Assembly (NCBI GenBank): GCA_022794215.1
Contig: JAAWEH010000023.1
Location: 1 to 59,957, forward strand
Length of the DNA: 59,957 nucleotides
Reading direction: 5' to 3'
Source: Oscillospiraceae bacterium
GTDB taxonomy: Bacteria > Bacillota > Clostridia > Oscillospirales > Oscillospiraceae
Shown here: piece after piece, positions 1 to 59,957 of the stretch
How the letters are laid out: each line of letters starts with the position of its first letter
How positions within the stretch are numbered: the stretch's first letter is position 1
Position numbers and translations under genes: made by a program
The notes under the pieces: generated by a model
Database searches by the model: none
Seen by the model: the letters and a program-made list of their open reading frames with translations, nothing else
What the model was told of the DNA's origin: nothing

Positions 1-1
1 C

Positions 2-196
2 ATGGTGCTGAATCTGGACCGGGTGAGGAGCCAGGGGGAGGAGTACGGCCACGGTCCCCGGCGGGAGTGCGCCTATCTGGCGGTCCACTCCGTCCTGCAC
101 CTTCTGGGCTACGACCACATGGACGACGGCCCCATGAAGGCGCAGATGCGCCAGCGGGAGGAGGCCATTTTGGGACAGTTGGGCATCGGGAGATGA
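2..196 (+). CDS. ybeY: YbeY rRNA maturation endoribonuclease, C-terminal part
   Basis: The 64 visible residues are the C-terminal part of YbeY, a zinc-dependent single-strand endoribonuclease needed for 16S rRNA 3'-end processing and ribosome quality control. The signature HSVLHLLGYDH supplies the three zinc-ligand histidines (H-x3-H-x5-H), followed by the usual acidic, Met-rich tail. The gene enters from the left edge, so the ATG at base 2 is an internal codon and not the start; full-length members have about 150-170 residues. The order ybeY-era-recO is normal for Bacillota, although the dgkA and cdd genes that often lie between ybeY and era are replaced here by a lipoprotein gene 7 bases downstream. 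Confidence 0.95.
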   Translation: MVLNLDRVRSQGEEYGHGPRRECAYLAVHSVLHLLGYDHMDDGPMKAQMRQREEAILGQLGIGR

Positions 197-203
197 GGGA
201 TAT

Positions 204-1022
204 ATGAGAAAGAGAGTATTTGCCCTTCTGCTCTGTTTTACCCTGCCCCAGTCCGCCTGCGGGCAAGGGAGGGAGGAAATCCCAGAGCCGGTCCCAACGG
301 TGACAGCCACCCCGGCTCCCACGCCAACCCCAACCCCGGAGCCGGAACCCACACCAGAGGAAGTTACGGAGTTGTGGGGATTTCCTATTGATGATACACA
401 CTCTGCTTTTGAAGTCCCCACTGGGGGGAAGCTGGGAACCGTGCTGGTGACGGTGGAGGAGGAGAGAGGGGACACTCCGCCTATAGGTTCTGTTACTCTT
501 TCCGTGTGGAATTCTTCTGATTTATTGACGCCGATTCAGACCACGGTGTTAGATGCCTGCTGGCGTAACAACTGGGGTGAGTGGAATGAGGTCGTGGATG
601 CAAATTTTGATGGATATATGGACTTTGGGATAGAGTATACCAAAGGCGCGACAGCTGAATCTTATTGGTCCTATTGGCTTTGGAATGAGGAAAACGGGCG
701 ATTTGAAGAGGAGCTGTCCATAGGTCAAGCGGTATATTTTGACGCAGAGAGGAAAATTGTTTGTTCCCGGTGGAGTGGTTTTGACCCGGCAAAGGGAGGA
801 CAAAGCTGTATGCGTTGGGAAGAAGGAAAGTTGGTCACCATTCGCACTATTTATCACGATGGGCCGATATATTGTAATGAAGATAAAGGGCTTCAGGGAA
901 CATTGACGGTAAAAGATAATATCAACGGCATATTGACCGAAGTGTTCCAACTGGAAGCAGATGTGGACGTAATTATGAAGGAAGCGGAGAAGTGGCAAGA
1001 CCTTAACTACCACGGCGAATAA
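204..1022 (+). CDS. Putative lipoprotein with Pro/Thr-rich linker and Asp-rich repeat
   Basis: 272 residues. The N terminus is a signal peptide ending in QSAC-G, so Cys19 is a plausible lipidation site, though the lipobox is not canonical (Gln at -3). A Pro/Thr/Glu-rich linker spans about residues 28-52. The globular part contains VDANFDGYMDFGIEY (residues about 131-145), a D-x-N-x-D-G pattern like the calcium-loop-type repeat of XAC2610-related proteins. Function unknown. It sits between ybeY and era, where Bacillota usually carry dgkA/cdd. Its 3' half is clearly more AT-rich than the neighbours, which suggests a later insertion into a conserved operon. The ribosome binding site is GATGAGGGA just before ATG 204. 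Confidence 0.75.
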   Translation: MRKRVFALLLCFTLPQSACGQGREEIPEPVPTVTATPAPTPTPTPEPEPTPEEVTELWGFPIDDTHSAFEVPTGGKLGTVLVTVEEERGDTPPIGSVTLSVWNSSDLLTPIQTTVLDACWRNNWGEWNEVVDANFDGYMDFGIEYTKGATAESYWSYWLWNEENGRFEEELSIGQAVYFDAERKIVCSRWSGFDPAKGGQSCMRWEEGKLVTIRTIYHDGPIYCNEDKGLQGTLTVKDNINGILTEVFQLEADVDVIMKEAEKWQDLNYHGE

Positions 1023-1057
1023 AAAATTGCTCCAAAACAAAAAAGGAGGATCACCTA

Positions 1058-1957
1058 ATGACAACACCAAAGACCAAAGCCGGTATGATCGCCATCGTGG
1101 GCCGGCCCAATGTGGGCAAGTCCACCCTCACCAACGCCCTTGTGGGCGAGAAGATCGCCATCGTTTCCAACAAGCCCCAGACCACCCGGAACCGGATCTG
1201 CGCCGTGGTGGGCCGAGGGGAGAGCCAGTTTGTCTTTATGGACACTCCCGGTCTCCACAAGGCCCGAACCCGGCTGGGGGATTATATGGTGGAGGTAGTG
1301 CACCAGAGCGTGGCCGACGTGGACGCCGCCCTGCTGTTGGTGGAGCCCATCCCCAATGTGGGGGAGCCCGAGCGGGAGCTGATGGAAGATCTGCGCAAGC
1401 GGAAGATTCCCGCCATCCTGGTCATCAACAAGATCGACACGGTGGAGAAGGAAAAGCTGCTCTCCGTCATCGCGGCCTATACCCAGGACTATGCCTTTGC
1501 CCATGTGATGCCCATCTCCGCTAAGGAGGGGGATGGGATCCAGGAGCTTTTGGATCTGCTGGAGGGGTATCTCCCTGAGGGCCCCTGGCTGTTCCCGGCG
1601 GGGGAGATTACCGATCAACCGGAGCGGCAGGTCTGCGCCGAAATTCTGCGGGAAAAGCTGCTGCTGTGTCTGGACAAGGAGGTTCCCCACGGTACGGCGG
1701 TGGAGCTGACCAAATTTTCCGAGCGGGAGGACGAGGTCATTGAGTGCGACGCCACCATCTACTGCGAAAAGGAGAGCCACAAGGGGATCATCATCGGCAA
1801 AAAGGGCGCCATGCTGAAAAAAATCTCCACCCTGGCCCGACAGGATATGGAGAAGTTTATGGGAGCCAAGATCTACCTCCAGACATGGGTAAAGGTGAAA
1901 GAGAACTGGCGGGATAACCTGAATCTGATCCACAATTTTGGGTATCGGGAGGATTGA
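1058..1957 (+). CDS. era: GTPase Era
   Basis: 299 residues, the normal size for Era, the essential GTPase that binds 16S rRNA and 30S subunits during assembly. All G motifs are visible: G1 GRPNVGKS (15-22), the switch-I PQTTRNR (40-46), G3 DTPG (62-65), G4 NKID (about 124) and G5 SAKEG. The C-terminal KH RNA-binding domain (about 205-285) includes GAMLKKI and the WVKVKENWRD ending. ATG 1058 follows the ribosome binding site AAAAGGAGG. Linked to ybeY upstream and to yqzL and recO downstream, the standard context. Confidence 0.97.
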   Translation: MTTPKTKAGMIAIVGRPNVGKSTLTNALVGEKIAIVSNKPQTTRNRICAVVGRGESQFVFMDTPGLHKARTRLGDYMVEVVHQSVADVDAALLLVEPIPNVGEPERELMEDLRKRKIPAILVINKIDTVEKEKLLSVIAAYTQDYAFAHVMPISAKEGDGIQELLDLLEGYLPEGPWLFPAGEITDQPERQVCAEILREKLLLCLDKEVPHGTAVELTKFSEREDEVIECDATIYCEKESHKGIIIGKKGAMLKKISTLARQDMEKFMGAKIYLQTWVKVKENWRDNLNLIHNFGYRED

Positions 1958-2110
1958 GCGCGTATAGGCTGCATAGTAAACGGCCAGCAGTTGGAGTTTT
2001 CTGGAAATTGGCTTGCCGAACGGGATGCGGCGGATGGGCACTTTCTAAGCGGTTCAAGATTCTGGGCAGGATATGAATTTGGCAAAAATTTTCCTGACAT
2101 AATCGGATTC

Positions 2111-2160
2111 AAAATGTCCATGATAACCCCAGAGAGAGGTGTGGGTATCATGGACATTTT
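2111..2160 (+). promoter_or_regulatory. Long hairpin burying the yqzL start codon
   Basis: Bases 2111-2129 and 2143-2160 are inverted repeats that pair over 18 bp with one bulged A. The 13-base loop (2130-2142) contains the purine-rich GAGAGAGGTG that would serve as Shine-Dalgarno, and the ATG at 2150-2152 lies inside the 3' arm. Folded, the mRNA would expose the ribosome binding site but hide the start codon. The base of the stem is A4/U4, so a terminator role after era is the alternative, but no U-run follows outside the stem. The repeat is seen directly; a regulatory role is inference. Confidence 0.7.
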
Positions 2161-2260
2161 AGCGGTGTGGGAACTTTTTCTATACACCGGGCTTCCCGAG
2201 GTGTATAATATGTACTGCAAATTGAGAGAGGAGGCGCGTCAGGAGGAGAAAACGGCCTGA
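2150..2260 (+). CDS. yqzL: YqzL-family small protein
   Basis: A 36-residue ORF between era and recO, the position yqzL occupies in Bacillus and many Clostridia. Residues 7-22 read WELFLYTGLPEVYNMY, matching the family pattern W-x2-F-x2-T-G-x4-Y-x2-Y followed by a charged helical tail (KLREEARQEE). Function unknown; in many genomes it is missed because of its size. ATG 2150 was chosen because a purine-rich AGAGAGGTG lies 9 bases upstream. A longer in-frame reading from 1991 is possible but has no ribosome binding site. The start codon is inside a strong hairpin (2111-2160). The stop is 12 bases before recO. Confidence 0.75.
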   Translation: MDILAVWELFLYTGLPEVYNMYCKLREEARQEEKTA

Positions 2261-2272
2261 CGCCCGATACAT

Positions 2273-3052
2273 ATGGCGCATTTGGTGACAAAGGGCCTGG
2301 TACTCCGGGAGGTCAACTACAAGGAATCGGATAAGATATTGACCGTCCTGGCTGAGGGACAGGGCAGGCGGACGGTGAAGGCCCAGGGCTGCCGGCGGAA
2401 AAACAGCCCTCTGGCGGCTGGCGCCCAGCTTTTGGTGTTCTCTGAGATGACTCTCTATGACTATCAGGATCGCTGGGCCATGAAAGAAGCGGCCACCCGG
2501 GAGGAGTTCCGGGGGCTGCGCTCCGATTTGGAGAAGCTGGCTCTGGGAACCTACTTCGCCGAGGTCTGCGAGGCGGTGAGTGAGGAGGGAATTGAAACGC
2601 CGGGGCTGCTGAGCCTGGTACTCAACTGTCTCTACGCCTTGGATAAGCTGGATAAACCCCAGGCCCAGGTGAAGGCGGCTTTTGAACTGAAACTGGCCTG
2701 CTTGGTGGGATATGAGCCGCTGATAGAGGGGTGCGCCGTGTGCGGGGCGGAGACCCCGGAGGATCCCCGGCTGAATCTTTCCGAGGGGGTGCTCCACTGT
2801 AAAAAGTGCCGGGGAGAACTGGGGGATGTGGGGATCTCCATACCTCTGGATACGGCCAGCTTAGCGGCTCTGCGGTATATTGTATATGCAGACGCCAAGA
2901 GACTGCTGTCTTTCCAGATTCCGGAGAACAGCCTGGCACTGCTGGGAGGTGCGGCGGAGAGCTTTTTGCTGACCCAGTTGGAGCGAGGGTTCCGGACATT
3001 GGATTTTTATAAGGGACTGGTGCTGCAGGAGCCAGGCAGCATCCATGGATGA
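2273..3052 (+). CDS. recO: DNA repair protein RecO
   Basis: 259 residues, typical of RecO, which anneals single strands and with RecR loads RecA in the RecFOR pathway. The N-terminal OB fold starts with LVTKGLVLREVNYKESDKIL and includes the basic GQGRRTVKAQGCRRKNSPL stretch. The C-terminal helical part carries the four-cysteine zinc site CAVC...CKKC (around residues 152-178). It starts 12 bases after the yqzL stop; the best purine tract (AGGAGG, about 2241) is too far away, so translation may be coupled to yqzL. A 31-base gap separates it from feoA. Confidence 0.95.
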   Translation: MAHLVTKGLVLREVNYKESDKILTVLAEGQGRRTVKAQGCRRKNSPLAAGAQLLVFSEMTLYDYQDRWAMKEAATREEFRGLRSDLEKLALGTYFAEVCEAVSEEGIETPGLLSLVLNCLYALDKLDKPQAQVKAAFELKLACLVGYEPLIEGCAVCGAETPEDPRLNLSEGVLHCKKCRGELGDVGISIPLDTASLAALRYIVYADAKRLLSFQIPENSLALLGGAAESFLLTQLERGFRTLDFYKGLVLQEPGSIHG

Positions 3053-3083
3053 AAAGGCAAAACCTGTTTGAGAGGTAATACAT

Positions 3084-3299
3084 ATGACGTTGGACAAGGG
3101 TGTTGTCGGAGAGAGCTACACCGTGAAAAAAATCGACCTGCCCGAGCAGGTGGAGCACCGGCTGGAGGCCATCGGGATGACGCTGGAAAGCAAGGTGTCC
3201 ATTCTGGGCAGGAAGGACAGGGGAACCGTGATCCTGAAGGTGCGGGGAGCCCGCTTTGCCGTGGGGCGGGGGATCAGCCGGAAAATCGAGGTGGCCTGA
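3084..3299 (+). CDS. feoA: Ferrous iron transport protein FeoA
   Basis: 71 residues, the size of single-domain FeoA, an SH3-like cytosolic partner that supports FeoB iron uptake. Typical pattern: a glycine turn near the start, LEAIGMTLESKVSILGRKD in the middle, and GARFAVGRGISRKIEV at the end. ATG 3084 follows GAGAGGTAATACAT. The stop codon is one base from the feoB ATG, so the two are almost certainly translationally coupled. Confidence 0.93.
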   Translation: MTLDKGVVGESYTVKKIDLPEQVEHRLEAIGMTLESKVSILGRKDRGTVILKVRGARFAVGRGISRKIEVA

Positions 3300-3300
3300 G

Positions 3301-5358
3301 ATGGGAAAGAAATTGACGGTAGCCTTTATTGGAAATCCCAACTGCGGAAAGACCACCCTCTTTAACGCCTACACCGGGGCCAACCTGAAGGTGGCCAACT
3401 GGCCCGGCGTTACGGTAGAACGGGTGGAGGGGGTCATGAAAGACCACGGGCTGGAGATCCGGCTGGTGGATCTGCCGGGGACCTACTCGCTGACCGCCTA
3501 CACCATGGAGGAACAGGTGTCCCGGCAGTTTATCCTCTCTGATGAGGTGGATGTCATCATCGACGTGGTGGATGCCTCCGCCCTGGAACGGAATCTGTAT
3601 CTTACCCTCCAGCTTTTGGAGCTGGGCAAGCCGGTGGTGGTAGCCCTGAACATGATGGATATTGTGGAGAAGCGGGGGATGGAGATTGATCTCCACCGGC
3701 TGCCGGAGATGCTGGGCGTGCCTGTGATCCCCGTTTCCGGACGGAGACGGACAGGGCTGGAGGTGCTGATGCACGCCGCTGCCCACCATGCCGGGGCGGA
3801 GCGTCACGATCCCATCATTCATGAGCACGAGTGGCATGGCCACGGCAAGACGGCGAACAGCTCCAAGCATGAGAAGTATGCTATGGTCTATGATGAGGTA
3901 ATGGAGTTCCGCATCGACGCAGTGGAGACCGTCCTGAAGCGGAGATGGCCGGAGCTGAAAAACCCTCGGTGGTACGCCATCAAGCTGCTGGAGAGGGATA
4001 AGGAGATCGCTCAGAGATATCCGCTGGAGCTTCCCGGCATTTTGGATGAGGACTGTGAAACAGAGATGATCAACCAGAAATATGATTTCATTGAGGAAAT
4101 CATGGACGAGGTTATGATCCACCGGGAGGAGAAAGCCGCTATGACCGAGCGGGCCGATCGGGTGATGACCCATCCTGTTTGGGGGCTGCCCATCTTTCTG
4201 GGAATCATGGCGGTGGTATTTTTCCTCACCTTTACGGTGGGAGATCTTCTGGCCGGATATTTTGAACTGGGCGTCGACTGGTTTTCCGGTATGGTGGGGG
4301 ATACGCTGACCGGATGGGGGGTGGGGGAGTTGCTGGTGGCCCTCATCACCGACGGTATTATTGCCGGGGTAGGCAGCATTTTGACCCTGCTGCCCAACAT
4401 CTTTATCCTCTTTCTGGCTCTGGCTTTTCTGGAGGATACGGGATACATGGCCCGGGTAGCCTACATCATGGACGGCATTATGGGAAAGCTGGGCCTTTCC
4501 GGGCGGGCATTTCTGCCCATGGTGCTGGGCTTTGGCTGTTCGGTACCTGCGATCATGGCCTCGCGAGCGCTGGAGAGCCGCCGGGATCGGTTTAAGGTCA
4601 TGCTGGTGACCCCCTTTATGTCCTGCTCGGCCCGGCTTCCCATCTATATCCTCTTTTCTCAACTGTTTTTTGGAAAATACGCCATGATCGCGGCCTATTC
4701 CATGTACCTCATTGGCATTTTGGTAGCTCTGCTCACCGCCGGAGTGATCCAAAAGCTGGAGAGGAACAGGGGGGTGGAGCGCAGTGCCCTGCTTATCGAG
4801 CTGCCCGAATACAAAATGCCCTCAGCCCGGACGGTGCGGGTCTATGTGTGGGAGAAGGTGAAGGACTACCTGACTAAGGCGGGCACCATTATCTTTGTGG
4901 CCTCGGTACTGCTGTGGTTTCTGCTGAACTTTGGCCCGGGGGGCTACACCGCCGTCATGGAGGAGAGCTTTGCCGCCCTTATCGGCCACGCCCTGGCGCC
5001 GGTGATGGCTCCGGCGGGACTGGGCTTCTGGCCTATCGTGGTGGCCATCATTGCCGGGATTTCTGCCAAAGAAGTGGTGGTATCCTCCACCGCCATCCTG
5101 TTTCGGGTGAGCAACGTCAATTCGGCGGCAGGCATGGCGGCAGTCCACAGCGGTCTGGCCGCCATGGGCTTCGGGGCGCTGAACGCATATTGTTTGATGG
5201 TGTTCTGCCTGCTCTATGTTCCCTGTGCCGCAACCATCGGAGTAATTAAGAAGGAGTCGGGAAGCTGGAAGTGGACTATTTTCGCTGTCTGCTTTCAGGT
5301 GGTGGTGGCCTATCTCATGAGCTTTCTTATTTTCCAGACAGGGAGCCTTCTCTTGTGA
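3301..5358 (+). CDS. feoB: Ferrous iron transporter FeoB
   Basis: 685 residues. FeoB is the membrane Fe(II) transporter with an N-terminal G domain. G1 GNPNCGKT is at residues 10-17, G3 DLPG near 56-59, G4 NMMD near 117-120. The helical spacer follows, then the membrane part from about residue 295 with two gate repeats, the conserved GFGCSVPAIMASRALES and the second repeat around AIIAGISAKEVVVSS. ATG 3301, one base after the feoA stop, places G1 correctly; an in-frame upstream start at 3256 lies inside feoA. No feoC-like gene follows. Expression is likely controlled by iron, but no Fur box is obvious. Confidence 0.96.
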   Translation: MGKKLTVAFIGNPNCGKTTLFNAYTGANLKVANWPGVTVERVEGVMKDHGLEIRLVDLPGTYSLTAYTMEEQVSRQFILSDEVDVIIDVVDASALERNLYLTLQLLELGKPVVVALNMMDIVEKRGMEIDLHRLPEMLGVPVIPVSGRRRTGLEVLMHAAAHHAGAERHDPIIHEHEWHGHGKTANSSKHEKYAMVYDEVMEFRIDAVETVLKRRWPELKNPRWYAIKLLERDKEIAQRYPLELPGILDEDCETEMINQKYDFIEEIMDEVMIHREEKAAMTERADRVMTHPVWGLPIFLGIMAVVFFLTFTVGDLLAGYFELGVDWFSGMVGDTLTGWGVGELLVALITDGIIAGVGSILTLLPNIFILFLALAFLEDTGYMARVAYIMDGIMGKLGLSGRAFLPMVLGFGCSVPAIMASRALESRRDRFKVMLVTPFMSCSARLPIYILFSQLFFGKYAMIAAYSMYLIGILVALLTAGVIQKLERNRGVERSALLIELPEYKMPSARTVRVYVWEKVKDYLTKAGTIIFVASVLLWFLLNFGPGGYTAVMEESFAALIGHALAPVMAPAGLGFWPIVVAIIAGISAKEVVVSSTAILFRVSNVNSAAGMAAVHSGLAAMGFGALNAYCLMVFCLLYVPCAATIGVIKKESGSWKWTIFAVCFQVVVAYLMSFLIFQTGSLLL

Positions 5359-5399
5359 GATAGGGCACAACGGTATGATTCGATTTTGAGGTATTATCT

Positions 5400-7772
5400 A
5401 TGAAAGACGAACGGTTTGAAAAATCCATGCAGACCTTGGAGCTGCCCCGTGTGTTGGAGCTGCTCTCCCACGAGGCGGTCACTGACGAGGGCAAGGAACG
5501 GGCCCTGGCCCTTCGCCCCCTTACCGACCCCAACGATGTGGAGCGGGCCTTGGCGGAGACCTCCGCTGCGGTGGATCTGGTGTCCCTTCGGGGTGCGCCC
5601 TACTTTGGGGGGGTGAAGCCGGTAGCGGCCTCGCTCCAGCGGGCAGATATGGGGGGTGCGCTGAATACCAGGGAGCTGCTGGGTATCGCGGCGGTGCTTC
5701 GCTGTGCCCGGAATTGCATCGAATATGGCGCGGGTGGCCAGGAGAAAACCCCGCTGGATCCCCTGTTTCGGGGGCTCATTGCCAACCGGTATTTGGAGGA
5801 GAAGATTTCAGGTTCCATTATTTCGGAGGAGGAGATCGCCGACGCTGCCAGTCCGGAATTGGCCGACATTCGCCGGAAAAAGCGGGCTGCGGCGGGGAAG
5901 GTTCGGGATATTTTGCAGAAGCTCATCTCCTCCAACCAGTCGAAATATCTTCAGGAGTCCATCATCACCCAACGAAATGGGCGTTATGTGGTTCCTGTGA
6001 AGTCGGAGCACAAGAACGATGTGCCCGGCCTGGTTCACGACCTCTCTGCCAGCGGCGGAACCTTCTTCATTGAGCCAATGGGGGTAGTGAAGGCGAACAA
6101 CGAACTGCGAGAGTTGGAGGCCAAGGAGGAAAAGGAGATCGAGCGTATCCTGGCCGAGCTCTCCGCCGAATGTGCCGCCCACCGGGAGGATATCAGCCAG
6201 GATCACGACTTTATCATCCTGCTGGACGGTATTTTTGCCCGGGCGGGGCTATCGTTGCGGATGCGGGGGATGGCCCCGAAGATCGTGGAGAGGGGCATTT
6301 CTTTTGAAAGCGCCTGTCACCCGCTGCTGAACCGGGATACAGCGGTAAAAAACGACCTTCGCTTGGGGGAGGATTTTGACACCTTGGTGGTCACCGGCCC
6401 CAACACAGGTGGTAAAACAGTGACATTGAAAACACTGGGACTGTTGGTTTTGATGGCCCAGTGCGGGCTTCATATCCCTGCTGCCGGCGATAGCCGCATG
6501 ATGGTGTTTGACCGGGTGCTGGCCGACATTGGGGATGAGCAATCCATTGCCCAGAGTCTGTCCACCTTCTCCTCGCACATGGTAAATATCGTGGGGATCC
6601 TCTCCGAAGCGGATGACCGTTCCCTGGTGCTCTTTGATGAGCTGGGAGCGGGCACCGACCCGGTGGAGGGAGCTGCGTTGGCCGCTGCTGTCATTGAAGA
6701 GACCCGATCTCTGGGGGCCCTGGTAGCGGCCACCACCCACTATGCCGAGCTGAAAATCTATGCCATGACCACCCCTGGGGTGGAGAATGCGTCCTGTGAA
6801 TTCAATGTAGAGACTCTGGCCCCCACCTATAAGCTGCTCATCGGTATCCCCGGCAAATCCAACGCCTTTGCGATTTCCCGGCGGCTGGGGCTTCCCGAGC
6901 ATGTCATTGATGCGGCGGGGAGGCGGGTGAATGCGGAAAATGTCCGTTTTGAGGATGTGCTGACCCAACTGGATCGGCAGCGCCAGGAGATGGAGAAGGA
7001 GAAGGAGGCGGCCCGCCTTCTTCGCAGGGAGACAGAGGAGGCCAAGCAGAAGGCGGCCCAGTACCGGGACGATTTGGAGAAACAGCGGGCCAAAGCGGTG
7101 GAGCGGGCCCAGGCGGAGGCCCGAACCATCATTGAGGAAGCTCGAAGGGCGGCTGACGACACCTTCCGGGAGCTGGACGAAATGCGGAAGCGCAGCAAGC
7201 AGGAGGAGGACTGGCAGCGGGTCAACGAAGCCCGCTCCGGCCTGCGCCGCAGGCTGAACGCGGCGGAGGAGGGGTTGGGGACAGCGCCTCAGGCGCCGGC
7301 CTTGCCCCCCACCCGCCCGGCGGTGAAGGGCGACACCGTGGAGCTTGTAAAGATGCCGGGGACGAAGGCCACGGTACTGGATGTGAAGAAGGACGGCAGC
7401 CTCCAACTCCAGGCGGGAATTATGAAGCTGACCGCCAAGCAGGAGGAGGTGCGGGTCAGCGAAAGCGAGACGCAGAAGTCGGTGAAAAAGGTGGTGGAGC
7501 GGGCCACCCATCAGCTGCGTTCCCTGGGCGCTTCCCCGGAGGTGGATCTGCGCGGACTCACGGGAGACGAGGCTGTGATGGAGCTGGATCGGTTTTTGGA
7601 CAACGCCGTTATGGGCAGGCTTCAGGAGGTGCGTATTATCCACGGAAAGGGAACCGGTGCAGTACGCTCCGCGGTGCGGGATCACCTAAAGCGCAGCCGC
7701 TACATCAAATCCTTCCGCCCCGGCCGCTATGGGGAAGGGGAGGATGGTGTGACCATTGCGGAGCTGAGGTGA
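5400..7772 (+). CDS. mutS2: Endonuclease MutS2
   Basis: 790 residues, full length for MutS2 (RqcU), which limits homologous recombination and in Bacillus also splits collided ribosomes. Order: N-terminal core and clamp helices; ATPase with Walker A GPNTGGKT (about 333-340) and Walker B LVLFDELGAGTDP (about 408-420); a long charged coiled coil (about 515-610); a KOW-like segment; and a C-terminal Smr nuclease domain with VDLRGLTGDEAV and HGKGTGAVRSAV. ATG 5400 lies 41 bases after feoB; the gap has no terminator, so it may be cotranscribed. Confidence 0.96.
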   Translation: MKDERFEKSMQTLELPRVLELLSHEAVTDEGKERALALRPLTDPNDVERALAETSAAVDLVSLRGAPYFGGVKPVAASLQRADMGGALNTRELLGIAAVLRCARNCIEYGAGGQEKTPLDPLFRGLIANRYLEEKISGSIISEEEIADAASPELADIRRKKRAAAGKVRDILQKLISSNQSKYLQESIITQRNGRYVVPVKSEHKNDVPGLVHDLSASGGTFFIEPMGVVKANNELRELEAKEEKEIERILAELSAECAAHREDISQDHDFIILLDGIFARAGLSLRMRGMAPKIVERGISFESACHPLLNRDTAVKNDLRLGEDFDTLVVTGPNTGGKTVTLKTLGLLVLMAQCGLHIPAAGDSRMMVFDRVLADIGDEQSIAQSLSTFSSHMVNIVGILSEADDRSLVLFDELGAGTDPVEGAALAAAVIEETRSLGALVAATTHYAELKIYAMTTPGVENASCEFNVETLAPTYKLLIGIPGKSNAFAISRRLGLPEHVIDAAGRRVNAENVRFEDVLTQLDRQRQEMEKEKEAARLLRRETEEAKQKAAQYRDDLEKQRAKAVERAQAEARTIIEEARRAADDTFRELDEMRKRSKQEEDWQRVNEARSGLRRRLNAAEEGLGTAPQAPALPPTRPAVKGDTVELVKMPGTKATVLDVKKDGSLQLQAGIMKLTAKQEEVRVSESETQKSVKKVVERATHQLRSLGASPEVDLRGLTGDEAVMELDRFLDNAVMGRLQEVRIIHGKGTGAVRSAVRDHLKRSRYIKSFRPGRYGEGEDGVTIAELR

Positions 7773-7853
7773 AATCGTCAGCAGGGAAACAATAGGTTCG
7801 GTAAAGTTCCTTTAAAGTATAGATATAGCAGGCCCGATTTGGTGAAAATGCCA

Positions 7854-7882
7854 TTGACGGCAGAGCGGAAATTTGATATTCT
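7854..7882 (+). promoter_or_regulatory. Sigma-A promoter for HPr
   Basis: TTGACG (7854-7859), 17-bp spacer, TATTCT (7877-7882). The predicted start of transcription near 7889 gives a leader of about 30 bases before ATG 7921. Confidence 0.65.
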
Positions 7883-7920
7883 ATAGGACAGTACAACGGT
7901 ACTTGGGGAGGGAAAGCGCA

Positions 7921-8184
7921 ATGTATATGAAAGAGGCTACCGTGAACAATCAGGTGGGCCTGCACGCCCGTCCCGCCACCTTTTTTATCCAGAAGGCCAA
8001 CGAGTTCAAGTGCTCCATCTGGGTGGAAAAAGACGAGCGGAGGGTGAACGCCAAGAGCTTGCTGGGCGTCCTGTCCCTGGGCATTGTCAAGGGAACTACC
8101 ATCAACCTCATCGCGGACGGCGTGGACGAAAAGGAAGCTGTGGAAGGGCTTATTGAGCTGATTTCCAGCAACTTTGAGGACTGA
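7921..8184 (+). CDS. ptsH: Phosphocarrier protein HPr
   Basis: 87 residues. HPr relays phosphate from Enzyme I to the sugar-specific EII proteins of the phosphotransferase system. The GLHARPA motif places the catalytic histidine exactly at His15, and NAKSLLG places the HPr-kinase target exactly at Ser46, so it should act both in transport and in Gram-positive catabolite repression. The numbering supports ATG 7921, preceded by GGGGAGGG. It stands alone, with its own promoter and a strong terminator after it; no ptsI is next to it. Confidence 0.93.
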   Translation: MYMKEATVNNQVGLHARPATFFIQKANEFKCSIWVEKDERRVNAKSLLGVLSLGIVKGTTINLIADGVDEKEAVEGLIELISSNFED

Positions 8185-8200
8185 ATCTCATACACTGGCA

Positions 8201-8234
8201 AAAAAGAGCGCCGCAAGTGCGGCGCTCTTTTTTT
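8201..8234 (+). terminator. Intrinsic terminator after HPr
   Basis: GAGCGCCGC, 4-base loop, GCGGCGCTC, then a T-run. The GTG at 8217 in the loop is in frame with the next gene but is not a credible start. Confidence 0.9.
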
Positions 8235-8252
8235 CGGAAGGGAGGGATAGCC

Positions 8253-9128
8253 GTGATCTGTTGCCAATGTCCCAGAAACTGCGGTGCGGAACGGGGAGAG
8301 GGTCGCTCCGGCGGTGTGTGCGCCATGGGATGGGCCCCGGTGGTGGCCCGGGCTGCCCTCCATTTTTGGGAGGAGCCGCCCATTTCAGGTACCAAAGGTT
8401 CAGGAGCGGTATTTTTTTCCGGCTGTTCTCTTCGGTGCGTGTTCTGCCAAAACAGTGTTATCAGCCAAGAGGGATACGGGAAAGCGGTAAGTGTAGAACG
8501 GCTGCGGGAGATTTTCCGGCGTCTGGTGGATCAGGGAGCCCACAACATCAACCTGGTGACCGCCACCCACTTTGCCCACGCGGTTATAGAAGCGCTGGAG
8601 GAATCCGTACCGGTGCCCGTGGTTTGGAACTGTGGGGGCTACGAGAGCGTTGAGACCCTGCGGCAACTGGAGGGGAAGGTGCAGATCTACCTTCCCGACC
8701 TAAAATACCTGGATCGGGACAGGGCAAAGCGGTATTCCGCCGCCCCGGATTATCCGGAGGTCGCCACTGCCGCCATCCGGGAGATGGTCCGGCAGACAGG
8801 GCCCTGTGTGTTTGATGAGAATGGAGTCTTGCTGAGAGGGGTCATCATCCGCCACCTTCTCCTCCCCGGAGGCGTAAGGGAGGCCAAGGCGGTGATGGAC
8901 TGGGTGGCGGAGACCTTCCCGCCGGAAAAAGTCCGCTTTTCTCTCATGAGCCAATATGTACCCCTGGGCCGGGCGGCAGAGTATCCCGAGATTAACCGAC
9001 CCCTGCGGAAAAGCGAAATTCGCAGCGCACAGGAATATATGACGTCCTTGGGTATAGCGGGCTATGCCCAGGATGCTGAGGCCGCCAGTAGGGACTATGT
9101 TCCCGATTTTGACCTGACAGGAGTGTGA
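8253..9128 (+). CDS. Radical SAM protein, PflA-like (COG1313 type)
   Basis: 291 residues from GTG 8253, which follows GGAAGGGAGGG; the upstream in-frame GTG lies in a terminator loop. The radical SAM cluster motif GCSLRCVFC (Cys58, Cys62, Cys65) would bind the [4Fe-4S] cluster that cleaves S-adenosylmethionine. An extra N-terminal cysteine group (CCQCPRNCG and GGVCAMG) is typical of the COG1313 branch related to pyruvate formate-lyase activase. The substrate is unknown; no glycyl radical enzyme is adjacent. The MATE gene starts 4 bases after its stop, so they form an operon. Confidence 0.85.
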   Translation: MICCQCPRNCGAERGEGRSGGVCAMGWAPVVARAALHFWEEPPISGTKGSGAVFFSGCSLRCVFCQNSVISQEGYGKAVSVERLREIFRRLVDQGAHNINLVTATHFAHAVIEALEESVPVPVVWNCGGYESVETLRQLEGKVQIYLPDLKYLDRDRAKRYSAAPDYPEVATAAIREMVRQTGPCVFDENGVLLRGVIIRHLLLPGGVREAKAVMDWVAETFPPEKVRFSLMSQYVPLGRAAEYPEINRPLRKSEIRSAQEYMTSLGIAGYAQDAEAASRDYVPDFDLTGV

Positions 9129-9132
9129 GGAT

Positions 9133-10515
9133 ATGGCAAGCACACTGAAAATCAGAGAGCAAGGCCCTCGGCTTCGCCGGCTGTGGGGCTTATCTTGGCC
9201 TGCCATCATTGAGCAGATCCTGAATACCATGGTGAGCTATGTGGATACCGCTATGGTAGGGGTGCTGGGGGCGGTGGGAAGCGCGGCTGTATCGGTGAAC
9301 GGCCCTCCCATTTGGCTGATCCACGGTATTCTGGCCGGTGTAGGCGTGGGTTACTCGGTTCAGATCTCCAACGCAGTGGGCGCCAAGGATCCGGACCGGG
9401 TACGGAAGATCATTCGGCAGGCGTTTTTGGCCGGAGTGGTTTGCGGACTGCTGGCCTGCGGGATCTATGAGGCGCTGGGGGCGTCCATTCCCCGGTGGCT
9501 GGGCGCCAAGCCTGAAGTGCTGCCCCATGCGGCCAATTATATGCGAATCTATTGTGCGGCCTTGCCCTTTAACTCGCTGCTGATTATTTTCTCGGCAGTT
9601 TTGCGGTGCATGGGCAACACAAAAACCCCTCTTATATTTAATACAGCGACCAATGTGCTGAATCTGGTATTAAACTTTTTCCTTATCTATCCTACCCGGG
9701 AGTGGAACGGTATCACCCTGCCCGGGGCGGGCTGGGGGGTGGAGGGAGCGGCCATTGCCACCGCAGCCTCCATCATCTGTGCCGGAATCCCGGCGGCGGT
9801 GGCCGCCTTCCACCAGGAGGGATTTGTCACCTCGCTGCGGGAAGGGCTGGCTCCCGACGGACTGATTATCCACCGGGCGGTAAAGCTGGGGGTTCCCTCC
9901 GCCCTGGAGCGGGCCATTGTCAATCTGGGCCAGATTGCTACCACTGCGCTGGTGGGCCATGCTCTTACCACGGTAGCGCTGGCGGCCAACAATATTGCCA
10001 CCACTGCTGAGGGGCTTTGCTATCTGCCTGCCTACGGGATCGGCTACGCTGCCATCGCCCTGGTGGGGCAGTCGGTAGGGGCGGGAGACAGGGAGGATGC
10101 AGAGGCCTACGGAAGTTTGACGGGACTCATCGGCTTTTGCCTGTGCTTGGCCACGGGACTATTGTTGTTCCTGTTTGCACCGTTGCTGGCGTCGCTGTTC
10201 AACACGGACAGCCGCGTGGTGGCGGAAGCGGCCCTGGCCCTGCGCGTGGTGGCCTTCTCCGAGCCCTTTTTTGCCGTATCTATCATCTTGACCAATGCCC
10301 TCCGGGGTGCCGACGATGTGAAGTTTCCCATGATGGTGGGATTGGCGGGCATGTGGTGTGTGCGGGTACCCCTGGCTTGCCTGCTGGTACTTTCCTTTGA
10401 CTGGGGACTGGCCGGCGTCTGGGGAGCCATGGCCATCGACCTGGTTCTCCGGGGCGTACTATGTATTTGGCGCTGGAGAAGTGGAAAATGGCGGAAACTG
10501 AGCGGATTGGAATAA
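9133..10515 (+). CDS. MATE family efflux transporter
   Basis: 460 residues with about 12 predicted membrane helices arranged as two related halves. The N terminus (LWGLSWPAIIEQILNTMVSY) is the family entry motif with its conserved Pro in helix 1. MATE pumps export cationic drugs or metabolites using Na+ or H+ gradients; the substrate cannot be told from sequence. ATG 9133 follows CAGGAGTGTGAGG and lies 4 bases after the radical SAM gene. A terminator follows at 10525. Confidence 0.92.
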   Translation: MASTLKIREQGPRLRRLWGLSWPAIIEQILNTMVSYVDTAMVGVLGAVGSAAVSVNGPPIWLIHGILAGVGVGYSVQISNAVGAKDPDRVRKIIRQAFLAGVVCGLLACGIYEALGASIPRWLGAKPEVLPHAANYMRIYCAALPFNSLLIIFSAVLRCMGNTKTPLIFNTATNVLNLVLNFFLIYPTREWNGITLPGAGWGVEGAAIATAASIICAGIPAAVAAFHQEGFVTSLREGLAPDGLIIHRAVKLGVPSALERAIVNLGQIATTALVGHALTTVALAANNIATTAEGLCYLPAYGIGYAAIALVGQSVGAGDREDAEAYGSLTGLIGFCLCLATGLLLFLFAPLLASLFNTDSRVVAEAALALRVVAFSEPFFAVSIILTNALRGADDVKFPMMVGLAGMWCVRVPLACLLVLSFDWGLAGVWGAMAIDLVLRGVLCIWRWRSGKWRKLSGLE

Positions 10516-10524
10516 GAGAATCAG

Positions 10525-10565
10525 AAAAGGCAGCCTCTTCCATTGTGGGGAGGCTGCCTTTTTAC
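10525..10565 (+). terminator. Terminator after MATE gene
   Basis: AAAAGGCAGCCTC and GAGGCTGCCTTTT arms with a 12-base loop, ending in a T-run. Confidence 0.88.
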
Positions 10566-10629
10566 TTGGAATGGGGAAATAAAATCGCCTTAAAACGCGA
10601 AGAAAGCTTTATTCAGGAGGCATGGCAAT

Positions 10630-10678
10630 GAAAAACAGAGCCGGGAACAGAGATGAGATCTGTTCCCGGTTCTGTTTC
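10630..10678 (-). terminator. Terminator after the RluA-family gene
   Basis: An 18-bp stem (10633-10650 with 10660-10677, one G-T pair) with a 9-base loop. Read on the minus strand it ends in a T-run, just past the pseudouridine synthase stop. Confidence 0.88.
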
Positions 10679-10683
10679 CTGTG

Positions 10684-11577
10684 TTATCCCTCCAGCAGCC
10701 GGGCCATATCGGCGGGGAGAGGGCTCTCAAAGAGAAGCCGCCGGCCGCTAAAGGGCTGTGTCAACTCCAGCCGGGCGGAGTGGAGGGCGGGGCGGGGGAT
10801 CAGGTCGGGATCCTCGGTGCCGTAGAGGAAGTCCCCGGCCAGAGGATGGCCCAGATAGGCCATGTGAACCCGGATCTGATGGGTGCGGCCGGTATCCAGC
10901 ACCAGGCGGAGGAGGGAGAAGCGGGCTCCCTGCTGTACCACTTCATAATGGGTGCGGGCGCTCTTTCCGTCGGCTCTGACCTCCTGCCGGATATAAGAGG
11001 TGTCGGTGCGGCCCAGAGGGGCATCCACGGTGCCGGAGAGGGGAGAGGGACAGCCCTCGCACACCGCCAGATACTCCCGCAGAAAATCCCCTGAGTGGAG
11101 GGCCTGGGTCAAGATATGCTGGGCCGCCGGGTGCTTGGATACCACCATTAGCCCCGAGGTGCCCTTGTCCAGCCGGTGAACCGGGTGAAAATCGGCCGCC
11201 AGCCCGATTTGGTGATAGTAGTGAACCAGCCGGGCGCCCAGAGAGTCGTCCCAACTGCCGGCGCAGGGATGAACCGCCAGACCCGCGGGTTTGTCCACGA
11301 CCAAAAGATCCTCATCCTCATAGCAGATATTTACCGGCCCCTCGTTGGGCACAATGTCTGAGGGAGCTTTGTCGTCGGCCAAGATTGCTACTATCTGCCC
11401 TGCATGAACCAGATAGCTGGTATAGATGTCCTCTCCGTCTACCAAAAGGCCGTGAGGACGGCGTTTGGAGCGGCGGATGGCCGAGGTGGACAGACCGTGC
11501 CGGCGAAGGATGACATCCACCCGTTTGCCCTCCTCCTCGGGGAGGACGGGAAATTCCAGATAACGCAGGGGGGACAC
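10684..11577 (-). CDS. RluA-family pseudouridine synthase
   Basis: About 295 residues. Converts specific uridines in rRNA or tRNA to pseudouridine. The catalytic motif HRLDKGTSGLMVVSK contains the nucleophile Asp, preceded by the DLLVVDKPAGLAVHP signature of the RluA/RluD group and followed by GRTHQIRVHMAYLGHPLAGD. The N-terminal S4-like region (VDVILRRHGLS) is present. The start is uncertain: a GTG at 11577 directly abuts AAAGGAGG with no spacing, whereas an in-frame CTG four codons later has ideal 7-base spacing. Which of the RluA/C/D targets it modifies cannot be decided. Confidence 0.9.
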   Translation of the reverse strand: MSPLRYLEFPVLPEEEGKRVDVILRRHGLSTSAIRRSKRRPHGLLVDGEDIYTSYLVHAGQIVAILADDKAPSDIVPNEGPVNICYEDEDLLVVDKPAGLAVHPCAGSWDDSLGARLVHYYHQIGLAADFHPVHRLDKGTSGLMVVSKHPAAQHILTQALHSGDFLREYLAVCEGCPSPLSGTVDAPLGRTDTSYIRQEVRADGKSARTHYEVVQQGARFSLLRLVLDTGRTHQIRVHMAYLGHPLAGDFLYGTEDPDLIPRPALHSARLELTQPFSGRRLLFESPLPADMARLLEG

Positions 11578-11590
11578 CTCCTTTGGAGAA

Positions 11591-11617
11591 GAGAGGCCCT
11601 CTTTTAGAGGGCCTCTC
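11591..11617 (-). terminator. GC-rich hairpin between cyuA-like gene and RluA gene
   Basis: Perfect 11-bp stem GAGAGGCCCTC with a 5-base loop. On the minus strand only a weak T-tract follows (TTCTCC), so it may slow rather than stop transcription into the RluA-family gene. Confidence 0.55.
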
Positions 11618-11641
11618 AGATTTTATAAGGGAATGAGGCGC

Positions 11642-12937
11642 TCAGCACTCCTCCGTCTGCCCGGTCATGATGCGCAGGATCTCCCGGTCTGTTTCCCGCA
11701 TACCGACCCGCCCCAGACGGCCCACATTGTGGATGGTGGCCTCCACTCCCTTGGTGACAATGCCGTCACCGCCCCGGAACTGTTGACCATCCTGGAACAT
11801 ATGGTAGCCCAAAAGTCCCGCATCCACCGCGGAGGCGATCTTGGCGGCACAGGAGGGTTTTGCTCCGTCGCAAACGATGCCCGAAACGGTGGCCAGGGCG
11901 TTGACCAGGGTGTGGGATACCTCACGAACCCCGCCGCCGTGAAGCCAGGCGATGGCGCCCCCGGCCCCGCAGCCGGCGCAGACCGCACCGCAGTAGGCGC
12001 TGAGGCGGCCGATGCCCGTTTTCATGTGGATGGTGAGCAGGTCGCTGAGGGTGACAGCCCGGACAGTGGTGTCATGATCCGCCTTCAGTTCCTTGGCGTA
12101 TTCCATGACGGGAACTGTGGCGGTGATGCCCTGGTTGCCGCTGCCGGAGACAATGATAACAGGCATCTCACAGCCGCTCATCCGGGCGTCAGACCCGGCG
12201 GCAGCCATATACCGGGCCCGGAGCTGGACATGGGTGCCGTAGTGATGCTTCAAAACCTTACCGATGTTAGCGCCCCAGTTGTTGTTCATGCCCTCCTGAG
12301 CGATGGCGTAGTTATACTCCATTTGCCGCTCCACCAGCTCCCGAACGTCATCCACCTCCATAGTGTTCACGAAGTCCACAATGGATTCCACCGATAGGCA
12401 GCTGCGGTCAATAAGTCCATCATCCGCAGCGTCGTCGGTGACTTCGCCGCCCTGGAGAAGGACATGACCGTTCTTTTCCACCAGGGTAATGTTGGTGTGA
12501 TAGTCGGAGATCCGCAGCTTTACCAAATCTGCGCCGGCAGTGAGGGTGATGATGATATCAAAGATCAAATCTCCGGGAGCGGGAAGAACTTGGATGGGAT
12601 GGGTATCGAGAAAGGCGCGGATGGCATCCTTTTCCGCCTCGGAAACCTGGGAGATAACCTCCAAGATCAAATCGGAGCGACCGGCAACAATACCTGCTGC
12701 GGCAGCGGCGGCAATGCCTTTGAGTCCGCCGGTGTTGGGCACAATAACACTTTTTACGTTTTTAATAATGCTGCCGCTGGCCTCTACCTTGACCGTTTCA
12801 GGTTCCCGGCCCAGTATATCCCGGGCCCTGGCCGCGCCGTAAGCAATGGCGATAGGCTCGGTGCAGCCCATGGCAGGAACCAGTTCCTCCCGGAGGATCT
12901 GGATGAAATTGTGATAATTCGGGTGGGTACGATCCAT
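11642..12937 (-). CDS. cyuA: L-cysteine desulfidase family protein (CyuA/YhaM, UPF0597)
   Basis: 431 residues. The family is related to the alpha chain of iron-sulfur L-serine dehydratase and includes CyuA, which breaks cysteine down to sulfide, ammonia and pyruvate. The N-terminal ELVPAMGCTEPIAIAYGAA is the family signature; the second half carries AYCGAVCAGCGAGGAIAW, the conserved cysteines that ligate the Fe-S cluster, and GIVCDGAKPSCAAKIA. ATG 12937 follows GAGAAGGTG; a longer reading into the promoter region is not credible. It has its own promoter. The exact substrate (cysteine or another amino acid) is inferred from family. Confidence 0.85.
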   Translation of the reverse strand: MDRTHPNYHNFIQILREELVPAMGCTEPIAIAYGAARARDILGREPETVKVEASGSIIKNVKSVIVPNTGGLKGIAAAAAAGIVAGRSDLILEVISQVSEAEKDAIRAFLDTHPIQVLPAPGDLIFDIIITLTAGADLVKLRISDYHTNITLVEKNGHVLLQGGEVTDDAADDGLIDRSCLSVESIVDFVNTMEVDDVRELVERQMEYNYAIAQEGMNNNWGANIGKVLKHHYGTHVQLRARYMAAAGSDARMSGCEMPVIIVSGSGNQGITATVPVMEYAKELKADHDTTVRAVTLSDLLTIHMKTGIGRLSAYCGAVCAGCGAGGAIAWLHGGGVREVSHTLVNALATVSGIVCDGAKPSCAAKIASAVDAGLLGYHMFQDGQQFRGGDGIVTKGVEATIHNVGRLGRVGMRETDREILRIMTGQTEEC

Positions 12938-12985
12938 GAAGGCACCTTCTCTCTGACGGAAAGGATATAAAAAGAATGTAAATAT

Positions 12986-13015
12986 ACTATACCATAGGAA
13001 AAAAGAGAGCGTCAA
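12986..13015 (-). promoter_or_regulatory. Promoter for the cyuA-like gene
   Basis: On the minus strand: TTGACG (13015-13010), 18-bp spacer, TATAGT (12991-12986). Divergent from the hemW promoter 20 bases away. Confidence 0.65.
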
Positions 13016-13034
13016 GCGGAGGAGAGAAGGGGAT

Positions 13035-13062
13035 TTGCAAATGGGAAGAAATGTAGTATAAT
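13035..13062 (+). promoter_or_regulatory. Promoter for hemW
   Basis: TTGCAA (13035-13040), 16-bp spacer, perfect TATAAT (13057-13062). The predicted start near 13069 makes ATG 13098, not 13071, the likely initiator. Confidence 0.75.
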
Positions 13063-13097
13063 AATCTTACATGCTTGTGAGAGGCAGGGCGTTTTCC

Positions 13098-14306
13098 ATG
13101 GGTGAAAAGTTAGGTGTTTATATTCACATCCCTTTCTGTAAGGCAAAATGCGATTATTGTGATTTTTACTCTCTCCCTGACCGGGAGGGAACCATGGACG
13201 ACTATCTGAAGGCCCTTACTGCCCATATTCGGGAGACTGCCCCTCTGTGCAAAGGCTGGCAGGTGGATACCGTATACATCGGCGGAGGAACCCCCAGCTT
13301 TTTTGGCGCGAAACGGATGGTAGCTTTGCTAAAGGAGGTTCGCCGCCGCTTTGACGTAACGAGAGATGCGGAGATCACCTGCGAGGCAAACCCGGAGAGT
13401 GCGGATCGGGCCTTTCTGACCGCAGTTCGCCGCGGGGGAGTGAACCGGTTGAGCCTGGGGATGCAGTCGGCCTGCGACGGGGAGCTGAAGGCGGTTCACC
13501 GCCTTCACAATTTTGAGCAGGTGACCCGGGCGGTGGCTGCAGCCCGAAAAGCCAAGATCAAAAACCTGTCGTTGGATTTGATCTATGGCCTGCCCGGGCA
13601 GACCATGGGAAGCTGGCAGAAGAGTTTGGAATCGGCCCTGGCCCTAAAGCCTCAGCACCTGTCCTGCTACGGCTTGAAGGTGGAGCTTGGAACGCCCCTG
13701 GATGGCCGGGTCACCCGGGGAGAGGTGCTCCCTGACGACGATATGCAGGCGGATATGTACCTTTGGACGGTGGAGCGACTGCGGCAGAAAGGATATGCCC
13801 AGTATGAGATCTCCAATTTTGCCCAGCCGGGCTTTCAGTCTCGGCACAATCTGAAATATTGGATGGGCAAACCCTATGTGGGCTTTGGCCCGGGAGCGCA
13901 CTCCGATTTTGGCGGGCGGCGGTATTCATTTGTCCGGGATCTGGACAAATATATTGCCGGAATCCTGAGCGGTGGGGCGGTCATAGACGGCTCTGACCTG
14001 ATTCCCAGGAGAGAGCGGGGGGGAGAGTACCTGATGCTCCGGCTCCGAACCATCCGAGGCATTGAGGAGTGGGAGTATCGCAGGGAATTTTCCATGAATT
14101 TTGACCCTCTGGAGCAAAAGCTGGAGGAGTATGAGCGCCAGGGCTGGGCGGTGAAGAAGGATCGCCGCTGGCACCTGACGCCCCAGGGATTCCTGGTGTC
14201 CAACCAGTTGATCGGCGACCTGCTGATCCTGCAGGAGGCCAGCACGTTGGAAAATACCCTTCCCAAGCTGCGCTCAGCAAAAAAAGCGCTGGGAGAAAAG
14301 GGATAA
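13098..14306 (+). CDS. hemW: Radical SAM heme chaperone HemW
   Basis: 402 residues. HemW, long misannotated as oxygen-independent coproporphyrinogen oxidase, binds heme and delivers it to apoproteins. The sequence opens GVYIHIPFCKAKCDYCDFY, with Cys14, Cys18 and Cys21 for the [4Fe-4S] cluster and the extra Cys-Asp-Phe-Tyr element of the HemW group. GGGTPS (SAM binding) and the GLPGQT segment follow, and a winged-helix-like C-terminal domain ends it. ATG 13098 was chosen because it lies about 30 bases after the predicted transcription start. In Bacillota hemW often precedes hrcA-grpE-dnaK; here it does not. Confidence 0.9.
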   Translation: MGEKLGVYIHIPFCKAKCDYCDFYSLPDREGTMDDYLKALTAHIRETAPLCKGWQVDTVYIGGGTPSFFGAKRMVALLKEVRRRFDVTRDAEITCEANPESADRAFLTAVRRGGVNRLSLGMQSACDGELKAVHRLHNFEQVTRAVAAARKAKIKNLSLDLIYGLPGQTMGSWQKSLESALALKPQHLSCYGLKVELGTPLDGRVTRGEVLPDDDMQADMYLWTVERLRQKGYAQYEISNFAQPGFQSRHNLKYWMGKPYVGFGPGAHSDFGGRRYSFVRDLDKYIAGILSGGAVIDGSDLIPRRERGGEYLMLRLRTIRGIEEWEYRREFSMNFDPLEQKLEEYERQGWAVKKDRRWHLTPQGFLVSNQLIGDLLILQEASTLENTLPKLRSAKKALGEKG

Positions 14307-14319
14307 AAGCCCTTTTTCC
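14295..14319 (+). terminator. Weak terminator at the hemW stop
   Basis: GAAAAGGG and CCCTTTTTC arms around a 7-base loop that contains the hemW stop codon, then T-rich sequence. Short stem. Confidence 0.5.
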
Positions 14320-14366
14320 TGGATAAGAGGCCCATTCATTTCCAAATTTTCGACCCCTTTGGGCGG

Positions 14367-14395
14367 TTTACACTGCCGGTCAAATGTGGTATGAT
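14367..14395 (+). promoter_or_regulatory. Promoter for the SLH glycosidase
   Basis: TTTACA (14367-14372), 17-bp spacer, TATGAT (14390-14395). Transcription starting near 14402 excludes the upstream in-frame ATG at 14391. Confidence 0.75.
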
Positions 14396-14450
14396 AGAAG
14401 GCGTACCGGGACAAGCCCGGTGCGCTTTCTTTTTGGCGATAGGAGGAACC

Positions 14451-17400
14451 ATGAGACACTGGAAAATAAGACTTTCCGCGGCAGGCTTGGCCCTGTCGCT
14501 GCTGCTGGGGCAGGCCGCCCTGGCCTCTGATGCCCTGGGGCACGACCTGCACTCTGCCAGCACCATTCTCTCGGAGGGAACGGCAGTAAGCAAGGGGTAT
14601 TTTTGGAGCGATACATACAAAGATCTTCGCCTGGAGCGGTATGTGAGCTATACCCCCAACGAGGATGTACACCCCACCGTGGCCTACGGGGACAACGTGC
14701 TCAGCCGGGAGACCCTCACGACCATGGCCCGGAAGCTGGAGGAGCAGGGCAAGCGAGTGGTGGGGGGAACCAACGGAGACTTCTATGTTCTCTCCACCGG
14801 GCAGCCCCTGGGGCTGGTGGTTACCGATGGCGTGGTGCGCTCTTCCTCCTCCTACCATTCTGCCATCGGCTTTCGCGCGGATGGAACCGCCTTTGTGGGA
14901 AGTCCCAATCTCTATGTTTCCGCCACCATGTTGGGGGAGCGGCTCACCGTCTTTGGCGGCATCAACAAGGTGCGGCAGATCCGCTCTGCCGACGGCGGTG
15001 GGCTGGTGCTGCTGACCCCGGATTTTGGGGCCAATACCCAGAACCTGGCCGCCGGCGTGGATGTGTTTCTCTACCCCGTGTTGGAGGATCTTGGAGAGAT
15101 CGTCCCCGCGGAGGAGACCGGCCTTGACCGGGAATTGACCCTGTCCGACGTGCCCAGGATCGGGGGGCGGATCCGCTGCGTGGTGGACTATGTATCAGAG
15201 GCGGCGGGGGCTAACCCCATCCCTGAGGGGGGCTTTGTCCTCACCATGAACGGCAAGGACGATGAGGGTACCCTCAATATGCTCCGATCCCTGCAGCCCG
15301 GTGACGAGGTGAACATCGACATTGTCAGCGAGGATACCCGCTGGGAAGAGGCGGTGGAGGCTCTGGGGGCCATGTACCGTCTGCTGGACAATGGAGAGAT
15401 AGGCCCCAATCTGAACAATGAACGTACCGCCCGCACCGCCATCGGCGTGAAAGAGGACGGCACAGTGATTTTTTACACCATAGACGGCAAGCAGCCTGGG
15501 CTCAGCATCGGGGCTACCTGTACGCAGGTGGCTCAGCGGCTGCGGGAGCTTGGCTGTATAGAGGCGGTGGGCCTGGACGGAGGAGGCTCCACCACCCTGG
15601 GCCTCACCACCCCCGATCAAAGCGCCATGGCAGTGGTAAACAGCCCCTCCGACGGTTCTCAGCGCTCCAATTCCACCGCCATTTTTCTCACTACGGAACT
15701 GGCGGCCACCGGAGAGGCGGGGTATCTGAGCATTGAGCCGGGGGACGCTCTGCTGCTGGCGGGAGCGACCCTTCCTCTGGGGGCCTATCAGGTAGATACG
15801 GGTTACCGCCTTATGGGGGCGGCGACCAATGTGGAATATGAGGCAGAGGGTGGCGGCAGTGTAGACGGTGATATGTTTACCGCCGGCAAACAGGATGCGT
15901 TTACCACCATCACCGCAACTCAGGGGAAGCTGACCGGAACGGCCACGGTGACCACCGTGCGCACCCCTGATGAGATCGTGGTGACCAACGAAGGAACCGG
16001 CGGAACGGTGGGGGCCCTGGCCCTGGATCCGGGAGAGCAGGTATCCCTTCGGGCGGCATGCTCCTGGCGGAATCTGCTGCTCCAATCCCAGGATGGGTGT
16101 TATATTTGGGCCTGTGATGAAGAGATCGGAACCATCGCAGAGGACGGCACCTTCACTGCCGGCAGCAAGACGGCGGCGGGGAAGATTACCGTCACTGCCG
16201 GAGAGAAAACCGTGAGCATTCCGGTGAATGTGGCGGGCCATGTGCTGCCCCTGGAGGACATGGAGGGAGAAAAGACCCTCTTTATCGACACCGAGAGCGT
16301 GACCACCCAGCTGGAAACCGACCTTGCCCATGTCCGCACTGGTCTGCAGAGCCTGCGGGTAAGCTATGACGCCGGGGAGGAGGGAACAGCCAGACTGACA
16401 GCGAATATCTCCATCCCCGCCGGAGAACGGTATGTGGGCCTGTGGGTCTGCGGGGACGGTTCCCAGAACAACCTGATGGCCCTCTTCACCGATGGGGAGG
16501 AGGAGAGTCTGGCGCCGGTGTGCGGTTTGGGCTTCACCGGATGGAAGCATTTGTTGCTGGCGGTTCCCGAGGGAATGGATACCTTGAAGGAGCTGCAGTT
16601 CCTTTATGGCGGTGGAGAGGAGCGGACTGGTACGGTGTGGCTGGATCAGCTGACCACAGCCAATGAGGCGCTGGAGGATGAGATGGCCCCGGTTATCAGT
16701 CTGAAGGTAACGGGAGATCAGGTCACTGCCGCTGTCAGCGACAATGTGGATCGCAGCTTTTCTGCCCAGGCGGTGATACTTACCTATGACGGAGCGGTGC
16801 TTTCGGGCACCTGGAACGCCAAGACGGATACCCTGACGGCAAAACTGCCCTCTGCGCCGGCCCAGACACAGCCCGCTGCCGAGGGAGAGGCACCCCAGCC
16901 CACCCACCGGGTGACCGTGACAGCGGTAGACGTAAGCGGCAACCTGGGCCGGGAGTCCCTGGTGCTGGAGGGGGATGCCACAGTGGAATTTGCCGACATG
17001 ACCGACCACTGGGCCCTGAGCTACGCGGCCTATCTCTATGAGCAGGGGATCACCAAGGGCGTTTCCGACGGAGATACCCTTTACTACCAGCCCAACACCA
17101 ATATTACCCGGGCGGAGTTTTTCACCATGGTGGCCCGTTGGATGGGTCTGGATCTGACACAGTACGAGGGGACTGAACTGCCCTTTGCCGACGCTGGGGA
17201 GATCCCGGAGTGGGCGGTGCCGGCGGTGAAGGCCATGTATGAGCGGGGGATCGTGAAGGGCAGCCTGGACTATGGAGTCCTTTATCTCTATCCCAACACC
17301 GGTATCAACCGGGCGGAGGTTATGACCATCCTGGGCCGAACGCAGCGGAAGGGGTATGTGGAAGCGGAGCTGGAGAGCTTCCTGGATCGGGAGGAGGTCC

Positions 17401-17534
17401 CCTCCTGGGCAGAGAGCTATGTCCGCAGCCTGGTGGGGCAAAAGATCATCAACGGGTATGAGGACGGCACGCTGAAGCCTAACGCACCCATGACCCGGGG
17501 CGAGGTAGCAAAGGTTTTGACGACTCTGCGCTAA
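14451..17534 (+). CDS. Secreted phosphodiester glycosidase (NAGPA-like) with three SLH domains
   Basis: 1027 residues. Signal peptide (1-25), then a phosphodiester glycosidase domain of the NAGPA/DUF2233 type (about 60-410) with GTNGDFY near its start and the conserved GLDGGGSTTL near its end. Such domains cleave GlcNAc-1-phosphodiester bonds and in bacteria are linked to wall-polymer or phage-wall turnover. Beta-rich, Ig-like segments follow (about 430-840), then three SLH repeats (845-1027: FADMTDHWA..., FADAGEIPEWA..., the last from SFLDREEVPSWA) that would anchor it to the pyruvylated wall polymer. ATG 14451 has AGGAGGAACC in front. CsaB encoded at 45717 should supply the ligand. Confidence 0.85.
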   Translation: MRHWKIRLSAAGLALSLLLGQAALASDALGHDLHSASTILSEGTAVSKGYFWSDTYKDLRLERYVSYTPNEDVHPTVAYGDNVLSRETLTTMARKLEEQGKRVVGGTNGDFYVLSTGQPLGLVVTDGVVRSSSSYHSAIGFRADGTAFVGSPNLYVSATMLGERLTVFGGINKVRQIRSADGGGLVLLTPDFGANTQNLAAGVDVFLYPVLEDLGEIVPAEETGLDRELTLSDVPRIGGRIRCVVDYVSEAAGANPIPEGGFVLTMNGKDDEGTLNMLRSLQPGDEVNIDIVSEDTRWEEAVEALGAMYRLLDNGEIGPNLNNERTARTAIGVKEDGTVIFYTIDGKQPGLSIGATCTQVAQRLRELGCIEAVGLDGGGSTTLGLTTPDQSAMAVVNSPSDGSQRSNSTAIFLTTELAATGEAGYLSIEPGDALLLAGATLPLGAYQVDTGYRLMGAATNVEYEAEGGGSVDGDMFTAGKQDAFTTITATQGKLTGTATVTTVRTPDEIVVTNEGTGGTVGALALDPGEQVSLRAACSWRNLLLQSQDGCYIWACDEEIGTIAEDGTFTAGSKTAAGKITVTAGEKTVSIPVNVAGHVLPLEDMEGEKTLFIDTESVTTQLETDLAHVRTGLQSLRVSYDAGEEGTARLTANISIPAGERYVGLWVCGDGSQNNLMALFTDGEEESLAPVCGLGFTGWKHLLLAVPEGMDTLKELQFLYGGGEERTGTVWLDQLTTANEALEDEMAPVISLKVTGDQVTAAVSDNVDRSFSAQAVILTYDGAVLSGTWNAKTDTLTAKLPSAPAQTQPAAEGEAPQPTHRVTVTAVDVSGNLGRESLVLEGDATVEFADMTDHWALSYAAYLYEQGITKGVSDGDTLYYQPNTNITRAEFFTMVARWMGLDLTQYEGTELPFADAGEIPEWAVPAVKAMYERGIVKGSLDYGVLYLYPNTGINRAEVMTILGRTQRKGYVEAELESFLDREEVPSWAESYVRSLVGQKIINGYEDGTLKPNAPMTRGEVAKVLTTLR

Positions 17535-17596
17535 GGGCATCAGCAGATCGGCTTTTCAGAGCGGATGCCGCCTTGTCCTCGGCGGTTTTGCAAAAT

Positions 17597-17636
17597 AACA
17601 ACAGGCAGATCCAAGAAGGATCTGCCTGTTGTTTTA
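17597..17636. terminator. Bidirectional terminator
   Basis: A 16-bp stem (17597-17612 with 17618-17633) and AAGAA loop, between convergent genes. The T-run is best on the plus strand; the minus strand has A-rich sequence giving T's. Confidence 0.88.
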
Positions 17637-17897
17637 TGCTTCCGGCACGTAACCCTTTCCCCCGCAGTGAGGGCAGGGGGTTTTGGTCACTGTTTTGGAT
17701 GTGCCCAAAAGGAATTTTCTTATTTTAATGATCCGGCCGGTGCCCTCACAGGGGCGGCAGAAAACACAGCCTTCGGGAAGGATCTTTTCCTCCTGGGGAA
17801 AGCTGTCGCCGAACATGGTGTGAAAGATCTGAGAGACCTCATCCAGGTCCGGGTTGGAATAGTCAATGGGCTTTTTGGGTTCTGTGGATTCTTGCAT
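17634..17897 (-). CDS. Small zinc-finger protein with DnaJ-type CxxCxGxG pair
   Basis: 87 residues. The C-terminal half has two DnaJ-like zinc motifs, CRPCEGTG and CPHCGGKG, spaced 25 residues apart; with CVFC just before, this is half of a DnaJ zinc centre without a J domain. The N-terminal half is acidic and predicted helical (SNPDLDEVSQIFHTMFGDSF). Function unknown; a zinc-ribbon chaperone-like or RNA-binding role is possible. It starts 4 bases after the gluQ stop with AAAGGGA in the gluQ end, so it is the last gene of the lysA operon. Confidence 0.75.
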   Translation of the reverse strand: MQESTEPKKPIDYSNPDLDEVSQIFHTMFGDSFPQEEKILPEGCVFCRPCEGTGRIIKIRKFLLGTSKTVTKTPCPHCGGKGYVPEA

Positions 17898-17901
17898 GGT
17901 G

Positions 17902-18867
17902 TCAGCTTCCCTTTCTCCCGGAATTGGACAAAAGGACGGGGTTCACGGTAATATCTTCTTTGGGAACCTTAGACCAATCAAAGGAACGGGCTAAATCGGC
18001 AGCGGAGATAGGCTGAGCAGTCCGTTGCTGTCCGGCCATTTGAGCCAAGATGCCCAGCAGCTCTTCCGGAGCGTATCTTTGACGCAGTGCCCCCATATCC
18101 AGATCCCCGTCCCGCTTGGCCAGCCGGCGGCCGTCGGGGGCGAGGAGAAGCGGAACGTGATAAAAAGCTGGGGGCTTCCAGCCCAAAACCTCATAAAGCC
18201 AGAGCTGCCGGGGGGTAGAGGAGAGCAAATCCCGCCCTCGAACCACCTGGGTGATTCCCATAGCGGCGTCATCCACCACCACGGCCAGTTGATAGGCCCA
18301 GGCTCCGTCGCTGCGGCGGATGGGAAAATCTCCGCAATCAATGGCCAGATCCTGGCTGTACCCCCCTTGAAGTCCGTCGGTGAAGCAGATGGTGCTTCCG
18401 GGCACCCGAACCCGGTAGCTGGGGGAGCGCTCCAAGGCCCGTGCGGCGGCCTGTTCAGGGCTTAGGCCGGCACAGGGACAGGAGGGGGAGACCTCATGAC
18501 TGTGGGGAGCTTCGATAAGCCGTTGGTGGCGGGTGCAAAAGCAGGGGTAAGTAAGGCCTTTGGCAGCGAGAACGTCAAAGGCGGCCTGGTACAGGCGGCC
18601 CCGGTTGGACTGCCAGTAGGCGGGATCTTCTCCCCCCTCGTCCCAGGTAAGGCCCAGCCAGCGTAGGTCGTCCATGAGCTGGCGGGCGAACTCCGGCTTG
18701 CAGCGCTCGGGATCTAGATCCTCGATCCGTAAAACCAGAGAGCCTCCCCCATGGCGGACGGACAGCCAGGCAAGCAGAAAAGAAAACAGGTTCCCCAGAT
18801 GCATCCGCCCGCTGGGGGAAGGGGCAAAACGGCCCTTTACGGGAAGTATATCACACATTTCATTCAT
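17902..18867 (-). CDS. gluQ: Glutamyl-Q tRNA(Asp) synthetase
   Basis: 321 residues, too short for glutamyl-tRNA synthetase: it keeps only the catalytic Rossmann core and lacks the anticodon-binding domain. GluQRS activates glutamate and attaches it to queuosine in the tRNA(Asp) anticodon. The HIGH-like motif is PSGRMHLGN, the KMSKS-like motif is RLAKRDGD, and CFC...CPC supplies a zinc site. The start is uncertain: ATG 18867 overlaps the end of the upstream small gene, and ATG 18858 or TTG 18876 are alternatives; none has a clear ribosome binding site, so coupling is likely. A tRNA-Asp gene is encoded at 39661. Confidence 0.88.
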   Translation of the reverse strand: MNEMCDILPVKGRFAPSPSGRMHLGNLFSFLLAWLSVRHGGGSLVLRIEDLDPERCKPEFARQLMDDLRWLGLTWDEGGEDPAYWQSNRGRLYQAAFDVLAAKGLTYPCFCTRHQRLIEAPHSHEVSPSCPCAGLSPEQAAARALERSPSYRVRVPGSTICFTDGLQGGYSQDLAIDCGDFPIRRSDGAWAYQLAVVVDDAAMGITQVVRGRDLLSSTPRQLWLYEVLGWKPPAFYHVPLLLAPDGRRLAKRDGDLDMGALRQRYAPEELLGILAQMAGQQRTAQPISAADLARSFDWSKVPKEDITVNPVLLSNSGRKGS

Positions 18868-19108
18868 GGTTAGCAAATTTTATGGCTTGCCGTATGCACC
18901 AATGTGTATTCCTTTTTTCCCAAGGCTCAATGTCCACACCGTGTTGAATCAAGTATTCTTTAAGAAGGGGACGTTGTTCTCCAAGTACAATTTGGCCTGT
19001 GTGAATACTGACCATATGAGGATATCTGCTTAACGGCCCGCTCTTAAAAAGAGCATATCTATTCCCGTTCAATAGGATGACTGCGTCAGCATTTTCGAAC
19101 TTTTCCAT
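18860..19108 (-). CDS. Hypothetical protein between lysA and gluQ
   Basis: 82 residues, not recognised. It begins MEKFENADAVILLNGNRYALFK and ends in a basic, aromatic tail with WEKRNTHWCIRQAIKF. No signal peptide or membrane segment. ATG 19108 has a weak GGGAG 12 bases before; a TTG at 19135 overlapping lysA is possible. The stop overlaps the gluQ start region, suggesting coupling. The DNA is clearly more AT-rich than lysA and gluQ on either side, so it may be an acquired insertion in the operon. Confidence 0.6.
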   Translation of the reverse strand: MEKFENADAVILLNGNRYALFKSGPLSRYPHMVSIHTGQIVLGEQRPLLKEYLIQHGVDIEPWEKRNTHWCIRQAIKFANHE

Positions 19109-19127
19109 AAAAAACTCCCAGCACAAA

Positions 19128-20387
19128 TCAGTCAAAGATCATGGTGGCAAAGTAGTCCTCGGGGGTCTCAGCCCGACGGATGAGGTGCACAGAGCCATCC
19201 TCCCGGAGGAGCAGCTCTGCTGAGCGCAGCTTGCCGTTGTAGTTGTAGCCCATGGAGAAACCGTGGGCGCCGGTATCGTGAATGACCAGAAGATCGCCGA
19301 TTTCCACCTGGGGAAGATCTCGGTCGATGGCGAATTTGTCGCTGTTCTCGCACAGAGAGCCCACCACGTCATAGACATGGTCGCAGGGCATGTCCTCCTT
19401 GCCGGAGACGGTAATGTGGTGATAGGCCCCATAGATGGCGGGGCGCATCAGATTGGCGGCGCAGGCGTCTACCCCCACATACTCCTTGTAGGTGTGCTTA
19501 AAGTGGAGGACTTTTGTCACCAGGCACCCGTTGGGGCCCAGCATATACCGGCCCAGCTCGGTGTAGATGGCCACATCCCCCATGCCCGCCGGGACAAGGA
19601 TCTTTTCAAACTGCTCCCGCACGCCCTCACCAATGACGGCAATGTCATTTTCCGGCTGGTCGGGGCGGTAGGGGATGCCCACGCCGCCGGAGAGGTTGAT
19701 GAAGCACACATCGCAGCCGGTCTCCTTCTCCAGATCGGCAGCCAGCTGGAAGAGGATGCCGGCCAGGGCGGGATAGTAGTCGTTGGAGAGCGTGTTGGAG
19801 GCCAGAAAAGCGTGAATGCCAAACCGCTTGGCCCCCATGGCCTTCAGCTTTTTGAAGCCCTCGAAAAGCTGCTCCCGGGTAAAGCCGTATTTGGAGTCTC
19901 CCGGGGTGTCCATGACCTGGAAGCCTTCTTTAGAAGCGCCCAGCTGGAACACACCGCCGGGATTAAACCGGCAGGAGATGGTCTCAGGGATATACCCCAG
20001 GGTCTCTTTCAAAAAGTCGATGTGGGTAAAGTCGTCCAGATTGATGACCGCCCCCAGCTTTTCCGCCAGCACATACTCATTGGCGGGGGTCTCGTTGGAG
20101 GAGAACATGATGTCATGGCCCCCAAAGCCGCATTTGTCGGAAAGCATCAGCTCGGTGAGGGAGGAGCAGTCCACTCCGCAGCCTTCCTCCTGCAAAATCT
20201 TCAAAATGCCGGGGGTGGGGGTGGCTTTTACGGCAAAATACTCCTGAAAGCCGGGGTTCCAGGCAAAAGCGGCCTTCAGCCGCCGGGCAGTTTCCCGGAT
20301 TCCCTTCTCGCTGTATAGATGGAAGGGAGTGGGATACTGAGTGGTGATGGTTTGGAGCTGATCCAGGGTCACAAAGGGCTTTTTCAT
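19128..20387 (-). CDS. lysA: Diaminopimelate decarboxylase
   Basis: 419 residues. A fold-type III PLP enzyme that decarboxylates meso-diaminopimelate to lysine, the last step of lysine synthesis. The PLP lysine is Lys54 in YFAVKAT. NLSGGVGIPY and the C-terminal HDTGAHGFSMGYNYNGKLRSAEL fit the family and include the catalytic elements around the substrate carboxylates. The C-terminal part is close to the Clostridia branch of LysA rather than carboxynorspermidine decarboxylase, but I judged that by pattern only. First gene of a four-gene minus-strand operon, with AGGTG before ATG and a strong promoter at 20433. Confidence 0.9.
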   Translation of the reverse strand: MKKPFVTLDQLQTITTQYPTPFHLYSEKGIRETARRLKAAFAWNPGFQEYFAVKATPTPGILKILQEEGCGVDCSSLTELMLSDKCGFGGHDIMFSSNETPANEYVLAEKLGAVINLDDFTHIDFLKETLGYIPETISCRFNPGGVFQLGASKEGFQVMDTPGDSKYGFTREQLFEGFKKLKAMGAKRFGIHAFLASNTLSNDYYPALAGILFQLAADLEKETGCDVCFINLSGGVGIPYRPDQPENDIAVIGEGVREQFEKILVPAGMGDVAIYTELGRYMLGPNGCLVTKVLHFKHTYKEYVGVDACAANLMRPAIYGAYHHITVSGKEDMPCDHVYDVVGSLCENSDKFAIDRDLPQVEIGDLLVIHDTGAHGFSMGYNYNGKLRSAELLLREDGSVHLIRRAETPEDYFATMIFD

Positions 20388-20432
20388 GGGGAAACACCTG
20401 ATTTCTCTCTAAAATGTGGAGCGTTTGTTCAA

Positions 20433-20462
20433 ATTATATCCCAGGATCCGCCAACCTGTCAA
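20433..20462 (-). promoter_or_regulatory. Promoter of the lysA operon
   Basis: On the minus strand: perfect TTGACA (20462-20457), 18-bp spacer, perfect TATAAT (20438-20433). The -35 lies inside the end of the upstream MATE gene. Confidence 0.8.
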
Positions 20463-21819
20463 CCGGGCGGCAGTGGGCGGCCAGAGTCTGGGGTGTAAAG
20501 CGAAGGAACAGAGCGGCGGAGACGCAGGCGGCGATCACATCGCACAAAGGCTCGGCACAGAAAGCGGAGGCCGCAGGGAAGAAGAACGGAAGCAGCACAA
20601 CATTGGAGACAAAGATGGTTTTTCGGAGCAGGGAACAAAATAAGGCCAGCCGGGTCTGCCCCAAAGCAGTGGAGCCGTCCACCGCCACCCATTGGACAGG
20701 CAGAAAGAGAAGTCCGGCGGTGTAGATCTTGATCAGTGTGACACTCCTGCCCATCAGATATTCACTTTTGGTAAACAGCCGGACAAAAAGGGGAGAGGCC
20801 AGATGGGTGAAAACGAGCATCACGGCGGCGAAGGCAAGGCAGAGGGAAAAGACGCCGCGCAGGGCCTTTTTGACCCGCCCGCCGTCCCCTGCACCCAGGT
20901 TAAAGCTGATAAGGCCCTGGCAGCCCAGGGTGATGCCGCTCATGGGCATGGCAATGAGAAGCATATAGCTTTGGACGATGGAGCAGCAGGTGAGCAATGC
21001 GTCCCCCTCCACCGGCCCGCCCCGCCGCTGCAGAACGGTGTTGAGGACAATGAGGATCACGCTGTCCAAAGAGTAGGTGAGAAAAGGGGCCATGCCGAAG
21101 GCAATGACCTTTCGGCAGATAGAAAAGTCAAACCGCCCCCACCGCAGGGGAATGGGCATAAAAGGCCGGGTCAGTGCGATGAGAGCGAAGGCGCAGGAGG
21201 CGGCCTGAGACAGCAGCGTAGCCCAGGCAGCGCCCGCTACACCCATGCCCAATACAAAGATAAAAAGGGGATCCAAACAGATGTTGAGAACAGCTCCCAG
21301 CACGACGGTTGCCATCCCCAGACCGGAACGGCCCTGGCAGATAAGAAAGTTGTTAAGACCTGTGGCCATGAGCGCGAAGGCGGTGCCCAGAATGTAAATG
21401 GTCATGTAGGTAAGGGCGAAGGGAAAGGTGTCCGCGCTGGCTCCAAACCACCACAGCAGGTTTTTCCGCAGCAGGAAGAAAAGCAGAGCCAGCCCAGCCG
21501 CCATGCCCAGCAGCATTCGCAGGCAGTTGGACAAAATGGCGCAGGCTCCCTCTCTGTCCCCGGCCCCCAGCTTCATGGAGAAGAGGGGCCCGCCCCCCAG
21601 ACAGGCGAGGTAGGAAAAGGAGGACAGCAGTGTGACAATGGGCCCGCAGACGCCCACACCTGCCAGGGCCAGATCTCCCACAAGGGGGATATGCCCGATA
21701 AACATTCGGTCTACAATGCTGTAAAGAACATTGATAAACTGGGCCAGCATGGTAGGGACAGCCAACCGGAGGACAAGAGAGCCCACCGGATCCCGACCCA
21801 GGTCGTTTTTTTGACGCAC
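20434..21819 (-). CDS. MATE family efflux transporter (second)
   Basis: 461 residues, about 12 membrane helices in two halves. The opening (PVGSLVLRLAVPTMLAQFINVLYSIVDRMF) is the entry motif of the MepA/DinF-like branch, distinct from the pump at 9133. Substrate unknown. The GTG start at 21819 follows CAAGGGGTG about 8 bases upstream; no ATG fits. It has its own promoter at 21860 and no obvious terminator before the lysA promoter. Confidence 0.9.
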   Translation of the reverse strand: MRQKNDLGRDPVGSLVLRLAVPTMLAQFINVLYSIVDRMFIGHIPLVGDLALAGVGVCGPIVTLLSSFSYLACLGGGPLFSMKLGAGDREGACAILSNCLRMLLGMAAGLALLFFLLRKNLLWWFGASADTFPFALTYMTIYILGTAFALMATGLNNFLICQGRSGLGMATVVLGAVLNICLDPLFIFVLGMGVAGAAWATLLSQAASCAFALIALTRPFMPIPLRWGRFDFSICRKVIAFGMAPFLTYSLDSVILIVLNTVLQRRGGPVEGDALLTCCSIVQSYMLLIAMPMSGITLGCQGLISFNLGAGDGGRVKKALRGVFSLCLAFAAVMLVFTHLASPLFVRLFTKSEYLMGRSVTLIKIYTAGLLFLPVQWVAVDGSTALGQTRLALFCSLLRKTIFVSNVVLLPFFFPAASAFCAEPLCDVIAACVSAALFLRFTPQTLAAHCRPVDRLADPGI

Positions 21820-21859
21820 AGTGATCGCACCCCTTGGAGAAAAAATGGAAACTTGAGCA

Positions 21860-21888
21860 ATTATACTCGGTTTTTTCGGGAGAGTAAA
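21860..21888 (-). promoter_or_regulatory. Promoter for the second MATE gene
   Basis: On the minus strand: TTTACT (21888-21883), 17-bp spacer, perfect TATAAT (21865-21860). Confidence 0.72.
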
Positions 21889-22042
21889 GAGGAAACGGGA
21901 GAAAAAGACTGTCTTTGTTTTCTCTGAAAAATGCAGGCCCAGCCGCTGAGCTGCGGGCCAAAAGGAAAGCGGAGAGAGGGAGGGATATAACGGCAGGCGT
22001 GGTTGCTGAAAAAATAAAAAGTCGAAAAATAAAAATTCCCTC

Positions 22043-22071
22043 TTGACACAAAGGAGGGCATCTGTTAAAAT
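22043..22071 (+). promoter_or_regulatory. Promoter of the uraA leader
   Basis: Perfect TTGACA (22043-22048), 17-bp spacer, TAAAAT (22066-22071). Predicted transcription start near 22078, giving a leader of about 185 bases before uraA that contains the leader ORF and terminator. Confidence 0.85.
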
Positions 22072-22101
22072 ACCGCCTAATGAAGAAAGGAGGGAGCCGC
22101 C

Positions 22102-22203
22102 ATGACCAAGCTGAAGCGCCGCCGCTATCGTTTTGGATGTGGTATGATTCCTTCCTTTTCTGTTTCTGTTGGGTCATTTGTTGAGAGACGATCACTTTTG
22201 TGA
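22102..22203 (+). CDS. Leader peptide of the uraA attenuator
   Basis: A 33-codon ORF behind a strong ribosome binding site (AAAGGAGGG, 22087-22095). It starts MTKLKRRRYRFGCGMI, a basic N-terminal part, and then runs through a U-rich tract (22146-22182, coding IPSFSVSVGSFV). Its TGA stop (22201-22203) falls at the loop/3' arm of the terminator at 22184-22217, so a ribosome translating to the end would cover the 5' arm. This is the geometry of pyrL in front of enteric pyrBI: when UTP is low RNA polymerase pauses in the U-rich tract, the ribosome catches up, and the terminator cannot form. The ORF, promoter and hairpin are seen; the UTP mechanism is inference. Confidence 0.75.
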   Translation: MTKLKRRRYRFGCGMIPSFSVSVGSFVERRSLL

Positions 22204-22217
22204 TCGTCTCTTTTTTT
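22184..22217 (+). terminator. Attenuator terminator upstream of uraA
   Basis: Perfect 12-bp stem (22184-22195 with 22200-22211), TTTT loop, then a run of T to 22217. It lies between promoter and uraA, so uraA transcription depends on read-through. Confidence 0.92.
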
Positions 22218-22263
22218 GCCCAATGGATCGTAGAGGGTTGAGAAGAAGAAAGGAGAACGAATC

Positions 22264-23598
22264 ATGAATCAAGAAGCTATCCGCGACGCACGTAAGCTGG
22301 GCGTGCCCAAAATGCTGCTGCTGGGTCTGCAGCATATGTTTGCCATGTTTGGGGCTACCATCCTGGTACCCATTCTGGTGAATCAGTACGGTCTGCCCCT
22401 GAACATCCAGACCACCCTGTTTTTCGCCGGTATCGGCACCCTGTTTTTCCATGTCTGTTCAAAACTGAAGGTTCCCGCTTTCCTGGGCTCCTCCTTTGCC
22501 TTCCTGGGCGGATTTTCCACCATGGCCAATATGGATCAGGGAATCTACGCCGGCATGGATCCCGCGGTGAAGCTCCAGTACGCCTGCGGCGGTATCGTGG
22601 TGGCCGGCCTTCTCTATCTGGTGCTGGCGCTGCTGGTTAAGGCGGTGGGCGTCCACAAGGTCATGCGGTTCCTGCCCCCGGTGGTCACCGGCCCCATCAT
22701 CATCTGCATCGGCTTGAACCTGGCCCCCTCCGCGGTGAACAACGCCTCCACCTGCTGGTGGCTGGCTCTGGTGGCCATGGCGATCATCATCGTGTGTAAC
22801 ATCTGGGGCAAGGGCATGGTGAAGATCATCCCCATCCTCTTGGGCGTGGTTGGAGCCTACATTGTGGCGATCCTCACCAAGCAGGTGGATTTCACCGGCG
22901 TGAAGGATGCCGCGTGGATCGGGTTCCAGCCTTTCGTCACAAACTTCAGCGGCAGCGTGGCTAAGTTTGACGTCTCCGCCATCCTGGTTATGGCCCCCAT
23001 CGCCATTGCCTCCATGATGGAGCATATCGGCGATATGTCCGCCATCTCCGCTACCGTGGGTGAAAAATTCCTGGAGGAGCCCGGCCTGCACCGGACCCTC
23101 ATCGGGGACGGCGTTGCCACCGCTCTGGCCGGCCTGTTCGGCGGCCCTGCGAACACCACTTACGGCGAAAATACCGGTGTGCTGGTTCTCTCCCGGGTCT
23201 ATGATCCCCGGGTCATCCGGCTGGCCGCCATCTATGCCCTGGTTCTTTCCTTCAGCCCCAAGTTTGCCGCCCTCATCGGCGCCCTGCCCTCCGCCATCAT
23301 CGGCGGCGTCAGCTTTATCCTCTACGGCATGATCTCCGCCATCGGTGTGCGGAATGTGGTGGAGAACCAGGTGGACTTCACCAAATCCCGGAACCTGATC
23401 ATCGCCGCCGTGATCCTGGTCTGCGGCCTGGGCTTTTCCGGCGGCCTTACCTTCCAAATGGCGGGGGCCAGCGTGACCCTCACGGGCCTTGCTATCGCCG
23501 CTATCGCGGGTATCCTCCTCAACGCCATCCTTCCCGGCAACGACTATGAGTTCGGCGTCAGCGATTCCGGCGACCAAAACCGCGGCATCCATCAGTAA
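22264..23598 (+). CDS. uraA: Uracil permease (NCS2 family)
   Basis: 444 residues with about 14 membrane helices. NCS2 nucleobase:cation symporter of the UraA branch. LGLQHMFAMFGATILVP in helix 1, the conserved Glu/His-type sites, and TTYGENTGVLVLSRVYDP (the GEN motif that contacts uracil) favour uracil over xanthine. ATG 22264 follows AGAAAGGAGAACGAATC. It is monocistronic: promoter 22043, attenuator 22184, terminator 23621. Control by pyrimidine level is expected for this gene, and the leader peptide/terminator in front gives a plausible means. Confidence 0.92.
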   Translation: MNQEAIRDARKLGVPKMLLLGLQHMFAMFGATILVPILVNQYGLPLNIQTTLFFAGIGTLFFHVCSKLKVPAFLGSSFAFLGGFSTMANMDQGIYAGMDPAVKLQYACGGIVVAGLLYLVLALLVKAVGVHKVMRFLPPVVTGPIIICIGLNLAPSAVNNASTCWWLALVAMAIIIVCNIWGKGMVKIIPILLGVVGAYIVAILTKQVDFTGVKDAAWIGFQPFVTNFSGSVAKFDVSAILVMAPIAIASMMEHIGDMSAISATVGEKFLEEPGLHRTLIGDGVATALAGLFGGPANTTYGENTGVLVLSRVYDPRVIRLAAIYALVLSFSPKFAALIGALPSAIIGGVSFILYGMISAIGVRNVVENQVDFTKSRNLIIAAVILVCGLGFSGGLTFQMAGASVTLTGLAIAAIAGILLNAILPGNDYEFGVSDSGDQNRGIHQ

Positions 23599-23620
23599 GA
23601 GAAAACGGTTGTAAAATCAA

Positions 23621-23662
23621 AAAGGGCCCCGGTCTCTTTGGACCGGGGCCCTTTGACTTTTT
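23621..23662 (+). terminator. Terminator after uraA
   Basis: 14-bp stem AAAGGGCCCCGGTC with a 6-base loop, then ACTTTTT. Confidence 0.9.
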
Positions 23663-23747
23663 GCGGGAAGATTTGGGATCAGGGATTCCGAAATGATGAT
23701 TCTCCTTATATATAAAAGAAAGGAGACAGTTACCCCCTCAGATAAAA

Positions 23748-23774
23748 TTAGCACTTGACAGAATGGAGTGCTAA
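23748..23774 (+). promoter_or_regulatory. CIRCE operator 1 (HrcA site)
   Basis: TTAGCACTT-N9-GAGTGCTAA, one mismatch from the consensus 9-9-9 inverted repeat bound by the heat-shock repressor HrcA. It overlaps the -35 of the hsp20 promoter. Confidence 0.9.
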
Positions 23775-23784
23775 GGTTTACAAT
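23755..23784 (+). promoter_or_regulatory. Heat-shock promoter for hsp20
   Basis: Perfect TTGACA (23755-23760) inside the CIRCE element, 18-bp spacer, TACAAT (23779-23784). The leader to ATG 23988 is about 200 bases and carries a second CIRCE-like site. Confidence 0.75.
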
Positions 23785-23916
23785 TTAGACATAATTTGTG
23801 GTATATTTGTTCACAGCCCTTGTATATACTGAATCTCGAAAGAAAAGAAAGGGATAGACGACCCTGAATATCCTTGATCTTTCAGAAAGGATGATTCCCA
23901 TGGAGCGTCCAAAAGT

Positions 23917-23943
23917 TTAGCAATATAAAAATGTGAGTGCTAA
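23917..23943 (+). promoter_or_regulatory. CIRCE-like operator 2
   Basis: TTAGCAATA-N9-GAGTGCTAA. The right half is perfect, the left matches 6 of 9, and the 9-base spacing is exact. It lies 44 bases before the hsp20 start, where it could act at DNA or mRNA level. Confidence 0.75.
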
Positions 23944-23987
23944 CAATTTGCCCGAAAACCATTGATATGAAAAAGGAGAAATCAATT

Positions 23988-24416
23988 ATGTTTGGCATGC
24001 TTCCCTTTGACCGCAGTGATAACAATGTGTTCGATACCTTTGATAACTTTGCCCGGGACTTTTTCCGCAAGTCCAACGCCGACCTGCCCGCCTTCCGTAC
24101 CGATATTCGGGATGCCGGGGACAGCTACCTGCTTGAGGCAGAGCTTCCCGGTTTTAAGAAGGAAGACATCACCCTCCATCTAAAGGACGGCATCCTTACC
24201 ATCACCGCTGTCCACAGTGAGAGCAGTGAGACCGGGGATGATAAGGGCGCTTATATCCGCCGGGAACGGCGCTATGGTTCCTTCCAGCGCAGCTTTGATG
24301 TGACCGGCATTGACGAAGGGGGCATCACCGCCACCTATGAAAACGGAGTGCTGGCCCTGACGCTGCCCAAGATGAAGCCGGCCGAGCCGGAGATCCGTCA
24401 TATCCAGATCCAGTAA
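23988..24416 (+). CDS. Small heat-shock protein Hsp20
   Basis: 142 residues. An alpha-crystallin-domain holdase that keeps unfolding proteins soluble for ClpB/DnaK. The N-terminal FGMLPFDRSDNNVFDTFDNF resembles Clostridia Hsp18; the crystallin domain (about 35-135) includes YLLEAELPGFKKEDITLHL and the closing ENGVLALTLPK. ATG 23988 follows AAAAAGGAGAAATCAATT; an upstream in-frame start at 23937 falls in operator 2 and is rejected. Controlled by HrcA through two CIRCE sites; clpB follows after a terminator. Confidence 0.93.
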   Translation: MFGMLPFDRSDNNVFDTFDNFARDFFRKSNADLPAFRTDIRDAGDSYLLEAELPGFKKEDITLHLKDGILTITAVHSESSETGDDKGAYIRRERRYGSFQRSFDVTGIDEGGITATYENGVLALTLPKMKPAEPEIRHIQIQ

Positions 24417-24423
24417 GCAAAGG

Positions 24424-24460
24424 GAGGGGCCGGCCAGCAACGCTGGCCGGCCCTCTTTTT
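24424..24460 (+). terminator. Terminator between hsp20 and clpB
   Basis: GAGGGGCCGGCCAGC and GCTGGCCGGCCCTC arms, 3-base loop, then TTTTT. Only 44 bases remain before clpB and I see no clear promoter there, so clpB may depend on read-through. Confidence 0.9.
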
Positions 24461-24504
24461 AAAATGAGCAGTCTATCTATATCCAAAGAAGGATGTGAGC
24501 ATCC

Positions 24505-27105
24505 ATGAACGCACAAAACTATACCCAAAAGACAGTGGAGGCCATCCAGGCCGCCCAGTCCATCGCCACCACCTATGGAAGCCAGCAGATCGAGCAGTGC
24601 CATCTGCTCCTGGCTCTTCTAGAGGCGGAAAACGGTTTAACGCCCCAGCTTTTGGCCAAAATGGGACTCACCGTTCCAAGCTTCCACGCCGCTGCAAAAG
24701 CACTGGTGGAGCGCCAGCCCAAGGTTTCCGGCCCGGGCCGTGAGGCCGGAAAGCTCTATGTCTCACCGGGGGTAGACCGGACTTTGAACGCTGCTGAGGA
24801 CGCTGCGGGACAGATGAAGGACGAGTATGTCTCCGTAGAGCATCTGCTGTTGGCACTGGTTCGGACGGCGGAGCGGGAGCTGGAACAGCTTTTGAAAACC
24901 TACCATATCACGGAGGAAGGTATCTTGCAGGCCCTTTCTTCCATCCGGGGCAACCAGCGGGTGACCTCGGACAACCCGGAGGAGACCTACGACGCTCTGA
25001 AAAAGTACGGCACCGACCTGGTGGAGCGGGCCCGGCAGAACAAGCTGGATCCAGTGATCGGACGGGATGAGGAGATCCGCAATGTGATCCGCATTCTCTC
25101 CCGAAAAAGCAAGAACAATCCCGTCCTCATTGGCGAACCCGGCGTGGGCAAAACTGCCATCGCCGAGGGGCTGGCCCAGCGGATCGTGAAGGGGGACGTG
25201 CCCGGTGCCCTGAAGGACAAAACCATTTTCAACCTGGACATGGGCTCCCTCATTGCCGGAGCCAAGTACCGGGGAGAGTTTGAGGAGCGGCTGAAGGCCG
25301 TTCTCAATGAAGTTAAGAAATCCGAAGGACGGATCATTCTCTTTATCGACGAGCTTCACACCATCGTAGGGGCGGGCAAAACCGAGGGGAGCATGGACGC
25401 GGGCAACCTACTCAAGCCCATGCTGGCCCGGGGAGAGCTCCACTGCATCGGGGCCACAACCCTCAACGAGTACCGCCAATATATCGAGAAGGACGCCGCC
25501 CTGGAGCGCCGGTTCCAGCCTGTGCTGGTAAAGGAGCCCACTGTGGAGGACACAGTAGCCATCCTCCGAGGGTTGAAGGAGCGGTATCAGGTGTTCCACG
25601 GGGTGAAGATCACCGATGGAGCCATCATTGCCGCCGCCACCCTCTCCGACCGCTATATCACCGACCGTTTTCTCCCGGATAAGGCCATCGACTTGGTGGA
25701 CGAGGCCTGCGCCACCGTCCGCACGGAGATTGACTCCATGCCCACCGAGCTGGACGTGCTCCAGGGGAAAATGACCCAGCTGGAGATCCAGGAGGCCGCC
25801 TTAGCCAAGGAGACCGACAAGCTCTCCCAGGGACGGCTGGCGGATATTCGCAAAGAGCTGAGTGATCTCAAAGAGGTCTTTAATGCACAAAAGACCCAGT
25901 GGGAGAATGAAAAGGAGGCCATCAGCCGGGTTCAAAAGCTCCGTGAGGAGCTGGAGGAGGCCAACGCAGAGCTGGCCCGGGCCCAGCGGCAGTATGATCT
26001 GAACAAGGCCGCTGAGCTCCAGTACGGACGTATTCCCCAGCTCCGAAAAGCCCTGGAGGAAAGCGAAGCTGCAGCCGGCCAAGACCGGGAGCAGAGCCTT
26101 CTCCGGGACAAGGTCACCGAGGAAGAGGTGGCCAAGATTGTGGAGCGGTGGACGGGTATCCCCGTATCTCGGCTTATGGAAGGGGAGCGGGAAAAGCTGC
26201 TGCACCTGGAGAGTATCCTCCACCGGCGCGTGGTAGGCCAGGAGGAGGCTGTCCGCTTGGTGAGCGAGGCGATCCTGAGAAGTCGGGCAGGGATTGCCGA
26301 CCCCAATAAGCCCATCGGCTCCTTCCTTTTCCTGGGCCCCACCGGTGTGGGGAAGACTGAGCTTGCCAAGACCCTGGCCGCCACCCTTTTTGACAGCGAA
26401 AAGAACCTGGTGCGCATCGACATGAGCGAATATATGGAAAAATTCTCTGTCTCCCGTCTCATCGGCGCACCTCCGGGGTATGTAGGCTATGAGGAGGGCG
26501 GCCAGCTTACCGAGGCGGTCCGTCGGGCGCCCTATTCCGTTATCCTTTTCGACGAGGTGGAGAAGGCTCATCCCGACGTGTTTAACGTTCTTCTCCAGGT
26601 GCTGGATGACGGCCGCATCACCGACGGCCAGGGCCGGACGGTGGATTTCAAAAACACGGTCATCATCCTCACCTCCAATCTGGGCAGCCAATATCTGCTG
26701 GAAGGTATCAACGAAGCGGGGGAGATCACCCCGGAGGCCAGGGAGCAGATCAACGCCCTTCTAAAGCAGGCATTCCGCCCCGAGTTTCTCAACCGTCTGG
26801 ACGAGATCGTTTTTTATAAGCCCTTGACAAAGGATAACGTGACCCATATTGTAGATCTGCTGCTGGAAAACCTGAACCAGCGCCTAAGCCAGCGGGAGCT
26901 GCGCTGCGAGCTGACTGCGGCGGCCAAGGAGCTCATCATGGAAAACGCTTACGATCCCCTATACGGCGCCCGGCCCCTGCGCCGCTATCTCCAACACACC
27001 CTGGAGACTCTTATGAGCCGCGCCATCATTGCCGGAGAAGTCACGGAAGGGGAGACGGTAACAATAGACGCAGCAGAGGGCAAGCTGAAAATAATGGAAA
27101 AATAA
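24505..27105 (+). CDS. clpB: ATP-dependent chaperone ClpB
   Basis: 866 residues, full length. The hexameric disaggregase works with DnaK. N-terminal Clp_N repeats (about 5-150), NBD1 with Walker A GEPGVGKT (210-217) and [13 protein letters not shown] pore region, the middle coiled-coil domain (about 400-525, marking ClpB rather than ClpC or ClpA), NBD2 with Walker A GPTGVGKT (611-618), and the C-terminal small domain. No ClpP-binding IGF loop was seen. ATG 24505 follows AAGAAGGATGTGAG. It pairs functionally with the hsp20 gene just upstream. Confidence 0.96.
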
Positions 27106-27116
27106 AAAGGCGGGAG

Positions 27117-27152
27117 GATCGGCACTGTACAAAATGCAGTGCCGATCTTTTT
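27117..27152 (+). terminator. Terminator after clpB
   Basis: GATCGGCACTG and CAGTGCCGATC arms with a 9-base loop, then TTTTT. Confidence 0.9.
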
Positions 27153-27278
27153 GCTGTTTCGGCACATACTATCATAAACCGCATCATCAAGACGTCCTTG
27201 TTTTGCAGCCGCCGCTACCGAACAGAGGATACGAAGAGATTTTCCTTGTATAGGGAGCGTAATTCTCATAAAGTGATG

Positions 27279-27307
27279 TTGAATTTTGGAAACAAAAGTG
27301 GTATCCT
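27279..27307 (+). promoter_or_regulatory. Promoter for the M13 peptidase
   Basis: TTGAAT (27279-27284), 17-bp spacer, TATCCT (27302-27307), about 28 bases before ATG 27342. Confidence 0.6.
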
Positions 27308-27341
27308 TAGCCTGTCAATTTTGTGAAAAGGAGTAGCTCAT

Positions 27342-29699
27342 ATGAAACACTGGAAACAACGGCTGGCGGCGGGAAGCTCCGCCTTGGCCTTGACGCTTAC
27401 CCTTGGCTCCGGCGCTCTGGCGGCTGAGTCAGATGTGCTGACTCGGGGCCAAGCCCGGGATATGCTCTCTGCCGCCGCTGATGACTACATCAGCCCAACT
27501 ATGGCGGACATCCTGCAGGGCGACGAAACAGGGACTTTTCACCTGGATCGCCCGCTGACCCGGGCGGAGGCCCTGGTTATGCTGGCGCGGGCCTTCGGCG
27601 GCTTTGAGCCCCCTGTGGGCGCCAATGCCCGGAGCGCCTTTCCCGCCGAGACCTTCACCGACATCCCTGCCTGGGCGGAGGAGGAACTGGCCGAAGTGCT
27701 GAGGGCCGGCATTGTGGCCGGTACCGGGGAAGGACAGCTCTCTCCGGAGGCATTGATCACACAGGCCGAATTGGAGACGCTCATCCGCCGGGCCTATGCC
27801 TACCAGGGCGCCAACCTGAAGGACGACTTCTATGCCGCCGTCAACAAGGACTGGCTGGATCAGTCTACCATTCCCGCCGGTCAGATGATCAACGGCGCCT
27901 TTTATGGACTTATGTTTGAGGTCAACGACCAGGTGGCCCAGCTCATTACCGATATTGTCGCCCAGCCGCAGGAGAAGGGAACCGCCGAGGCCAAGATCGC
28001 TGCCCTTTACAACACGGTGGTGGATACCGAGGGCCGGGAGAAGGCGGGGGTGGAACCGATCCGGAAGTATCTGGACGCCATTGATAGCGCAGAGACCCTG
28101 GACGACCTGATGGCTTCCGAGACCGAAATGCGGGAGGAACTGGGTTTTGTCACCCTTCTGAGCTTCGGCCTTACCATTGACCTGATGGACTCCAGCCAAT
28201 ACGCCGTTCGGTTCAGTACCTTTGAGTCTATGATGGGGAAAGACTTCTACGCTGGAGGCGATCCCACTCTAACCGAAGCCTACCTGAGCTTTCTCACCAA
28301 ACTCCTTACTCTGAGCGGGGAGGAGGAGACCACAGCCCGGGCCAACGCCCAGCGGGTCTATGACATGGAGGCGGTGGTCTCCGCTGCCTCTCTGGACGTC
28401 CAGGACAGGGGCAACGTGGATCTGATCTACAACCTCTACACCATGGAGGAGCTGAAAGCCATCTTCCCCCAGGTGGATCTGGAAGGTTTTTATGCTACCA
28501 GCGGCTTGAAGCCGACTGACCGGATCGGGGTCAGCGATGTGGGGGCGATGGAGGCTGGGGCGGCCTACTTCAACAATGACCATCTGGACGACCTGAAGGC
28601 TATGTCCAAGATCGGCCTTGTGTTGATGACCTGCAGCGCCCTGAACCAGGATTTTATGGAGGCTGAATATGAATTCCAGGCCGTTTACTACGGCGTGGAG
28701 GGCCGCCAAGACCCCGAACAGGTCGCCGCCGCCCAGGTTCAGAGCCTTCTCAGCGACTATCTCTCCCGGGCCTATGCTGAAGCCTATTTTACCCCTGAGG
28801 CCAAGGCCGATGTGGAGGAGATGATTGGGGAGTTCATCGCCATTTATAAAGAGCGGCTGGCCGCCCAGGACTGGATGAGCGAAGAAACCAAGGCCATGGC
28901 TCTTAAGAAGTTGGATGCCATGGCAGTGAAGGTGGGCTATCCTGATGATTGGACCACCTATCTGGACAACGCCGATATCAAGGGCCCTGAGGAGGGCGGA
29001 TCCTTCTTTTCCAATATGATCGCTGTCCAGAAAGCCGCCAGGGACGAGATGTTGTCCTACCAGGACAAGGGGGTGGACAAGGATGAATGGATGATAGCCC
29101 CTTATACGGTGAATGCCTGCTACAATGCCACCGCCAACGACATCACCTTCCCCGCCGCCATTCTTCAAAGCCCCATGTACGATGTGAATGCCAGCCGGGA
29201 GGAGAACCTGGGCGGCATCGGCTATGTGATCGCCCACGAGATCACCCACGCCTTTGACAACAATGGCGCCAAATTTGACGAGAACGGCAACGCCGCAGAC
29301 TGGTGGACTGCCGAGGATTATGCCGCGTTCCAGGCCAAATGTGAGGCTGTGGTAGAGTGGTACGACGGCCAGGAGTCTGCCCCCGGCATCCTCTGTTCGG
29401 GAGTGCAGACCCTCAGCGAGAATGTGGCTGACCTGGGCGCTCTGGCCTGCATTGTGGAAGCTGCCGGAAAGCTGGAGGAGCCCGATTACGAGACTCTCTT
29501 CCGCACGGTGGCCAGAACCTGGGTCTCCACCGCCTCCCGGAACACCCTGGAATATCTGGCGGCCGGTGATGTTCACGCCGCCGACAAGCTCCGGGTCAAC
29601 CGGGCGCTGCAGACCGTGGATCTGTTTTTTGAGACCTTTGAGATTCAGGAGGGGGACGGCATGTGGGTGGCCCCCGAGACTCGGGTCAAAATTTGGTAA
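27342..29699 (+). CDS. Secreted M13 metallopeptidase (PepO/neprilysin type) with N-terminal SLH region
   Basis: 785 residues. Signal peptide (1-27, AxA-type end), then SLH-like repeats (about 30-150; EALVMLARAFGG, FTDIPAWAEEELAEVLRAGIV). The peptidase starts near 160 with LKDDFYAAVNKDWLDQSTIP. The zinc site is HEITH (His632, Glu633, His636) with the third ligand Glu in LSENVADLGAL (about 692). NACYN (around 590) is the substrate-binding NAxYN-type motif. M13 enzymes cut small peptides. SLH anchoring would hold it on the cell surface. ATG 27342 has AAAAGGAG in front. It ends with a shared bidirectional terminator. Confidence 0.92.
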   Translation: MKHWKQRLAAGSSALALTLTLGSGALAAESDVLTRGQARDMLSAAADDYISPTMADILQGDETGTFHLDRPLTRAEALVMLARAFGGFEPPVGANARSAFPAETFTDIPAWAEEELAEVLRAGIVAGTGEGQLSPEALITQAELETLIRRAYAYQGANLKDDFYAAVNKDWLDQSTIPAGQMINGAFYGLMFEVNDQVAQLITDIVAQPQEKGTAEAKIAALYNTVVDTEGREKAGVEPIRKYLDAIDSAETLDDLMASETEMREELGFVTLLSFGLTIDLMDSSQYAVRFSTFESMMGKDFYAGGDPTLTEAYLSFLTKLLTLSGEEETTARANAQRVYDMEAVVSAASLDVQDRGNVDLIYNLYTMEELKAIFPQVDLEGFYATSGLKPTDRIGVSDVGAMEAGAAYFNNDHLDDLKAMSKIGLVLMTCSALNQDFMEAEYEFQAVYYGVEGRQDPEQVAAAQVQSLLSDYLSRAYAEAYFTPEAKADVEEMIGEFIAIYKERLAAQDWMSEETKAMALKKLDAMAVKVGYPDDWTTYLDNADIKGPEEGGSFFSNMIAVQKAARDEMLSYQDKGVDKDEWMIAPYTVNACYNATANDITFPAAILQSPMYDVNASREENLGGIGYVIAHEITHAFDNNGAKFDENGNAADWWTAEDYAAFQAKCEAVVEWYDGQESAPGILCSGVQTLSENVADLGALACIVEAAGKLEEPDYETLFRTVARTWVSTASRNTLEYLAAGDVHAADKLRVNRALQTVDLFFETFEIQEGDGMWVAPETRVKIW

Positions 29700-29714
29700 G
29701 AACTGAAAACGGCA

Positions 29715-29757
29715 CAAAAAATGGAGGCAGTTTCAATAACTGCCTCCATTTTTTTGT
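29715..29757. terminator. Bidirectional terminator
   Basis: AAAAAATGGAGGCAGTT and AACTGCCTCCATTTTTTT arms with TCAAT loop, between the convergent M13 and M15 genes. Confidence 0.92.
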
Positions 29758-29775
29758 TTTGCTGTTTGCGCAGTG

Positions 29776-31284
29776 TTACCATCCCATATAGGAGAAATGC
29801 ATATAATCGTGATACCCGTAGCTGTCATCGCTGTTGTCCGCCCAGGCGTCACCGCCCCAAGACCAGCCGTGCTCCCGGAAGATGCGCACCACCGAGCTGT
29901 TAGGGCCGATGGAGTAGGGGTTGCTCCCTGGCTGCCACAGAGAGCCGGTTTGGATGCGCCCGTTGCGGATTTGGTAGTTTTCGTTCCAGTTGATGTCGAT
30001 GGCGGTGCCGGTGTTGTGTTCTCCGGTGGCCTTGTCCCCCCGCCAGCCGTAGCCGCCCAGATCCCGGATGGGGAACTGCTCGGGATCATTGTAGATCTCG
30101 GTGAAGAGGGCCACCGTGTCCTCGGCAATGGCGGCGTTGATCAGGAAGCTGCCCTCAGAGGAATATTTGTTGCCCTCCTTGTCAATGCGCCACATGGGGA
30201 CGGTAATGGTGACCATATACTGCTCCGCCTCGCTGCGGCTGCTGTAACGCCGTTTGCTGGCAGTACCGAAAAGGAGGATCTTTTTCTGGTCGTTCTCTCC
30301 CAGCTTCCGCAGCCAGAAGTTTTGGGAATCGTATTCCGCCTGGGTGACCTGGCCGGCGGAAAGCTTTTCATAATAGGCCTCCTCGTCCAGCTCTGCCTGG
30401 GTGAAGGGCCGCATGGTGACGGCGTACAGATCCCGAGCCCGGGTGACGGTAGCGCCGCCGTCCACAGCGGCATAGTGCTTGGGGGCATATAGGTCGGCAA
30501 GCTCAGCGGTAAGGGCGCCCAGCTCGGCGGGGATCACTTTGTCCTCCACCAGAAGGCCGCCCTCCTGATCCAGAAGACGGAGTGTGATGTCCTTGGGTTC
30601 GCCCCAGATCCGCATTTCTGCCAGGGGAAGGGCCCGCATGAGGAGCACGGTGCCGTCGGCACGCTTGATGGTTTCACCGCCGTCGAAGGTGCCGTCGGTG
30701 CGGCCTTTGACAATGACGGCCTCAAAAAGCCGGGTCACGGCGGCCTGATGGTTTTCATCCAGGGTGTCCCAGTCGGAGAAGGAGTTGGCGGCGGTGGGCG
30801 TTTCCCAGTCGTCCCCGTTGTCGGAGGGGGCGCTCCAGAACATCTCCTTGTAATCAAGATCCAGCAGCAGACGGTCAAGGAGCACTGCGGCGTCCTGCCG
30901 CAAAATAGGCTGGGAGAGGGTGGAGGGGGACACCGGGAGGAATTCATTTTCCAGCAGCAGTCCCGTCTCTTTGGCGGCGTCGTATCCCGCCATGTCCCAG
31001 GGGGTTCCCAGATTTAGCTGGAGGGCGTATTCCTCCGGGTAGATGGCCCGGGTCAGCATGACAAGATACTGTCCCCAGGTCAGGATGTCCTCAGGGGCCA
31101 TACGGCCATCGTCCAGTCCTTTGAGAATGCCCAGTCTTACAGCCTCGGTCATATCGGCATAGGCCCAGTAACTCTCAGGAAGGTCAGGGTACTTTTCTGT
31201 GTTCTCCCCGGCGGCCAAGGCCCCCGCGGGGAGGGCCAGGGCAGCGCAGAGAGCCAGGGCACACAAGGGGCGAAACAGTTTCAT
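29776..31284 (-). CDS. SLH-domain M15-type peptidase, copy 1
   Basis: 502 residues. Signal peptide, SLH repeats (about 30-230: KYPDLPESYWAYADM, ILTWGQYLVMLTRAIYP, FSDWDTLDENHQ), a middle region of unknown type, and a C-terminal peptidase_M15_4-like domain (about 400-502). That domain has the zinc motif EHNTGTAIDIN and the closing WSWGGDAW...DYMHFSYMG, typical of D-Ala-D-Ala or L-Ala-D-Glu peptidases that cut peptidoglycan stem peptides. ATG 31284 follows AAAGGATGG. It is 25 bases downstream of a clear paralogue (31310) with the same architecture: a tandem duplication, probably one operon. Confidence 0.85.
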   Translation of the reverse strand: MKLFRPLCALALCAALALPAGALAAGENTEKYPDLPESYWAYADMTEAVRLGILKGLDDGRMAPEDILTWGQYLVMLTRAIYPEEYALQLNLGTPWDMAGYDAAKETGLLLENEFLPVSPSTLSQPILRQDAAVLLDRLLLDLDYKEMFWSAPSDNGDDWETPTAANSFSDWDTLDENHQAAVTRLFEAVIVKGRTDGTFDGGETIKRADGTVLLMRALPLAEMRIWGEPKDITLRLLDQEGGLLVEDKVIPAELGALTAELADLYAPKHYAAVDGGATVTRARDLYAVTMRPFTQAELDEEAYYEKLSAGQVTQAEYDSQNFWLRKLGENDQKKILLFGTASKRRYSSRSEAEQYMVTITVPMWRIDKEGNKYSSEGSFLINAAIAEDTVALFTEIYNDPEQFPIRDLGGYGWRGDKATGEHNTGTAIDINWNENYQIRNGRIQTGSLWQPGSNPYSIGPNSSVVRIFREHGWSWGGDAWADNSDDSYGYHDYMHFSYMGW

Positions 31285-31309
31285 GGAGGCCATCCTTTCT
31301 TTGACGGGG

Positions 31310-32803
31310 TCATCTGCCCATATAGGAAAAGTGCATATAATCGTGGTACCCTTCGCTGTCATCGCTGCTGTAGGCCCAGGCGTCTCCGCCCCAGGACCAG
31401 CCGTGCGCTTCAAAAATACGAACCACCGAGCTGTCAGGGCCGATGGAGTAGGGATTTTCCCCGGGCTCCCACAGGGAGCCTACCAGCACTTTGCCGTCCC
31501 GGATCTGATAGTTCTCGTTGGCGTTGATGTCCACCGCGGTGCCGCAGTTGTGCTCTCCGGTGGCGTTATCCCCCCGCCAGCCGTAGCCCCCCAGATCATG
31601 GATGGGGAACTGCTCGGGATCGTTGTAAATCTCGGTGAAGAGGGCCACCGTGTCCTCGGCGATGGCGGCGTGGATAGAGAAGGTGGCGGTGGAGGGCACT
31701 TTATTCCAATTCTTGTCCAGGTGCCACACCGGAACGGTGATGGTGGTCATGTTGGCCTCCGCCGTGGCCCGATCCGGGAAGCGAAGCTGATTCTCGTCGC
31801 CGAACAGAAGCATGGATTTCCGGGAGTTCTCCCCCTGGAACCAGAGCCAGAAGTCCTGGTCATAATAATCATCCCAGGTGAGCTCTCCCCGGTCTACCGC
31901 ATCCCAGAACTCCTCCTCGGCCGCCTCCGCCCGGGTGTAGGGACGGTAGGTAAGGGTATACTCGCTCTGGAAAGAGGAGATCTGCTGGGGATTGGAGGTG
32001 CGGACATAGTGCCAAAGCATGTTTTCGTCCACCAGGGAGTAGTCATAGTCTCCGGTTTGGGCCTCCACCAGCTGATCCTCGGTGAGAGAATTGCCCTGCT
32101 GGTCTACGATGTGAAGGGTGACAGTCACATCTTTCTTTGCCCAAGCGTCCGCCTTGTAGAGGGTTCGCAGGAGCAGAACCGTGCCGTCGGCCCGTTTGAC
32201 AGTCTCGTTGCCGCCAAAGACATAGGTGATCTCGTTGAACCCCAAATCAGGGTTGTAGGTTTCCACTGCCCGTCCCTGAACGATATCGGCGGAGTAGAGC
32301 TGGGCCAGGGCTTGCTGGTAGTTTTCATCCAGAGAGTTCCAGTCGGAGAAAGCGTAACTGGCGCTCCAGAGGCCCCAGTTGTAGGGATTCTCCGGCAGTA
32401 CCCGGTTCAGCAGCACCGCCACATCCTGCCGCAGAATGGGAGCCCAAAGATCCTCCGGATCCACGGGCAGGAAATCGTCCTCTAAAATGAGACCGTTGTC
32501 CCAGGCCGCCCAGTAACCGGCCTGATCCCAGGCGGCGCCCGCCTCCAGCTGAGCGTCGTAGGCATCAGGGTAAAAGGTGCGGGTCAGCATGACCAGATAT
32601 TGCCCCCAAGTCAAAGTATCCTCAGGGGCCATGCGCCCATCATCCGTTCCCTTGATGATCCCCAACCGGGCAGCCTTATCCATATCTTCATAGGCCCAAT
32701 GGGTGCTGGGCAGATCGGGATAGGAGGCGGCAGCTCTGGCTGCGGCGGGGAGAAGAAACAGAGTGCATAGCATAAGACAGCACAGTTGGCGGAAGACTTT
32801 CAT
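31310..32803 (-). CDS. SLH-domain M15-type peptidase, copy 2
   Basis: 497 residues, paralogue of the next gene downstream. Signal peptide (1-25), SLH repeats (SYPDLPSTHWAYEDM, TLTWGQYLVMLTRTFYP, FSDWNSLDENYQQ), a divergent middle and the M15_4-like catalytic end with EHNCGTAVDIN and DYMHFSYMG. The catalytic domains are nearly identical in the stretch IAEDTVALFTEIYNDPEQFP, but the middle parts differ widely, so the duplication is old or the ends are under strong constraint. ATG 32803 was chosen over 32812 because GAGAGG then has proper spacing. Confidence 0.85.
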   Translation of the reverse strand: MKVFRQLCCLMLCTLFLLPAAARAAASYPDLPSTHWAYEDMDKAARLGIIKGTDDGRMAPEDTLTWGQYLVMLTRTFYPDAYDAQLEAGAAWDQAGYWAAWDNGLILEDDFLPVDPEDLWAPILRQDVAVLLNRVLPENPYNWGLWSASYAFSDWNSLDENYQQALAQLYSADIVQGRAVETYNPDLGFNEITYVFGGNETVKRADGTVLLLRTLYKADAWAKKDVTVTLHIVDQQGNSLTEDQLVEAQTGDYDYSLVDENMLWHYVRTSNPQQISSFQSEYTLTYRPYTRAEAAEEEFWDAVDRGELTWDDYYDQDFWLWFQGENSRKSMLLFGDENQLRFPDRATAEANMTTITVPVWHLDKNWNKVPSTATFSIHAAIAEDTVALFTEIYNDPEQFPIHDLGGYGWRGDNATGEHNCGTAVDINANENYQIRDGKVLVGSLWEPGENPYSIGPDSSVVRIFEAHGWSWGGDAWAYSSDDSEGYHDYMHFSYMGR

Positions 32804-32894
32804 AAAGGTCATCCTCTCTCCGAAAATTCCCTTTTATTATAGTCTATCCCAGAAAAGAAGACAAGAAAAAAGTCAAAACAGGAAAGAACTGCCA

Positions 32895-32936
32895 TAAAAA
32901 AACCACCCTATCCCAGTTTGGGAAAGGGTGATTTTT
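32895..32936 (-). terminator. Terminator after SleB-like gene 1
   Basis: On the minus strand: CACCCTttCCCA, 3-base loop, TGGGatAGGGTG, then a T-run (A-run 32895-32902 on plus). Confidence 0.75.
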
Positions 32937-32952
32937 ATGAAAGGGGAGGGGC

Positions 32953-33768
32953 TCAGGCGTAAAAAGCGTGAGCGCCGATGGTGGCCACATAGGGCCGGTT
33001 CCGGGAAGCCCAGCTGTTGGGAGAATACCGGGGGTTGATAAAATAGAGGGCATTGCCCACCGTGTTGGCTCCGTCCAGACACAGCTTAGCAGCAATGATG
33101 CTCTGCTCATTGGGGGTCAGGTTGATAGAGCCGTTGGACACAGGAGTGAACTGTCCCCGCTGAAAAATGACCTCGTAAACAGTGTCGGGGAACCGGGAAC
33201 TGGCCACCCGGTTGAGCACCACATTGCCCACAGCGATCTTGCCCGCCAGGGGCTGGTTGCCGCTCTCGGCGTTGATGATGTGGCTCAGCCAGTAGACCAC
33301 GTCCTCCTGATAGGCCACGTCGCCCGGGGTAATGGGCCCGGTGCCGGCGGTAATGACCACATTGCCGCCGATGGGATCCCAGGAAACGTCCGCGCCTAGA
33401 GCGGCACACAAGGTGCGTACCGGCAGCAGGATCACATAGTCGGAAGTCTTGATGCCGTCCTTCAGGTAAAGGTAGCGGCCGTTGGCAATCAGGTAGCTGA
33501 GTCCGGGCCGGATCTCCATGTTCAGCCCGGGAGCGGTGACCACCGCCCGGTCATTTTTCCAAACGGCGGTGGCGTCGGGATAGAGGGCCTGTACCACAGG
33601 CCAGTAGGACACATAGGTCACTTCGTTCCAGACCTGGACAGGGGCGTCCAGGGAGATGACGGCGTCGTTGACAATGATGTCCAAGCCGTCGCTCTCAATA
33701 GCGGTGGCAGACGCGGCCATGCTGAAAAACAGGCTCAGGGTCAGCACCAAAGCGATAAGCTTTTTCAT
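32953..33768 (-). CDS. SleB-type cell wall hydrolase with copper-amine-oxidase-N-like domain, copy 1
   Basis: 271 residues. Signal peptide with ASATA cleavage region, a copper-amine-oxidase N-terminal-like domain (about 30-135; INGRYLYLKDG and LLPVRTLCAALGADVSW), then a Hydrolase_2 domain of the SleB/CwlJ family (about 150-271) with YWLSHIINAESGNQPLAGKIAVG and NVVLNR. SleB is a lytic transglycosylase of spore cortex; non-spore wall roles are also known. The catalytic Glu should be that in NAESG. ATG 33768 follows GGAGGAAATCAAATC. Promoter at 33840. Confidence 0.88.
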   Translation of the reverse strand: MKKLIALVLTLSLFFSMAASATAIESDGLDIIVNDAVISLDAPVQVWNEVTYVSYWPVVQALYPDATAVWKNDRAVVTAPGLNMEIRPGLSYLIANGRYLYLKDGIKTSDYVILLPVRTLCAALGADVSWDPIGGNVVITAGTGPITPGDVAYQEDVVYWLSHIINAESGNQPLAGKIAVGNVVLNRVASSRFPDTVYEVIFQRGQFTPVSNGSINLTPNEQSIIAAKLCLDGANTVGNALYFINPRYSPNSWASRNRPYVATIGAHAFYA

Positions 33769-33839
33769 GATTTGATTTCCTCCGATCACAAGTTTGGCTT
33801 TGAGAAATAACAGAGATTTCCGTACCAAATTGTAACCAT

Positions 33840-33868
33840 ATTGTAACCGATTCAACCCCGCAAATCAA
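33840..33868 (-). promoter_or_regulatory. Promoter of SleB-like gene 1
   Basis: On the minus strand: TTGATT (33868-33863), 17-bp spacer, TACAAT (33845-33840). The 311-base gap 33769-34079 otherwise holds AT-rich sequence, a repeated GGTTACAAT next to this -10, and the terminator of the upstream gene. Confidence 0.6.
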
Positions 33869-34033
33869 GAAAAATCCGTCAAAAACGTCAAAACGCATAA
33901 ATAAAAGGAGATTCGACAAAAAAAGATTCCCGGAAAAAGTTACAAAACAGAAACAAGCGAATCCGTTGTGGGACAGGGGATACATTAAGTAATCTAAAAG
34001 GAAGAAACAAAAATACAGATTGTAAAAGTGACC

Positions 34034-34063
34034 AAAAAAATGCCCCCGAATTCCTTCGGGGGC
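34034..34063 (-). terminator. Terminator after SleB-like gene 2
   Basis: GCCCCCGAA and TTCGGGGGC arms with a 4-base loop; seven A's on the plus strand give the T-run on the minus strand. Confidence 0.9.
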
Positions 34064-34079
34064 GAAAGAAATTTGGGGG

Positions 34080-34850
34080 TTATTCATAAAACCAGTGGGC
34101 GCCGATAGTGGTCACAAAGTCCCGGTTTTCCATGGTCCAGTGGTTATCCGTAAGTTCAGGGGCCAAAAAATAGAGGCTGTCCCCCACGGTATTTTCCCCC
34201 TGAAGGCAGGCGATGGCGGCCTGAACACTTTCCGGGGTAGGATCATGGTAGACGGTGCCGTTGCGGACGGGCTCAAACTGTCCGCCCCAGCGGTCATCAA
34301 AAATAACGCCGTAGATGGTATTCGGGAAGTCAGGACTTTGAACCCGGTTGAGCACCACATTCCCCACGGCGATCTTTCCTTCCCAGCACTCCCCTTGACT
34401 CTCCGCGGAGATGATCCGGGACAGCCAATAGACAGCGTCCTCATTGAAGGAAGAGGAGAGGGCTACCTCGCCGGTATCGGCGTTCCAGCTCACCTCAAGC
34501 CCCAAGAGCCCAGCCAAGGGCCGGACGGGAACCAAGGTGCGCCCCTCCTCCAACCGAACGGGCTGACTCAGCTCTATTCGGCTTCCGTTATAGATCAGTG
34601 CGGTATCTCCCGGCTGGGCGGTAAGGGAAAGCGCTTCGCTCTGAACCACGGCCTGTCCGTCCTCCCACCAGACGGTGCAACCGGGCAGCAGCTGCTGCAC
34701 CAATCCCCGAAGGGAGACAAAAGTGGTATCCTCATAAATCGGGGTAGCTCCGGCCTTCAGGGGCGCCCCATTCAGCGTAAGAAGGCTGGCCCGAGCCGGA
34801 GTGATCAAAAAAGAGGCCCCCAGAGCGAGGGCGGTCAGCTGTCGCTTCAT
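34080..34850 (-). CDS. SleB-type cell wall hydrolase with copper-amine-oxidase-N-like domain, copy 2
   Basis: 256 residues. Same layout as the gene at 32953: signal peptide, copper-amine-oxidase-N-like domain (TTFVSLRGLVQQLLPG, RTLVPVRPLAGLLGLEVSW) and Hydrolase_2 domain (YWLSRIISAESQGECWEGKI, NVVLNRVQSPDFPNTIYGV). The catalytic Glu is expected in SAESQ. It is a diverged paralogue, each copy with its own promoter and terminator rather than one operon. ATG 34850 follows GGAAGGAGC; ATG 34868 lacks a site. Confidence 0.88.
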   Translation of the reverse strand: MKRQLTALALGASFLITPARASLLTLNGAPLKAGATPIYEDTTFVSLRGLVQQLLPGCTVWWEDGQAVVQSEALSLTAQPGDTALIYNGSRIELSQPVRLEEGRTLVPVRPLAGLLGLEVSWNADTGEVALSSSFNEDAVYWLSRIISAESQGECWEGKIAVGNVVLNRVQSPDFPNTIYGVIFDDRWGGQFEPVRNGTVYHDPTPESVQAAIACLQGENTVGDSLYFLAPELTDNHWTMENRDFVTTIGAHWFYE

Positions 34851-34888
34851 AAAAAATGCTCCTTCCATCTATGGTGGTCTGTAACAAA

Positions 34889-34917
34889 ATTGTAATAGAA
34901 GGAAGGACCTGTTTCAA
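34889..34917 (-). promoter_or_regulatory. Promoter of SleB-like gene 2
   Basis: On the minus strand: TTGAAA (34917-34912), 17-bp spacer, TACAAT (34894-34889), the same -10 as in front of the paralogue. Confidence 0.65.
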
Positions 34918-34980
34918 GGAACAATATCTTCCAAGGGAAAAGCTGACATAAGTAGGGCCGCACAATGGCGGCCGGAGGGG

Positions 34981-35166
34981 TCATTGGATATGTTCCCTGG
35001 CGCAGTCGTCCAGAACCCGCACCCCCATCTCCTCCTGTGTGGGCAAGGGATACTTGCGGATGGACACGTCATCAACCTCAGAGCAAAGTCTCTGATCCGG
35101 TTCCAAACGGAGGGAATCCTGGGGCCAAGCAGTTCCGGGTTTTTCAGTTTTCTTTGGCTTTTTCAT
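34981..35166 (-). CDS. Small hypothetical protein
   Basis: 61 residues, unrecognised. Lysine-rich start (MKKPKKTEKPG), acidic middle, and a C terminus with two Cys. No membrane segment or signal peptide. The start is supported by CAGGAGCG 10 bases upstream. It lies alone between the SleB-like and XRE genes; I see no clear promoter or terminator of its own. Confidence 0.5.
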   Translation of the reverse strand: MKKPKKTEKPGTAWPQDSLRLEPDQRLCSEVDDVSIRKYPLPTQEEMGVRVLDDCAREHIQ

Positions 35167-35303
35167 TTCATCACGCTCCTGAGAGCAGTATGCCCCGGAG
35201 GGAAAAAAGGATGGGTGGAAGTTAAAGGAAGGGAATGGGCTTTGGCCAATGATGAGCGAAAATTTAGACGTCAATCAGGAAAAAACAATCCCCCACCCCA
35301 GAC

Positions 35304-35344
35304 CAAAAAAAGGGACAAGGCAGCCATCACAGCCGCCCTGTCCC
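35304..35344 (-). terminator. Terminator after the XRE regulator
   Basis: Imperfect stem with GGGACA/TGTCCC ends; T-run on the minus strand (A-run 35304-35311 on plus). Confidence 0.75.
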
Positions 35345-35351
35345 GGAACAT

Positions 35352-35564
35352 TCACTCATCCCTTTGGTACTCTAAAATATCCCCCGCCTCACACTCCAAT
35401 GCCTCGCAAATAGCAGCCAGAGTAGAAAAGCGAACCGCGGTGACCTTGTTGTTTTTGATCTTGGACAGGTTTACATTGGAGATCCCTACCCGTTCGGCCA
35501 ACTCGTTGAGACTCATTTTTCGCTCCACCATCATGCGATCCAGGCGCAATATGATTTTTCCCAT
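35352..35564 (-). CDS. XRE-family helix-turn-helix regulator
   Basis: 70 residues, a single Cro/CI-type HTH (about 3-62). MSLNELAERVGISNVNLSKIKNNK is the recognition helix-turn-helix region. Such short XRE proteins paired with a DUF2975 membrane protein are common in Bacillota (YozG/YoaS in Bacillus); the membrane partner may sense a signal, but the function is not known. ATG 35564 follows GGAGAGACATCC and lies 16 bases after the DUF2975 stop, so the two are one operon. Confidence 0.88.
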   Translation of the reverse strand: MGKIILRLDRMMVERKMSLNELAERVGISNVNLSKIKNNKVTAVRFSTLAAICEALECEAGDILEYQRDE

Positions 35565-35580
35565 GGATGTCTCTCCTTAT

Positions 35581-36132
35581 TTATAAAAGCCCATCTACAT
35601 CAGACTCCAGCGCCATCCCCCGGGCAAAGATCCGAGAGAGGCAGAGAACGACCAGACCGATAAGAAAACTGTCAAGCTCTACGCTGGTTTCCGCCAAATC
35701 AATTCCCACCGCCGCACGGATAATGGTACTTAAGATCAATCCCAAGATGGGGATCGCAATAAGGAATATTCCGATCTCCCGTACCATGCGCACATTGTCC
35801 TTTTGGAAGGGAGTGCCATTTTCCGACCGTTTCATAATGAGGTAAACATTGCGGAACACCATGGCCATCAGGCTTAGGATGATTCCCGCCCCCACACAGA
35901 ATAGGCGCAGGGCGGTTAAATTTACCTGCCCGGCATTGTCGATCACCATGACCTGAAAACCGTAGGTACTCAAGCTTGCGTTGAAATCCGCCGAACTGAC
36001 GTTTTGGACAATGTTTGTTCCCCCAAAAAGAGAGAGGATCAAAACCACAATCATAGATACCGCGGCGATCCAATGGGCAACTTCCGACAATTTAGATAGG
36101 ATAATAACCGCCTTATCCAGTTTCTTTCCCAT
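35581..36132 (-). CDS. DUF2975 membrane protein
   Basis: 183 residues with four predicted membrane helices (about 22-42, 75-95, 115-140, 155-175). It matches the DUF2975 layout, with an extracytoplasmic loop after helix 1 and the loop GTPFQKDNVRMVREIGI that is conserved in the family. ATG 36132 follows GAGGAAGG. First gene of a two-gene operon with the XRE regulator, transcribed from the promoter at 36182. Confidence 0.82.
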   Translation of the reverse strand: MGKKLDKAVIILSKLSEVAHWIAAVSMIVVLILSLFGGTNIVQNVSSADFNASLSTYGFQVMVIDNAGQVNLTALRLFCVGAGIILSLMAMVFRNVYLIMKRSENGTPFQKDNVRMVREIGIFLIAIPILGLILSTIIRAAVGIDLAETSVELDSFLIGLVVLCLSRIFARGMALESDVDGLL

Positions 36133-36181
36133 AGAACCTTCCTCCTCAAACAAAGACTGTCAGACCGGCTCTGATGGGGGA

Positions 36182-36210
36182 AGTATACCATGATAATTTA
36201 CGTTTGTCAA
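36182..36210 (-). promoter_or_regulatory. Promoter of the DUF2975-XRE operon
   Basis: On the minus strand: perfect TTGACA (36210-36205), 17-bp spacer, TATACT (36187-36182), in AT-rich DNA. The sequence around the -35 contains ATTAAAAAATAG and a nearby partial palindrome that the XRE protein could bind. Confidence 0.8.
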
Positions 36211-36272
36211 CTATTTTTTAATGAAAAACATTAAAAATAAAATGCAAAAGATTAAATGAGAAAATAGATGAC

Positions 36273-36303
36273 AAAAAACCGCTGCCATAAGACAGCGGTT
36301 TTC
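36273..36303 (-). terminator. Terminator after rpmB
   Basis: AAAACCGCTG and CAGCGGTTTT arms with an 8-base loop; T-run on the minus strand. Confidence 0.88.
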
Positions 36304-36320
36304 CTCGTCAGAACTTGCGC

Positions 36321-36509
36321 TTACACAGCGCGGGTGACCTTACCCGAACGGAGGCATCTGGTGCAGACATACACGTGCTTGGACGTACCATTCACGACTG
36401 CCTTGACCCGCTTCACGTTGGGCTTCCAGGGCCGATTAGAGCGGCGGTGGGAGTGGGAAACCTGAATTCCAAAAGTAACGCCCTTGCCGCAGAATTCGCA
36501 TTTGGCCAT
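36321..36509 (-). CDS. rpmB: 50S ribosomal protein L28
   Basis: 62 residues, normal for bL28. It opens with MAKCEFCGKGVTFG (first CxxC) and ends near CTRCLRSGKV (second CxxC), so this is the zinc-binding C+ form. HSHRRSNRPWKPNV is the conserved rRNA-binding segment. ATG 36509 follows GAGGTTTAAGCGA. Monocistronic with its own promoter and terminator. Confidence 0.96.
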   Translation of the reverse strand: MAKCEFCGKGVTFGIQVSHSHRRSNRPWKPNVKRVKAVVNGTSKHVYVCTRCLRSGKVTRAV

Positions 36510-36566
36510 TTCGCTTAAACCTCCTCGCTGGTCAGGATAATACACACTAAAAAAGTATCGGACATT

Positions 36567-36595
36567 ATATTACCAGAACCAGAAAGAAAATGCAA
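36567..36595 (-). promoter_or_regulatory. Promoter of rpmB
   Basis: On the minus strand: TTGCAT (36595-36590), 17-bp spacer, TAATAT (36572-36567). Confidence 0.65.
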
Positions 36596-36652
36596 GTACT
36601 TTTTTCAAAAGGCTCCCATTCCTTTGGCGCTCTGTTTTCTGAGTGCTGTCAA

Positions 36653-37306
36653 TCAGCTCTTTTCGGTGTCCTGCAGCAGAAAGGAGGGGAACCCCTCCAT
36701 AGCCGGCGCGATGCTCTCCACTGGATAAAAGACTACCGGGCCCTTTTCTGTCAGGTAGAACCGCCCCGGGGAAAACCGCCGGGAGGCCAGAGAGAGCCAA
36801 TCCTCAAAAAAGACCGACTCTCCGGCCTGGATCCGCTCTCCGATCTGCTGCCGCACCTGAGCCAATACCGGTCCCCGCCACCACCGGCAGGGGGGCAGCA
36901 GCTCCCGGAGGGTCATAGGCATCCCGGACGGCAGCTGCCAGACGTCCCCCTGCCGCAGCCGCCGTGGGCGCCGCTCCCCCCGATCCTCCACTATGTCCCA
37001 ATAGAGACTGAGGATCCCATCCTGAAAAAGAGTGACGGTGAAATCCAACCGGGCCTCCCACGGCGGGGTCTCCGGCCCGGCAGCAGCCTTAGCCTGCTCC
37101 AGAAGGGGGCCCTCCCACCGACGCTTCCACCGGTCGGCCAAAGCGTCATAATACCGGTTGACGCGCCGGCAGCCGGGGCTGCTCTCCTCCAGCCTGGGCC
37201 ATCGGGCCCGAAGGGTTAGGAGTACCGCCTCCCCCTCCTGAAAGACCTGCTCATAAGTTCCCGGCTCCGCCAGCCGGGGCGCGGGCAGTTCCTTTTTCAT
37301 ATACAT
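36653..37306 (-). CDS. DUF3298-like (RsiV-type) protein
   Basis: 217 residues. The C-terminal stretch FYLTEKGPVVFYPVESIAPAMEGFPSF fits the end of DUF3298, the domain of RsiV and PdaC-like proteins, and the N-terminal part (RVNRYYDALADRWKRRW) fits the preceding helical section. Unlike RsiV there is no membrane helix or signal peptide, so it seems to be cytoplasmic or to have lost its export signal. Very high GC. ATG 37306 follows AAAGGGGGGC. Function unknown. Confidence 0.65.
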   Translation of the reverse strand: MYMKKELPAPRLAEPGTYEQVFQEGEAVLLTLRARWPRLEESSPGCRRVNRYYDALADRWKRRWEGPLLEQAKAAAGPETPPWEARLDFTVTLFQDGILSLYWDIVEDRGERRPRRLRQGDVWQLPSGMPMTLRELLPPCRWWRGPVLAQVRQQIGERIQAGESVFFEDWLSLASRRFSPGRFYLTEKGPVVFYPVESIAPAMEGFPSFLLQDTEKS

Positions 37307-37361
37307 GCCCCCCCTTTCGCACTAAAACAATCTATGCAGAAGAAAAAATTTCGGTTCGGGC

Positions 37362-37390
37362 TTTACTTTCACGCTTCACTTTGATAAAAT
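37362..37390 (+). promoter_or_regulatory. Promoter of yerC
   Basis: TTTACT (37362-37367), 17-bp spacer, TAAAAT (37385-37390). Confidence 0.65.
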
Positions 37391-37435
37391 AGAACCATCC
37401 AAGCAAATGACAAAAAATGGGGGAAGAGATTTATA

Positions 37436-37747
37436 ATGAGTAAGAGCGCAAAGAAGGAAGAGAGCGACGCCCTGTACGAAGCCATCCTCACCCTGAAAGA
37501 TCTGGACGAGTGCAAGAAATTTTTCCGGGATTTGTGTACCGTTTCAGAGCTGCGGGCTATGGAGCAGCGTTTTGAAGTGGCGGTTCTCCTCAGCGAAGGA
37601 ATGATTTATAACGATATTTTAGAGCGCACCGGAGCCTCCAGCGCCACCATCAGCCGGGTGAACCGTTCCCTCCAGTACGGAGCGGACGGTTATCAGGACG
37701 TGCTGCCCCGGATCAAAGAAAAGCTGAAGCAAGATGGCAAGCTATGA
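37436..37747 (+). CDS. yerC: YerC/YecD-family TrpR-like DNA-binding protein
   Basis: 103 residues. TrpR-superfamily all-helical fold: SELRAMEQRFEVAVLLSEGMIYNDILERTGASSATISRVNRSL holds the helix-turn-helix. YerC-family proteins lack the tryptophan pocket of TrpR, and their ligand and target are unknown. ATG 37436 follows GGGGGAAGAG. It overlaps the following methyltransferase gene by 14 bases, so the two are translationally coupled. Confidence 0.9.
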   Translation: MSKSAKKEESDALYEAILTLKDLDECKKFFRDLCTVSELRAMEQRFEVAVLLSEGMIYNDILERTGASSATISRVNRSLQYGADGYQDVLPRIKEKLKQDGKL

Positions 37748-38477
37748 TTTTCTGGCGGGCAGCTACGATGCCCTCACCGCCGATGTGGGCTATCCGCGCT
37801 GGGCCGATTATATCGAGCGCCACTTTTCCCGCTCGGACCGGCCAATCCGCACCGTGCTGGATCTGGCCTGCGGAACGGGAAGCCTGAGTGCGGAGCTGAT
37901 TGGCCGGGGCTATGAGGTGACGGGGGTGGATCTGTCCGCCGAAATGCTCTCTTTGGCCGAAGAAAAATGCCGGAGCCTGGATCCCAGGCCCCGGTTCTTC
38001 TGTCAGGGGATGGAACGGCTGTGCCTGCCCCATCGGGTAGACGCCTGTGTGTGCTGCCTGGACAGCATAAACTATGTGCTGCAGCCCCGAAAGCTCCAAA
38101 GGGCCTTCCAGCGGGTGTATGAGGTTTTGGAACCCGGAGGGCTGTTCCTCTTCGATGCCGACACCCCCGAAAAGCTGGAAAGCATGGACGGCCAGGTGTT
38201 TTTGGATGAGACGGAGGAGGAGTTCTGCGTCTGGCGGGGAGAATACAGCCCCAAGCGCCGGGTGTGCTCCTTTTGGATGGACATTTTCCGTCTGGACGGA
38301 CAGCTCTGGCAGCGGGGAGGCGAGCTCCATGAGGAGTATGCCTACACCATGGAGGAGCTGACAACATACTTAGAGCAGGCAGGTTTCCTCCAGATCAAGC
38401 AGTACGGCGAATTGAAGCTCCGCCCCCCCAAGCAGGGAGAGCAGCGGATCTTTTTCACCGCCCGGAAGGGCAAGTAA
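37734..38477 (+). CDS. Class I SAM-dependent methyltransferase
   Basis: 247 residues. SAM-binding Rossmann core with motif I VLDLACGTGSLS (about 42-53), VTGVDLSAEMLS (motif II) and the acidic-loop EPGGLFLFD. The family (Methyltransf_25 type) has no defined substrate here. The start overlaps yerC by 14 bases with AGCTGAAGCAAG as a weak binding site, consistent with coupling. hslO begins 32 bases downstream. Confidence 0.88.
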   Translation: MASYDFLAGSYDALTADVGYPRWADYIERHFSRSDRPIRTVLDLACGTGSLSAELIGRGYEVTGVDLSAEMLSLAEEKCRSLDPRPRFFCQGMERLCLPHRVDACVCCLDSINYVLQPRKLQRAFQRVYEVLEPGGLFLFDADTPEKLESMDGQVFLDETEEEFCVWRGEYSPKRRVCSFWMDIFRLDGQLWQRGGELHEEYAYTMEELTTYLEQAGFLQIKQYGELKLRPPKQGEQRIFFTARKGK

Positions 38478-38509
38478 AGCGCATTTTTGCCGAAGAAAGG
38501 AAGGATAGC

Positions 38510-39406
38510 ATGGCCGACGAGATCGTCCGTGTGTTGGTAAAAGACGCCCCGGTGAAGGCCATGGCCATCACCGGCCGGACTCTGGTGGAGCGGGCCCGCC
38601 AGATTCATAAGACTCTGCCCGTGGCCACCGCCGCCCTGGGCCGCTCTCTCATGGCCTGCTCCATGATCGGCGACCAGCTGAAGGGGGAGGGGGCCTCCGT
38701 CACCCTGCGGATTAAGGGAGGCGGCCCTATGGGAAGCCTGACCGCCGTGGCGGATCCCGAGGGGAATGTCCGGGGGTTTGTGCAAAACCCGGCAGTCATC
38801 GTCCCGCCCCGGGAGGACGGTAAGCTGAACGTAGGCGCCGCCGTAGGCCGGGAGGGAACCCTTACCGTCATCAAGGATCTGGATATGAAGGAGCCTTACG
38901 TGGGCATGGTGCCCCTTGTTTCCGGCGAGATCGCCGAGGATGTGACCGAATATTTCGCCGTCAGCGAGCAGATCCCATCCGCCTGTGCCCTGGGGGTGCT
39001 GGTGGACACTGACCAGTCAGTGCTCCGGGCGGGGGGCTATCTCATTCAGCTCCTCCCCGGCGCCGGTGGAGATGTGATCGACCGGATCGAGGCGGGCATC
39101 CAGGCGTTGGGAGCAGTGACCACCGCCCTTATGGAGAAGGGGATGGATGCCGAGACCCTGCTGCGTCGGGCTTTGCCTGATTTTGAGCTGGAGGTGCTGG
39201 AGCGTCATGCTGTGGAATATAAGTGTTACTGTTCCCGCCGGCGGGTCTCCCAGGCGCTTGTGAGCATGGGCCCCGACGAGCTGAAAAGCCTGATTGCCGA
39301 GCAGGGAAAGGCGGAGCTTACCTGCCAGTTTTGCGACGCAGTTTACCGTTTTGACCGGGAGGAGCTCCAGACCCTGCTGGACGGTGGCGCAGCCCGCCGG
39401 GAATAA
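38510..39406 (+). CDS. hslO: Redox-regulated chaperone Hsp33
   Basis: 298 residues. A holdase switched on by oxidation. The C-terminal zinc site is CYC (near residue 243) and CQFC (near 275), four cysteines that form disulfides under oxidative stress. The N-terminal substrate-binding core includes GPMGSLTAVADPEGNVRGF and ATAALGRSLMACSMIG. ATG 38510 follows AAAGGAAGGATAGC. A weak hairpin (39409-39463) may end transcription. Confidence 0.95.
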   Translation: MADEIVRVLVKDAPVKAMAITGRTLVERARQIHKTLPVATAALGRSLMACSMIGDQLKGEGASVTLRIKGGGPMGSLTAVADPEGNVRGFVQNPAVIVPPREDGKLNVGAAVGREGTLTVIKDLDMKEPYVGMVPLVSGEIAEDVTEYFAVSEQIPSACALGVLVDTDQSVLRAGGYLIQLLPGAGGDVIDRIEAGIQALGAVTTALMEKGMDAETLLRRALPDFELEVLERHAVEYKCYCSRRRVSQALVSMGPDELKSLIAEQGKAELTCQFCDAVYRFDREELQTLLDGGAARRE

Positions 39407-39502
39407 AAGGAAAGGCCGCCCTTTATTCCTGCGGCTGACAGGAAAGAGGAGCGGCTTTTGCCGGTTCATGAAAGAAAAATTTTCCGAATCTTGATTTTTG
39501 CC

Positions 39503-39531
39503 TTGACAGGGCGGGGGGCTTTTAGTATAAT
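39503..39531 (+). promoter_or_regulatory. Promoter of tRNA cluster 1
   Basis: Perfect TTGACA (39503-39508), 17-bp spacer, perfect TATAAT (39526-39531): full consensus, as expected for stable RNA. Spacer is GC-rich next to the -35, a possible stringent-type feature. Confidence 0.9.
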
Positions 39532-39561
39532 AAAGGTCGCCGCTTGGGACGGAAGCGACAG

Positions 39562-39637
39562 GGGAGCATAGCTCAGCTGGTAGAGCGCACGCCTTACACG
39601 CGTGATGTCACAGGTTCGAGCCCTGTTGTTCCCACCA
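39562..39637 (+). tRNA. tRNA-Val (TAC)
   Basis: 76 bases with CCA encoded. Anticodon arm CACGC-CTTACAC-GCGTG gives TAC. Acceptor, D and T arms all pair. Confidence 0.96.
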
Positions 39638-39660
39638 TAAACCTTGTTGGGCACCAAGCT

Positions 39661-39737
<77 letters not shown>

Positions 39738-39740
39738 CTT

Positions 39741-39816
<76 letters not shown>

Positions 39817-39821
39817 GAAAA

Positions 39822-39861
39822 ATTCTCCCGGAATGGGGACATTCCGGGAGAATCCCTTTTC
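39822..39861 (+). terminator. Terminator-like hairpin inside tRNA cluster 1
   Basis: Perfect 13-bp stem ATTCTCCCGGAAT with a 6-base loop, then CCCTTTT. It splits the cluster into Val-Asp-Phe and Gly-Cys; it may be a terminator or a processing site, and I see no consensus promoter before tRNA-Gly. Confidence 0.65.
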
Positions 39862-39920
39862 GGGGTACTGCATAGAATGAAGTACCCACAAAGAGAGGGG
39901 CTGAACAGTTCCATCTATAT

Positions 39921-39996
39921 GCGGGCATAGCTCATCTGGTAGAGCGCCACCTTGCCAAGGTGGAGGTAGCGAGTTCGAGCCTCGTTGCCCGCTCCA
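39921..39996 (+). tRNA. tRNA-Gly (GCC)
   Basis: 76 bases with CCA encoded. Anticodon arm CCACC-TTGCCAA-GGTGG gives GCC. Confidence 0.96.
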
Positions 39997-39999
39997 GAT

Positions 40000-40073
<74 letters not shown>

Positions 40074-40106
40074 AAAAAGCAGGACACGAACTGTGTCCTG
40101 CTTTTT
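40074..40106 (+). terminator. Terminator of tRNA cluster 1
   Basis: AAAAGCAGGACAC and GTGTCCTGCTTTT arms with a 5-base loop, T-run. Confidence 0.9.
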
Positions 40107-40153
40107 CATTTTACGGAAGAAAGCGGTTAGAGCCAAGCAAAGGAGGAAATAAA

Positions 40154-40495
40154 ATGGCGTTGGATCAGTTGGTAGAAAAAAGCCTGGAGATCATCATTCC
40201 TGTCTTGGAGCTGATGGGTATTTTTGTGGTAGTGATCTCCGCGGTGGTAGCCTTTGGAAAGTATTTGAAAAGCCTGGTGACCCATCAGCAGGGCCGGGTC
40301 AAGCTGGCGTTGGCAGAGGGTTTGGCGCTGAGCCTGGAATTCAAAATGGGAGCGGAGATCCTGAAAACCGTCCAGGTTCGGGAGATGAATGAACTATTGG
40401 TGCTGGGGGCGGTGATTCTCCTGCGGGCCCTGCTTTCCTTCCTGATCCATACGGAGATGAAGCGAGAGAAAAACGAAGAAGAAACAAAAAACTGA
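40154..40495 (+). CDS. DUF1622 membrane protein
   Basis: 113 residues with two or three membrane helices (about 14-36 and 78-97). It matches DUF1622: a first helix, then ALAEGLALSLEFKMGAEILKTVQ, the conserved amphipathic segment with Glu-Phe-Lys, then a helix ending in a charged tail. Function unknown. ATG 40154 follows AAAGGAGGAAATAAA. It converges on the acetyltransferase gene, with 4 bases between stops. Confidence 0.82.
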   Translation: MALDQLVEKSLEIIIPVLELMGIFVVVISAVVAFGKYLKSLVTHQQGRVKLALAEGLALSLEFKMGAEILKTVQVREMNELLVLGAVILLRALLSFLIHTEMKREKNEEETKN

Positions 40496-40499
40496 CGGC

Positions 40500-41036
40500 T
40501 CAGCCGTCCGTTTTTTTGTCCAAATATTTCTCCAAACATACCAGCTCCACCCCGGAAATGCCGTTGAAAACCGTGGGTAAAATGGCGGCCTCCCAGTACC
40601 CCAGCCCCTTGTATAGCCGCCGGGCGGCGGCGTTGCGGGCATTGGTGTCCATCCGCAGGAAGGGACAGCCCTGCTCCCGGGCATAATCCTCATAAAATTG
40701 AACGAACCGGGTGGCCAGACCCCGGCCAGAAAGGGCAGGCTCCACCACCAGCGTGTGGAGCACCATCACCTGCTCCGGCGGTGCGGGATATTTCCAGGGA
40801 CACTGGGCGTATACATCCACCGGCTCCCGGTTGATCCGTCCGGCTGCGGCCACCCGGCCCTCCAGCTCCAGAACAAACAGATCCCCGGCCTCCAAAGCGG
40901 TCATGGCGGTGTCCCGGGTGGGGTATACCCCCCTCAGCCAGCCCACTCGGGCGGTTCCCTGTTCCTCTTGAGACAGAATATGATCGTAAATTTTTACGAT
41001 AGAGTCGATATCCCCAAAACGGGCCTTTCGGATCAT
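40500..41036 (-). CDS. GNAT-family N-acetyltransferase
   Basis: 178 residues. Acetyl-CoA-dependent transferase fold: MIRKARFGDIDSIVKIYDHIL (helix 1), LVVEPALSGRGLATRFVQF with the pyrophosphate-binding GRGLA motif, and the closing NAAARRLYKGLGYWEA. Substrate unknown. ATG 41036 follows GAGGTGAG; an upstream in-frame reading over another 56 codons has no site and overlaps the divergent gene. Confidence 0.88.
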   Translation of the reverse strand: MIRKARFGDIDSIVKIYDHILSQEEQGTARVGWLRGVYPTRDTAMTALEAGDLFVLELEGRVAAAGRINREPVDVYAQCPWKYPAPPEQVMVLHTLVVEPALSGRGLATRFVQFYEDYAREQGCPFLRMDTNARNAAARRLYKGLGYWEAAILPTVFNGISGVELVCLEKYLDKKTDG

Positions 41037-41105
41037 AAAACTCACCTCAAATGCTTCTTTTTTTCCTCCGGCGCGCATACCCCTGGAGGGAAAGGGGTGT
41101 TGGAC

Positions 41106-42479
41106 ATGCTGGAACGGATCGCGGACGGACTTTGGCAGCCCTGGCTGCTGGGGCTTTTTCTGCTGGTGGGGCTGTGGTGTTCCATAGGCAGCGGCTTTTT
41201 CCAATTTTTCGACTTTACAACCTGGTGGAAAGGCTCAATAGGCAGCCTCCTCCAAGCCAAAGAGCGGCAGGGGCGGGGGGGCCTTACCCAGTTCCAGGCC
41301 CTTTCCACCGCCCTGGCCTCCACCATCGGCACCGGTTCTATTGCGGGGGTGGCCACCGCCATCTTTTTCGGTGGGCCGGGGGCGGTATTCTGGATGTGGG
41401 TCTCCGCCCTGGTGGGGCTGATGACCAGCCTGGTGGAAAAGACCCTGGCAGTCAAATACCGCCGCCGAACCAAAACCGGCTGGGAGGGCGGGCCCATGGA
41501 ATACATGGCCCGCCTGGGCTGGAAGGGGGCGGGAAAGTGGTTTTCCCTGTGGTGTATACTGGCCTCTCTTACCGGGGGAGCCCTGGTTCAGTCCAACTCC
41601 ATCTCCGCCGCCCTCCATGCCGCCCTGGGCTGGAACCGGCTGTGGGTGGGGGTTGCGGTGGCGGTGTGTACCGGCGTGGTAATTCTGGGCGGGATTGGCC
41701 GGGTGGGACGGGTCAGCGAAAAGCTGGTGCCCACGATGGCCCTTCTTTTCCTGGCCACGGGCACGGCGGTGATCGCCGCTCATGCCGGAGCCATCCTGCC
41801 TGCCCTGCGGCAGATCGTGACCTGCGCCTTTACCCCCTCGGCGGCCCTGGGGGGCGCATCGGGCTACGGAGTGTCCGCTGCCCTGCGCTACGGGGTGGCC
41901 CGAGGGGTGTTCACCAACGAGGCCGGCGTGGGCTCCTCCGCCATGGCCCATGCCGCCGCTGATGCGGAAAGCCCGGTGCAGGAAGGTTACTGGGGGATGT
42001 TTGAGGTGTTCTTCGCCACCATAGTGGTCTGCAGTGTTACCGCCCTTTGCATCCTGACCTCTGGGGTCTATGACCCGGCCGCCGCCTTGACAGCTATCCG
42101 GGAGGGGAGTGTCACCGGTGCCATGACAGGGGCGCCCTTGTCCGCTGCGGCCTTTTCCACCCTTTTCGGAAGGTGGGGCAGCCTCATCGTGGCGGTTTGC
42201 CTGCTTCTGTTTGCCTTTACCTCTCTGCTGGGCTGGAGCTATTACGGCGAGCGGGGCCTTGCCCACCTGACAGGGGAGAGAAAACTGCGGTGGTTTTTCC
42301 GCGTGGCTTTTCTGACAACGGTGGTGGCGGGGAGCATAGGGGGCGTCGGCCAGGTCTGGGCCCTGTCGGATATCTGCAACGGTCTGATGGCCCTGCCCAA
42401 CCTGCTGGCGGTGGCGGTGCTGGCCCCGGAAGTCTGGGGAGATCTGAAGCGGGAAAGAGAAGCTCCATACCGGAAATAA
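41106..42479 (+). CDS. Sodium:alanine symporter (AGCS family)
   Basis: 457 residues with about 11 membrane helices. AGCS family members import alanine or glycine with Na+. GTGSIAGVATAIFFGGPGAVFWMW (helix 3 region) and VFTNEAGVGSSAMAHAAA (the conserved NEAG-GS-A signature) are both present. ATG 41106 follows GGGAAAGGGG; a much longer frame to the left is antisense to the acetyltransferase. A bidirectional terminator at 42477 overlaps the stop. Confidence 0.93.
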   Translation: MLERIADGLWQPWLLGLFLLVGLWCSIGSGFFQFFDFTTWWKGSIGSLLQAKERQGRGGLTQFQALSTALASTIGTGSIAGVATAIFFGGPGAVFWMWVSALVGLMTSLVEKTLAVKYRRRTKTGWEGGPMEYMARLGWKGAGKWFSLWCILASLTGGALVQSNSISAALHAALGWNRLWVGVAVAVCTGVVILGGIGRVGRVSEKLVPTMALLFLATGTAVIAAHAGAILPALRQIVTCAFTPSAALGGASGYGVSAALRYGVARGVFTNEAGVGSSAMAHAAADAESPVQEGYWGMFEVFFATIVVCSVTALCILTSGVYDPAAALTAIREGSVTGAMTGAPLSAAAFSTLFGRWGSLIVAVCLLLFAFTSLLGWSYYGERGLAHLTGERKLRWFFRVAFLTTVVAGSIGGVGQVWALSDICNGLMALPNLLAVAVLAPEVWGDLKREREAPYRK

Positions 42480-42516
42480 AAGCAAGGGCGGGCCGCTGGC
42501 TCGCCCTTGCTTTTAT
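42477..42516. terminator. Bidirectional terminator
   Basis: TAAAAGCAAGGGCG and CGCCCTTGCTTTTA arms, between the alanine symporter and the convergent HAD gene. Confidence 0.9.
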
Positions 42517-42595
42517 GGGTCGAAGCTGTCTTGGATCGCTTTGGCTCGTGAGGGCATCCCCTGCGGAGTCGGTGCCGGAGAAAAGCCGCGCTGAT

Positions 42596-43255
42596 TTAAG
42601 CCTGCATAAACCCCACCAGTTCTTGGGGATGATGGGCAAAGACGGAGGCGCCGTGCTGGATCAAAAAGTCCTGGCTCCGGAAGCCCCAGGTTACGGAGAT
42701 GCAGGGCAGACCGGCATTTTTTGCAGTTTGCAGATCCACATCGGAGTCCCCCACATAGACAGACCGGGCCGGATCCGCACCCAGGGCGGCCATGGTTTGG
42801 AGTACCATGATGGGGGAGGGCTTTTTGGGGATGCCTCCGGCCTCATTTTCTCCGGCGGCAAGATCCATCAGGCCGGGGAAATAGTCCTGGGCCAAGCTCT
42901 TTACCGCCGCGTCAAACTTGTTGGAGACCACAGCCAGCTTACAGCCTTTGGAACGAAGGGTTTGGAGCGCATCCAAAATGCCGGGGTAGGGGGCAGTTTT
43001 ATCCTTGCGGTGAAGCTCATAATAGGGCTTAAAAATCTCCAGGGCCCGGGCGGTCTGGTCAGGGCTTGTCCCGGCGGGAACCGCCCGTTCCATGAGCTTG
43101 GCCACCCCGTTGCCCACAAAGGATTGGATCTCCTCCCGGCTGCGGCTGGGATAACCCATCTGTGCCAGGGCATAGTTGGTGGCCTCCATCAGATCGTCCA
43201 AAGTGTCCAACAGGGTGCCGTCCAGGTCAAAGATAATGGTATCATAGCGAAGCAT
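42596..43255 (-). CDS. HAD-family phosphatase, phosphoglycolate phosphatase-like
   Basis: 219 residues. HAD fold with motif I DLDGTLLDT (residues about 10-18; first Asp is the nucleophile), motif II VVSNK, motif III Lys in PKKPSP, and motif IV GDSDVDLQTA. Best match is the Gph/PGP branch, which hydrolyses 2-phosphoglycolate from DNA repair, but pyrophosphatase PpaX-like activity is also possible. ATG 43255 follows AAAGGAGGCATTTTT. Confidence 0.85.
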   Translation of the reverse strand: MLRYDTIIFDLDGTLLDTLDDLMEATNYALAQMGYPSRSREEIQSFVGNGVAKLMERAVPAGTSPDQTARALEIFKPYYELHRKDKTAPYPGILDALQTLRSKGCKLAVVSNKFDAAVKSLAQDYFPGLMDLAAGENEAGGIPKKPSPIMVLQTMAALGADPARSVYVGDSDVDLQTAKNAGLPCISVTWGFRSQDFLIQHGASVFAHHPQELVGFMQA

Positions 43256-43334
43256 AAAAATGCCTCCTTTTTAGAATCTTTCTGCCCCATATAAATCGTT
43301 TTATGGTGTGGGGGTGTTTTGCACAAGTATTGTA

Positions 43335-44267
43335 TCATACCAGGAGACATTTGACCAGGAAAAAGGCCAAAAAACCACAGGCGGGGAAGGTGAGCAGCCA
43401 GGCGGCGCCCAGGGAGCCGGCTACCCGCTTGTTGGGGTCGGCTCCGGCGCCTAAAATGGCAGCTGCCTTTGCGTGGGTGGTGGAGACGGGAAGCCCCCAA
43501 AGGGTGCACAGCAAAAGGGCTCCGGCACAGCCCAGATCAGCGGCAAAGCCGGAGTGGGGGGTGAGGAGCACCATTTTCCGCCCCACCGTGTCAATGATCC
43601 GCCGCCCGCCCAACAGGGTGCCCAGGGCCATGACCGCCGCACAGACCCAACCGGCCCAGGGGGGCAGGGCAAAGCTGTGGCTGTCCAGAGCAAAGATCAG
43701 GGCCAGTACGCCCAGAAATTTCTGCCCGTCCTGGGCCCCGTGAAAAAATGCGGTAAGAGCGGCCCCGACCACCTGTGAACGGCGGTAGAAGCCGGTGCCT
43801 TTCTCGGGGAGCAGCCGGCGGAAAAGCCGTCCCAGGGTAAAACCCAGTACCAGAGAGAGGATAAGGCCAAAGAGAACCCAAAGGATCGCTCCCAGCCGCA
43901 GCCGCTCCGCCCCAAGGCCCAGAGCGGCTCCCGCCAGGCCGGAGATCAGAGCGTGGCTTTCGCTGGTAGGCACGCCAAAGCGCCAGGCGAAAACGGCCCA
44001 CAGGACAGTGGCAGCCAGAGCAGCGGAGAGGGCGGTCAGGGAGTGGGAACCAAAATCCGCCATAGACCAAAGAGTGCGGGCTACCGCGTCGCTGATGTTG
44101 AGGGTGCAGACCACGCCCAGGAGATTGCACAGTGCCGCAAGGGATACAGCGGCAGGGAAAGAGAGGGCTTCCGCGGCCACGGCGGTGGCAATGGCGTTGG
44201 GCGCATCGGTCCAGCCGTTGACCAGGATTACGGCGAAAAGGAGCAGCAAGACAGGAATCAATGGCAT
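43335..44267 (-). CDS. Inorganic phosphate transporter, PiT family
   Basis: 310 residues with about 9-10 membrane helices. The duplicated PiT motif is visible as VNGWTDAPNAIAT (near residue 15) and LWGLPVSTTHAKAAAI (near 250). PiT proteins carry metal phosphate into the cell with H+ or Na+. The usual partner DUF47/PhoU-like gene is not adjacent. ATG 44267 is preceded directly by GGGGGTG, and that ribosome binding site is paired in a hairpin (44273-44301), so translation or transcription may be controlled. Confidence 0.88.
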   Translation of the reverse strand: MPLIPVLLLLFAVILVNGWTDAPNAIATAVAAEALSFPAAVSLAALCNLLGVVCTLNISDAVARTLWSMADFGSHSLTALSAALAATVLWAVFAWRFGVPTSESHALISGLAGAALGLGAERLRLGAILWVLFGLILSLVLGFTLGRLFRRLLPEKGTGFYRRSQVVGAALTAFFHGAQDGQKFLGVLALIFALDSHSFALPPWAGWVCAAVMALGTLLGGRRIIDTVGRKMVLLTPHSGFAADLGCAGALLLCTLWGLPVSTTHAKAAAILGAGADPNKRVAGSLGAAWLLTFPACGFLAFFLVKCLLV

Positions 44268-44272
44268 AAAAA

Positions 44273-44301
44273 CACCCCCTGTATCATGTGTACGGGGGGT
44301 G
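44273..44301 (-). promoter_or_regulatory. Hairpin over the PiT ribosome binding site
   Basis: On the minus strand CACCCCC (44301-44295), 15-base loop, GGGGGTG (44279-44273), then TTTTT and the ATG. The 3' arm is the Shine-Dalgarno. It looks like a short terminator or a translation-blocking hairpin. The rest of 44302-44588 holds a degenerate repeat (44395-44442) and no gene. Confidence 0.5.
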
Positions 44302-44394
44302 GGGGAAGGATATGCGGATGGGAGCATGGGGATACGATTGAAAATGATGGGTTGAAGACTGTGGCGCTTGGAAAGCGATCCCGCTTGGCTGACG

Positions 44395-44442
44395 GGTGCA
44401 ATCTAATTTCGACGCGGCGGGGGTTCTGAAGGGCCGTTTTTC
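44395..44442. repeat. Degenerate dispersed repeat, copy 1
   Basis: About 48 bases starting GGGTGCAATCTAATTTC and including TTCTGAAGGGCC match a second stretch at 59278-59325 at roughly three quarters of positions, by eye. No coding frame is conserved between the two. It lies in intergenic DNA in both places. Confidence 0.45.
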
Positions 44443-44588
44443 CTCAAGCGGCTCTTCTCTTTGAGAAGAATAGTTTCCCCAAATTGCACGCAGCTAAAAT
44501 AGAAGGGGCACAAGGAATAACCACGCAAACAAGAAATATTGGGCAGAAACGGCTGTCCCGAAGCCCCCATCACAATCAAAAAAGCGCC

Positions 44589-45677
44589 TTAGGAAAACAA
44601 CCCGATGGATTCCAAAATCCGATTGACCTCATTGGCCCGCTCGCTCCAGGCGGCCGCCTTGCCATACTCCCGGCGGCGATCCCGAGCCCAAGTTCCGGTT
44701 TCAGACAGAGCCCGGGTACACAGCAGGTTAAACTCCGCCGAGGTATGGGCGCCGTAAACCACATCGGGGAAGTGCTCCACCTGGTCGGGAGAGAGCATGG
44801 CCACAATGGGCTTGCCTACGGCCAGGTATTCAAAGAGCCGGGGGGGAATCACGTCGTCATAGAGCCGTTCCCGGCGCAGCAGATGAAGGCAGACGTGGAA
44901 GGAGGCAAGGCAGTCGGGCAGATCCACTGGAGAAATGGGGTCGGGAACCACTACATTGGGCTCCTGAAGGAGCCGGGGCAGCATTCTGCAGCCCCGATCC
45001 CGGCCCAGCAGGACGAAGGTATACTCCGGGTGGGCCTGGGCCGCCCGAAGGACGGGTTCCAGATCCAGATCGGGCCAGAGGGTGCCGGCAAAGCCCAGAA
45101 TGGGCCCTTCAATGCCCTGAAGAAGCTGAGGTTTGGGAAGCTGATCCTTGGCAAACATGGGATAGTTGCAGCCGAAGGGCAGCAAGGGCACGTTGGGGTT
45201 GCAGGGGGACAGATGCCGCAGCAGATCCGGGGAGGCGGCAAAGGCCACATCCGCAGCGGCGGCCAGCTCGCTCTCCCAGCTCTCGGGATAGTCAGGCCAG
45301 TCCCGGAAGCAGTCGTAAACCAGGCCGCGGTAAGCGATGGAGTCCAGGAATTCAGCCCCGGCGGGGCTGGCGCACCAGAGGACAGGTTCCCGGAAGCGGT
45401 GCCGCTCCAGCTTGGACTGAAGGAAATGGACGGTGCGGTTGGCGGTGTAGCGGCCAAAGATCCGGCGGGTGGCGTTCTGGGTGGGCTGGGGCGGCAAGGT
45501 GTAAGAGATAAGACCCGGGCGCAGCTTCCGGCCCGGCTTGCGCCAGTCGTGGGAGCCGGGGCGGGAGGGGGGCTCAAAATAGAGCACCTCCGCATCCTTC
45601 ATCCGAGTCATCAGCTGCTGGGTGCGTGTGGGGACAGCCGACCAGGGCTGGTCGGCAAGGCAAACGATTTGTCGCAT
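44589..45677 (-). CDS. Glycosyltransferase, TuaH-like
   Basis: 362 residues. GT-B fold without clear metal motif: N-terminal acceptor domain, and a C-terminal donor domain with ILGFAGTLWPDLDL and PPRLFEYLAVGKPIVA, the E-x7-type signature of family 4-like glycosyltransferases. Similar in plan to TuaH of teichuronic acid synthesis. ATG 45677 follows AAAGGAGGCTCCACCCC. It is 39 bases downstream of the GT4-CsaB fusion and probably acts on the same cell-wall polymer. Confidence 0.8.
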   Translation of the reverse strand: MRQIVCLADQPWSAVPTRTQQLMTRMKDAEVLYFEPPSRPGSHDWRKPGRKLRPGLISYTLPPQPTQNATRRIFGRYTANRTVHFLQSKLERHRFREPVLWCASPAGAEFLDSIAYRGLVYDCFRDWPDYPESWESELAAAADVAFAASPDLLRHLSPCNPNVPLLPFGCNYPMFAKDQLPKPQLLQGIEGPILGFAGTLWPDLDLEPVLRAAQAHPEYTFVLLGRDRGCRMLPRLLQEPNVVVPDPISPVDLPDCLASFHVCLHLLRRERLYDDVIPPRLFEYLAVGKPIVAMLSPDQVEHFPDVVYGAHTSAEFNLLCTRALSETGTWARDRRREYGKAAAWSERANEVNRILESIGLFS

Positions 45678-45716
45678 GGGGTGGAGCCTCCTTTTTGGGG
45701 AGTTAGAAATTTTGAT

Positions 45717-47951
45717 TTATTGGGGCTCAAGCCCCAAAAGGCGGGCAGCGGCGTCCTGGTTGCGCCGCTCGATCTGACGCAGGCGGTTCACACCGCTGTG
45801 GAGGAAGTCGTCGTCGCCGATCCGCGCCACCGCCGCGTCGATGTTGGCCTTCAGCTCCTCCGGGGTCAGCTCCTTGAGATCGGTGTAAAGATCCTGGCCA
45901 ATGTAGGACAGGAAGGAGCTGATCTTGGGGTCATAGACCACGCCTACCAGGGGCACCCCCTGGCTGGCGGAGAAAATGAGGGCGTGGAGGCGCATGGACA
46001 CCACCGCCTTCATCCGGGAGAACAGGCCGATGGTGTGTGCGGAGGAACCGGTGTGATCGATGAGGTAATGGGGGGCCTTCATCCGCCGGGTTACCAGCTG
46101 AGCCGCCCCCACATCCAGCCGCCGCTCAATGGGCAGAAACACGGGGATGAGGCCATGCTTTTCATAGGCATAGTCGGCACATTGGGCAAAGATGTCCGCC
46201 TTGGCCTCAAACCCGGGCCAGGGACGGAGGGTAAAGCCGATATAACGGCCTGCCGGATCCAGACCGGCGCTCTCCAGAAGTCCATCCACAGTGGCGGATT
46301 CGGCGGCGGGGAGGATGACGGTGGGGTCGGCGGAAAGGACGATCTCCGGGTGGGTGACTCCCATGGCCTCCAGCTCGGTTTTGGAGTGGGTGTCCCGAAG
46401 GGTAATGGTGTCCACCCTCCTTTGAAGCACCTTGGCGCACAATTTCCGGTTGAAGGAGGAACGGATGGGCCCGATGCCGCAGCCGTACATGATGACCGGA
46501 TTGCCCAGCACCTTGGCGGCCCAGATGGTGAAGAGATAAAACCACAGGCTCCGCCGGCTGGTGGCGTCCTGCATCAAAGAGCCGCCGCCGTTGATATAGA
46601 GCTGTATGCGCCGCATGCGGCGGAGGAACCGGGGAACGTTGAAGGTATAGATGGCGTTGACCCGGTAGGTGAGGCGTGTATCCTTGGGCTTCCGGGACAG
46701 AACCCAGAGGGGCATGTCCGGATCCAGTTGGCGCATCTCCCGGACGATGGCCTCCAAAATGGCGTCGTCGCCGGCGTTGCCCCGGCCGTAGGCGCCGCAG
46801 ATGAGAACCCCGTCCCGCCTGCCTGTCTTCCGGGCTTTGCGGCGCAGGACGGCCTCATAGATCTCCATCTGGCGTTCCAGGGTGGACTCCAGGGAGAACT
46901 GAGCCTTGCCTTTTTCGTAGAGCCGGTGGCCCATGTGCTCCCGGAGGGAGCGGTCAGCGGCCAGAGCCGACAGATGGCGGGCCAGAGCCTCGTGATCCCC
47001 GGGGGGGAAGAGGAAACCGTTGACGCCGTGGTCAATGAGATAGGGGATGCCTCCAACTTGGCTGGCCACAGTGGGAAGGCCGGCCCGGGCGCCCTCGGTG
47101 ATGGCGTAGGGGAAGGTCTCCGACAGGGAGGTAAGGGTGTTGATGTCCAGGGCGTTATAATAGCTGTCAGTATCGCTGACCCAGCCGGCAAAGCGAACCT
47201 CATCTGTGACGCCCAGATCGGCGGCCAGACCTTGGAGCATGTCCCGCTGCTCGCCGTCGCCGGCAATGAGCAGGCGAAGGTTGGGACAGCTCTGGTGGGC
47301 CAGGGCAAAGCCGCGGATGAGGGTGGCGATGTCCTTCACCGGATTGAGGCGGGCGGCAATGCCGACAATAACGCTGTCCTGGGGCCAGTGGCCGGCATCT
47401 ACGCTGCGCAGGTATTGCTCCCGATCCAGCGCGGGCGTGTGGGGGGTGAAGTCCAAGCCGTTATAGATGGTAAAGAGCCGATCCGGATCGAAGCCCCGGG
47501 AGATGAGCAGGTCAGTGGTGGCGTCGGAGACGCCGATACGGTAGTCCAGCAGCCGGAGAGCCACGGTATTTACCATACCGTAGGTAAACCGGGCCAGCGG
47601 CCGGCCCAGATAGTCCAGACGGTAGTCGGAGTGGACGGTGGACACCACAGGAAGGCCGGTGCCCCGGCCCAGAAGAGCACCCATCATATTGCCCCGGGCG
47701 CCGTGGCAGTGGATGAGGTCGTAGCTGCCGGAAAGAATATACCGCTTGAGCTGGCGGTAGACCCGGAAAATATTGTTGCCGGGGAAGATCTCGGTATGGA
47801 TGCCCTTTTCCCGGGCTTCCTGGGCAAAGGGGCCGTCGGTAAAGCAGACCATGGTCACATCGATACGCTGGCTGAGATTCTGCAGGAGCATATGGACGTG
47901 GGTCTTGGCGCCGCCGGTGTCGCCGCCGCTGATGAGGTGGATGACTTTCAT
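45717..47951 (-). CDS. csaB: Fusion: GT4 glycosyltransferase plus polysaccharide pyruvyltransferase CsaB
   Basis: 744 residues. Residues 1-375 are a GT4 glycosyltransferase: GGDTGGAKTHVHMLL at the N terminus, VGIAARLNPVKDIATLI, and the donor-site SLSETFPYAITEGARAGLPTV. Residues about 384-744 are a CsaB pyruvyltransferase: GVLICGAYGRGNAGDDAILE, YINGGGSLMQD, IMYGCGIGPI and SMRLHALIFSASQGVPLVG. CsaB puts ketal-pyruvate on the secondary cell-wall polymer, the ligand of SLH domains. The two activities in one chain suggest sugar addition and pyruvylation are coupled. ATG 47951 follows GGAGGAAACC. Four SLH proteins are in this window. Confidence 0.9.
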   Translation of the reverse strand: MKVIHLISGGDTGGAKTHVHMLLQNLSQRIDVTMVCFTDGPFAQEAREKGIHTEIFPGNNIFRVYRQLKRYILSGSYDLIHCHGARGNMMGALLGRGTGLPVVSTVHSDYRLDYLGRPLARFTYGMVNTVALRLLDYRIGVSDATTDLLISRGFDPDRLFTIYNGLDFTPHTPALDREQYLRSVDAGHWPQDSVIVGIAARLNPVKDIATLIRGFALAHQSCPNLRLLIAGDGEQRDMLQGLAADLGVTDEVRFAGWVSDTDSYYNALDINTLTSLSETFPYAITEGARAGLPTVASQVGGIPYLIDHGVNGFLFPPGDHEALARHLSALAADRSLREHMGHRLYEKGKAQFSLESTLERQMEIYEAVLRRKARKTGRRDGVLICGAYGRGNAGDDAILEAIVREMRQLDPDMPLWVLSRKPKDTRLTYRVNAIYTFNVPRFLRRMRRIQLYINGGGSLMQDATSRRSLWFYLFTIWAAKVLGNPVIMYGCGIGPIRSSFNRKLCAKVLQRRVDTITLRDTHSKTELEAMGVTHPEIVLSADPTVILPAAESATVDGLLESAGLDPAGRYIGFTLRPWPGFEAKADIFAQCADYAYEKHGLIPVFLPIERRLDVGAAQLVTRRMKAPHYLIDHTGSSAHTIGLFSRMKAVVSMRLHALIFSASQGVPLVGVVYDPKISSFLSYIGQDLYTDLKELTPEELKANIDAAVARIGDDDFLHSGVNRLRQIERRNQDAAARLLGLEPQ

Positions 47952-47971
47952 GGTTTCCTCCGAAAAAAGAC

Positions 47972-48000
47972 TTGTGGGGTGGGGAAGAATGTGGTAAAAT
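47972..48000 (+). promoter_or_regulatory. Promoter for the DUF4330 gene
   Basis: TTGTGG (47972-47977), 17-bp spacer, TAAAAT (47995-48000). Weak -35. Confidence 0.5.
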
Positions 48001-48050
48001 ACAAAAGCATATGTGATGGGAGCGGCTCGGCAGAGCTCCGATCCCCTTTC

Positions 48051-48078
48051 ATTTTACCACAAGTACCAAAATATACAA
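48051..48078 (-). promoter_or_regulatory. Promoter of the GT4-csaB operon
   Basis: On the minus strand: TTGTAT (48078-48073), 16-bp spacer, TAAAAT (48056-48051). Transcribes through the divergent DUF4330 promoter, so the two may interfere. Confidence 0.55.
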
Positions 48079-48119
48079 CCAGAAATCGACGGGACAGCCC
48101 GCCATCAAGGAGAAAAAAG

Positions 48120-48662
48120 ATGAAAGACGGAAAACTGTTTGGAAAAATCAACATCATTGACCTGCTGGTACTTATCATTGCCGTTGTGATCGTGGTAGCG
48201 GTGGCCCTGAAGATGACCGGCCGGTTGGGGCCCACCATGGTGGAGACTCCCAGCGACATTGTCTACACCGTTGAGGTGAAGGGTGTGGAGAAGGAGGTCT
48301 ATGATGAGATCCTGGCCTTTATTGACCGGGCCAAGAACGAGAAGGGCAAGCCCGGAGATCAGCTGATGTCCAACGGCGCGCTGCTCAGCGCCTACATTAC
48401 CGACGCCGTTGCCGTGCCCCACGAGGCCAAGGCGGTGATCAGCTCCATGGACGGGGATGTGATCATCCCGGTGATGGAGGACACTCTGGATGTGACCTTC
48501 ACCGTGAAGGGCACTGTGGCCAACAACATCAAGACCGAGCTGGGAAGCCAGGAGGTTCGGGTGGGCAAGACCCACATTGTCAAGACCACCCATTTTGAGC
48601 TCAACGGAGGCATTATCCTCACCTGTGAGTGGGCCAGCGGCACCGGAGCAGATAACGTCTGA
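48120..48662 (+). CDS. DUF4330 protein, single membrane anchor
   Basis: 180 residues. A short cytoplasmic start (MKDGKLFGKINIID), one membrane helix (about 15-33), and an outside beta-rich domain. This is the DUF4330 layout, in which LFGKINIIDL is conserved. Function unknown; its position next to the csaB operon and wall genes suggests an envelope role. ATG 48120 follows AAGGAGAAAAAAG. The reading frame stays open far to the left but that is antisense to csaB. Confidence 0.82.
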   Translation: MKDGKLFGKINIIDLLVLIIAVVIVVAVALKMTGRLGPTMVETPSDIVYTVEVKGVEKEVYDEILAFIDRAKNEKGKPGDQLMSNGALLSAYITDAVAVPHEAKAVISSMDGDVIIPVMEDTLDVTFTVKGTVANNIKTELGSQEVRVGKTHIVKTTHFELNGGIILTCEWASGTGADNV

Positions 48663-48678
48663 GTGTGAGAGAATAGGG

Positions 48679-48709
48679 CCGGGGCGGGGAGGATCCCGCC
48701 CCGGTTTTG
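48679..48709 (+). terminator. Terminator after the DUF4330 gene
   Basis: CCGGGGCGGG and CCCGCCCCGG arms with a 6-base loop, then TTTT. Confidence 0.85.
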
Positions 48710-48733
48710 ATTTGGAAAGGAGCGGTTTGAAGG

Positions 48734-49522
48734 ATGAAAAAGCGGTTTTTTTCTTTGCTGGCGGTCTGTGCGCTGGTACTGGGCTTGATGGCTCCCGTAG
48801 GGGCGGTGGAGCTGCCCAGCGTGGAGTGCAATGGGGTGGAGACAGGCTATGTTCCCCGGCTTTTGGGGGGACGGTCCTACCTTCCCGCTGAGGAGACCGC
48901 TGCCCTTTTGGGAGCGGAGCTGACGCTGGAAGGGGGAAGAGCAAAGCTGTACCGGGGAGGGGAAAGCGTTGTTTTGCCGCTGACCCGAGTTGGAGAGGAG
49001 GAGTGCCTCCCCCTGCGGCAGGCGGGAACGGCTCTGGGCTACCAAGTGGGCTGGGATCGGGAAAGCCGTAGGGTGCTGCTGGTGGATCTGGGCTTGCCAG
49101 CCGGAGGGCAGAGCGGCAAGGTTTGGCGTCTAGAGGAGACCCAGGTTCAGGCGGGCTGGCTCACCGCCGCGGCGAAGGGCTGGGCAGAGCAGTTGGTGGC
49201 CGGAGTGGATCCCGCCTGGCTGCTGTCCGCCATTCCTCTTACCGATGGAGATACTGCCCTGGAACTGATGGCCGGGGCGGCAAAGGCCTTGGAGCAGCCG
49301 GGGGCCGCAGTGGTGACAGCCGGCGACACAACCCTGGAGCTTTGGCGGGAGGGGGAACGGTCCGTTCTGACCCTCACGGTGCCCGCGGCGGCGCTTCTTC
49401 CGGCAGAGACGCTGGGCGTGAAGGGAAAGACGGTGACGCTGAGCGTTGAGACAGGAACGGAGGAGGCGCGGGCCCTGGTGCGGCTGGGGAACTGGCAGGC
49501 CAGCGCCAGGTGGACGGCGTGA
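48734..49522 (+). CDS. Secreted protein with copper-amine-oxidase-N-like domain
   Basis: 262 residues. Signal peptide (1-25, ending VGAVE), then a domain of the copper-amine-oxidase N-terminal type (about 28-125: RSYLPAEETAALLGAEL, ECLPLRQAGTALGYQVGWD), which is a beta-rich wall or ligand-binding module and not an oxidase. The C-terminal half is acidic and unrecognised. ATG 48734 follows GGAGCGGTTTGAAGG. The TGA stop overlaps the next ATG (TGATG), so it is coupled to the PAP2 phosphatase. Confidence 0.75.
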   Translation: MKKRFFSLLAVCALVLGLMAPVGAVELPSVECNGVETGYVPRLLGGRSYLPAEETAALLGAELTLEGGRAKLYRGGESVVLPLTRVGEEECLPLRQAGTALGYQVGWDRESRRVLLVDLGLPAGGQSGKVWRLEETQVQAGWLTAAAKGWAEQLVAGVDPAWLLSAIPLTDGDTALELMAGAAKALEQPGAAVVTAGDTTLELWREGERSVLTLTVPAAALLPAETLGVKGKTVTLSVETGTEEARALVRLGNWQASARWTA

Positions 49523-50064
49523 TGGGAGCCCTGTCGCAGTTTGAAGGCCAATTCCTGCTCTGGATCCAGCAAGTGGTGCGTCAGCCCTGGCTGAACCCCA
49601 TCGCGGCCTTTTATACCAAGCTGGGAGACCATGGGATGGTCTGGATCGCCCTGTGCCTGCTGATGCTCCTGTGGCCTAAGACCCGGCGGGCGGGGTTGGC
49701 AGGTTTTTTTGCGCTGGCGCTGAGCCTCTTGTGCACCAATATCGTTTTGAAGCACATTTTTGAGCGCACCAGGCCTTGGCTGGTGCTTGAGGGTCTGACT
49801 CCATTGGTGGTGGAGCGGGATCCCAACTCCTTTCCTTCCGGTCATTCCAGCGCGGCGCTGAGCTGCGGGGCGGCCTGGTGGCATTATCTGCCCAAGCCCT
49901 GGCGGGTGACGGCAGTAGTATGCGCACTGCTGATGGCGCTTTCCCGGCTCTATGTGGGAGTTCATTTTCCCACCGACGTGGCCTGCGGGATATTGGTAGG
50001 CATCTTCTGCGGCTGGGGAGGATGGAGGATCGAGGAGAAAGGCTCTCATTTTTGTAAATCTTAA
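49522..50064 (+). CDS. PAP2-family lipid phosphatase
   Basis: 180 residues with about five membrane helices. All three PAP2 catalytic motifs are visible: KHIFERTRP (KX6RP), PSGHSS (with the catalytic His), and SRLYVGVHFPTD (SRX5HX3D). Likely dephosphorylates undecaprenyl pyrophosphate (BcrC-type) or another lipid phosphate, which would feed wall synthesis. Start ATG 49522 overlaps the preceding stop; an upstream GTG at 49510 is the alternative. Confidence 0.88.
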   Translation: MGALSQFEGQFLLWIQQVVRQPWLNPIAAFYTKLGDHGMVWIALCLLMLLWPKTRRAGLAGFFALALSLLCTNIVLKHIFERTRPWLVLEGLTPLVVERDPNSFPSGHSSAALSCGAAWWHYLPKPWRVTAVVCALLMALSRLYVGVHFPTDVACGILVGIFCGWGGWRIEEKGSHFCKS

Positions 50065-50128
50065 TGAAACGGCAAGCGCTTCTTCCAAATTGGCTGGTAA
50101 GATGAAAAGCAGGTGAGGAGGGAGCAAA

Positions 50129-50887
50129 ATGAAACAAACGTGCAGTCTGACCAGCTTTGGGCTCAAACGGGTGGCTGTAATCAGTATGATAATTGACCAC
50201 ATAGGATCCCTTTTGCTGTGGGCCATGCTGGAGCCTTATAAGATCAATGGAACGCTGGTGGTGAACAGGGAATCTCCCACCATGTTGTGGCAGATCATGC
50301 AGGCCAAAGAGGTCTGTGAAGTCTTGGGAAGCATAGCCTTTCCCATCTTTTGCTTTTTGATGGTGGAGAGCTTTTTGCATACCCGGGATCAGGCGAAATA
50401 TGGCCTGCGGCTGGGACTGTTCGCCCTGCTGTCTGAGATCCCCTTTGACCTGGCGCACTTTCAAAATCTCTTTTCCCTGCGGCTTCAGAATGTGATGTTC
50501 ACCCTGACAGTAAGCGCCTTTACCCTGCTGATCCTCAGCAGGGCGGAGGAAAAGTGGAGGGATACTCCCAGCGTCCGGTGGACTGCTGCGGCAGCCATCA
50601 CCATGGCGGGCATGGCATTGGCCTTCCTGATTCGGGGGGAGTATGTGTTTCTGGGGGTTTTGTCGGCGGCGCTGGTGTATCTGCTGAGGGATAAGGGGCG
50701 CCTGCGCATTGCGGGACTGGCCCCGTTGCTGGTGGTGTCCCCCTGGGTGCTGTTGGCAGTTCCTTTCCTTCTGCTCTACAATGGCGAGCGGGGAACCGGA
50801 TCCAAATGGTTTTTCTATGTGTTTTATCCTGCCCATTTCCTGGTGTTTTCCGCCTTGGCTCTTTGGCTCAGCGGCGGAATCTTATAA
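50129..50887 (+). CDS. TraX-family membrane protein
   Basis: 252 residues with about eight membrane helices. TraX of F plasmids N-acetylates pilin, but chromosomal homologues in Bacillota have no proven function. The family pattern is clear: AVISMIIDHIG near the start, IAFPIFCFLMVESFLHTRD, LFALLSEIPFDLA and QNVMFTLTVSAFTLL. It may be an acyltransferase acting on an envelope polymer. ATG 50129 follows GGTGAGGAGGGAGC. Terminator at 50897. Confidence 0.85.
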   Translation: MKQTCSLTSFGLKRVAVISMIIDHIGSLLLWAMLEPYKINGTLVVNRESPTMLWQIMQAKEVCEVLGSIAFPIFCFLMVESFLHTRDQAKYGLRLGLFALLSEIPFDLAHFQNLFSLRLQNVMFTLTVSAFTLLILSRAEEKWRDTPSVRWTAAAAITMAGMALAFLIRGEYVFLGVLSAALVYLLRDKGRLRIAGLAPLLVVSPWVLLAVPFLLLYNGERGTGSKWFFYVFYPAHFLVFSALALWLSGGIL

Positions 50888-50896
50888 AATTACATC

Positions 50897-50931
50897 AAAA
50901 AGGCCCTGCCGAATGCTCGGCAGGGCCTTTT
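50897..50931. terminator. Bidirectional terminator
   Basis: AAAAGGCCCTGCCG and CGGCAGGGCCTTTT arms with a 6-base loop, between convergent TraX and thpR genes. Confidence 0.9.
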
Positions 50932-50932
50932 G

Positions 50933-51442
50933 CTATGGCGAGAGGATATCGTACCGCAATTCTCCCTCCACCCGGTGGGAGAGAAAGAGCCGGGGGCCTT
51001 CCGAACGGGCGGGGATGGGATGGCCCAGGGTTTGAGGGGGAGCGTATCCCTCCCGAAGGAGGATTTTTCTGCCTATGGTAAGATGGGGGATATAAGGGCG
51101 AGGATCCAGGGAGAAGCCCCGGCCTGTCAGGGCTGCGGCCAGATTTGCCTGCCCCCTCCTAAGCAGGGGGCAGGAGGTGGGGGCGATATACCAGATTCCG
51201 CCCTCAAAGTGGCCCAACCGGTCAAAAAGAAGGTCCAGAGGAGGTATGGCAGCGGCATCCAGAGCGGCAAAGGCGGCGGGGAGGCGTTCCTCCTCCACCT
51301 CCCCCAAAAAGGACAAGGTCAGGTGAAAGTTGCCCACGGCGGTGAAATTTCCCTTCACTGCGTTTTTTTGGAGCTGCTTTTGAACCGGAAGAATGTCCCG
51401 GCGAACTTGGTGGGGGAAAGGAAGGCCGATAAAAAGACGCAT
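50933..51442 (-). CDS. thpR: RNA 2',3'-cyclic phosphodiesterase (ThpR/LigT family)
   Basis: 169 residues. 2H phosphoesterase with two HxT/S motifs: HLTLSFLG (near 40) and PHLTIGR (near 120). It opens 2',3'-cyclic phosphates on RNA to 2'-phosphates. ATG 51442 directly abuts the stop of the GIY-YIG gene (TAA-ATG), so translation is coupled. Confidence 0.9.
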   Translation of the reverse strand: MRLFIGLPFPHQVRRDILPVQKQLQKNAVKGNFTAVGNFHLTLSFLGEVEEERLPAAFAALDAAAIPPLDLLFDRLGHFEGGIWYIAPTSCPLLRRGQANLAAALTGRGFSLDPRPYIPHLTIGRKILLREGYAPPQTLGHPIPARSEGPRLFLSHRVEGELRYDILSP

Positions 51443-51694
51443 TTATTCGCCGCTCCCTTCGATGAGGGCCAGCTTTTCCTCCCGGGTCAGGGCTTTCACC
51501 GCCAGCTCCCGTCTGAGCGCGGCGGACTTGTCGCCGCACTCCTCCCGGTAGACCACTGTCAGCGGCCCCCGGCCCCGGGTATATTTGGCACCCCTTCCGC
51601 TGCGGTGGACGGCCAGGCGTCTTTCCACATCGGTGGTGATGCCTGTATAGAGACTGCCGTCGCCACAGCGAAGGATGTAAAGATAATAGGGCAT
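51443..51694 (-). CDS. GIY-YIG nuclease-family protein (UPF0213/YhbQ type)
   Basis: 83 residues. The core motif appears as YYLYILRCGDGSLYTGIT (GIY...YIG replaced by LYI and YTG), with the metal-site Arg in ERRLAVHRSGRGAKYTRGR and Glu in the later helix. Single-domain members of this group are thought to act on DNA damage or RNA. Its stop codon is next to the thpR start, so the two nucleic-acid enzymes form a pair. ATG 51694 follows AAGGGGGATCG. Confidence 0.88.
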   Translation of the reverse strand: MPYYLYILRCGDGSLYTGITTDVERRLAVHRSGRGAKYTRGRGPLTVVYREECGDKSAALRRELAVKALTREEKLALIEGSGE

Positions 51695-51754
51695 ACCGAT
51701 CCCCCTTCAGAAAGGATGGCCGCCGGAGTATGTACCCCCAAAGGGGGGCGGCGG

Positions 51755-51952
51755 TTACTTGCAGCCGCAGTTGGCGCCGTGGTCTCCCAGCTGGAAGGAG
51801 GCGCACTCGGTGGACTCACATTTGCTTACGTTCTGACAGGAGCAGCCCACCTGAATGGCCCGGAGGGTGCAGCTGTCGGTGGCGCCGGAGTGGTAGGCGC
51901 AGGAATTGACGGAACACTTAATGCTGGGATTGCTGGGCATTGTTTGTTTCAT
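51755..51952 (-). CDS. DUF1540 cysteine-rich small protein
   Basis: 65 residues with eight cysteines. Fits DUF1540 (SIKCSVNSCAYHS at the start, a C-x2-C-x-C-type end), a family of small cysteine-rich proteins in spore-forming Bacillota, probably metal binding. Function unknown. ATG 51952 follows GGGAGGGAACC. Standing alone; a weak GC-rich hairpin lies downstream. Confidence 0.83.
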   Translation of the reverse strand: MKQTMPSNPSIKCSVNSCAYHSGATDSCTLRAIQVGCSCQNVSKCESTECASFQLGDHGANCGCK

Positions 51953-52028
51953 AAGAGGTTCCCTCCCTATATTTGATCCCTGTTGGGGTCAGAATTAGTA
52001 TGAGCGGGGAGGGGTGGGATTATGCCAG

Positions 52029-52832
52029 TTAAGAAGGGCGGTTGTTCTCCATGACCTGGGGGATGAAACGGCGGGCGAAGCGGCCCTTGCCCCGCTGCTT
52101 GACATAGAAATAGCCGATGACAGAGAAGACAACGGCCCCGATAAAGTTGACAAACAGGTCTTTCATGGTGTCCAGCAGTCCGATGTCCAGGTATCCTCCC
52201 AGCCCAAGGGTCTGCTGGGTGCCGTCGGAGTGGACGATGATCACGTCGGCAATGTCCCGGATCATGGTGGGAATGTTGCCGCCGGAAGGATCCAGATTGA
52301 CCGAGGAGATGGCGTTAATAACAGTGTCCTTCTGCATATCCAGGTGAAGGAACTGATCCATGGCGCACTCAAAAAATTCCCACAGCACCCCCACCGTCAT
52401 GGAGAAGCAGAAGGCCACCACCGCCATATAGACCGGGGAAAGGGAGAAGGAGGAGAGTTTGGTGTTTCGGTTCAATATGTCCACCAGAGAGAAGCCCACC
52501 GCCGCGCAGAGAAAGCCGTTGAGGGTGTGGAGCATGGTATCCCAGTATGGGAAGGTGATGTAATAGGCCCGGATCTCGCCCAGGATCTCAGCGGCATAGA
52601 TAAACAATAGAATGATGATTTCCAGAGTGTCCGGCACGTCGATATGGAGCCGGCGCTCGAAAAAGCTGGGCAGGAGAAACAGGAACAGAGTGAGCACACA
52701 CAGGAACACACTTTCAAAATCCCGGTTAAAAAACTGGGCGATCATAACGCCCACCACAGAGAAGCGAAGGATAAAATAGACAAAGGACAGGAACCTGTTT
52801 TGGGGCGCGGGCCGGGGAAAATGTTTTTTCAT
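52029..52832 (-). CDS. Multi-pass membrane protein, DUF2238/YjdF-like layout
   Basis: 267 residues, about six or seven membrane helices. YWDTMLHTLNGFLCAAVGFSLVDIL and VGVLWEFFECAMDQF resemble the W-D-x-x-x-H and L-W-E-x-x-E motifs of DUF2238/YjdF membrane proteins. Between the last helices is an outside loop with HSDGTQQTLGLGGYLDIGL. Function unknown. ATG 52832 follows AAAAAGGAGGAACTG. It is divergent from the gene at 52930. Confidence 0.6.
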   Translation of the reverse strand: MKKHFPRPAPQNRFLSFVYFILRFSVVGVMIAQFFNRDFESVFLCVLTLFLFLLPSFFERRLHIDVPDTLEIIILLFIYAAEILGEIRAYYITFPYWDTMLHTLNGFLCAAVGFSLVDILNRNTKLSSFSLSPVYMAVVAFCFSMTVGVLWEFFECAMDQFLHLDMQKDTVINAISSVNLDPSGGNIPTMIRDIADVIIVHSDGTQQTLGLGGYLDIGLLDTMKDLFVNFIGAVVFSVIGYFYVKQRGKGRFARRFIPQVMENNRPS

Positions 52833-52929
52833 GGGCAGTTCCTCCTTTTTGCCTATTATAGCCGCTGAGGAGAAAACAGGCAAGTCAAAACCGCTTTTGG
52901 CGCATAGGATGGTCAGGAGGTGAGAGAAA

Positions 52930-53142
52930 ATGAATCTGAAAAACAACAAGATCACCGTGGGGGAACTGCTGGACTACGCCCCGGCCAAGGCGGTGTTTCA
53001 AAAGCGGTTTCCTATGGTGATGCGCCACCCGATGATGGGAGCGGCCCGAACCATGACCCTGGAGCAGGTCATGGCGGTGGCGCAGCCTTACATCCCCAAA
53101 AAGACCATTGAGGAGACCCTCAGCGAACTTCGGAAGGTGTAA
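52930..53142 (+). CDS. Small DUF1858-like protein without the cysteines
   Basis: 70 residues. The plan KITVGELLDYAPAKAVFQKRF ... TMTLEQVMAVAQPYIPKKTIEETLSEL matches DUF1858 (a start helix, then a TLE-type helix), but the C-x2-C between the halves is replaced by RHPMMG. So it may bind no metal. ATG 52930 follows a strong AGGAGGTGAG. It overlaps the convergent gene at 53120 by 23 bases. Confidence 0.7.
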   Translation: MNLKNNKITVGELLDYAPAKAVFQKRFPMVMRHPMMGAARTMTLEQVMAVAQPYIPKKTIEETLSELRKV

Positions 53143-53662
53143 AGCGGGCATACCAGCGCAAAGCCTCGGTTCCGCCGCGGCGCAGAAGGTACAGGGAGGT
53201 GGCGGCATCCCCCAGATAAAATAGAGCCGCCGGAATGGTAAAGGCCGCCGGGACAGCGGAGAAGTAGGGCGCCGCCCAGGGCTGGACCAGATAGACAAGG
53301 GGAAGGGCCAGAAAGCCCCAGAAAAGACTGAAGGGCAGGCAGACACGGCCCCTCAGGTTCCAGCGCAGGGCGCTATAGTCCCAAAAAGCTGTCCCGGCGG
53401 CCTGTTCATAGAAAAGGGACAGGCACCACTCTGTGGCGGTGGCGCAGAGTGCGCCAAAGAGATACAGCAGGAGGGGAGAGGCCTTGATCCATTGGGGCAG
53501 GGACAAAATGGCCAAAGCGCCCATGCCATATACCGGGCAGACCGGCAGCGCCAGGTGGCATTTTCGATCCCGCTTGGGATGGGCGATGAGCCGGGCGAAG
53601 GTGATCTCAAAAAGAAAACCGCAGAAGCTATAAAATAAAAAGGCCCAAAAGATACCAGCCAT
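53120..53662 (-). CDS. Putative ABC-transporter type IV membrane protein (CmpB-type)
   Basis: 180 residues with about five membrane helices. FYSFCGFLFEITFARLI and LPVCPVYGMGALAIL are the hallmarks of the ABC_trans_CmpB family (PF06541), including the conserved Glu in helix 1 and P-x-YG. Despite the name no ATPase is known for it. ATG 53662 follows AAAAGGGGGATG; longer starts lack a site. It overlaps the convergent DUF1858-like gene by 23 bases. Confidence 0.82.
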   Translation of the reverse strand: MAGIFWAFLFYSFCGFLFEITFARLIAHPKRDRKCHLALPVCPVYGMGALAILSLPQWIKASPLLLYLFGALCATATEWCLSLFYEQAAGTAFWDYSALRWNLRGRVCLPFSLFWGFLALPLVYLVQPWAAPYFSAVPAAFTIPAALFYLGDAATSLYLLRRGGTEALRWYARFTPSEVR

Positions 53663-53752
53663 ACAACATCCCCCTTTTGCGTTATCTTGGCCAAAGGAGT
53701 GGGAAGAATACGGGGGAGTTTCTGACAGGAAAAAAGACAGATGAAAAAGGGA

Positions 53753-53782
53753 TTGACAAACAAAACGGGGATGTGCTATCAT
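53753..53782 (+). promoter_or_regulatory. Promoter of tRNA cluster 2
   Basis: Perfect TTGACA (53753-53758), 18-bp spacer, TATCAT (53777-53782). Confidence 0.75.
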
Positions 53783-53816
53783 ATCAAAGCTGACGTTTGA
53801 GACGGTATCATCCTAT

Positions 53817-53890
53817 GCGGGTGTAGTTCAATGGTAGAATCCCAGCCTTCCAAGCTGGTCGCGTGGGTTCGATTCCCATCACCCGCTCCA
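53817..53890 (+). tRNA. tRNA-Gly (TCC)
   Basis: 74 bases with CCA encoded. Anticodon arm CCAGC-CTTCCAA-GCTGG gives TCC. Confidence 0.96.
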
Positions 53891-53893
53891 TAT

Positions 53894-54060
53894 GCGCCTA
53901 TTATTCAGGTGGATACTGACTGCCGCTGGGAGCCGCATTTGATATGCGCCTGTAGCTCAGGTGGATACTTATTGCCGCTTAGCGAGTGAAGTGAGCATAG
54001 CGGCAGTTAGTGCCGACAAAGTCGGCGGAGCAACTGCCCCGGCAAGAGAGGTAGCATGAT
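53894..54060 (+). repeat. Duplicated tRNA-Arg 5' halves with a folded insert
   Basis: Two partial copies of the start of the tRNA-Arg gene. Copy A (53894-53915) is degenerate (GCGCCTATTATTCAGGTGG). Copy B (53946-53967) is identical to the first 22 bases of the real gene at 54063. After copy B comes an insert (53968-54060) that folds: TGCCGCT/AGCGGCA, GGCAGTT/AACTGCC around GCCGAC-AAA-GTCGGC, and an outer TTGCCG/CGGCAA. Neither copy can make a tRNA, since the anticodon and T arms are missing. See findings. Confidence 0.75.
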
Positions 54061-54062
54061 AT

Positions 54063-54139
<77 letters not shown>

Positions 54140-54163
54140 TCCCTAACCGTTCCAATTTCATAT

Positions 54164-54240
54164 GGTGGGCGTAGTTCAGTTGGTAGAGCATCGGATTGTG
54201 GTTCCGAGTGTCGAGGGTTCGAGTCCCTTCGCCCACCCCA
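54164..54240 (+). tRNA. tRNA-His (GTG)
   Basis: 77 bases with CCA encoded, including the extra G(-1) opposite C73. Anticodon arm TCGGA-TTGTGGT-TCCGA gives GTG. Confidence 0.95.
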
Positions 54241-54288
54241 GAAGGCTACAGGGCCGGAGCAGCGGCTTCGGCCCTGCAGCTTTGATAT

Positions 54289-54363
54289 AGGGGTGTAGCC
54301 AAGCGGTTAAGGCACGGGACTTTGACTCCCGCATCGCTGGTTCGATTCCAGCCATCCCTGCCA
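54289..54363 (+). tRNA. tRNA-Gln (TTG)
   Basis: 75 bases with CCA encoded. Anticodon arm CGGGA-CTTTGAC-TCCCG gives TTG. Confidence 0.94.
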
Positions 54364-54439
54364 ATCGTCAGAACAGGCTTGCTCCGTTCCGGCTCCCCAG
54401 ACAGGGAAGCCTGCACATCCGCAATCCCGTTCTTCCTCC

Positions 54440-54467
54440 CCAAATCGAAACTTTTGTTTCGATTTGG
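54440..54467. other. Perfect 12-bp hairpin between tRNA-Gln and tRNA-Lys
   Basis: CCAAATCGAAAC (54440-54451), TTTT, GTTTCGATTTGG (54456-54467). No T-run follows on either strand, so it is not a standard terminator; it may be a processing or pausing site in the tRNA precursor. Confidence 0.6.
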
Positions 54468-54515
54468 TAAAGGGCAAAGAGCGTGGAAGCCCATATCCGC
54501 GTTTCGATATAGTAT

Positions 54516-54591
54516 GACCCGCTAGCTCAGTTGGTAGAGCACCTGCCTTTTAAGCCGGTTGTCCGGGGTTCGAGCCCCCGGCGGGTCACCA
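54516..54591 (+). tRNA. tRNA-Lys (TTT)
   Basis: 76 bases with CCA encoded. Anticodon arm CCTGC-CTTTTAA-GCCGG (one C-C mismatch position allowed by eye) gives TTT. Confidence 0.94.
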
Positions 54592-54596
54592 ACGCA

Positions 54597-54657
54597 GAAA
54601 AAGCCGAAGGGCCACCCAACGCCGCAAGCGGCGCCGGGTTGGCCCTTCGGCTTTTTC
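54597..54657 (+). terminator. Large terminator after tRNA cluster 2
   Basis: 18-bp outer stem (54597-54614 with 54640-54657) and an inner stem of CGCCGC/GCGGCG, ending CTTTTTC. A second hairpin follows at 54679. Confidence 0.88.
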
Positions 54658-54678
54658 TCTTCCTTTCCCCGCAAAAGG

Positions 54679-54710
54679 CCGCAAGTGTTTATCACTTGCG
54701 GCGATTTTTT
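54679..54710 (+). terminator. Second terminator after tRNA cluster 2
   Basis: CCGCAAGTG, TTTAT loop, CACTTGCGG, then CGATTTTTT. It lies 38 bases before the next small gene. Confidence 0.8.
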
Positions 54711-54747
54711 GTATGTATTGGGGCATACTGTTTGGGGAGGGAGAACC

Positions 54748-54906
54748 ATGACGCCTAAAAACAAGAAACGGATCTGGCCGCCCCAGGCGGTGGAGGAGGA
54801 GTTGGAGAGGCCTATCCCGGAGGAGGCGTATCCCGTGCTGGATACCGACCTTGCCCGGGATAATCTGGAAAACGACCTGCCCGCCGCTGATCTGGAGGAT
54901 CTTTGA
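54748..54906 (+). CDS. Small acidic hypothetical protein
   Basis: 52 residues, not recognised. Basic start (MTPKNKKRIW), then acidic with many Glu, Pro and Asp. No membrane segment. The ribosome binding site GGGAGGG is 7 bases before ATG 54748. It is followed after 13 bases by another small gene, so the pair looks like a real operon rather than chance. Confidence 0.65.
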   Translation: MTPKNKKRIWPPQAVEEELERPIPEEAYPVLDTDLARDNLENDLPAADLEDL

Positions 54907-54919
54907 AAAGGAGAAACCG

Positions 54920-55051
54920 ATGGCAAAGAAGGGAATGAAGCGGCCTGAGATCAACCCCAAGCCGCCCAAAAACGAGGTGCCGCCTGTGCCTGAGATACAG
55001 GGAAAGGCCAAGACCACCAAGTGTAAGGCAAAGCCTATCACGGAGAAATAA
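54920..55051 (+). CDS. Small basic hypothetical protein
   Basis: 43 residues, unrecognised, Lys- and Pro-rich (MAKKGMKRPEINPKPPKNE, then KAKTTKCKAK). Ribosome binding site AAAAGGAGAAACCG before ATG 54920. Opposite charge to the acidic small protein just upstream, so the two might bind each other; that is speculation. A bidirectional terminator follows 6 bases after the stop. Confidence 0.65.
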   Translation: MAKKGMKRPEINPKPPKNEVPPVPEIQGKAKTTKCKAKPITEK

Positions 55052-55056
55052 AAATT

Positions 55057-55091
55057 CCGGGCCGGACACCTCTGTCCGGCCCGGAGTTTTT
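55057..55091. terminator. Bidirectional terminator
   Basis: CCGGGCCGGACA, CCTC, TGTCCGGCCCGG, with T-runs on both strands, between the small-protein pair and rlmI. Confidence 0.92.
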
Positions 55092-56323
55092 CATACCACC
55101 TGAAACAGATAGAATTTCAAATAATTGGTCTCAGGCACGCCCCAGAGGATGGGGTGGTCAGGGGCCTGCTGGCGGGCTTCGATCTGCTTGAGCTGAACGC
55201 CGGCGTCCCTTGCGGCGGCGGCAATGAGCCCCAGGAAACGGGGCTCCTCCATAAAGTGGGAGCAGGAGCAGGTGGCCAGATAGCCGCCCCGGAGCAGCAG
55301 CCGCATGGCCCGGTAATTGATCTCCTTGTATCCCTTGGCGGCCTGGGCCGCTGTGCGGCGGGATTTGGTGAAGGCGGGGGGATCCAGGATGATGAAATCC
55401 CAATCCCGCCGCTTTTCCTCCAAAAGCCGGGGCAGCAGGTCAAAAACGTCGGCACAGAGGAAGTCCATTTTGGTCTCCAAGGCGTTGAGCCGGGCGTTTT
55501 TGCGGGCCATTTCCACTGCCGGAGCGGACACGTCTACAGCGGTGACGTGCTCCGCCCCGCCCAGAGCGGCATTGAGGGCGAAGGAGCCGGTATGGGTAAA
55601 GCAGTCCAGCACCCGTTTCCCCTGGGCCAGACGGCCCACAGCGCGGCGGTTATACTTTTGATCCAGAAAGAAGCCGGTTTTTTGGCCGTTTTCAAAGTCA
55701 ACGGCATATTTGACCCCATTTTCCAGGATCTCTGTACTGGTTTCGGCGGGGACAGCCTCACCGGGAAGGGAGAAGAAGCCCTTGAACTGGGCAAGGCCCT
55801 CTTTCTCCCGCAGGGCCTCGTCGTCACGCTGGTAGATGGCCCGGATCTCCTGGCCGTCCTCCCGAAGGGCGCGGAGCAGCAGGGGGAAGAGCTGGGCCTT
55901 GCGCTTGTCCAGGCCGTAGGAAAGGGTTTGGACGACCAAAATGTCATTGAACCGGTCCACCGTCAGGCCGGGCAGACCGTCCGCCTCCCCAAACATCACC
56001 CGGCAGGCGGTAAGCTCCTGGGGCTCCAACACCGTTTTTCGGTAGGCCCAGGCATACTGGAATCGGCGCAGCCAGAAGCCGTCGTCAAAGCGGTCGTTGG
56101 CGTTTCGGCTCAGCAGGCGCACCCGGATCAAAGAGTGGAGGCTGAGAAGGCCGGCGCCCAGCCAGGTTCCCTTTTCACTGAAAACGTCCACAACGGCGCC
56201 GTTTTCCGTGTTCTCCGGGCAGGAGAGCACCTCCCCGGCGTAGACCCAGGGGTGGCCGGCCTCAATGGATCGCTGGCCCTTTTTGGTGATGATAAGACCG
56301 GGGTAGGGACGGGACTGTTTCAT
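55091..56323 (-). CDS. rlmI: 23S rRNA methyltransferase RlmI-like (SAM-dependent)
   Basis: 410 residues. N-terminal PUA domain (about 5-85, GHPWVYAGEVLS), an EEHEE-like middle and a Rossmann methyltransferase core with VLDCFTHTGSFALNAALGG (motif I) and FIILDPPAFTKS (the catalytic DPP-F motif). RlmI forms 5-methylcytosine at C1962 of 23S rRNA; the Bacillota members may have a related target. The CSCSHFMEE near the end holds the catalytic-type cysteine. Start 56323 was chosen over 56329 because GAGGT then has proper spacing. Confidence 0.88.
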   Translation of the reverse strand: MKQSRPYPGLIITKKGQRSIEAGHPWVYAGEVLSCPENTENGAVVDVFSEKGTWLGAGLLSLHSLIRVRLLSRNANDRFDDGFWLRRFQYAWAYRKTVLEPQELTACRVMFGEADGLPGLTVDRFNDILVVQTLSYGLDKRKAQLFPLLLRALREDGQEIRAIYQRDDEALREKEGLAQFKGFFSLPGEAVPAETSTEILENGVKYAVDFENGQKTGFFLDQKYNRRAVGRLAQGKRVLDCFTHTGSFALNAALGGAEHVTAVDVSAPAVEMARKNARLNALETKMDFLCADVFDLLPRLLEEKRRDWDFIILDPPAFTKSRRTAAQAAKGYKEINYRAMRLLLRGGYLATCSCSHFMEEPRFLGLIAAAARDAGVQLKQIEARQQAPDHPILWGVPETNYLKFYLFQVV

Positions 56324-56361
56324 GTGCATACCTCATTTCAGCGCGTGGCAAAACGATTGAG

Positions 56362-56395
56362 AAAAAAGGGATGGCCCCTGTGGAGCCATCCCTTT
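56362..56395 (-). terminator. Terminator after the CofE-like gene
   Basis: AAAGGGATGGC arms with one mismatch, T-run on the minus strand. Confidence 0.85.
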
Positions 56396-56402
56396 CTGGT
56401 TT

Positions 56403-57593
56403 TTATTCGGTGGTGTAGTTGTCGAAATAGCCCTGAATATAGACGATGGGGGTACCCTTGTCGCCGCTGCCCGAGGTCAGGTCGCACAGGGAGCCGATGA
56501 GATCGGTGAGCCGGCGGGGGGTGGTGCCCTCGGAGACCATCTTGCCTTTCAGATCCCCGTCCTTCTTCCGGATGGCCCCGGCGATGGCGTCCCGGAGAGC
56601 CTCACCGGACAGGTGACCGAAGTCATTGTCGGCCAAATATTTCAGCTTCAGCTCGTTGGGGGTTCCCTCCAGACCGGCGGTGTAGGCGGGGGAGACCACC
56701 GGATCGGCCAGCTCCCAGATCTTACCCACGGGATCCTTGAAAGCGCCGTCGCCGTAAACCATGACCTCCACGTGCTTGCCGGTCTTGGCCAGCAGTTCCT
56801 TCTGGATGGCCTCCACAAGGGGCTGGGCGTCCCGGGGGAAGAGCTTGACCTTGTCCTCGGTGGCCTTGTTGGAGCCCAGCAGACCGTAGGGGTTATAGCC
56901 GCTGCCGTTAACGCTCTGGGTGAGAATGTCGTCCAGGCCCAGCACCCGGCTGCCGCCGGCGGCCTTCAGCAGCCGCTTGGAGCGCGCCCGGGTGTGGATG
57001 TCGCAGGTGAGCACGTCCTTGGTGTATTCCAGCACCGCCCGGGGGTCGTTGGCAAAGATGACCTCCACCTCGGCGCCGGTATCCTTGATGAGGTTCTCGT
57101 AATACTCCACATAGTCCACGCCGGTAAAGGTGTGCTTCTCGTAGCCAAAGAGCTCCCGGTACTTTTCCAGAGTAAGAACGTCCTTATAGGGATCTATCCC
57201 CTTCTCATCCAGCGCGTCCAGGGAGATGAGGTGGTTGCCCACCTCGTCAGAGGGATAGCTGAGCTGAAGGATGACCTTCTTGCAGCCCATGGCGATCCCC
57301 CGGAGGCAGATGGCAAAGCGGTTGCGGGAGAGGATGGGGAACACAACGCCCACAGTGCCGCCGCCCAGCTTGGCGCGCACGTCAGCGGCGATCTGCTCCA
57401 CGGTGGCGTAGTTGCCTTGGGCCCGGGCTACGATGGCCTCGGTCATGGCAAGCACGTCCCGGTCCTGAATGGCGAAGCCGGACTCCTGAGAGGCCTCCAG
57501 CACGGACTGGGTGACGATCTGAACCAGATCATCCCCCTCGCGGATAATGGGGGCGCGGATGCCCCGGGAAACGGTGCCTACGGTACGGCTCAT
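56403..57593 (-). CDS. CofE-like protein (F420-0:gamma-glutamyl ligase family)
   Basis: 396 residues. The N-terminal TVGTVSRGIRAPIIREGDDLVQIV and VFPILSRNRFAICLRGIAMGCKK, and ITDP-like TSGSGDKG near the end, fit the CofE family, which adds glutamate to coenzyme F420 in methanogens and Actinobacteria. No other F420 gene is in this window and the organism type is not known to make F420, so the real substrate is unknown. ATG 57593 follows AAGGAAGTGC; GTG 57602 is too close. It has a strong promoter (57634) and terminator and is monocistronic. Confidence 0.78.
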   Translation of the reverse strand: MSRTVGTVSRGIRAPIIREGDDLVQIVTQSVLEASQESGFAIQDRDVLAMTEAIVARAQGNYATVEQIAADVRAKLGGGTVGVVFPILSRNRFAICLRGIAMGCKKVILQLSYPSDEVGNHLISLDALDEKGIDPYKDVLTLEKYRELFGYEKHTFTGVDYVEYYENLIKDTGAEVEVIFANDPRAVLEYTKDVLTCDIHTRARSKRLLKAAGGSRVLGLDDILTQSVNGSGYNPYGLLGSNKATEDKVKLFPRDAQPLVEAIQKELLAKTGKHVEVMVYGDGAFKDPVGKIWELADPVVSPAYTAGLEGTPNELKLKYLADNDFGHLSGEALRDAIAGAIRKKDGDLKGKMVSEGTTPRRLTDLIGSLCDLTSGSGDKGTPIVYIQGYFDNYTTE

Positions 57594-57633
57594 ATATTGC
57601 ACTTCCTTGTGTTTTTTAATTTTGCCGGCAATT

Positions 57634-57662
57634 ATTATACCAAAAAGGAGGGAGATTGTAAA
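57634..57662 (-). promoter_or_regulatory. Promoter of the CofE-like gene
   Basis: On the minus strand: TTTACA (57662-57657), 17-bp spacer, perfect TATAAT (57639-57634). Confidence 0.75.
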
Positions 57663-57670
57663 GAGAAATG

Positions 57671-57700
57671 AAAAAGGCGGCCCGCTGGGGCCGCCTTTTT
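57671..57700 (-). terminator. Terminator after purA
   Basis: AAAAAGGCGGCCC and GGGCCGCCTTTTT arms with a short loop. Read on the minus strand it ends in a T-run. Confidence 0.9.
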
Positions 57701-57704
57701 GTTG

Positions 57705-58988
57705 TCAGTGCAGGTCGATGATCTCGTGACGCTTAGGCCCGGTGGAGACGATCTTGATGGGCACCTCGATCTCCTTCTCAATAAACCGGACGTAATCCCG
57801 TGCCTCCTTGGGCAGCTTATCAAACTCGGTAACGCCCCGGATATCGCACTTCCAGCCGGGGAGGGTCTCATAGACGGCCTTGGCCCGGCCCAGCTGGGCG
57901 GAGACGGGAAACTCCCGGGTGACGGTGCCGTCGATGTCGTAGCCCACACAGACTTTGATCTCATCCAGGTACCCCAGGCAGTCGATGGCGGTGAGGGCCA
58001 CCTCGGTGGCGCCCTGCGCCATACATCCGTAGCGGCTGGCCACCGCGTCGTACCAGCCTACCCGGCGGGGCCGGCCGGTGGTGGCGCCAAACTCGCCCTT
58101 GTCGCCGCCCCGGCGCCGCAGCTCGTCCCCCTCGGCCCCGAAAAGCTCGGTGACAAAGGGCTCGGTGGGAGCGCCCACGCTGGAAGAGTATGCCTTGGAC
58201 ACGCAGATCACGTCCCGGAAGGCGGTGGGAGGCACTCCGCCGCCCACACAGCCATAGCCGGCCAGGGTGTGAGAGGAGGTGACAAAGGGATAAATGCCGT
58301 GGTCCGGGTCCTTCATAGACCCCAGCTGCCCCTCCAGCAGCACCGTCTTGCCCTCCTTGAGGGCCTTGTGGATCACGGCCACCGTGTCTCCCACATAGGG
58401 AGCAATGGCTTCCCGCTGGGCCATGAGGCCGTCGAAGAGAGCCTTGGGATCCAGGGGCTGCTTGTGATAGAGATGAGTCCAGAGCACGTTTTTCAGGGTG
58501 CAGATGTGCTCCAGCCGCTCCATGAGGGTCTTTTCATTGAATAAGTCGGCGATCTGAATGCCGATCTTGGCGTACTTGTCGGAATAGAAGGGGGCGATAC
58601 CCGATTTGGTGGAGCCAAAGGCCTGTCCGGCCAGCCGCTCCTCCTCATAGGTATCCTGGAGCACGTGGTAGGGCATGAGCAGTTGTGTGCGCTGATCCAC
58701 CATAATGCGGGGGGCGGGGACGCCGCCGTCCTGGAGCTGCTTGAGCTCGGAGAGGAATTTGTCCACATCCAAAGCCACCCCGGTGCCGATAATGTTGGTG
58801 GTGTGGGGAAAGAACACTCCCGAAGGGAGCTGGTGCAGAGCGAAGCGGCCATAATCACAGATGATGGTATGCCCCGCGTTGGCCCCGCCCTGAAAGCGGA
58901 TGACCACATCGGACTTTTCGGCGAGAAGGTCGGTGATCTTGCCCTTGCCCTCGTCGCCCCAGTTGGCGCCTACGATCGCTTTTACCAT
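57705..58988 (-). CDS. purA: Adenylosuccinate synthetase
   Basis: 427 residues, normal length. PurA joins IMP and aspartate using GTP, the first step from IMP to AMP. The P-loop is GANWGDEGKGK (residues about 7-17), then FQGGANAGHTI, the IMP-binding SSSVGAPTEPF region, and the C-terminal GTP site with STGPKR. ATG 58988 follows CCGGAGGTAACGAAT. It has its own promoter (59068) and a leader of about 70 bases in which I see no purine-riboswitch core. No other pur gene is adjacent. Confidence 0.95.
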   Translation of the reverse strand: MVKAIVGANWGDEGKGKITDLLAEKSDVVIRFQGGANAGHTIICDYGRFALHQLPSGVFFPHTTNIIGTGVALDVDKFLSELKQLQDGGVPAPRIMVDQRTQLLMPYHVLQDTYEEERLAGQAFGSTKSGIAPFYSDKYAKIGIQIADLFNEKTLMERLEHICTLKNVLWTHLYHKQPLDPKALFDGLMAQREAIAPYVGDTVAVIHKALKEGKTVLLEGQLGSMKDPDHGIYPFVTSSHTLAGYGCVGGGVPPTAFRDVICVSKAYSSSVGAPTEPFVTELFGAEGDELRRRGGDKGEFGATTGRPRRVGWYDAVASRYGCMAQGATEVALTAIDCLGYLDEIKVCVGYDIDGTVTREFPVSAQLGRAKAVYETLPGWKCDIRGVTEFDKLPKEARDYVRFIEKEIEVPIKIVSTGPKRHEIIDLH

Positions 58989-59067
58989 ATTCGTTACCTC
59001 CGGGCCGGGGGATTCGCAACCGCAAAGGGTTTGCCTTTTCCTGGGCCCCATAACGAAGTACGGGGTT

Positions 59068-59096
59068 ATTATAATCTTGTAAAAAGCAGGATGCAA
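59068..59096 (-). promoter_or_regulatory. Promoter of purA
   Basis: On the minus strand: TTGCAT (59096-59091), 17-bp spacer, perfect TATAAT (59073-59068). Confidence 0.78.
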
Positions 59097-59116
59097 GAGT
59101 TTTTTGACGGTGGACA

Positions 59117-59164
59117 AAACCGGGTGAAATGTCTGCGGTGGACGCTCCCCATCCTACCCGGTTT
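59117..59164. repeat. Inverted repeat upstream of purA
   Basis: AAACCGGGT (59117-59125) and ACCCGGTTT (59156-59164), 9-bp arms with a 30-base centre. It lies 20 bases upstream of the purA -35, where an operator would sit. Confidence 0.4.
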
Positions 59165-59277
59165 GCTGCGCAGTCTTTCTGCTGCGCAAACCACCCAGGC
59201 GGCGCTTTCAGCGAAGAGGAAAAAGGTTACGCTGTGTTCAGCGGCGGCGCAAGAGGGCTGCTGCCGTTTGTTTGGTG

Positions 59278-59325
59278 GGTGCGATCAAATTTCTGCGTTG
59301 CGTGGATCCTGAAGGACCATTCTTT
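59278..59325. repeat. Degenerate dispersed repeat, copy 2
   Basis: GGGTGCGATCAAATTTC... with TCCTGAAGGACC, about three quarters identical by eye to 44395-44442. Confidence 0.45.
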
Positions 59326-59450
59326 TCGCGAAAAAGCAAAGTCGATGGTCGCTTAGCCATATAAAGCCAAGCGTTTCCTGACAGCGAGATATCCAAATTA
59401 CTACGAATGAATAAAACTTAGTAAGAAGAAATTTCGAAGGACGTAAACAT

Positions 59451-59492
59451 GTTGCCCTCGGAAACGATCCACGGAAAGCTTCCGAGGGCAAC
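59451..59492. other. Perfect 13-bp inverted repeat in long intergenic region
   Basis: GTTGCCCTCGGAA (59451-59463), 16-base loop, TTCCGAGGGCAAC (59480-59492). No T-run on either side. It is the strongest structure in 58989-59723, which otherwise has the purA promoter and leader, the two repeats above, AT-rich sequence and the promoter of the last gene, but no credible coding frame. Confidence 0.65.
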
Positions 59493-59630
59493 TATATGTA
59501 TGATACCAGCAAGCTGCCGCTCGTTCAGACAACAGGGCCCACACCATATCCGGCTCTTCCGCTCCTGTCATGAGCCTTCCGCTCAATGGGGTTTTTCAAA
59601 AATTTTCCCAGCAACCATACAGTCAGCATA

Positions 59631-59659
59631 TTGTTTTCCCAAAAGCTATCTGGTATTCT
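59631..59659 (+). promoter_or_regulatory. Promoter of the last gene
   Basis: TTGTTT (59631-59636), 17-bp spacer, TATTCT (59654-59659). Leader of about 58 bases to ATG 59724. Confidence 0.55.
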
Positions 59660-59723
59660 TAAAAAGAACATATCTTTTCTTGCTCTGCGTGTAGGAAACT
59701 TTAGAAAGTAAGGAGTAAAGTAT

Positions 59724-59957
59724 ATGAAAAAGAAAATCACATCCCTTCTGCTGGGCCTCACCCTTTGTCTGAGCCTGCTGCCCGCCGCCGCTCTGGCGGA
59801 TGGTGCCCCGCTCTACGAATGGAAGAGCCAAGCCCCGGAGGACCCCGGCGCCATCACCTACGATATTGAGGTGGCCGATTTCGGCACAATGGAATACGGC
59901 TACAGGAAAGAGGACTGCCCCACCCTCACCATCTCCTTTACCAACACCAGTGACCAG
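59724..59957 (+). CDS. Secreted protein, N-terminal part
   Basis: 78 residues before the window ends. A clear signal peptide: MKKKITSLLLGLTLCLS start, hydrophobic core, and LPAAALAD cleavage region (AxA). The mature part begins acidic (YEWKSQAPEDPGAITYDIEV) and does not match a family I can name from this length. Other secreted genes here lead with SLH or copper-amine-oxidase-like domains; neither is visible yet. ATG 59724 follows AAGGAGTAAAGTAT. Confidence 0.75.
   Translation, partial: MKKKITSLLLGLTLCLSLLPAAALADGAPLYEWKSQAPEDPGAITYDIEVADFGTMEYGYRKEDCPTLTISFTNTSDQ

Follow-up and report, generated by a model that had tools for sequence, protein, structure and literature searches.

Attenuation of the pyrBI type is a textbook enteric mechanism. 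In Gram-positive bacteria, uracil permease genes are covered by PyrR attenuation (RF00515), in which uridine nucleotides are sensed via a terminator, and the ribosome and polymerase of Firmicutes are thought to run apart. For the pyrL leader of E. coli, tight coupling has been described as a requirement for preventing its terminator (PMC5021804); for B. subtilis, transcription and translation have been reported as mostly uncoupled, with a short distance from stop codon to terminator taken as a proxy (PMC7858274). Leader-peptide control can exist in Firmicutes, where regular leader peptides have been proposed for hisS-type genes (PMC2965389), and in the tlrB leader of B. subtilis pausing of the polymerase is described as buying time for the ribosome (PMC6851288). 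A different pyrimidine-sensing scheme has been described for pyrG (PMC4448216).

The DNA analysed here (the window, 59,957 nucleotides) is one contig of an incomplete Oscillospiraceae genome (G000, 68% complete), which was compared with 15 relatives of the same genus. Its uraA gene is preceded by a leader that resembles E. coli pyrL-pyrBI in having a promoter, a short 5′ UTR, a Shine-Dalgarno sequence, a leader ORF, a U-rich stretch and an intrinsic terminator in front of a pyrimidine gene. What marks the pyrBI type at the level of sequence is found: the leader has its own promoter, Shine-Dalgarno sequence and open ORF, a U-rich stretch, and an ORF reaching the terminator of a pyrimidine-related gene. 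It differs from the enteric case in belonging to another phylum and in the gene served, which is an importer here and encodes aspartate transcarbamylase in pyrBI; and it differs from PyrR-dependent attenuation in that the PyrR RNA was found neither in the window nor in the 16 genus genomes. The tlrB leader is a Gram-positive combination of leader ORF and terminator as well, but is described with a macrolide signal, a conserved arrest peptide and a NusG pause (PMC6851288), whereas the peptides of uraA leaders vary. The hisS-type leaders of Firmicutes likewise combine a short ORF with a terminator, but are described as carrying a run of sensing codons (PMC2965389), and uraA leaders have no conserved codon run. 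A search of the openly licensed literature turned up no pyrBI-like leader reported from Clostridia or upstream of uraA, which is weak evidence of absence. Taking the data below together, we consider it probable, with some reserve, that the leader is a pyrBI-like, ribosome-coupled, UTP-sensing transcription attenuator controlling uracil uptake.

Parts of the leader and the gene it precedes

A sequence-only reading of the locus had proposed such an attenuator. The promoter, the strong ribosome binding site, the 33-codon ORF and the perfect 12-bp terminator on which it was built were all recovered as claimed (Table 1), and transcription would start at about 22078-22080. The U-rich tract, which had been placed at 22146-22182, does precede the terminator, its densest portion lying at about 22148-22169. 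The stop codon had been placed in the terminator loop, which proved incorrect, as the TGA forms bases 2-4 of the 3′ arm.

Table 1. Coordinates of the features of the uraA locus in the window
Feature	Position	Strand	Remarks
Leader promoter TTGACA-17-TAAAAT	22043..22071	+	11/12 consensus positions; TG preceding the -10
Shine-Dalgarno AGGAGG of leader ORF	22088-22093	+	Within a longer purine run; 8 nt 5′ of ATG 22102
Leader ORF, 33 codons	22102..22203	+	Ends in TGA 22201-22203, just inside the terminator 3′ arm
U-rich tract 5′ of terminator	22148..22182	+	Partly complementary to the leader Shine-Dalgarno
Intrinsic terminator	22184..22217	+	Stem 22184-22211 with 12 contiguous pairs, loop TTTT 22196-22199, 3′ arm 22200-22211; T-run 22211-22217, then GCCC
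Outer helix enclosing terminator	22169..22223	+	TTGGGT with GCCCAA in the window; consensus fold of 7 genus leaders
uraA, NCS2-family transporter	22264..23598	+	TIGR00801 above cut-off
hsp18-like ORF	23937-24416		Hsp18 model 118.6 bits, below cut-off

The outer helix, formed by ATGGGC with GCCCAT in close relatives, can by the modelled fold form in read-through RNA only. From the leader through the start of uraA the RNA folds better than shuffled sequences (z -4.4), a value explicable by the terminator plus the outer helix. The sole promoter-like match between the terminator and uraA reaches 9 of 12 positions, and its end overlaps the uraA start. Known RNA families were searched as candidates for the leader and rejected, the best match being weak (E 0.63).

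Among NCS2 transporters, the uraA product is by sequence most like the uracil permeases: the uracil permease model PRK10720 was its best specific model, at 316.7 bits and below the cut-off of 477, and its best solved relatives are uracil permeases (210-213 bits). Downstream of uraA, a separate observation made by eye is a TTAGCACTT-N9-GAGTGCTAA repeat at 23748-23774, with a half site near 23934. The repeat is close to the CIRCE operator of HrcA and overlies a promoter, TTGACA-18-TACAAT at 23755-23784, before the hsp18-like gene.

Conservation of the layout among relatives

The upstream regions of 78 uraA genes were read, 18 and 60 from two homologue listings: from the first, of 30 loci, 12 were omitted for low identity or partial sequence; from the second, of 99 places, 60 were read, seven were already included and 32 (at most 67% identity) were left out. 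A script first located the terminator closest to the gene and, upstream of it, the best promoter; after that promoter it chose the start with the best Shine-Dalgarno sequence, and it was blind to the stop codon. Promoter, start and terminator were all returned in 56 of the 78 regions, and one of these (L073) was excluded by eye because a leader is absent, leaving 55 for the ORF statistics. The ORF was open as far as the stem in 53 of the 55 (32.1 expected from shuffles), and its stop fell at -6 to +25 of the stem in 49, compared with 5 and 9 for the two remaining frames. The same layout is therefore present at 49 of 78 loci and in 19 of 36 genera, with peptides and terminator sequences that differ; 29 loci have no leader with its stop in this interval. 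In the genus of the window 13 of 15 carry it, and one of the 19 positive genera belongs to another family. The leader of one relative of the same genus (G010) is identical to that in a contig of Pseudoflavonifractor sp. Marseille-P3106.

A further 80 named uraA loci returned all parts in 47. Only 2 of the 30 titled Lachnospiraceae, Roseburia, Butyrivibrio, Agathobacter or Eubacterium did so, both with poor promoters, compared with 45 of the 50 with other titles, which include Oscillibacter, Dysosmobacter, Evtepia, Flavonifractor, Pseudoflavonifractor and Lawsonibacter. Removal of 13 duplicates from the 103 leaders left 90 distinct ones, of which 85 have an ORF open to the stem and 77 a stop within -6 to +25 (10 and 10 in the other frames), while eight extend more than 25 nt beyond the start of the stem. 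Thirteen lie outside the stop interval (L009, L030, L038, L043, L044, L063, L073, L120, L123, L130, L150, L157 and L174); in L043, L044, L123 and L157 a wrong start or stem is suspected in the script's pick, and these are still counted as misses. Conversely, the 77 include L154 and L184, which have poor promoters and are probably chance matches. To lessen the effect of kinship, 44 representatives were picked at below 62% mutual identity: in 39 of them the ORF ran open as far as the stem (300 shuffles gave a mean of 25.3 and a maximum of 34), and the stop fell at -6 to +25 in 33 (4 and 7 in the other frames).

The spacing from promoter to start is shared with relatives: the distance from -10 to start has a median of 30 nt (range 11-39), the Shine-Dalgarno sequence matches at 6 of 6 or 5 of 6 positions in 73 of the 77 leaders with the stop in the interval, and the ORFs of these 77 have 17-44 codons (median 23); the terminator stems are of several different sequences. 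A ribosome placed with its A site on the stop codon, and with its leading edge assumed 11 nt past the first base of that codon, would cover at least 83% of the 5′ arm in the 77 leaders. For UTP sensing, the sequence-only reading had predicted that relatives would show a conserved overlap of ORF and terminator with variable peptides, and this is the pattern obtained. It had also named lack of conservation of the leader ORF as evidence against itself; open frame and stop position are kept in relatives.

E. coli K-12 pyrL was run through the same script for comparison. The annotated start was picked, with the same order of parts and T8GCCC after the stem; the pyrL stop lies 44 nt past the start of the stem, whereas most uraA leaders stop at the stem. 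Before the stem the shares of T and C are 0.48 and 0.24 in uraA leaders and 0.40 and 0.40 in pyrL. No local alignment with the pyrL peptide was obtained at E values up to 100, although peptides as short as these could hide kinship. Given this result and the different gene and phylum, we propose that the leader works like pyrBI and make no claim of descent; the uraA attenuator is probably convergent with the enteric one.

Among the loci examined the device seems confined to uraA. The script found no terminator upstream of 15 of 15 upp genes, of 5 of 5 genes upstream of pyrB (taken as pyrE), or at 3 of 5 carA loci (the other two were cut short), and no leader terminator was seen in 13 pyrB upstream regions read by eye. 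At several of the genus loci (L095-L098, L101 and L103) the pyrB promoter carries TGTGTATCCTATT or TGTGTATACTATT at -10 and is followed by a short leader in which no terminator was seen. Two further genus loci (L234 and L259) share a conserved segment that contains an inverted repeat, CGGCGTT...AACGCCG, and lies right before a Shine-Dalgarno sequence and ATG. A variant missed by the script was noticed upstream of uraA in G110 (L053), where the Shine-Dalgarno sequence of a very short ORF seemingly lies within the 5′ arm of a terminator with a long loop; ribosome binding alone could suffice against termination there.

The U-rich tract, the leader peptide and PyrR

In the 90 leaders the T share is 0.48 over the 30 nt 5′ of the stem and 0.24 over the opening 30 nt of the ORF; upstream of the window's 24 other terminators, which follow long ORFs called mechanically (a few of these ORFs being possibly spurious), it averages 0.21. 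The share of C is flat along the leader, about a quarter of the tract, with no rise toward the stem. The bias extends to synonymous sites. Phenylalanine is encoded by TTT and TTC at 127:43 in the last 12 leader codons versus 176:514 in uraA, and among NNY codons the NNT share is 0.67 in these 12, compared with 0.51 early in the leader and 0.16 in uraA; the early-codon value means that the difference from uraA is partly not specific to the tract. The U bias of the tract looks selected at the nucleotide level. Constraint on the peptide appears weak, with a pN/pS of 0.72 in nine genus leaders and codon positions that differ alike (0.29, 0.28 and 0.32), and no conserved run of sensing codons was found in leaders of the genus or of named relatives. 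We interpret these patterns as selection for U in the RNA, for an open frame and for the place at which the ribosome stops, and not for the peptide itself.

Additional signals in or near the tract were considered. A conserved pause hairpin before the tract did not emerge (z -0.03, 27 representatives), though the genus consensus permits one to be drawn. In NusG of the genus, all 14 of 14 loci have RNIRG at what we take to be the aligned position of the N81-T82 site, with Asn kept and Thr not. The B. subtilis NusG pause motif TTNTTT (PMC12288461), used for comparison, occurs in 45 of 77 leaders versus 41.5 expected; it is not above composition, and as a pause signal beyond plain U-richness it is not supported. 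The tail T7GCCC was dropped as a hallmark because it is frequent in genus genomes (4 to 12 copies each, 119 in all, the reversed pattern 43) and is present at terminators not belonging to uraA leaders (8 of 30 sites read).

A PyrR-binding loop in the leader had likewise been named by the sequence-only reading as contrary evidence. It was searched for with RF00515, which matched in 3 of 14 control genomes, and was found neither in the window nor in any of the 16 genus genomes, nor around 20 named uraA loci, of which 17 are leaderless. The PyrR protein scored above 200 bits in 5 of 78 genomes, all other matches being below 33 bits. In four of the five (G019, G080, G102 and G138) uraA lies directly behind pyrR and the leader is absent; in G262 both pyrR and a uraA leader are present. 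Most leaderless genomes are also without PyrR, so that PyrR and the leader are not strict alternatives.

Proposed mechanism and alternative explanations

We propose that the U-rich tract is a UTP-sensitive slow zone. Transcription would start shortly before a small decoy ORF with a strong Shine-Dalgarno sequence. With ample UTP the polymerase would cross the tract ahead of the leading ribosome, the terminator would fold and uraA would be off; with scarce UTP the polymerase would slow in the tract and the ribosome catch up, and at the stop codon it would cover the 5′ arm of the terminator so that transcription continues into uraA. We infer translation of the leader ORF, pausing in the tract, UTP as the signal and read-through at low UTP, the signal from the U tract and the nature of the downstream gene. 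The conserved layout and variable peptides support the attenuator reading, and retention of the layout across genera despite differing sequences suggests that import is raised when uridine nucleotides are low.

Several points speak against an attenuator. Short spacing from stop to terminator is common in the window, where 15 of the 24 other terminators start 4-22 nt downstream of the first base of a stop codon; this spacing and the uncoupling reported for B. subtilis argue against ribosome coupling. The U bias of early codons, the want of a conserved pause hairpin, the leaderless loci and the other pyr genes without a leader also count against it.

A doubtful but possible addition, compatible with UTP-sensing attenuation since both can act together, is that the transcribed pyrimidine tract serves as an anti-Shine-Dalgarno sequence and closes the leader ribosome site. 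As the site would be closed after passage of the polymerase, loading would need a slow polymerase: the ribosome must board while the polymerase is before or within the tract, and polymerase speed becomes a yes/no decision. In the predicted fold of the window leader the Shine-Dalgarno sequence pairs with the tract, with a pairing probability of 0.89 (L001). Over 77 leaders the pairing of tract and own Shine-Dalgarno sequence reached -16.8 kcal/mol, compared with -14.5 for the reversed, -13.1 for the shuffled and -14.6 for a foreign sequence, being stronger in 58, 67 and 59 of the 77, respectively; the pairing probability was 0.78, exceeding that with a shuffled tract (0.63) in 62 of 76 and that with a swapped tract (0.69) in 59 of 76. 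The outcome depended on how kinship was handled. An initial grouping into five clusters, which chained 73 of the 77 leaders into one group, gave no difference and was replaced by greedy picking: with 53 representatives every control was below 0.001, with 31 four of five controls gave p 0.002 to 0.045 and the fifth (reversed tract) p 0.12, and with 14 no control came down to 0.05. A precedent exists in B. subtilis tlrB, where a pause is described as allowing leader translation before the site is sequestered (PMC6851288). On the other side, E. coli pyrL has no excess (-13.7 own, -13.2 reversed, -13.9 shuffled), the fold of the window leader minus its terminator is only a moderate improvement on shuffled sequences (z -1.75), and pairing with a G-rich site would favour C, yet U is enriched. 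We regard the complementarity as a weaker lead, by which the tract may gate ribosome loading.

It is unlikely, though still to be taken seriously, that a coupling attenuator responds to a signal different from UTP, for example CTP, the general speed of the polymerase or the capacity for translation. The anatomy reveals the coupling parts better than the ligand, and about one base in four of the tract is C; against this, U is enriched while C is flat, and the downstream gene is in the most fitting terms a uracil transporter. Much less probable is an ordinary small gene with its own terminator and unregulated, leaky read-through into uraA, which the good ribosome site of the ORF and the many stops near stems in the window would allow. 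The peptides, however, share neither sequence nor length (17-44 codons), the stop overlaps or nearly overlaps the stem, whereas in the window such overlap is seen at 3 of 24 terminators and 15 follow the stop at 4-22 nt, the tract is missing before those terminators, and the one promoter-like match after the terminator is poor and ends over the uraA start. Hardly credible is sensing through Arg codons (the alternative of the sequence-only reading, which pointed to the Arg-rich start), through Phe codons, or through an arrest peptide with the macrolide-type R-X-R motif present in KLKRRRYR. In its favour, RYR of the window peptide is an arrest motif described for tlrB (PMC6851288), and the last 12 codons are rich in Phe (170 residues). 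Against it, the Arg-rich start is seen in close relatives and missing from the peptides of other genera, a ribosome stalled at codon 10 would end about 44 nt before the stem, Phe codons are mostly TTT as U bias would give and few in some leaders (e.g. L056), and the peptide is weakly constrained.

UTP-sensing attenuation and the pairing can be joined in one scheme, an independently evolved attenuator in which a single tract both slows the polymerase at low UTP and closes the leader ribosome site; we rate this as speculative and rather improbable. Polymerase speed would then set whether a single pioneer ribosome boards in time to mask the terminator. If true, it would mean ribosome-coupled attenuation even where the polymerase possibly outruns ribosomes, and a replacement of PyrR for uracil uptake.

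For the genus itself, 5 of 16 genomes had carA above the cut-off of its model and 11 of 16 had pyrB (several genomes being incomplete), and a 96% complete genome (G002) had neither above cut-off; uracil import could therefore be a main pyrimidine source for some members. This opens a possible angle on gut ecology, as some members of the genus may depend on importing uracil. If the attenuator works in Oscillospiraceae as proposed, it would be a convergent solution standing in for PyrR, and would offer a direct test of ribosome-polymerase coupling in Firmicutes.
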